Part shown: positions 1-22,551 of the stretch, one piece after another
Numbering within the stretch: position 1 is the first letter of the stretch
Layout of the letters: every line of letters starts with the position of its first letter
Virus record (IMG/VR): IMGVR_UViG_3300048914_000058
Span: 1 to 22,551 of that record
Length of the DNA: 22,551 nucleotides
Origin: a virus
Direction: 5' to 3' (one strand)
The notes under the pieces: model-generated
Databases searched by the model: none
What the model was told of the DNA's origin: nothing
Seen by the model: only the letters and a program-made list of their open reading frames with translations
Program-made: the position numbers and the translations under genes

Positions 1-3
1 AAA

Positions 4-390
4 TTGAAAGCAATCATTCTTGCAGGTACTGTGGCAGCGCTCTTATCCGCATGTTCATCTGAAGCAAACGTGGTATCTGAAAACCTGTCGAAGTCGGCTG
101 ATTCATTTGAAGTGCAGCGCCGTGTGGTATTTATTAATGGAATTACAGACAAATACCTGCTTGAAGTGGAAGGGCTTTGTTCACTTGGCAATAACGATAC
201 GGAAGGTCGTCTTTCCGTCACATGTAAAACAGGTCCGAACGAGTACAAGAAGCACTACCTCGGCTTGTCGGACAACGTAACATTCCTTGTAGAGCAGCTA
301 GAACCGAAGAAAGAAGACCCGTACCACTACAAGCTGATCTTCCGTCCAGAAACAATTGTCCCGGACATCGACTTGCAAACCAGCAAATAG
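4..390 (+). CDS. Phage lipoprotein, probable superinfection-exclusion type (5' end may lie outside window)
   Basis: The protein begins with a short signal peptide and a lipobox, LLSAC, with Cys17 as the expected lipidation site, so it should be exported and anchored on the outer face of the host membrane. The mature part is about 110 residues, predicted beta-rich, with a conserved-looking block (VSENLSK, then RRVVFINGITDKYLLEVEG). I recognise this block from small beta-sandwich lipoproteins of actinobacterial and other phages. Those are suspected of blocking superinfection, but the function is inferred. The start used is the TTG at position 4. The reading frame is open to the left edge, so the true start could lie upstream and no ribosome binding site is visible. 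It is the first gene here of an early operon of small proteins and is followed directly by a stem-loop repeat. Confidence 0.75.
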   Translation: MKAIILAGTVAALLSACSSEANVVSENLSKSADSFEVQRRVVFINGITDKYLLEVEGLCSLGNNDTEGRLSVTCKTGPNEYKKHYLGLSDNVTFLVEQLEPKKEDPYHYKLIFRPETIVPDIDLQTSK

Positions 391-417
391 CGCAAAACAA
401 TAATCTTGCGCGCTTAC
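389..417 (+). repeat. Intercistronic stem-loop repeat, copy 1
   Basis: The copy starts at the TAG stop of the lipoprotein gene and ends just before the GGAGG of the next gene. AGCGC at the left pairs with GCGCT at the right around an A-rich centre. It is the most divergent of the five clear copies: its 3' part reads CGCTTACC where the others read GCACTTATC. Confidence 0.7.
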
Positions 418-437
418 CCAAAAGGAGGATGAAGCAG

Positions 438-572
438 TTGCTTACTATACATGGTAAAGACTATACCGAAATTAAGACGGATAACGGGACGACGGTGTTT
501 ATCAAGCGTGAAGATTTAAAGCAGGTATCTAGCATCTTGGCGCGTATCGTGCAGGAAGAAGAAAGTAAATAG
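438..572 (+). CDS. Small early phage protein, 44 aa, unknown function
   Basis: The ORF translates to a 44-residue protein starting MLTIHGKDYTEI and ending in an acidic EEESK tail. TTG at 438 is preferred as start because it sits 9 nt after a full GGAGG (424-428). The in-frame ATG at 429 touches the GGAGG and is too close. The first half looks like a beta-hairpin (LTIHGKDYTEIKTDNGTTVFIKR in outline) and the second half like an amphipathic helix. No family is recognised. It lies between stem-loop copies 1 and 2 in a run of similarly small genes, many of which in phages are early host-takeover factors. That role is only a guess from position. Confidence 0.7.
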   Translation: MLTIHGKDYTEIKTDNGTTVFIKREDLKQVSSILARIVQEEESK

Positions 573-599
573 CGCTAAACGATAATTTGGTGCACTTAT
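571..599 (+). repeat. Intercistronic stem-loop repeat, copy 2
   Basis: The copy overlaps the TAG stop of the 44-aa gene and ends 1 nt before its downstream GGAGG. The left arm GCGCTAAA pairs with the right arm ATTTGGTGC through Watson-Crick and G-T pairs around a 4-nt loop (GATA). It is followed by the shared tail GCACTTAT. Confidence 0.75.
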
Positions 600-612
600 G
601 GGAGGGAAATGT

Positions 613-783
613 ATGGACGAAAATGAAAAGCGTGAATTGATCGGATTGAGAAAGTTCTATATCTACATGATGAATATGTATGGTCATGGTCATGAGGTAA
701 CGAACTGGCACCAAAACGGAGAATTGGAATCGTTGGACAATTTCCTTGATTCAGCAGAACAGGAGTTCAGAGAAGCGCGCTAA
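613..783 (+). CDS. Small early phage protein, 56 aa, unknown function
   Basis: The 56-residue product starts MDENEKRELIGLRKF. ATG at 613 follows GGAGGG (601-606) with 6 nt spacing. An in-frame ATG at 598 lies upstream of the binding site and would start inside the stem-loop repeat, so it is rejected. The protein is helical and acidic, with a central YMMNMYGHGHEV stretch rich in Met, His and Gly and a C-terminal helix LDNFLDSAEQEFREAR. No signal peptide or membrane segment is seen. I do not recognise a family. Its TAA stop falls inside stem-loop copy 3. Confidence 0.75.
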   Translation: MDENEKRELIGLRKFYIYMMNMYGHGHEVTNWHQNGELESLDNFLDSAEQEFREAR

Positions 784-805
784 ACGCGAATTTGGCGCAC
801 TTATC
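776..805 (+). repeat. Intercistronic stem-loop repeat, copy 3
   Basis: This copy matches the consensus best: GCGCTAAAC, loop GCGA, ATTTGGCGC, then the tail ACTTATC. The TAA of GCTAAAC is the actual stop codon of the 56-aa gene, so the repeat supplies the 3' end of that gene. GGAGG of the next gene begins 6 nt later. Confidence 0.8.
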
Positions 806-823
806 AGAAAGGAGGGAATATGG

Positions 824-973
824 TTGCCAAAAATAGTCCTCAATGAACCCGATATAAGCAAAGCAATACAACGATACCTGCAAGATAAAGGATACATCGT
901 ACAGGCGCTTCTAATAGTCCATAACGGCAAGAATAATGATTTTTTCATAATGGCTACGGTGGAAGAAGAATAA
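824..973 (+). CDS. Small early phage protein, 49 aa, unknown function
   Basis: The start is TTG at 824, placed 8 nt after GGAGG (811-815). The ATG at 820 is in another frame and stops after eight codons, so it is not used. The frame is open upstream into the previous gene, but the binding site decides the start. The product begins MPKIVLNEPDISKAIQRYL and reads as helix, then two beta-strands (GYIVQALLIV and DFFIMATVEE) joined by a NGKNN turn, ending in acidic residues. The alpha-beta-beta layout suggests a small folded domain. No family is recognised. Confidence 0.7.
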   Translation: MPKIVLNEPDISKAIQRYLQDKGYIVQALLIVHNGKNNDFFIMATVEEE

Positions 974-1005
974 AGTACGCTAAATATGGATTTTGCGCAC
1001 TTATC
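974..1005 (+). repeat. Intercistronic stem-loop repeat, copy 4
   Basis: The copy begins right after the TAA of the 49-aa gene. GTACGCTAAAT pairs with ATTTTGCGCAC around loop ATGG with two mismatches. The tail GCACTTATC leads straight into GGAGG. Confidence 0.8.
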
Positions 1006-1021
1006 GGAGGGAGGGACAGAA

Positions 1022-1189
1022 GTGGAGAAACCTGAAAAGTTGAGCAAATATTTATACGCTTTAGAGAAAAAAGCTGCACAAGTTTCGTTTAATGACTTCT
1101 TAGAAGATTGGCAAATTAGCGAACAGGAGTTTAACGAAATAGAAGCGTGGTTTAGGTCGCAAGGTATTAAAGGATACATCACACGATAA
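1022..1189 (+). CDS. Small early phage protein, 55 aa, possible HTH-like fold
   Basis: GTG at 1022 is chosen because it follows GGAGGGAGGG (1006-1015) by 6 nt. The in-frame ATG at 986 lies inside the stem-loop repeat and upstream of the binding site. The product is 55 residues: a basic helix (KPEKLSKYLYALEKKAA), then FNDFLEDWQISEQEFNEI and EAWFRSQGIK. The middle part, with 'WQISEQEFNEIEAWF', resembles the helix-turn-helix packing of small phage proteins, but it is too short to assign to a family. No catalytic motif is present. It sits between stem-loop copies 4 and 5. Confidence 0.75.
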   Translation: MEKPEKLSKYLYALEKKAAQVSFNDFLEDWQISEQEFNEIEAWFRSQGIKGYITR

Positions 1190-1221
1190 AGTGCGCAAAA
1201 CATGAGTTTGATGCACTTATC
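1190..1221 (+). repeat. Intercistronic stem-loop repeat, copy 5
   Basis: The copy starts directly after the TAA of the 55-aa gene. GTGCGCAAAAC pairs with GTTTGATGCAC around a 4-nt loop (ATGA) with a small internal mismatch. The tail GCACTTATC is intact and GGGAGGG follows within a few bases. Confidence 0.8.
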
Positions 1222-1238
1222 TAAAGGGAGGGCAATAA

Positions 1239-1427
1239 ATGAAAAAAGGGTATATTGTCCGCGAATTTAAAATGTGGGAAGGTTCGCTACATTGGGTTAT
1301 CGATACGGAAGATTGTGAGGAATGGAAAGAATTTTACGAGTGGGACGGTGCGACGATAGAACGCGTTTATAACTACGCCGAGTTACACGGCTATGAATTT
1401 AAAGACAAGATCAAGGAATGGGAGTAG
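1239..1427 (+). CDS. Small acidic early phage protein, 62 aa, unknown function
   Basis: ATG at 1239 follows GGGAGGG (1226-1232) with 6 nt spacing. The product is 62 residues, strongly acidic and unusually rich in Trp, Tyr and Glu (for example HWVIDTEDCEEWKEFYEW). Its N-terminus, KKGYIVREFKMWEG, reads as two beta-strands and its C-terminus, ATIERVYNYAELHGYEF, as a helix. Small acidic aromatic-rich proteins in phages can be nucleic-acid mimics or inhibitors, but nothing here proves that and no family is recognised. It is the last of the repeat-separated small genes before the resolvase. Confidence 0.75.
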   Translation: MKKGYIVREFKMWEGSLHWVIDTEDCEEWKEFYEWDGATIERVYNYAELHGYEFKDKIKEWE

Positions 1428-1430
1428 GGG

Positions 1431-1457
1431 AGATGCAGAAAATGAGTTTGACGAATA
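1431..1457 (+). repeat. Eroded sixth copy of the stem-loop repeat
   Basis: Between the 62-aa gene and the resolvase gene, a ~27-bp stretch keeps the ATGAGTTTGA core of copy 5 and a TGCAGAAA left part. The left arm has lost its GCGC, and the tail reads ACGAATAAA where other copies have GCACTTATC. The strong hairpin is lost. Confidence 0.5.
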
Positions 1458-1473
1458 AAAAGGAGGAAGCAGC

Positions 1474-1962
1474 ATGCGAGTTTTAGCGCTCGATCCTTCA
1501 GGTAACTGGGGAGAGAAGGAAGGCTTCGGCACAACCGGTTATGCTGTTATAGATAACGGGAATTTATTTTACTTCGGGGATATTGAAGCGAAGATGTTTA
1601 TGTCGCAAGAAGGCTACTGGTCTACAATGTGGGATTTGTTTATGGAGTTCGACCCAGAGGTTATTGTCTGCGAGTCGTTTCGGATGCGGAATGGAAACAG
1701 CCGAGCTAAAGTCGGTTCCACACTCGACACGCCACAGCTGATTGGATGGCTTAGAATGTCCGCCTACATGAAGGATATTGAATGGGTGTTCCAAGACCCT
1801 TCAGCTAAAGCAAGGTTCTCAGATGAAATACTGACTGAGACTGGAATACTGGAGAAACGCGGCAGGTCCTATTATTTTCAAGATAAGATGACGAACGACC
1901 ACATGCGGGATGCGATCCGGCACGGACTTTATTTTAATAAATATGGGAAGAAGGCGAAGTAA
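1474..1962 (+). CDS. RuvC-like Holliday junction resolvase (RNase H fold)
   Basis: This 162-residue protein has the acidic motifs of the RuvC family in order: LALDP with Asp7 and a GTTGYAVID strand; PEVIVCESF with Glu67; and DHMRDAIRHGLYF near the end, with His143 and Asp146 spaced like His/Asp of bacterial RuvC. The family binds two metal ions and cuts four-way DNA junctions symmetrically. In phages it resolves recombination and replication intermediates so concatemers can be packaged. Length is close to bacterial RuvC (~170 aa). ATG at 1474 follows AGGAGG (1461-1466) by 7 nt. It overlaps the next gene by one base (TAATG), so the two are translationally coupled. Confidence 0.85.
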   Translation: MRVLALDPSGNWGEKEGFGTTGYAVIDNGNLFYFGDIEAKMFMSQEGYWSTMWDLFMEFDPEVIVCESFRMRNGNSRAKVGSTLDTPQLIGWLRMSAYMKDIEWVFQDPSAKARFSDEILTETGILEKRGRSYYFQDKMTNDHMRDAIRHGLYFNKYGKKAK

Positions 1963-2306
1963 TGAGACCAGACCACTACAAAAAAGGTGGCATTGAGCCG
2001 TTTGAAATTATGAAAGCCAAGATGACGCAGGAGCAGTATATCGGGTTTTTGCTGGGGAATGTGATTAAGTACACGCTGCGGTTCCAAGAGAAGAACGGCG
2101 TAGAGGACCTGAAGAAAGCGCAGCAGTACTTGGAATGGCTGATTCAAGAACAGCCGGTTCCTACGCCAAAGCCGGAGCCTATATTGGAAATGATCATAAG
2201 TTATAATGATTCGACATGCTCCATATGCGGAATGTTAACGTCTCAGCTTGGACGTCACCTGAAAGAAAAACACGATATAGCCGTAAAATACAAAGACACC
2301 CCTTAA
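1962..2306 (+). CDS. DUF3310 protein with C-terminal C2H2-type zinc-finger-like motif
   Basis: Residues 1-65 match the DUF3310 family (SaV-like; relatives of T7 gp1.7, reported as a nucleotide kinase): RPDHYKKGGIEP, LLGNVIKYTLRF and KNGVEDLKKAQQYL are the family's usual blocks. After a Pro-rich linker (QPVPTPKPEP), residues 84-110 hold CX2C-X9-HX4H (Cys86, Cys89, His99, His104) followed by a KYKD end. This resembles Ros/MucR-like and other phage zinc fingers and suggests nucleic-acid binding. Most DUF3310 proteins I know end after the first domain, so the fusion is notable. Kinase activity in this protein is not demonstrated by the sequence. Its ATG overlaps the resolvase stop by one base, and its own stop lies in the loop of the terminator shared with the late operon. 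Confidence 0.8.
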   Translation: MRPDHYKKGGIEPFEIMKAKMTQEQYIGFLLGNVIKYTLRFQEKNGVEDLKKAQQYLEWLIQEQPVPTPKPEPILEMIISYNDSTCSICGMLTSQLGRHLKEKHDIAVKYKDTP

Positions 2307-2330
2307 TAGAGGGTGTCCTTTTTCTTTTTC
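2295..2330 (+). terminator. Bidirectional intrinsic terminator between converging operons
   Basis: GACACCC (2295-2301) pairs with GGGTGTC (2311-2317) around a 9-nt loop. On the + strand a long T-rich run follows (CTTTTTCTTTTTC). On the - strand the hairpin is followed by TTTGTATTTTA. The stop codons of both converging genes (TAA at 2304-2306 on +, TAA at 2305-2303 on -) lie inside the loop. Confidence 0.85.
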
Positions 2331-2497
2331 TTCAGATTGTGCGTTTTCCAGATACCGTAGAGCGTCCAAGCACCAGCTGCGCCGGTCACGGCCCATTCGA
2401 CGACTTGACCTTCTACACCGTCCGGGAACTCGATACCGAATGTAGCTTTAAGGAAAAGGAATATAAGGGATACAATAGGCCCGATGAATGTTCTCAT
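2303..2497 (-). CDS. Phage holin, two predicted membrane segments
   Basis: This 64-residue protein has two hydrophobic stretches, GPIVSLIFLFLKATFGI (about residues 6-22) and VVEWAVTGAAGAWTLYGIW (about 32-50), with a short polar turn holding acidic residues between them. It ends in a Lys cluster (KTHNLKKKKKD). This is the layout of small class II holins from Gram-positive phages, which form lesions in the membrane to release or activate the endolysin. It is the last gene of the late operon, immediately after the amidase, with GGGAGGTGA upstream of its ATG. Its stop is inside the operon's terminator hairpin. The assignment rests on size, topology and position beside the lysin. Confidence 0.8.
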   Translation of the reverse strand: MRTFIGPIVSLIFLFLKATFGIEFPDGVEGQVVEWAVTGAAGAWTLYGIWKTHNLKKKKKDTLY

Positions 2498-2516
2498 TAT
2501 ACTGTCACCTCCCTTC

Positions 2517-3242
2517 TTAGTTCTGCGGCTGCTGCCCGGATGCCTTACGCATTTCGTCAGCCAAGCGTCCGATTTCTTGTCTTTCAGCTGGAGACTTAGC
2601 CGCTGCGTATGCCGGTTGCAGATACTTCGTAATGATCGCGTTAGCGTCTGCTGGTGTCATTTTGTACTTCGCCCCTTTCTTGGTAAGCGGGAATGTAGCT
2701 GCGATACCGTCAACGATAGCCTGAGCACATAGCTCCCGGTAGCTGCCGGACTGGAGCCGGGCAAGGTCTGCACGGTTCGTCATAAAGCCGCATTCACACA
2801 AGATCGCCGGTATATCTGCATGGGACGTGTCCCGGATGACTTGGAAGTTGTCCCGCTTCACACCGCGATTAACCATTCCGGTCCGTCGGATTAAGGCGGT
2901 CTGGACATTTGCTGCCAGTACTTCGGACTTTGTTGGACCTGCACCGTTGTACCAGAACGTCTCGACACCTGAAGCAGCGCTCCAATCCGCGCCGGATGCG
3001 TTAGCGTGTACAGATACGAACACCTCAGCTTTCCAGTTGATCGCATTCCGGGTACGTGTCCCGAGCGGCACATCTTCCGAGTCGTGGTAGGTCTTCAGTA
3101 CTTCGACTTCATAGTTCGCCGTCAGCATTTCGTAAACCCGGTCGGCTACCGCGCTGTTGAATGTGTACTCTCGCATGAGATCGTTCGGTGCTCGTTTGCC
3201 GGGTGTGTTAGGGCCATGCCCTGCATCTATCGCTATTCGCAT
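2517..3242 (-). CDS. N-acetylmuramoyl-L-alanine amidase endolysin (Amidase_3)
   Basis: The 241-residue enzyme carries the zinc amidase signatures: IDAGHG with His9, the second ligand Glu25 in REYTFN, His79 in VSVHANA, and catalytic Glu150 in AILCECGFMTN. It should cut the amide bond between N-acetylmuramic acid and the stem peptide at the end of infection. The catalytic domain covers about residues 1-175. The last ~65 residues (MTPADANAIITKY ... LADEMRKASGQ) resemble the short helical tail found on other Bacillus-type phage amidases, perhaps for wall binding. There is no signal peptide, so release depends on a holin. Its ATG overlaps the stop of the upstream BhlA-like gene by one base, and a second holin follows it. 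Confidence 0.93.
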   Translation of the reverse strand: MRIAIDAGHGPNTPGKRAPNDLMREYTFNSAVADRVYEMLTANYEVEVLKTYHDSEDVPLGTRTRNAINWKAEVFVSVHANASGADWSAASGVETFWYNGAGPTKSEVLAANVQTALIRRTGMVNRGVKRDNFQVIRDTSHADIPAILCECGFMTNRADLARLQSGSYRELCAQAIVDGIAATFPLTKKGAKYKMTPADANAIITKYLQPAYAAAKSPAERQEIGRLADEMRKASGQQPQN

Positions 3243-3505
3243 TACGCTTCCCTCCTTGTGATAATAGTCTTGATTTCGTGGACATCCTTCTGGAGACCGT
3301 CGAACGCCTTCGCCTGTGTCTCTATAACCTTGATATAGCGCTTCTCCCGGATGTTGTTTTCTTCCTGCATGCGCTGTTCCCGTTGGTCATTTTTCTTGAA
3401 CACGTACTGGATGATCCACCACATGCCAATCCCCATAATGATAAGCAGGATTAGAAACACGCTATCCGACCTTTCCACGGCCTTATTAACCAATTCTCCT
3501 ACCAC
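3242..3505 (-). CDS. BhlA/UviB-like holin-type protein
   Basis: The protein has one N-terminal membrane segment (SVFLILLIIMGIGMWWIIQYVF) followed by a highly charged coiled-coil stretch (KKNDQREQRMQEENNIREKRYIKV) and a final helix. This one-span, charged-tail layout is typical of the BhlA/UviB family of holin-like proteins in Bacillus phages and bacteriocin clusters. GTG at 3505 is preferred because AGGGGG lies 8 nt upstream. The TTG at 3511 would add two residues but is only 2 nt from that site. It is translationally coupled to the amidase. With the two-span holin on the other side, the lysis cassette has two membrane proteins around one enzyme; which is the main holin cannot be told here. 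Confidence 0.75.
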   Translation of the reverse strand: MVGELVNKAVERSDSVFLILLIIMGIGMWWIIQYVFKKNDQREQRMQEENNIREKRYIKVIETQAKAFDGLQKDVHEIKTIITRREA

Positions 3506-3517
3506 AATCAACGCCCC

Positions 3518-6500
3518 CTATTCTTTACGTGAAGAAGGAATAGGCTTGCCTACTAGCAGATTTCGAATGTCCTCCAGCGGCGAGTCGTTACCGGCAATGC
3601 CGAGTATCTTCGCCAAGTCGCCCAAGATGCCTGTTTGCTGTGCTGCGTAGTCCGTCCATGCTTGAGGGTCCCGCTTCCCTTCGTACTTCAATTGATAATC
3701 AATCGGATTACCTGTGAACATGCTCTGATTCATCTTGGTTTCAACCGGAACCTTGATATAAGGCCCGAGTTGGTTCAGAAGCATCTGAGACGGATCGGAC
3801 AGGTCATCTAAGTTAGACAGCGGCAAGCGCAGGTCGAAGCCGCCAAGCCCGATGTTCATCGCCGACTTCTTGCGGTACTCCGGCGTATCCGGGTGTTCTT
3901 CCATCATTTCCGCCTGAATGCGGTTATAGGTCTGTGCGTATCGCGGCGTCTGCATCAGCTTCTCCAGCTGAAGCGGGATGTTCCGCTTGGTCCAGTTCCA
4001 GAACGGCGCAATAAGGCGGATACCTCTGTCAGTCTTCGTCATTTCCCGGTAGTTGAATAGATACTTTCGAACGCTCTGTGCTGCCATCTTCGGATCGCGG
4101 GTCTTCTCCAGCTTGTCCATATAATGAGCAACGCGGGAAAAGTTATCGAAGCTGTGGCCTATTCTCGTCATCAGTTTGGTGTACGGGTTATCGTAGGCGA
4201 ACTTTTCGACCTTCCACTTGCTGCCGAGGGCCTTCACGTACTCCGACGTGTCGCCGCCAAACAGGACGCCGCGCTGGAGCATATCCTTCATAAGCTTAAC
4301 GTCTTCCTCAGATACCTTGCCGCTCTTGAACCGCTTCAGGAACTTACCGGCCTGCGTGTAGTACTTTGGATTGACACCTGCCATCATGTTGACTGCAACG
4401 TTGCCCATAAGGTTGTACAGGTGATGGGAAGGCTTGCTGGTTGTGACGAGCGTCTTCCAGATGCCATTCACACGGTCAAGGCTGCTCAGAATATCGTTCA
4501 TATTTTCGTCCGTGAACAGGCCGCGAACTTTCGACAGACCTTCCATGACCTCCTTATGCACGTAGTCGCCGGTGTCTAGGCCCAGCTTCTTCGCTTCAGA
4601 TTCGCTCAGGCGCTTGAAATCCGACAGGTCCCGGACATCCTGCGGAGCGTCCGCTGCTTTGAACAGCAGTCCGTCCTTCTTGAACCGGGTGTACATTTTC
4701 GCCATCGCCGTAGCGCGGGCCGATTTATGAAGGCGCTTTGTAAGAGCAGCTGAAGGGTCCCGTTCGAATAACTGAGAAACGGTATTGTACTTGTCCCACA
4801 AGTCATTCGCTTCATTGCCGGTCGCGTTCTCTGCGGCTTTCTTTACGCCGGACAGGTAGTCATCCAGCTCCTTCATTGTGCGGAAGGATTGACGCTCCTT
4901 GGAGAATTGGGAACCTTGCGAGAACTGGCCCAACACCGGGTCCGTCTGCTTCAGCTTCTCAAACTTAGCCAGCAATTCCGGGTTGTCGGATAGAACGTGC
5001 GGGAAGTAATTGTCGAGCGTTTGTTTCAGGATACCTGAAGCCTGCTCGTCGCCTTTCACACCGTCCAGTACTTTGCGAATCTCGTCTGCCGCTGCACGGA
5101 TTTGATCATTGGATGCTTGGCGAGTGCCTTCGACTACATCAACAACTTCGCGTCTCTGTGTATCCGATAGGCCCTTCATCGTCTTGTCGATACTCTTGAC
5201 CTGCATATCGGCGTAGGCTTTGCCGCCGTGCGTGGCTTGCTCTGCGTCAGCAATTTCGGAAGCGATGTGTCCGTTACGAGTCGTCAGCGCTTTACCAATG
5301 CCTGTATTCCGAAGCGCTCTGCCGACCTTGGACTGCCCGCCTGCATCCTGCACGAACTTGCTAAGCTCTGGAAGGACATTATCGACAGCGGAGAACTCCC
5401 CGTCAATCACCTGCGCGGCCTTCGGAATCCGGCTCGATGCTTTACCGCCGGTACTGATGACTTCAGGACCCGGAAGACCCTTCAATCCAGATTCTAAGGC
5501 TTGCGGCGGAATAGCGTTACCGGCGGCGGGCGCGGCCTTCGGCGGAATAACTTCGCTGAAAGCGGAAGGAGGTGTTGGTGTATCTGAAGCAAACGGGTCC
5601 TTGCCCGGTGGGAACATTGATTGCCCGCCTACCTTCTCAAACTCACTTGCCAGATGATCAAACTGCTGCGCGTTCATTTTTGCAACGTCGTCGATTCCGT
5701 ATGTACGCTTCAGCAGGTCTGCTGCTTTTGCAGGATCGTCGCCAGCCAGCGCGTTCAGCATGCGACCGGCTTGTGCAGCTTGTGCGCCGTGGACGGTGTT
5801 CTCCGTGATGAAGAACGGATTCTTCGCGCCCTTCTGTATTAACGGCGTTGTAATATTGGTGAACGGTACGTCGAAGCTGAACAATGCGTTCTGCGACTTG
5901 AACCGGGCAGCTTTCTCTGAATTGGAGACCGTCTTTTGAATACCGTTGTACAATTCTTCAGCCTTCACAGGGTCTCCAACTTTAGCGAAGATCGCCTTCT
6001 GGATATTCGCCAGCGTTTCATCCGTTGTTCGACCAACCTTCGCACCGTACTGTGCAGCTGTCTTCGCTGCCGTCGACGCCCCGGCCCGGACACCAGCTTT
6101 CGCGACCGACCCAGCGCCGAATGTCAGATAGGTTGTCGGGTCCAGCGCAATGTCCAGCCCAATGCCGCCCCATTTCGTCGCCTTGCTGTTTGGGTCCGCG
6201 CCAAGCTTTGTCAAGATGTCGCTGCCGTGCTGTGCTTTATCGTTCATTCCCATAAGGAAACCAACGCCCGGAATGTCCTCAGCTCCAAGACCCGGCTGCT
6301 TCCAAGCGTCGATCTGACCTTTAACGCCACCGTCTAGCAGCCTGTTGAGCGTCCCCTTTATCGGGTCCATATCACCCAGCAGGTTGTTGATGTCTTTGAA
6401 GCTGAAATCGCCCTTCAGGATGTTCTGGATGCTGTGCTTACCGCTGAATATATCCTTCACATTGTCCATCTGGTGAGCAACAAAGTCCGTACCGGCGGAG

Positions 6501-6736
6501 CCAAGACCGCTCATTGCGTCGAGCGCGTCTCTCCACCAAGCCTGTCCGTTACCGCTTTGTTTCGGCGCTTCCGCCTGCCCGCCGAACGATACACCCCAAG
6601 TTGGAAGATCGAAGTTCGGCTTAGTCGGCAGCTTCAGTTCTTCCGTTTTAGGCAAGGAATTGAGAGCGGATAGGTCAGCCTGCCCGCTCTTACGCAATTC
6701 CTCTAAGGCTTTTAGAAATTCTGTCCTATCCGCCAT
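3518..6736 (-). CDS. Large internal/ejection virion protein with LPD38-like region
   Basis: This 1072-residue protein is probably packed in the virion and released with DNA. The N-terminal 150 residues are low complexity and rich in Gly, Asp and Leu (for example DFVAHQMDNVKDIFSGKHS). The middle is Ala/Lys-rich and helical, with a Pro-rich linker near residue 390 (FASDTPTPPSAFSEV). Near residue 910 it carries APFWNWTKRNIPLQLEK, preceded by VRKYLFNYREMTKTDRGIR. This resembles the large polyvalent protein-associated domain LPD38 of phage proteins (consensus like 'FPFYTWTRKNIPLQ'). No enzyme active site is recognised. It is coupled to the upstream transglycosylase gene, with GGAGG about 6 nt before ATG. 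In T7-like phages, large internal proteins sit in the same late position and form the ejection channel; that role is inferred. Confidence 0.7.
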   Translation of the reverse strand: MADRTEFLKALEELRKSGQADLSALNSLPKTEELKLPTKPNFDLPTWGVSFGGQAEAPKQSGNGQAWWRDALDAMSGLGSAGTDFVAHQMDNVKDIFSGKHSIQNILKGDFSFKDINNLLGDMDPIKGTLNRLLDGGVKGQIDAWKQPGLGAEDIPGVGFLMGMNDKAQHGSDILTKLGADPNSKATKWGGIGLDIALDPTTYLTFGAGSVAKAGVRAGASTAAKTAAQYGAKVGRTTDETLANIQKAIFAKVGDPVKAEELYNGIQKTVSNSEKAARFKSQNALFSFDVPFTNITTPLIQKGAKNPFFITENTVHGAQAAQAGRMLNALAGDDPAKAADLLKRTYGIDDVAKMNAQQFDHLASEFEKVGGQSMFPPGKDPFASDTPTPPSAFSEVIPPKAAPAAGNAIPPQALESGLKGLPGPEVISTGGKASSRIPKAAQVIDGEFSAVDNVLPELSKFVQDAGGQSKVGRALRNTGIGKALTTRNGHIASEIADAEQATHGGKAYADMQVKSIDKTMKGLSDTQRREVVDVVEGTRQASNDQIRAAADEIRKVLDGVKGDEQASGILKQTLDNYFPHVLSDNPELLAKFEKLKQTDPVLGQFSQGSQFSKERQSFRTMKELDDYLSGVKKAAENATGNEANDLWDKYNTVSQLFERDPSAALTKRLHKSARATAMAKMYTRFKKDGLLFKAADAPQDVRDLSDFKRLSESEAKKLGLDTGDYVHKEVMEGLSKVRGLFTDENMNDILSSLDRVNGIWKTLVTTSKPSHHLYNLMGNVAVNMMAGVNPKYYTQAGKFLKRFKSGKVSEEDVKLMKDMLQRGVLFGGDTSEYVKALGSKWKVEKFAYDNPYTKLMTRIGHSFDNFSRVAHYMDKLEKTRDPKMAAQSVRKYLFNYREMTKTDRGIRLIAPFWNWTKRNIPLQLEKLMQTPRYAQTYNRIQAEMMEEHPDTPEYRKKSAMNIGLGGFDLRLPLSNLDDLSDPSQMLLNQLGPYIKVPVETKMNQSMFTGNPIDYQLKYEGKRDPQAWTDYAAQQTGILGDLAKILGIAGNDSPLEDIRNLLVGKPIPSSRKE

Positions 6737-6748
6737 CGGTCATCCTCC

Positions 6749-8794
6749 TTACTTGTAGTAACGCAGCACATGGTCAATGTACTCAGGATCGCCATAAACC
6801 TTGTAGCCGTTCTTCTGCTTTTGGTAAGTAGAGAACGCCGCCATCGCTTTACGCGGGTCCGAGTATCCGTTGTTCTTCGCCCAGTTAATAATACCCGGCC
6901 CCATGTTGTAGGCAGCAAGCGCCCATTCGACGCTTCCGTACTTCTTCACATAAGATGCCAGCATGCTTGTACCTTGATTGATACTTGCATCAGCCCCGGA
7001 ATCGTTCATACCGTTGACCTGCATTACGTTACTAGACGCTTTACCGAGCGACGACTCTTGCGTCGCTACGGCTTTGACCAGCTTGGCGTCTACGCCATAT
7101 TTAGCGGCTGCTGAGTTTATTTGGGACGAATAGTCGCCGCTTACCTTCGCCCCTTCATTAAAAGCCCCGTTACCTGAAGATGTAGGAGCGCTGCGGCTTG
7201 TGATCAGACCGTTGATGGCATTCATAATCTTGTTGTAGTTCGTAACGTCCGGGTCGTTAGCAGGAAGCGTTTGACCAGATTTCAACGTCTTCTGCTTGGA
7301 TGCAATAATGCTGGCTACCTGAGAAAGTTGCGTTTGGAGTCCGTCCAAGATAAACCGGTCGGAATCGTTTTGCAGGTTCGCTCCGGCTTGTTTGATCATT
7401 TGATTGTCGTAGTCGATCTTGTGCGAGAACTCTTGAGTGTCCAGCGTGAGCTTCGAAGCGTCCAGTTGGTTCTGCTGTGCCCACTGGGATACCTGAGCCG
7501 ATAAGCTGTCGTAGCTAAGCTGCTCTCCGGCTTTGTTCGAACGGATTTGTTCCTCCAGCTTCTTCATATCCAGTGTAGGGCGACCTTGGCTGTCATAGCC
7601 CATAATGCTTGTAAGCTGGATACCGTAATCCGACGCCAATTTATCGTAGAATTGCTTCTCGTCAGACGACAATTTATCGTAGAACTGTTTCGCTTCGACG
7701 GTCATTTTGTCGTAGTTGTACTTCGTATTCGTAGCCAGTTCGTCGTATTTGTAGCCGTTGTTCGCTGCATTATCTGCGGACTGGAAGTCATACGGAAGCG
7801 CTTGACCGATTAGCTGCGCGTAAAGCTTCGCTTGATCCATCATCGAGTTACGATTTGCGTCGGAGTACTGCTTAAAGTATTGCTGCTGTAAATCGCTTAG
7901 ACTGGTTGCGGCTTTGTCGGCAGCAGCTTGACTGAGCTTATCGCCGTAAGTACGGTTAACGTTATTAATAGCGTCAAGCGAATCAGCTTGGAGAGCTGCG
8001 AGCGATTTGTTACGCGCCAGCCCAAGCCGGGTGTTCGAGTCTTGTTCGAGTCCACTTCCAGCCAACCCCTTGTTCGCAATATTTTGTCGTGCGGACAGCC
8101 AGTTCTGGAACGATTGATCCTCCAGCTGAGATTTTGAGTCGTTGAACTTGTTGTTGATCGAATCCAGTTCGCCTTGTTGCTGCGTTGTGTACTGGTTCAT
8201 AAGTTCCTGATACTTGCGAAGCTGCTCTTGATAAGCTTTCTGCGCGTCGACGCTTGCGCTGTTCATAGTGGATTGATCTGTACCGTTCATCTGACCGAAC
8301 AGCTGCATCAGCATTTCGTTGTACGAACCTGTCATACCTGTTCCGCCGTTTGCACCTGAAGATGTACCGCCCGCGGCTTGCTGTCCCGGATTCGCGTATG
8401 TACCGCTCTTCAGATTCCCCATTTCCTGCGAGAAGACATCCGCGCTCATACTCTGTGCAGCCTTTGCTGTGTTCGGGTCCAGCTGAGAATAGTATTGTTT
8501 CGCTTGTTGCTCCGCCCAAGACTGGAGTCCCGCGTTGCCGGAGTCTGCGGCTTTCTGCCATTGTTGTTTAAGGTATAGAATCTCGTTCAGCGGGTCCTTC
8601 GGTGCGGATGCCGTTGACGGGGTAGTAGTGTTTGTAACTGGAGCAGGCGTAGTTGCTGTTGTCGTTTTTGGAGCGATTATATTAGCGCCCGCCGCTTGTA
8701 CTGTAGCCTGCGGCTGGTTCAAAACGTTTGCAGCCATAGATGCTGCTGTACCTGCAACAGTAGGCTTACTCTGCTGTTTCGTGATAATAGCCAA
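6749..8794 (-). CDS. Virion protein with C-terminal lytic transglycosylase (SLT) domain
   Basis: The start is TTG at 8794, with GGAGGT upstream. The 681-residue protein has an Ala/Thr/Pro-rich, probably disordered N-terminus (1-70), a long Gln-rich helical middle (about 150-480) and a C-terminal SLT-type domain (about 555-681). That domain carries the catalytic Glu580 in ATQESSLG, then SSNVMQVNG, then ALAAYNMGPG, the family's usual motifs. The enzyme cleaves the MurNAc-GlcNAc bond to make a 1,6-anhydro end, letting the phage pass DNA through peptidoglycan at entry. Four 11-residue repeats lie at residues 348-391. Its position just before the giant internal protein supports a role as ejection protein. 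A siphovirus tape measure is less likely, as no tail tube genes are present. Confidence 0.85.
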   Translation of the reverse strand: MAIITKQQSKPTVAGTAASMAANVLNQPQATVQAAGANIIAPKTTTATTPAPVTNTTTPSTASAPKDPLNEILYLKQQWQKAADSGNAGLQSWAEQQAKQYYSQLDPNTAKAAQSMSADVFSQEMGNLKSGTYANPGQQAAGGTSSGANGGTGMTGSYNEMLMQLFGQMNGTDQSTMNSASVDAQKAYQEQLRKYQELMNQYTTQQQGELDSINNKFNDSKSQLEDQSFQNWLSARQNIANKGLAGSGLEQDSNTRLGLARNKSLAALQADSLDAINNVNRTYGDKLSQAAADKAATSLSDLQQQYFKQYSDANRNSMMDQAKLYAQLIGQALPYDFQSADNAANNGYKYDELATNTKYNYDKMTVEAKQFYDKLSSDEKQFYDKLASDYGIQLTSIMGYDSQGRPTLDMKKLEEQIRSNKAGEQLSYDSLSAQVSQWAQQNQLDASKLTLDTQEFSHKIDYDNQMIKQAGANLQNDSDRFILDGLQTQLSQVASIIASKQKTLKSGQTLPANDPDVTNYNKIMNAINGLITSRSAPTSSGNGAFNEGAKVSGDYSSQINSAAAKYGVDAKLVKAVATQESSLGKASSNVMQVNGMNDSGADASINQGTSMLASYVKKYGSVEWALAAYNMGPGIINWAKNNGYSDPRKAMAAFSTYQKQKNGYKVYGDPEYIDHVLRYYK
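7622..7753 (-). repeat. Four tandem 33-bp (11-residue) repeats inside the transglycosylase protein
   Basis: Four consecutive 11-residue units share a Y-D-K/E-L/M core: YKYDELATNTK, YNYDKMTVEAK, QFYDKLSSDEK and QFYDKLASDYG. The last two are also close at DNA level (shared TTCTACGATAAATTG). An 11-residue period fits a hendecad coiled coil, and the DNA similarity suggests recent tandem duplication. Confidence 0.8.
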
Positions 8795-8833
8795 GGTTCA
8801 CACCTCCTTAAATCTATGAATCTATCTTACCAC

Positions 8834-8863
8834 ATTCTAGCACGATTACATAGAATAAGTCAC
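8834..8863 (-). promoter_or_regulatory. Sigma-A-like promoter with extended -10, upstream of the transglycosylase gene
   Basis: On the - strand the -10 is TAGAAT (8839-8834), preceded by TGC, which makes an extended -10. A GTGACT -35 lies 18 nt upstream (8863-8858). The start would be near 8827, about 33 nt before the TTG codon. The -35 lies within the left arm (8852-8866) of the 15-bp inverted repeat, which could therefore act as operator. Confidence 0.5.
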
Positions 8864-8889
8864 TACTTTGCGACGTAGTGACCTATTCT
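8852..8889. repeat. 15-bp inverted repeat overlapping the internal late promoter
   Basis: AGAATAAGTCACTAC (8852-8866) and GTAGTGACCTATTCT (8875-8889) are complementary at 14 of 15 positions, with an 8-nt spacer. No T-run follows on either strand, so it is not a normal terminator. It lies just after the stop of the 40-aa gene and overlaps the -35 region of the promoter. It could be an operator, an RNase III processing hairpin or an mRNA 3'-end stabiliser. Confidence 0.7.
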
Positions 8890-8896
8890 GTACACC

Positions 8897-9019
8897 TTAT
8901 TCTGTTGGCATGGAAGCGTACGGTTCGCCGAGTGCTACGAGACGACTGCGGTACGGTTCAGGTACTTGCGCCAGCGTCATAAACTGGTTGTCGACTTGGT
9001 ATTTATAGAAGGCTAACAT
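8897..9019 (-). CDS. Tiny fibre-cluster protein, 40 aa (CD1375/XkdX-like in position)
   Basis: ATG at 9019 is preceded by GGAGGTGCATCCTAAG, giving about 9 nt spacing. The product starts MLAFYKYQVDNQFMTL and ends YASMPTE. The early part, with a short helix, then 'TLAQVPEPYRSRLVAL', resembles the very short proteins (CD1375-like, XkdX-like) that follow tail fibre genes in Bacillota phages. The role of those proteins is unknown. It starts 1 nt after the stop of the 69-aa gene, so it is probably coupled to it. It is the last gene before the inverted repeat and internal promoter. Confidence 0.65.
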   Translation of the reverse strand: MLAFYKYQVDNQFMTLAQVPEPYRSRLVALGEPYASMPTE

Positions 9020-9020
9020 C

Positions 9021-9230
9021 TTAGGATGCACCTCCTTCCAATGCAGCGACGCGGGCTTTCAGGTCCGCGTTTTCCGTTAGCAGCTGAACGAGCGTTGCGC
9101 CCATCCAATCACTGTTTTCGAACAGAACAACGAGCGCTGCACCAATATCCCGGATAACTGGAAACTCGGGCGGGTCTTCCATTTCAGCCGTGTCCACGTT
9201 GAAGCGCTCTAGCATGGCTTTGATGTCCAT
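9021..9230 (-). CDS. Small fibre-associated protein, 69 aa, unknown function
   Basis: The 69-residue acidic protein starts MDIKAMLERFNVDTAEM, has a central hydrophobic helix (DIGAALVVLFENSDWMGATLV) and ends in a short leucine-zipper-like coil (LTENADLKARVAALEGG). It has no export signal, and the central helix contains Glu, Asn and Asp, so it is more likely packed than membrane-spanning. Its position just after the fibre gene matches small proteins in Bacillota phages that may help fibre folding or assembly; that is inference. GGAGGT (inside the last codons of the fibre gene) lies 8 nt before ATG 9230. Its own last codons hold the ribosome binding site for the 40-aa gene. Confidence 0.7.
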   Translation of the reverse strand: MDIKAMLERFNVDTAEMEDPPEFPVIRDIGAALVVLFENSDWMGATLVQLLTENADLKARVAALEGGAS

Positions 9231-9234
9231 CTTC

Positions 9235-12200
9235 TTAACCTCCTAACGATTTTTTAAAGCTGTAGAAGTCAACCATTGCCTTAATCAAGATGCTGATATT
9301 CGTCTCTGCATCGCTAAGGCGCTGCGTTGTAACAGCTTGTACCCCTTTGGCAGTAGACTTGTATTCTAGTATAGCATCGACAATGTTTGCGGTATAGGAA
9401 AATTTGTCCAGAACGGTGTAAGTGACTGTGTATTCGGCGGTTGGATCGTAGTTTGCAAGTGCAATATACGCACCACTCCTACCTCCTGCCCAAGATGGAG
9501 CAGGGTCTTTCGTCCAATTTTTCGTATCGTCTACGCCGTTTCTAAAAATGATTAGCGTGCCGTTGTTGTTGTACCTGTTTTTTGTTTGTGATGTCGGATA
9601 AGTAGCGTGATTAATAAATGCGAATGTTGTCCCATTGTTGTACGGCGTCACCTTTTCCCTAACAATCACGCCCTCGAACAATTCAACCTGATTCCCGCCT
9701 GCTGCCAGTGATACAAAACCCGCCGCGCCGGAAATGACTTCCTCAACAGGCGTAGCCAGCACATAATCAAGTGTATATGGCTTGTAATCTACCGACGAAT
9801 AACCTGTTGCCGGAACGGTCTGTACGTTCAATTCAACGTCAAGATCAATATAGTCCGTATAGACTGTGGATGCTGTTGTTCCGTCTGATGCGTCTGCGTA
9901 GGAAAGATACGAAACCATGCCGTTAGCGTCGATATAAGACCCCATGTTAGTAACGGCATAGGATAATTTACTTGGCGATGAACTGGTATTTGTGCTTGGC
10001 GAACTCCATGTTGAAGAAAAATAATTATATTGTGTAAAATTAGCTTTGTTCCCGGCTGGCCCTGAACCATACCCGTACCAGTTCGCCGTAATCCGCCCGA
10101 TATTCGCCTTTAACCACGTTACTCTATCAACCGTAGTAACAGCCGCACCGAATACCGCTGAGCCGTGTTTGCGTAGTACGTGTTCGATAAGGTTGAAGGA
10201 TATTAAAATTTGCGCTATCTCACCTGATGGTGACGAAATTTTAACCGCCGTATTACCGTCGAGATATTGCGCTTTGTCGGCTTGATCTTCTCCACCGAAT
10301 ATTCCGGGCGTCATTAGCGTTGTATTTCCACCGCGTTTTAATAAATGTGGGCATTCAACCGTACTTCCATTAACCTTACCCACAAAGTTAGCCTTTGGTG
10401 TAACGATTGGCGTCCAGTATTTTGTACCTGTGCCGGGATAGGCTGTTCCTAGTGTGCCGTTGTTCATCTTCCAGCCGTTAGCGAATGCCTTTAAATCCGC
10501 GAGTATAGGCGTATGTGTATCGGCCCAACCAGAATCAGCCGTACCGACGGAAATAGATAGTCCGGGGCCGCCGTCATAACTAAATTGGTCTTTTGCCGTA
10601 AGAACGCCGTTTATACCGAAATCTGCAAGGGGCGTTCCATCAAATTTAGTTACTCGTTTCGGTAATGTGACGGAATAGCCACCGAAACCTGTTACATCGG
10701 GCTTAATTCGTTTATATCCCGTCTGCGTTTCATTGATTGACCACGACAACGAACCGCTTAAAACGTTGCCCGTCTGCCACTTCTTATACTTGTAATAAAT
10801 CCCTTCGCGCTCGTACGCCGTATCTCTAACGCTGCCGTCAAGGTTCGATGCAAGGATAGTCGGCAGGAAAATGAAATCGGCGTTGTATGGCTCGAATGGC
10901 GTTGCTGTGGAGCCTAGTTCAAGTTGTACATTATCCCATGTATACTGACCAGCCGAATTGTTTGTGAGCGCTAAATTCAAACGGTACGTGCCAGCGCCTG
11001 TTGTGAATGTATAAGTTTTGTAACCAGCGCCTGAAAGTCTTGAAACATACACGACTGTTGTTGTTCCATTGGCGTCTTGCTCCGTTATTCCTAATCGGCT
11101 GTCTGTTGCGTTCTGCGTTGCTGAAACTGTGTACGTTGTATTAGGTAAAACATTTACAATCAAATTACAAGACTGCGATGCCGCCGTCGCATTGAGAACT
11201 ACGCTTGTAGGAGACAAAACAGAAGCATTCGCATGTATTGTCCATGACCCATCCGTGAATTGGTTGACAAGGTTCTTACCCGTCTTCTTAACCCCGACAC
11301 CCTGACCATGCTTCACGCCGTCCACGTATGGGAAACGCTCCGCAAGCTTGTCACCCGTCCAGTCGGGATCAACGTCGATTTTTGCGTATTCGGCTGCTGT
11401 GATTTCGAATACTCGGATTTCATCCACTGAAAATGATTGTCCAATTACTGTGGAAGTCCCTTGAATCCTCATATTGCAAGAACTTGCCCCCACTTGGTTA
11501 ACCGCCGAATAATCGGAAGGGGAAATTTTCACGTATGGCGTACCCTTTGCAGACGTAAGGCTCGTTCCGCCTTTTGCTGTATTTAAGGTCCCGCCGACGT
11601 TTGTATCCGTGAAGCGGAATAACGCAATAACTTGCGACGCTGTTGAGTTTTTCACGCCTGCAAGGAATAAATAATATTTACCGTCCTGCAAGAACGAAAT
11701 TCGCTTTTCTGTGTAAAAAGCGTTTAAAGCTGTTGAAGTAACCAAGTTGCCATAAGTGCCAGAAACAGCGCTGTTTGCATCCTGTTTGATTGTCGAAGCA
11801 CTACTCGCCAACCAACCCGGCATTCCAATAGTTTCAAATCCGCCATCTACGCCCATCAAGTTAACCCGCGTTGCGCCGTATCCCGTAAACTTTGCAGATG
11901 CCGCGTTAACACCGGGATTGATGTTGTTAAGACCATGCTTAACTGGAGTAGACGCCCATGCTGAATCGAGCTGTTGTGCGTGAATCTCGCGGACCATTGC
12001 ACCGGCTGAAGCTCGATTCGTCCCATCTGCACCAAGCCGTATGTCCTGCACCTCCGCCGCATTCGGAGCAGGGCCGGTCGTCAGGTTACTATAGGCAGAT
12101 TGCAGAGTGTCGAGCTTCTGCTTAACACTGTTGGTCGCATCGTATACAATCTGCGTCGCGTTATGCGCCTGCGCTGCATTTGCATGCGCGGTGTCGGCTG

Positions 12201-12990
12201 CAATACGATCCTGCTTCTCGATACCAAGCGCGGCTACCGAAGCTAGCCCCATAATCGAAGCGTTCAGCGTTGTGATGTCTTGCTGAGCGTCCGAAACATC
12301 CTGCTGAAGCCCTTCGTACGTTTGGTTGATATCCAGCCGCGCAATACGGTAGTTGAATTTCTCGTACGTGCTGCTTACACCGCCGTATTCAATCATAGTG
12401 TCTGTATATCTGAAGGATACAGGAACCGTGCAGCGCCAGTACGCCGCGTTAGCTGGAACAGTTGCCGTCGCACGGTCGCCCACCAGAGAGCTAAGCGGGT
12501 TTTTATTCGAATCGTAGAATACGATCTTATTAATAATCGAAGCCGCAATGCGCTGGGAGCCGTCGCCGTATGTAGATGCGTATAGAATCTGTCCCGGCAA
12601 GGCTTTCATGAACGGTGTCAGGACCCATTGCGAATCCGGCAGCGCAATTCCCAGCGTGGAGTCGAGACCGTTGATGGTCACGCCGTCTGCGTCGAACAGA
12701 TTCTTACCGGTTGTGATAAAATCCGTTTTCGCATAGTCAACAGACCCGTCAGGTAAAACAGCTGCGTTATATACAATACTTGCCGTCCACGCGGAGCCAT
12801 TCCAAAAGTAAAGTTTCTGGTCCGCGTTAACCAGCCATGAACCGGTCGTACCCGTCGGGTAAGCCGCTTGCAATGCCGCTAATGTCGTGAAAAATCCTCT
12901 TGGGGAGCCACTTGCTACGGAAGCAAGTTCCGCCTGTGTTGCAATTCCTTTACCGTCGCCTATGGCTCGTTCGGGCATTCTATCCGGCAT
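9235..12990 (-). CDS. Tail fibre / receptor-binding protein, 1251 aa
   Basis: The protein has a modular fibre layout. Residues 40-75 carry LQAAYPTGTTGSWLVNAD followed by KLYFWNGSAW, a common fibre module. Residues about 225-300 are helical and coiled (YEGLQQDVSDAQQDITTL). Residues about 572-702 form a beta-rich module opening with GKNLVNQF and closing with QLELGSTATPFEPY, a pattern I know from many phage fibre proteins and which resembles a carbohydrate-binding fold. A first GKNLFDADGV element occurs near residue 93. Residues 700-1200 are beta-rich, with Gly, Thr, Ser and Asn, as expected for glycan-binding tips. The end is a coil (TTQRLSDAETNISILIKAM). No enzymatic motif is recognised. With the pectin-lyase-type spike it gives the virion a second host-binding protein. 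Confidence 0.8.
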   Translation of the reverse strand: MPDRMPERAIGDGKGIATQAELASVASGSPRGFFTTLAALQAAYPTGTTGSWLVNADQKLYFWNGSAWTASIVYNAAVLPDGSVDYAKTDFITTGKNLFDADGVTINGLDSTLGIALPDSQWVLTPFMKALPGQILYASTYGDGSQRIAASIINKIVFYDSNKNPLSSLVGDRATATVPANAAYWRCTVPVSFRYTDTMIEYGGVSSTYEKFNYRIARLDINQTYEGLQQDVSDAQQDITTLNASIMGLASVAALGIEKQDRIAADTAHANAAQAHNATQIVYDATNSVKQKLDTLQSAYSNLTTGPAPNAAEVQDIRLGADGTNRASAGAMVREIHAQQLDSAWASTPVKHGLNNINPGVNAASAKFTGYGATRVNLMGVDGGFETIGMPGWLASSASTIKQDANSAVSGTYGNLVTSTALNAFYTEKRISFLQDGKYYLFLAGVKNSTASQVIALFRFTDTNVGGTLNTAKGGTSLTSAKGTPYVKISPSDYSAVNQVGASSCNMRIQGTSTVIGQSFSVDEIRVFEITAAEYAKIDVDPDWTGDKLAERFPYVDGVKHGQGVGVKKTGKNLVNQFTDGSWTIHANASVLSPTSVVLNATAASQSCNLIVNVLPNTTYTVSATQNATDSRLGITEQDANGTTTVVYVSRLSGAGYKTYTFTTGAGTYRLNLALTNNSAGQYTWDNVQLELGSTATPFEPYNADFIFLPTILASNLDGSVRDTAYEREGIYYKYKKWQTGNVLSGSLSWSINETQTGYKRIKPDVTGFGGYSVTLPKRVTKFDGTPLADFGINGVLTAKDQFSYDGGPGLSISVGTADSGWADTHTPILADLKAFANGWKMNNGTLGTAYPGTGTKYWTPIVTPKANFVGKVNGSTVECPHLLKRGGNTTLMTPGIFGGEDQADKAQYLDGNTAVKISSPSGEIAQILISFNLIEHVLRKHGSAVFGAAVTTVDRVTWLKANIGRITANWYGYGSGPAGNKANFTQYNYFSSTWSSPSTNTSSSPSKLSYAVTNMGSYIDANGMVSYLSYADASDGTTASTVYTDYIDLDVELNVQTVPATGYSSVDYKPYTLDYVLATPVEEVISGAAGFVSLAAGGNQVELFEGVIVREKVTPYNNGTTFAFINHATYPTSQTKNRYNNNGTLIIFRNGVDDTKNWTKDPAPSWAGGRSGAYIALANYDPTAEYTVTYTVLDKFSYTANIVDAILEYKSTAKGVQAVTTQRLSDAETNISILIKAMVDFYSFKKSLGG

Positions 12991-12993
12991 AAA

Positions 12994-13290
12994 TTAAGCA
13001 CCTCCTAAACTGAAGATAACGGATGCCAGAGCTTTCACAATTTCTTGCTCTGGTTTGAAAACAGGTTCAGGGTCCGGGACATCCCCCGGCTCCTTCAGTG
13101 TGACATCGACTAACTTGCCGTCATCCACGACCAAATTGTAGTTCGGATAGTTCGCAATGATTTTCTGAGCAAGGGCAAGCCCCTGCTCAGTACTTTCGTC
13201 TATGATATAATTATCCGGCTCATTAGTGTACCAGTTGGAGCTGGGGAATAAGCCGTTTTGTTCATAAGAACCGTTAGGTCTGACGATCAT
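12994..13290 (-). CDS. Small fibre-linked protein, 98 aa
   Basis: The 98-residue product starts MIVRPNGSYEQNGLFPSS, continues through a helix (EQGLALAQKIIANY), a beta-hairpin (NLVVDDGKLVDVTL) and a Pro-rich linker (PGDVPDPEPVFKPEQE), and ends in a hydrophobic helix (VKALASVIFSLGGA). Small proteins of this size between spike and fibre genes in Bacillota phages, such as XkdW-type proteins, are thought to help attach or fold the fibre. I do not see enough to assign the XkdW family. GGAGGGG precedes its ATG. Its last codons contain the GGAGGT that starts the 1251-aa fibre, so the two are coupled. Confidence 0.65.
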   Translation of the reverse strand: MIVRPNGSYEQNGLFPSSNWYTNEPDNYIIDESTEQGLALAQKIIANYPNYNLVVDDGKLVDVTLKEPGDVPDPEPVFKPEQEIVKALASVIFSLGGA

Positions 13291-13301
13291 AGTATCCCCT
13301 C

Positions 13302-16205
13302 CTAGTAGAGAATGGTGTAATAGTAGGTGCTTGCAGCGGCATTCAGGTCTCCGGGAGATGTGCCTTGCACAGTAAATCCATTCGTTATACCGTTAGGGAC
13401 CATCGTGCCGGTCTGTGTAGGTCCCGTTCTGGACCCGCCAGAAGCGAGACCTTGTGCCATATGAACAAAAGCATTAGCCATCCAGATTGCCGTGATCGAG
13501 TTCCCCGCGCTTGTGTAACCCGCGATATAGATAAACTTCGGCGTGACACCTGGCAAGGAAATCGTTCTCGTTCCAGCAGCAGCATCGCCTGTGTAGGAAC
13601 CTTGAAGCATCCGAGTCATAGGTGCGTGAACCGTACCAATGCCGTCCGCGTCGCTCCAGTCTCTTGTCTTTAATTGACCTTGATCGAAGTAGATCATTGC
13701 CTTTTTGTCAAGGTTCAAGTCCTTTACGATGACACCCTTATCTGCACCAACAGCTTCGCTGGTATACGGATACTTGAATCTCGCATACGGACCCGGTACA
13801 CCTTGCGAAACCATAACCCCGACGATATAAGTCGGTTGCGATGGGTGCAGCTCGAAGATGTTCGCGTTGTAGGCCATCGTATCGCTTGGCACTCCATCAA
13901 CATTACTGACCTTTCTCCATGTAGCTGAAGCCAATTCGAAGGAGTAGTCATACAGGTAAGCCCAGTTACCTAAAGAGATACGAGAACGGATGGACTTAAA
14001 CTGCGGGCAGTAGATGTAGTACTCGAAATTTAGCGGTCGAGTCGTGCCCACTGGTGTCGGAACGTCAGGGAACTCAATGTATATGTTCGGGCTGTCAGTT
14101 CCGTTTGGCGTAACCTTAATCCCAATAACATTGTCGCCTAAAACCTTTTGTGGCTCAGACCCTTGCCAATCAGGTAATGAAGAACCCGGTATCTCTTGGA
14201 ATGTCGCGCTGTTGTAAGTGTGCCAAGAGGAAGCTCGTTCTGGATCGTCAATTAGATTACCTGCCGTCATTGCGTTCCAGATTTTTGCATTCAGACCGCC
14301 CAGCATTCCAGACAGTGTAGCTGAGGAAATCTTAGCTGCCGGATTCTTGTCTCCATACTGGATCACGCTTCCCAGACCTGTTAGGTCGGAGTCTCCGCCA
14401 TCGTAGAATGCAATGTACGTATTTCCTAAGGCATTCGCTCTGCTCGACTTTAAGACAGGGCCTGCATCCAACTGACCGAACTTGGAGTTCGATAAGTACC
14501 CGAAGTAAGCGCCGTAATTCTGTTTTTGGTTATCCGGCAAGATCGCAGCTGGAATGGTGTAATCTTCCGGCGAACCTTGAATACTCCAACTCATGCCGAA
14601 GCCTGTAAACGTTGTACCGTCCGTGCGGGATTTCGGTAGCATCTTAATAGCCGCTTCACCGATCTGTTCGAATCGTACCGTTGTATACACACCGATCAGA
14701 CCGCCAACGTACTGCTGTGCGTTGTAGTTCGCTAAGTCGTCGATACATTGGTAAATGCCGTAGGCGCTGTAGCCTAAGTGGACACGGGTCATTGTAGCAC
14801 CCATACCACCGCTGTACCCTACGTACATTTTGCAACCTAGCAGGATGCCTGTGAATATGCCTTGAATACCTCCGCCTTGGAAGAAGTAGTCCCAAGCGTT
14901 TTTACTGACGTAAACGCCGATTAAGCCGCTCCAGTTACAGTCATACGAAGTGATATGTCCGTCGTCCGCATCAAGATGAAGGCCGACTTTTACATTCCGC
15001 GTACTGCAATTACGGAATACCGGCTTTGCTTTGCCGGATACTCCAAAAGCTACGGAACCTACCGCGAACATACGGTAGTCAGAAGTATCGAAGTACGATT
15101 TTGTAATGTATGTGCCAAGTGTTGCCGCGCTATATGGAACGTCGCTGGCAATGGTGATATTTTCGTACAGAGAAAGCACAGTGTTAGGATTACTCTGGAT
15201 ACGAACACACGGCAACAAGTCCGTTGTACGGTCTGTCGGAAGCCAGAGTAAAGTTACACCGCCTTGCTCACCGACGAATCCACAACAAGGAGAGCCATCC
15301 AGTGTCGACTTGACGACGTACGTTCCGTTAGGGAAGTAAACTCTGCGCTTGTTTCCGCACGCGTTTATCGCGGCTTGAATAGCTGCCGTATCGTCCGTAA
15401 CGCCATCGCCCTTAGCGCCGTACGCTTTAACATTGACATCGCGGTCAAAGCGGACTGCAAAATCATCAGCGCCTTCAAGATCGTTGATATTAATTGCATC
15501 GACTCCGCCTTTGCGGTGTGCTCTGCCGTGACCTGAAGTCATTGGTAAGTAATCGCCTTGTATAAACTTGATGAAGACTTGTTCGCCGCCTTCGCACGGA
15601 CTCGCAATGGTTAGCTTTGTAGAGCTTGTTTCCGTGTAGTTCGATTGTTGATAGCCGTCGATCAAGAAGGAGAGGATGCGCTTTTGACCTACCGCGAACT
15701 GCCCTACGCTCGATACGTCGAACACAGTCTGACCGGCTGTGGCTGTTGTTTTATACTCTGGCATAGAGAAGGTTGGGCTTAGTGCGTCCAGCCGTGCTGC
15801 AAGGGACGGATATCCGCCACGTGCTGCCTGTACTTCCGGGATACCTGCCGGATTCGCTTCCAGCTGCGCCAGCCGTTGTGCAACCTGACTGGTCGGATAA
15901 TCGAGTTCGATCCGATCTTCCCGGATTCCCGGTGCGATTTTATCAGGCGTTACAGCTTCAGGCAGGATGTCGTCCGTTTTAACCTTTTTGTTATCGACAT
16001 AGGTACGCATTGCTGTATCTTTTTCGTCGATCTTCGCATCCAGTTCCGTTGTATTACCGTCGTGCTTCGCATCAACAGCTTTAATCTGGTCGTCGTTTGC
16101 GTTGATTGCGGTAATGATGACGGAGCGCTCTTTCTCATAATCCGCTTCGAACATGATGTCGCCGTTGTTCCAGTTCTTCATTGTGCTAGGATTGATTTTT
16201 GCCAA
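13302..16205 (-). CDS. Tail spike with pectin-lyase-like (Pectate_lyase_3) domain, 967 aa
   Basis: The start is TTG 16205 with AAAGGAGG upstream. Residues 1-150 (MAKINPSTMKNWNNGDIMFE, then coil, then QVAQRLAQLEANPAGIPEV) form a likely virion-binding stalk. A beta-sandwich-like piece follows (YKTTATAGQTVFDVSS). From about residue 255 comes VNVKAYGAKGDGVTDDTAAIQ and then RRVYFPNGTYVV, the classic opening of the Pectate_lyase_3 right-handed beta-helix seen in phage depolymerase spikes. The C-terminal ~100 residues (MLQGSYTGDAAAG ... YYYTILY) form a Gly/Thr-rich end domain. Such spikes bind and often cut capsule, teichoic acid or other surface glycans. The substrate and catalytic residues cannot be read from sequence. 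Confidence 0.85.
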   Translation of the reverse strand: MAKINPSTMKNWNNGDIMFEADYEKERSVIITAINANDDQIKAVDAKHDGNTTELDAKIDEKDTAMRTYVDNKKVKTDDILPEAVTPDKIAPGIREDRIELDYPTSQVAQRLAQLEANPAGIPEVQAARGGYPSLAARLDALSPTFSMPEYKTTATAGQTVFDVSSVGQFAVGQKRILSFLIDGYQQSNYTETSSTKLTIASPCEGGEQVFIKFIQGDYLPMTSGHGRAHRKGGVDAININDLEGADDFAVRFDRDVNVKAYGAKGDGVTDDTAAIQAAINACGNKRRVYFPNGTYVVKSTLDGSPCCGFVGEQGGVTLLWLPTDRTTDLLPCVRIQSNPNTVLSLYENITIASDVPYSAATLGTYITKSYFDTSDYRMFAVGSVAFGVSGKAKPVFRNCSTRNVKVGLHLDADDGHITSYDCNWSGLIGVYVSKNAWDYFFQGGGIQGIFTGILLGCKMYVGYSGGMGATMTRVHLGYSAYGIYQCIDDLANYNAQQYVGGLIGVYTTVRFEQIGEAAIKMLPKSRTDGTTFTGFGMSWSIQGSPEDYTIPAAILPDNQKQNYGAYFGYLSNSKFGQLDAGPVLKSSRANALGNTYIAFYDGGDSDLTGLGSVIQYGDKNPAAKISSATLSGMLGGLNAKIWNAMTAGNLIDDPERASSWHTYNSATFQEIPGSSLPDWQGSEPQKVLGDNVIGIKVTPNGTDSPNIYIEFPDVPTPVGTTRPLNFEYYIYCPQFKSIRSRISLGNWAYLYDYSFELASATWRKVSNVDGVPSDTMAYNANIFELHPSQPTYIVGVMVSQGVPGPYARFKYPYTSEAVGADKGVIVKDLNLDKKAMIYFDQGQLKTRDWSDADGIGTVHAPMTRMLQGSYTGDAAAGTRTISLPGVTPKFIYIAGYTSAGNSITAIWMANAFVHMAQGLASGGSRTGPTQTGTMVPNGITNGFTVQGTSPGDLNAAASTYYYTILY

Positions 16206-16220
16206 CTGTCTCTACCTCCT

Positions 16221-18638
16221 TTACGGCTTTTTGAGCCTAAATTCAAAGCCGAATCCGTAAAATTCAAACGGTTGACCGCCTTTGTACTCGAATCTGATCT
16301 TGGTCCGGCGGCATTTACCGCGAACAGATGCTTTCTGAACGGAGATAAGTGCTTCCCCGAACGACGATTGACCCACAGTCCACAAGCCTAACGTTGTGCC
16401 GGTGTAGAAGTGCATATTCGGCGTAACGTCATACTGCCATTCAACGAATCCGTCTTCGGTAATAACCGCTTGACCGTGTTCCGGCGTAAGTGCGATAGCC
16501 GAGTCCGCTTTCACCGTGACGTACAGGTCGATGTTGTGATCCTTGTAGTGTCGAGCCAGAACGTAAAGACGTTTTAGCTTCTTCTGGTTAAACGACGACG
16601 AGAAGTCCAAGTGCTTTGACTCTACGATGATCGAATACATATAGTCGTCATCGGTGTACACGTTAGGATCGTGCCGCAACAGCTTCGCATCCAGTGTCAG
16701 GTTGTAGATGTCTTCGCCGTACAGCAGGAATTGCCTGAAGTGTAAACTGTCCGGGTTAACATCCTTGACCCATACGCCGCGCTCATAATAGAACCTATAT
16801 ATGATCCGCTTCTGCGGGAAGCATAGCCAGTACTGACCTTGGGTAACAATCGCGCAGGCATCGCTATCCGTCGGCATTTCTGATTTCACCTGACGATCTG
16901 CCCGACTGACATTCATAGATTCCAGCCGGTAAGGGTTCGGCTTCAGCAGCATAACCCCTTCATGAGACAGGAACATGACATTGTTACCTACAACCTTCAC
17001 GGACCAACCTGCTACAGCGCCCAAACCGTCGTGAATCTGATACCGTGCATAGTCATCTGGAGACTTGCCGGTCAGTGTTTGAATCGTTGTCTTCGTGAAG
17101 ATCAGCAGCAAGTCTTGGAACCGTGTGATCGACGTAATCGCTTCAAGCTTGCCGGTATTGAACATAATCGTATTTGTCGTAGGCCAGTAGTACGGGTTCG
17201 TCAGGTCCGAGACGTATATCTGGTACGGGTGCAGCGGGTCGCCATATAGAATCAGCCGGTCCCAATGCAAGACGATTTTGTTACATTGGCGGATACCGTC
17301 CGTTGGTATATCGGCTGTCGAGTCTGTACTATTTACAGCGTAGTTCGACAACGTGAATGTTGATTGTTTAGAATCTACGCTTGGCGGACCCCATACCTGA
17401 AGCTCTACGATCTTCGTGTTGCCCGTACTAGGTGTCTGCGTAGACTGCTCGACTATGATCATCAGGTACCTGCACGACACGTCAACCGCTGTATTCGTAA
17501 TATCGTCAACGTTGCCAGTAACCGTCTTTATATCTGTATAAGTGCTGTTATCGTTACTTGTGCGGATGCGCCATCTATTCGTATTAAACGCGTTAGTGTA
17601 GGTTCCACCGGTTGCTTTCAAGTAAGCTCCGTAGTGCTTTAGCGTGATTTGGTTGATTTGCTTCACGCTGCCTAAATCGATCATAAACTGCGACGTATAT
17701 CCGGTTGCGGAATTATACTGCATTTCCAAGTACGTCGTATCCAGACCGTCTATTAAGTTTGTCTCGACCTGATTCGGGCTGACCGTGTTGTATGCGGTAA
17801 TAGGTCTACCTGCAAGACTAAGCGGTGCGGCAGATTCTCGAACCGTCGCTTTAATATCGAAGGGTCCCAGCTCCGTGAACTTCATATCAAGGACCTGATG
17901 ACCGGCCTGCCAATCACTAATGAGTTTGAAGTCCGTCTCTGCGGTCTTTTTATACTCCCACTTGAAATCATGAGTACCGCTATATGAAACGCGCTTGTCT
18001 ATGAACGCGGTAAATTCAACTGGAAGGTTAATTGCAGATTTCTGGCGGTCCGGCTGGATACCTGTTAAGGCGAGTACGGACGCCGTGCCATCTTGGATGT
18101 AACCTGAAGGATTGTCCGCCATTGCATTTGTACCGATATAGATAGCTTCCATAACGGTTGGAGTATACGGCGTAATCGTCCGGGCTTTGAATGTATCGTC
18201 CGTGTCGATCCACAATTCAACGAGTTTTGTACCCGTTGCTATGTACAGCGTTTCCCGGTACTGCACCGCTTCAACGGTCCGATCCGTTTGGAATGTGAAC
18301 GGGTTTGTTCCGTCTGTGATCGGGATTTCGATAGAGTTACCGGCTACAATACGGTACAGCCTGCCGAAAGCAGCTACGATGATATGCGGAGCGATAGCAT
18401 TGATCTGATAGAAGAAGAACATCCCTTGCGCAAAACCTGAAGTACCCGCTGTTCCGAGCCGGATACGCCCGGAACGCAGGCGTGGGTTTATGCCGTCCAA
18501 GTCAACATTCTCGAACGTCGTATATTCATTCTCCCTCAGCTGCTCGTTGGACATTTCCGAGTTCAAACCGCCGGAGAAGTCCATAAACGACTCGAATAAC
18601 TTCTGAGACGAGTCCGCCTGAATGGATTGCCTAGTCAC
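16221..18638 (-). CDS. Tail nozzle / stabilisation-type protein with inserted F5/8C (discoidin) domain
   Basis: The start is GTG 18638 with AGAGGTGA upstream. The 805-residue protein starts with FESFMDFSGGLNSEMSNEQL and NVDLDGINPRLRSGRIRLG, typical of podoviral nozzle or stabilisation proteins (T7 gp12 and P22 gp10 class) that form the end of the short tail. It has repeated beta-propeller-like blocks such as YRETLYIATGTKLVEL and ITRFQDLLLIFTKTTIQTL. At about residues 283-416 there is an inserted domain (NLIDGLDTTYLEMQY, FMIDLGSVKQINQITL, RWRIRTSNDNSTYTDI, IVELQVWG) that matches the coagulation factor 5/8 C-terminal (discoidin) fold, which often binds carbohydrate. The nozzle assignment is from layout and gene position; the discoidin insertion is clear from motif order. 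Confidence 0.75.
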   Translation of the reverse strand: MTRQSIQADSSQKLFESFMDFSGGLNSEMSNEQLRENEYTTFENVDLDGINPRLRSGRIRLGTAGTSGFAQGMFFFYQINAIAPHIIVAAFGRLYRIVAGNSIEIPITDGTNPFTFQTDRTVEAVQYRETLYIATGTKLVELWIDTDDTFKARTITPYTPTVMEAIYIGTNAMADNPSGYIQDGTASVLALTGIQPDRQKSAINLPVEFTAFIDKRVSYSGTHDFKWEYKKTAETDFKLISDWQAGHQVLDMKFTELGPFDIKATVRESAAPLSLAGRPITAYNTVSPNQVETNLIDGLDTTYLEMQYNSATGYTSQFMIDLGSVKQINQITLKHYGAYLKATGGTYTNAFNTNRWRIRTSNDNSTYTDIKTVTGNVDDITNTAVDVSCRYLMIIVEQSTQTPSTGNTKIVELQVWGPPSVDSKQSTFTLSNYAVNSTDSTADIPTDGIRQCNKIVLHWDRLILYGDPLHPYQIYVSDLTNPYYWPTTNTIMFNTGKLEAITSITRFQDLLLIFTKTTIQTLTGKSPDDYARYQIHDGLGAVAGWSVKVVGNNVMFLSHEGVMLLKPNPYRLESMNVSRADRQVKSEMPTDSDACAIVTQGQYWLCFPQKRIIYRFYYERGVWVKDVNPDSLHFRQFLLYGEDIYNLTLDAKLLRHDPNVYTDDDYMYSIIVESKHLDFSSSFNQKKLKRLYVLARHYKDHNIDLYVTVKADSAIALTPEHGQAVITEDGFVEWQYDVTPNMHFYTGTTLGLWTVGQSSFGEALISVQKASVRGKCRRTKIRFEYKGGQPFEFYGFGFEFRLKKP

Positions 18639-18652
18639 CGCATATCACCTCT

Positions 18653-19222
18653 TTACCAAGTCCATCCGTAAGGAGCTTGTTCCAGCTCTGCGTGGGATTC
18701 CCATATAGCTGTTACAGCATCGCCTTCAGATGCAGGATTCGTTAATGTAAATGTATTGCCGGATTTCGTGAAACCTGTAGTTTTTACGCTGTTTACGTAG
18801 ACTTTTAGGTTCCCGTACTGCTCGTTGTAAATGTCGCTTGTAATCGTGAACGTGGTTTGTCCGGCTGTAGCCTTGTATTGCTGCACCAGCTCGTCGTCGC
18901 GGTACTGCATAGGCGGGTTGTAGTTCTCCGCGAAGTTCGCCATATCGGTGTAGAACTGATTCAGGTAGTCGGCTTTCTCCATCCGGGCGCTGTCCTGTCC
19001 TTTGTACATAGCTGAAGCATACAGAACCAGCAGTTCGTGGTACTTCTCGTCAATAACTGGAACGTCTTCAAGATCGCCGTCATTTCGTAACTGAGGAAAC
19101 ACGGCTTTGACTTCGACAGCCAGCTTGTTAAGGCCAGCGTTCAGCCAAGGCACTACAACGTCAGATGTGAGAACGTCGTCGACGTTACTCTCCACCATCG
19201 CTATCATTTCGCTGACTTTCAT
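18653..19222 (-). CDS. Head-tail connector / adaptor protein
   Basis: ATG 19222 is chosen because GGAGG lies 9 nt upstream. TTG 19228 is only 3 nt from it. The N-terminal half is helical (MKVSEMIAMVESNVDDVL, VVVPWLNAGLNKLAVEV, YASAMYKGQDSARMEKADYL), the four-helix pattern of phage adaptor proteins such as gp6-like and P22 gp4-like types that bind under the portal. The C-terminal 75 residues (YKATAGQTTFTITSDIYNE, LKVYVNSVKT) form a beta-sandwich like those in podoviral adaptors and spike stalks. It lies between capsid genes and the nozzle gene, as expected for an adaptor. The start overlaps the end of the small acidic protein gene by 38 nt. Assignment is by fold pattern and position. Confidence 0.7.
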   Translation of the reverse strand: MKVSEMIAMVESNVDDVLTSDVVVPWLNAGLNKLAVEVKAVFPQLRNDGDLEDVPVIDEKYHELLVLYASAMYKGQDSARMEKADYLNQFYTDMANFAENYNPPMQYRDDELVQQYKATAGQTTFTITSDIYNEQYGNLKVYVNSVKTTGFTKSGNTFTLTNPASEGDAVTAIWESHAELEQAPYGWTW

Positions 19223-19403
19223 CCTCAATCACCTCCGGTGCTTCCGGTGCTTCCGGTGCAGGCTTCGCTTTGCTACGCTTCGGCTTTTCCGCAACAGGCT
19301 CCTTCGGTGTAAGCAGCAGCTTAATCTCCCGCAGCTCTTGCAGCATCGCGTATTGCATCTGCTCTTGTCTTGTAGCCAGCATGCCAAATTCTTCGGTACG
19401 CAT
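19185..19403 (-). CDS. Small Ala/Pro/Glu-tailed protein, 72 aa, unknown function
   Basis: ATG 19403 follows GGGAGGA (19417-19411) by 7 nt. An upstream in-frame ATG at 19451 lies inside the terminator hairpin and is rejected. The product has an N-terminal helix (MRTEEFGMLATRQEQMQYAM then LQELREIKLLL) likely to form a coiled coil, and a disordered tail with APEAPEAPEV from a 9-bp tandem repeat (GGTGCTTCC on the + strand, 19237-19260). It sits right after the major capsid gene and its terminator and overlaps the adaptor start. Small coiled-coil proteins at this place can be head-completion or scaffolding helpers, but no family is recognised. Confidence 0.65.
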   Translation of the reverse strand: MRTEEFGMLATRQEQMQYAMLQELREIKLLLTPKEPVAEKPKRSKAKPAPEAPEAPEVIEDESQRNDSDGGE

Positions 19404-19427
19404 TGTTCTTTCCTCCCTTATATCCGA

Positions 19428-19466
19428 AAACACCCCCATAGCTTGTACCATGAGGGTGTTCGTTTT
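19428..19466 (-). terminator. Hairpin terminator after the major capsid gene
   Basis: On the - strand, AACACCCTCAT pairs with ATGGGGGTGTT around a 10-nt loop (one G-T pair), followed by TTTTC. The stem also works on the + strand with CGTTTTATTT after it. Placed directly after the capsid stop, it probably cuts most transcripts there, giving extra capsid mRNA relative to downstream tail genes. Confidence 0.75.
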
Positions 19467-19471
19467 ATTTA

Positions 19472-20368
19472 TTAGCCGCCTGTTACGATAGCGCCGAGGA
19501 TACCTCTGTGATCCGTCCAGCCAGAGCTGAAACGGAAGCGCATTTTGTACTTCGCAACGTCCGTATCGAAGTCGGTTGTCGTCTTGAAGTTCATCTTCTC
19601 TCTCCAGAAGAAGTTCAGCTGGTGAGCAGTAGAGTCCTGCAAGAACCAGTTGTTCGTATCTGTCAGGTAGTCGAGAACGATGATATTGAAACGACCCTTC
19701 ATCGGGTTGATATCATTGTTATTTGTACCCGGCAGCAGCGTGGATTCAGCAATTTTCATCGCTGTAAACTCCAGTGCGCGTGGGACAATCAATGTATCGA
19801 AGTTCAGCTGCATTTTCAGACCGCGCTCGTCGATCTGCTCTGCACCCAGCTTCAACGCGATTTCAAGGTTAGCTTCCGTCAACGCCAAGTCGCCGATAGC
19901 GTTAGTTGTTGTACCGCCGTCCAAACGAGCATGGCTGGCGCTGATAAGCGCTTCGCCTTTCCAGTTCGTAGGGGAAGCAACAGCTGCGTTGTTCAGGATT
20001 TTAGCTGCTTCTGTTTCGATGGTTGCGCGGGCAGAACGGCCCAGCGCCTTCGGCATTTTGTTAATCTGACCATACTGTTCATCGTCAACAAGCTCTTTCT
20101 CTACTTGGAAACCTTTCGAGAAGGTAACGTGTTTGTACTGAACAGTGTCAGTTGCTGTTGGGTCTTCGTACTCCGTAGCATCCGTAGTCCCTTTAGTGTT
20201 AAAGAGACCGAAGCCGCCCATACGAAGGTCCGTTTCCATAGCTTTTTTCGAGCTAAGGACGTTCAGGAATTTGGAGTATTGTTCCGGCTTTTCTTTGTAA
20301 GTTTCGAAAATGATCTTACGAAGACCCGGCTCCAGTAACTTCGAATAATTACCGCGAATAACTGCCAT
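19472..20368 (-). CDS. Major capsid protein (HK97-like fold, gpT-like)
   Basis: This 298-residue protein starts MAVIRGNYSKLLEPGLRKII and contains features of Mu gpT-like and related HK97-fold shell proteins: an E-loop-type region (FNTKGTTDATEYEDP ... VQYKHVTFSKGFQVEKELVDD), a spine helix (MPKALGRSARATIETEAAKILNNA), and a P-domain with FDTLIVPRALEFTAMKIAEST. Near the end, WFLQDSTAHQLNFFWREKMNF followed by KYKMRFRFSSGWTDHRGI is typical of phage capsid C-termini. It forms the icosahedral shell. It lies after scaffold and decoration genes and is followed by its own terminator. No protease gene or cleaved leader is seen, so the scaffold is probably a separate exiting protein. Confidence 0.85.
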   Translation of the reverse strand: MAVIRGNYSKLLEPGLRKIIFETYKEKPEQYSKFLNVLSSKKAMETDLRMGGFGLFNTKGTTDATEYEDPTATDTVQYKHVTFSKGFQVEKELVDDEQYGQINKMPKALGRSARATIETEAAKILNNAAVASPTNWKGEALISASHARLDGGTTTNAIGDLALTEANLEIALKLGAEQIDERGLKMQLNFDTLIVPRALEFTAMKIAESTLLPGTNNNDINPMKGRFNIIVLDYLTDTNNWFLQDSTAHQLNFFWREKMNFKTTTDFDTDVAKYKMRFRFSSGWTDHRGILGAIVTGG

Positions 20369-20387
20369 TGGTTATGTCCCTCCCCTA

Positions 20388-20807
20388 TTAGACCAGTAGA
20401 CGGCCTGTGATAATGACGTCAGCTGTGCTGCGCGAAGCGTTAACTGCAATAACTTTGAATACCGGCGTTGTAGCCACGGCAGCGTTCAATTGACCGCCGT
20501 TTGTCATTGTAACAGGGTTAACGCCGCCAACCGTTGGTGTGCCACCTACATACGGAACTTCATAGATGCCTGCTACAGTACGGACTTTTCCGTAAGTAAG
20601 CGAATCGCCTTGCTGACGAATCTCCAGACCTTCCAGTACACCAAGTACGGATGTGTCATTCGTAGCTGCAAGCACTACATCGCCGGAGCCGTTTAGCTTA
20701 ACAAGGTCGTACGGCTTAGCCGTAGCCGCGTATGTAGCGTCAAGCTTCCAGTCTTTTACCGGGTTAACTGCGTCAGAGTTAAGACCTCTGCGAAATTGCA
20801 ATCCCAT
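20388..20807 (-). CDS. Capsid decoration / stabilisation protein
   Basis: The 139-residue, mostly beta-strand protein starts MGLQFRRGLNSDAVNPVKDW. It has alternating short strands and turns, such as KPYDLVKLNGSGDVVLAAT, SVLGVLEGLEIRQQGD and VRTVAGIYEVPYVGG, ending in STADVIITGRLLV. Small beta-barrel proteins of this size next to the major capsid gene are usually head decoration proteins of the lambda gpD or L class that clamp the shell surface. The segment 'DTSVLGVLEG' is a block I know from such proteins. It lies between scaffold and capsid genes, 10 nt after the scaffold stop, with an AGGTG-type ribosome binding site. The fold assignment is from pattern and position only. Confidence 0.7.
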   Translation of the reverse strand: MGLQFRRGLNSDAVNPVKDWKLDATYAATAKPYDLVKLNGSGDVVLAATNDTSVLGVLEGLEIRQQGDSLTYGKVRTVAGIYEVPYVGGTPTVGGVNPVTMTNGGQLNAAVATTPVFKVIAVNASRSTADVIITGRLLV

Positions 20808-20816
20808 TCCCTACAC

Positions 20817-21689
20817 CTACTTCCATTTGAGATATTGGGCTTCCGTTAATCCCATCTGCTTAGCGATGTATTTTTCTTCATCCGTCAAAGCGTCTTGGGA
20901 ATCGTTAGCCTTATTATTGGATGGCGGAGGAACCGAACCTTTTTTCCGTCCGCTCATTTCCGCTAGGGCTTCATTACGTTCCGCTTTGCGTACACCTTCG
21001 ATGATCTTTTCGTGATACAGGGCCATGACCGCACGGTCTAAAGGCAGCTCAGGGTTTTTGAGTTCCGTCAGCAAGTACGATACAGCCGTTGTAAGGTCTG
21101 CTTCGTCAAGCATTGGATACTTCTCCGAAATCGCGGCTTTCTCTCCTTCGATGCGGTTTTGCCACATCTGGAAGTTAAGACGATCAAGTTCCTGCTTTTG
21201 CTGGGCAAGCTGTCTATCACGCTCTTGTTCACGGCGCAGAATTTCGATAGGGACGTTTTGCGCTTCCGCCTGTTTCTTCAGCTGGGCTTCTTGCAGCTGG
21301 GCCATAATCTCAGGTACAGGTTTACCGTAGATGTCGCTTAGGGTCTTAGCCAGTTGGAACTCTGGCGAAGCCTGAAGCTGCTCCTGCAATTTGGCTTCTC
21401 TGCGTCGTTCCGCTGCTTGGCGGTCCTGTTCCAGTTGCTCAGGGGTCCGTGTATCGGCTTTCTTTTCAGGTTCCGTTTCCGGGTCCTTCTTTTCTTCCTC
21501 TACAATGGGTTCAGCGTCTTCTTCGTCTTCTTCGTCTTCCTCTATGCCATGAAACTTTTCGGATTCGTCAGGCTTGTCCGTGTTATTGTCGTCGTTGTCG
21601 TCTTCCAAGAAGTCGCCGGGATTTACATCTGAGGTATCCTCGCCGAAGTCAATCAATCCGTCTGCATCAATAAGTTCATTTGGGTCCAT
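20817..21689 (-). CDS. Scaffolding protein
   Basis: ATG 21689 is preferred because AAAGGTGG lies about 8 nt upstream. The longer frame from ATG 21818 would begin across the promoter. The 290-residue protein has a very acidic N-terminus (GEDTSDVNPGDFLEDDNDD, then EEDEEDEEDAEPIVEEE), a long central coiled coil (ARREAKLQEQLQ-like, LQEAQLKKQAEAQNVPIEIL, QERDRQLAQQKQELDRL), and a C-terminal helix (LTDEEKYIAKQMGLTEAQYL) with basic GRKKGS upstream. Acidic, coiled-coil-rich proteins just before decoration and capsid genes are scaffolds that guide shell assembly and then leave. The C-terminal helix likely docks on the capsid protein, as in P22 and phi29. It is the first gene after the promoter at 21781-21809. 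Confidence 0.85.
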   Translation of the reverse strand: MDPNELIDADGLIDFGEDTSDVNPGDFLEDDNDDNNTDKPDESEKFHGIEEDEEDEEDAEPIVEEEKKDPETEPEKKADTRTPEQLEQDRQAAERRREAKLQEQLQASPEFQLAKTLSDIYGKPVPEIMAQLQEAQLKKQAEAQNVPIEILRREQERDRQLAQQKQELDRLNFQMWQNRIEGEKAAISEKYPMLDEADLTTAVSYLLTELKNPELPLDRAVMALYHEKIIEGVRKAERNEALAEMSGRKKGSVPPPSNNKANDSQDALTDEEKYIAKQMGLTEAQYLKWK

Positions 21690-21780
21690 ACGCTTTTCCA
21701 CCTTTCCCTTTATACGCGTGGGTCGCGAAGTTTTGTTTACAAGTTTGGGCTGTTTGCGGGAGCCTACCCGTTCTAAGGTG

Positions 21781-21809
21781 ATTCTACTACAAAATCTAGT
21801 AATTGGCAA
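21781..21809 (-). promoter_or_regulatory. Sigma-A-like promoter of the capsid operon
   Basis: On the - strand the -35 is TTGCCA (21809-21804), the -10 is TAGAAT (21786-21781), and the spacer is exactly 17 nt. The start would be near 21774, leaving an ~85-nt leader before the scaffold ATG. The leader begins with a small hairpin (CGGG/CCCG at 21757-21770). A sequence GATTCATAGAATA lies just upstream of the -35 (+ strand 21812-21824) and has a near copy in the promoter at 8834. Confidence 0.6.
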
Positions 21810-21884
21810 TAGATTCATAGAATACTACGTCAACATATTGGGCAAGCTAATAGAGAATGGAGGTGTTGTGTCCCAAACGGACGT

Positions 21885-22193
21885 GTGCATGTGTATTTTG
21901 GCTTCCTACTCTGGCTGATGCTGCTTGTCGGGAACTTATATGTAAACCCTATTTTCGTAGTAATCGGAGCGCTGATACCTGACGCAGACATAAAGGGCGC
22001 TCCGGCTGCAAGAATACTACCGCTTTACATTTGGTTGAAGCATCGCGGTCCGACGCATAGGTTGTGGGTGATGTTGCCGGTGTGCGGACTGGTCGCCTTA
22101 TGGGACCCGCAGTGTGGCGGAGGTTTACTTGTTGGTTGGTTTTCTCATTTAATGCTGGATAGTTGTACAAAGTCCGGCTTAAAGGTTTGGTAA
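21885..22193 (+). CDS. Miniature YdjM/DUF457-like membrane-bound metal-dependent hydrolase (moron-like)
   Basis: The 102-residue protein has three motifs of the YdjM/DUF457 family in order: an N-terminal HVYFG (in place of THxxxG), PDAD at residues 32-35, HRGPTH at 53-58, and GWFSHLMLDSCTKSG at 84-98. These His and Asp residues are the presumed metal site. Hydrophobic stretches (FLLWLMLLVGNLYV, VMLPVCGLVALW, GGGLLVGWF) indicate membrane insertion. Bacterial members are ~150-200 aa, so this is a short version. It lies on the + strand between two - strand structural genes, with its own terminator 5 nt after the stop. The start is uncertain: GTG 21885 fits the conserved N-terminus but is 20 nt from GGAGGT (21859-21864). 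No clear + strand promoter is seen. Confidence 0.75.
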   Translation: MHVYFGFLLWLMLLVGNLYVNPIFVVIGALIPDADIKGAPAARILPLYIWLKHRGPTHRLWVMLPVCGLVALWDPQCGGGLLVGWFSHLMLDSCTKSGLKVW

Positions 22194-22197
22194 ACAC

Positions 22198-22245
22198 AAA
22201 AAGACCCGGCGGGCAGCGTAAAGGCTGTGATTGCCGGGTCTTTTT
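22198..22245. terminator. Bidirectional terminator with 13-bp stem
   Basis: AAAAAGACCCGGC (22198-22210) pairs perfectly with GCCGGGTCTTTTT (22233-22245) around a 22-nt loop that can form an inner CAGC/GCTG helix. T-runs lie on both sides, so it can end + strand transcripts of the DUF457-like gene and - strand transcripts from the promoter at 22337-22365. Confidence 0.9.
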
Positions 22246-22330
22246 GCATCGTTTTCGAAAAACCTTGGACCGGATGGGGCCGATCTTCTTTACACAGGGA
22301 CGGATACTTTGGAGAAGTTCCTCTATGTGT
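22198..22330 (-). ncRNA. Candidate structured small RNA or attenuated leader, ~133 nt
   Basis: A good promoter (22365-22337) predicts a start at about 22330, and the strong terminator predicts an end near 22198. No ORF with a ribosome binding site lies between them. The predicted RNA has four structures in order. First is an imperfect hairpin closed by ACACA (at its 5' end) and UGUGU (22292-22296). Next is GAUCGG-CCCCAU-CCGGUC (22285-22268), then GUUUU-UCG-AAAAC (22263-22251), then the 13-bp terminator. Such dense pairing is more than expected for a spacer. No known RNA family is recognised. It may be a phage small RNA or a regulated leader whose read-through would enter the late operon, antisense to the DUF457-like gene. 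Confidence 0.45.
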
Positions 22331-22336
22331 ACATAA

Positions 22337-22365
22337 AGTATAGCATGTTGCATATGATAATACAA
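22337..22365 (-). promoter_or_regulatory. Sigma-A-like promoter with extended -10, downstream of the portal gene
   Basis: On the - strand the -35 is TTGTAT (22365-22360), the spacer is 17 nt, and the -10 is TATACT (22342-22337) preceded by TGC. This is the best promoter match in the window. The region downstream to the terminator holds no ORF, which points to an RNA product. Confidence 0.6.
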
Positions 22366-22375
22366 GCACTAAATG

Positions 22376-22551
22376 CTACATACCACGCGCCTGCGCCATC
22401 ATCGCCTGCTGCCCGGTAACGCCTTGCTGCGGAGCCTGCTCTGGAACCTGCGACGATATGCCGTTCTTCGAATCGCTGGCCTGCTTCTGCTGAAGCATTT
22501 GCTGAGCCATCTGAAGCGCCATATTCTGCGCGTTCTCTGGAGCCATACCTT
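22376..22551 (-). CDS. Portal protein, C-terminal end (partial)
   Basis: A - strand frame enters from the right edge and stops at TAG 22378-22376, giving the last 57 residues of a longer protein. The sequence is rich in Gln, Met and Ala (NMALQMAQQMLQQKQA, then QAPQQGVTGQQAMMAQARGM), the usual flexible tail of phage portal proteins. Its place directly before scaffold, decoration and capsid genes, on the same strand, fits the portal. The catalytic-free ring body and the clip lie outside the window, so the assignment depends on tail composition and gene order. Another virion protein is possible but less likely. Confidence 0.6.
   Translation of the reverse strand, partial: GMAPENAQNMALQMAQQMLQQKQASDSKNGISSQVPEQAPQQGVTGQQAMMAQARGM

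Follow-up and report, generated by a model that had tools for sequence, protein, structure and literature searches.

Repeated 30-bp elements that separate small early genes in a probable Paenibacillus phage resemble Xer-type recombination sites

In Acinetobacter plasmids, accessory genes form dif modules, which are bounded by several Xer-type sites (pdif) with variable 6-bp spacers and served by the chromosomal Xer enzymes of the host; recombination needs identical or near-identical 6-bp spacers, a single spacer mismatch being tolerated by pdif sites, and it is between sites whose spacers match that single modules are replaced (PMC13141974). In Xer recombination, the strands are exchanged at the 6-bp centre, and in the XerS/difSL and XerH/difH systems the gene of the Xer-like recombinase adjoins its site, of which there is one per chromosome (PMC5357621). 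Phage DNA can carry dif-like sites for host Xer enzymes as well, as in the IMEX phages CTXphi and VGJphi, where they are used for integration into the host dif. In integrons (attC/intI), recombinase sites delimit cassettes of one gene each, which are arranged in arrays, and the recombinase gene is divergent from a nearby site. Finally, the SAS/ESAS of cluster K mycobacteriophages stand upstream of the starts of non-structural phage genes: the SAS is a 13-bp sequence (GGGATAGGAGCCC) near the starts, while the ESAS are inverted repeats with 17-bp arms and a variable spacer of 4-13 bp, which track the same gene family between phages (PMC3203893). A search of open-access literature found no report of Xer-site gene modules in tailed phages.

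The array described here is located in a window (the whole stretch of DNA that was analysed) of 22,551 bp, which is a complete IMG/VR record and, as we infer for its host, probably belongs to a Paenibacillus phage. The same phage is represented by a 40,274-bp contig (L003, L007, L008), in which the array region is identical to that of the window and the RuvC-like protein encoded beside the array is 100% identical; this contig carries genes for a DNA polymerase, a primase/helicase-like protein, a dUTPase-like protein and an FtsK-like translocase. Capsid and polymerase of the phage show only distant kinship to sequenced phages. Judging from sequence comparison, we consider it fairly probable that the repeats are Xer-type core sites for a tyrosine recombinase of the Paenibacillaceae host, which would make one-gene cassettes exchangeable between phages.

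The array is a part of the early operon, in which a gene of the VG64/“RDF” family is the first and a RuvC-like gene stands at the end. The repeat unit of 30 bp consists of a 12-bp arm, a 6-bp centre and a second 12-bp arm, and each intact copy sits after the stop codon of one small gene and before the Shine-Dalgarno sequence of the next one; in copies w1-w3 the stop codon of the preceding gene is inside the left arm. The features are as follows, the arm matches of w1-w5 being counted against a 24-base consensus derived from bacterial chromosomes only, and R2 being a model made from phage and host sites.

4..390, + strand: VG64/phrog_478 family gene, first, upstream of the array (PF25682, 7e-54; phrog_478, 7e-54)
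386..415, + strand: candidate site w1, AATAGCGCAAAA-CAATAA-TCTTGCGCGCTT; 20/24 arm matches; matched by R2 in L003
429..572, + strand: cassette gene 1, 47 aa, no known family; followed by w2
568..597, + strand: candidate site w2, AATAGCGCTAAA-CGATAA-TTTGGTGCACTT; 19/24
613..783, + strand: cassette gene 2, 56 aa, no known family; its TAA stop is in the left arm of w3
773..802, + strand: candidate site w3, AAGCGCGCTAAA-CGCGAA-TTTGGCGCACTT; 21/24; centre as in a1 (L086)
821..973, + strand: cassette gene 3, 50 aa, no known family
973..1002, + strand: candidate site w4, AAGTACGCTAAA-TATGGA-TTTTGCGCACTT; 22/24; centre as in a2 (L086) and j1 (L100)
1022..1189, + strand: cassette gene 4, 55 aa; weak similarity only, to a small protein of Salmonella/Proteus phages
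1189..1218, + strand: candidate site w5, AAGTGCGCAAAA-CATGAG-TTTGATGCACTT; 21/24; centre as in a3 (L086) and j2 (L100)
1239..1427, + strand: gene 5, 62 aa, no known family
1429..1458, + strand: decayed copy w6, GGAGATGCAGAA-AATGAG-TTTGACGAATAA; 11/24
1474..1962, + strand: RuvC-like gene closing the array, context and not a cassette (phrog_1981, 2.7e-14; RuvC-like phrog_159, 9.5e-4)

The start codon of the first gene lies outside the window (the gene is complete in L003), and its TAG stop is inside the left arm of w1. Its annotation as a recombination directionality factor looks doubtful because the protein is secreted-looking, with a lipoprotein-like N-terminus; at the DNA level, this gene is about 71% identical to genes of SPO1-like Bacillus phages. 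Downstream of the array, positions 1962-2306 encode a DUF3310 domain with a C-terminal zinc-finger-like CxxC...H pattern (recognised by eye), and a tandem repeat with a 33-bp unit in 2.5 copies occupies positions 7632-7715 within a reading frame of the structural region.

The first-pass annotation of this DNA had reported five clear copies and one eroded copy of the repeat, placed between stop codon and Shine-Dalgarno sequence of successive small genes, and both the positions and the placement hold. For the stem with a 4-nt loop that it described, two 12-bp arms flanking a 6-bp centre are the better reading. The covariance-model search that it proposed, run with the copies themselves, returned the five intact copies and the decayed one and no further copy in the window or in the 40.3-kb contig. 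All sites of the array are in direct orientation and both arms fit one consensus, while the five centres are all distinct (those of w1 and w2 are one base apart). The copy w6 looks like w5 after decay; it does not convince when taken by itself and belongs to the phage-copy model R1 by construction only; it is probably a remnant related to w5 and is unlikely to be functional. A role of the repeats as transcription signals was rejected, the array region having no promoter-like site.

Similar arrays were found in two other phages, L086 (43 kb; three sites, a1-a3) and L100 (a 49.5-kb prophage record; two sites, j1 and j2), in both cases in the early region between small genes. L100 is a prophage at 1.83-1.88 Mb of the 7,184,930-bp chromosome of genome G355. 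The three phages are largely different and have few genes in common overall: tail fibre and membrane protein genes are common to the window and L086, structural genes to L086 and L100, and the “RDF” gene to the window and L100. From slot to slot the centres match, with their order unchanged: CGCGAA in w3 and a1, TATGGA in w4, a2 and j1, and CATGAG in w5, a3 and j2. Equivalent sites are 77-97% identical across the phages, as against 5-40% for the 80 bp upstream, and downstream of matching sites the similarity fades past the Shine-Dalgarno sequence. When the small genes between the copies were compared with their counterparts in L086 and L100, as had been proposed at the outset, no similarity was detectable: the sites are retained and the genes are unrelated. 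The sample comprises three phages with the array in the collections searched and five comparable slot pairs, and among these collections no phage pair differs by exactly one cassette.

Pattern scans, which detect close matches only, were extended to other replicons. Apart from the phage itself, none of 38 phage loci related by DNA polymerase has a site array, and no site was found in INPHARED phages or PLSDB plasmids. The matches of a wider viral scan outside the three true phages, as far as examined, were single, mostly inside reading frames and unsupported by the models, and were rejected.

The arms had been taken as keeping their pairing under selection for RNA structure, and one may suppose a hairpin before each Shine-Dalgarno sequence that acts in mRNA processing or translation control. 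Indeed, the five window copies lie just upstream of ribosome binding sites and fold better than shuffled sequences (z from -2.2 to -2.8); however, any near-palindrome would fold, a DNA palindrome doing so as RNA anyway. The behaviour of the arms speaks against this reading. In the ten phage copies, 96 of 120 arm pairs form, compared with 96.8 +/- 1.7 when the right arms are shuffled (P = 0.76), so that the compensatory changes by which the idea was to be judged are absent between the arms, which vary independently. In w4, a1, a2 and j1, often one arm is perfect and the other has uncompensated changes; j1 of L100 does not form the hairpin and retains the centre and the right arm. Moreover, the best match elsewhere is a chromosomal locus, which in this orientation is not upstream of a Shine-Dalgarno sequence. 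The RNA-structure reading is not supported: arm shuffling and folding led us to reject a cis-acting RNA element as far as the phage copies are concerned, and we regard this explanation of the array as very unlikely. Each phage arm adheres to the half-site consensus independently of the other, as is expected if the arms are two protein half-sites.

The pattern of the phage copies, compared with 84,980 bacterial and archaeal species genomes, gave 12 matches, 11 in Paenibacillaceae and one in Neobacillus. In Paenibacillaceae, there is about one copy per chromosome of the same palindrome (AAGTGCGCAAAA-N6-TTTTGCGCACTT; chromosomal consensus GAAAGTGCGCAAAA-N6-TTTTGCGCACTTATTATAGCA), and it usually precedes a divergent tyrosine recombinase gene by 40-170 bp. 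In 11 of the 12 matched genomes, the ORF listing showed a divergent gene for a recombinase of about 305 aa with the site upstream of it, and a family-wide protein search showed that the recombinase adjoins the site in the twelfth genome (G007) too. Model R2 found one site per genome in 12/12 and sites in 44 of 396 Paenibacillaceae genomes, in essence a single copy per genome. By a hand count from printed coordinates, a recombinase orthologue with 57-100% identity to the query lies no more than about 170 bp away from at least 37 of these 44 sites. Most other genomes have more distant members of the recombinase family, about 50% identical, and the site is diverged or not recognised; some diverged chromosomal sites are perfect palindromes with altered arms (AATTGCGCGAAA, AATTGCGTATAA).

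Phage copies were the source of models R1 and R3 and contributed to R2; evidence independent of them comes from the chromosome-only consensus and the genomic context of the matches. Against this consensus of 24 bases, the five window copies score 19-22 and everything else in the window at most 15, while the maxima in 200 random windows of the same dinucleotide make-up were 14-17, with one of 19. Phage half-sites are 0-5 bases off the host consensus. The 12+6+12 layout is common to ten phage and 29 distinct chromosomal sites, and chromosomal centres have Y....R ends, likewise the phage centres (in the first 12 chromosomal matches, these two end positions were constrained by the search pattern). 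Among chromosomal sites the arms covary (P = 0.0005), as expected for a homodimeric DNA-binding enzyme. One further chromosomal site by a recombinase gene (L241:1903-1932, genome G152) has arms like those of w1 and w2 (AATAGCGCTAAA...), which suggests that the phage arms mirror different host lineages.

In two complete chromosomes (G006, G007), the site and the recombinase gene are near the replication terminus, at the flip of the coarsely sampled GC skew, with XerS nearby. A canonical dif of the B. subtilis type was absent from five Paenibacillus genomes within 3 mismatches, and a shorter pattern of this type gave matches at the control level; Rfam has nothing near the chromosomal sites.

The recombinase of about 305 aa belongs to the Pfam family Phage_integrase (2.8e-34) and is most XerC-like. 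An alignment of 39 Xer proteins shows no variation at its residues R150, H249, R252, H275 and Y284, and since the catalytic residues are thus intact, this divergent enzyme looks active. It does not reach the cut-off of any model used: 175-188 bits for XerC (TIGR02224, cut-off 335), about 92-115 for XerS (cut-off 267) and 126 for integron integrases (cut-off 265), and it is also far below the XerD cut-off. The examined genomes encode, in addition, XerS above its cut-off and a XerD-like protein by deoB or its neighbours, which was assigned via gene neighbourhood; in five Paenibacillaceae genomes, no protein exceeded the XerC cut-off. The set of a XerD-like protein, XerS and an additional XerC-like recombinase was seen in the Paenibacillaceae loci L164-L168 and L209-L238. 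The three array phages have no Xer-like recombinase according to a model that detects Xer-like proteins and not every tyrosine recombinase; therefore, the host enzyme is the natural candidate.

Both phage and chromosomal sites have the organisation of a dif-like Xer core site, with half-sites in dyad symmetry around a 6-bp centre, and the presumed cognate recombinase with intact catalytic residues is encoded by the Paenibacillaceae hosts and not by the phages. The array resembles the dif modules of Acinetobacter. As in them, genes are bounded by at least two sites for chromosomal Xer enzymes of the host, which holds here at the sequence level only, and sites with equal spacers enclose different contents: the five matching centres of the three phages have unrelated genes between them. 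Unlike the Acinetobacter modules, the phage array lacks alternating orientation, distinct XerC and XerD arms and alternating C and D modules; its sites are co-oriented, with nearly symmetric arms that fit a single, different recombinase, and they belong to early operons of tailed phages, with one small gene per unit having its own Shine-Dalgarno sequence.

The likeness to XerS/difSL and XerH/difH is limited too. The Paenibacillaceae enzyme falls well short of the cut-offs for XerC, XerD and XerS, it is encoded in genomes that have XerD-like and XerS proteins besides, and the 6-bp centre of its site lies within a near-perfect palindrome. The resemblance to SAS/ESAS noticed in the first-pass annotation stands for the layout, inverted-arm repeats before gene starts, but not for the sequence, the spacer, which is fixed at 6 bp here, or the association with genes, since the order of sites is kept while the genes change. 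In contrast to integrons, w1-w5 have no RYYYAAC/GTTRRRY core pairs (by inspection) and are 30-bp sites of the double-stranded type.

We suggest the following scheme. Two 12-bp half-sites would flank a 6-bp strand-exchange region and be recognised by the host recombinase, which is encoded beside its own single chromosomal site. The mobile unit would comprise the centre, the right arm, the Shine-Dalgarno sequence, a small ORF, the stop codon and the left arm; with a left arm that abuts or carries the stop codon and a right arm followed by the Shine-Dalgarno sequence, a swapped unit should be expressed. Sites of one phage would recombine poorly because each has its own central hexamer, which would limit deletion and keep the array stable, whereas equal hexamers in different phages would permit exchange in a given slot. 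Two phages in one cell could thus exchange a slot gene via the host recombinase, needing neither a phage recombinase nor homology of the genes. In its full form, that is, a common ordered array of mutually incompatible sites in little-related Paenibacillus phages, with hexamers as addresses by which a host Xer-like recombinase swaps single early genes slot-wise, this scheme is put forward tentatively, at somewhat below even chances. We infer each of its steps, namely binding of the phage sites by the recombinase, restriction of partners by the hexamer, and exchange. The one-base difference between the centres of w1 and w2 counts against hexamers as addresses, because pdif sites tolerated one mismatch.

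The idea that the repeats are recombination seams for shuffling small genes as cassettes, which the first-pass annotation had offered as its third option, is strongly supported in kind, the element matching a host Xer-like site and other phages keeping the sites with other genes. The seams may also be passive: general or phage homologous recombination would swap the genes, and the likeness to the host site would be a relic of origin for which no recombinase is needed. Conservation confined to the site and the Shine-Dalgarno sequence agrees with this, as short seams could suffice without a dedicated enzyme. However, passive homology accounts neither for both arms tracking the site of the host recombinase, nor for slot-specific centres combined with similar arms, nor for the Y....R centre ends common to phage and chromosome, and we consider it unlikely.

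Directly beside the chromosomal palindrome, on the recombinase strand, there is a TATAAT box, so that the palindrome overlaps a probable recombinase promoter and an operator role with self-regulation is possible there. By extension, the host recombinase could be titrated or recruited by the phage copies as a DNA-binding protein that exchanges no strands, the effect being a block of dimer resolution or control over transcription. This explanation, to which the possible self-regulation lends some credit, seems to us quite improbable: the recombinase retains all catalytic residues, the phage copies precede Shine-Dalgarno sequences in a region without a promoter-like site, titration needs neither slot-specific centres nor a site between every gene, and the distance between the recombinase gene and the site amounts to 1.4 and 5.8 kb in two genomes (G136 and G080, respectively).

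These two genomes have no second site and hence no attL/attR, and no such pair was seen at chromosomal sites. This bears on the idea that Xer is used as in IMEX phages, the phage copies being attachment sites for integration at the host site; a precedent is given by the filamentous phages that hijack XerCD at dif (PMC3025954, PMC5357621). We hold this idea to be extremely unlikely, as each phage has several sites dividing its early genes rather than one attP, and the L100 prophage has a large serine integrase gene of its own. In G355, 1.65 Mb separate this prophage from the host site, whose centre differs from the prophage centres.

Recombination at Xer-type sites by the host enzyme, our preferred reading, touches upon an old question of phage evolution, namely how single genes are exchanged precisely; a host-enzyme route with address-like centres would, if true, be a concrete and testable answer. 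Small early phage genes often act against host functions or defences and change quickly between phages. If the reading is true, it extends the dif-module idea from plasmids to tailed-phage genomes, points to a little-characterised Xer system in Paenibacillaceae, and offers natural orthogonal recombination sites together with a handle for finding fast-exchanged phage genes.

Two of the three array phages encode FtsK/SpoIIIE-like translocases (L003:6840-8201, - strand; L086:5399-6664, + strand). Because cellular FtsK activates Xer recombination at dif, a link of the phage translocases to the arrays is conceivable; however, the L100 prophage showed no such gene, and FtsK/SpoIIIE-like genes are common in phages of Gram-positive bacteria. 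Repeats of other kinds were noticed in further phages. In the related phage L011, a promoter-like sequence (CCGTTGACATTAAATATT) is repeated at 1008, 3142 and 14628, and the early region of Paenibacillus phage API480 (L012) has four repeats with a AAGTGTNNACACTT-like palindrome (41408, 42705, 43512 and 44190), which are possibly repressor operators.
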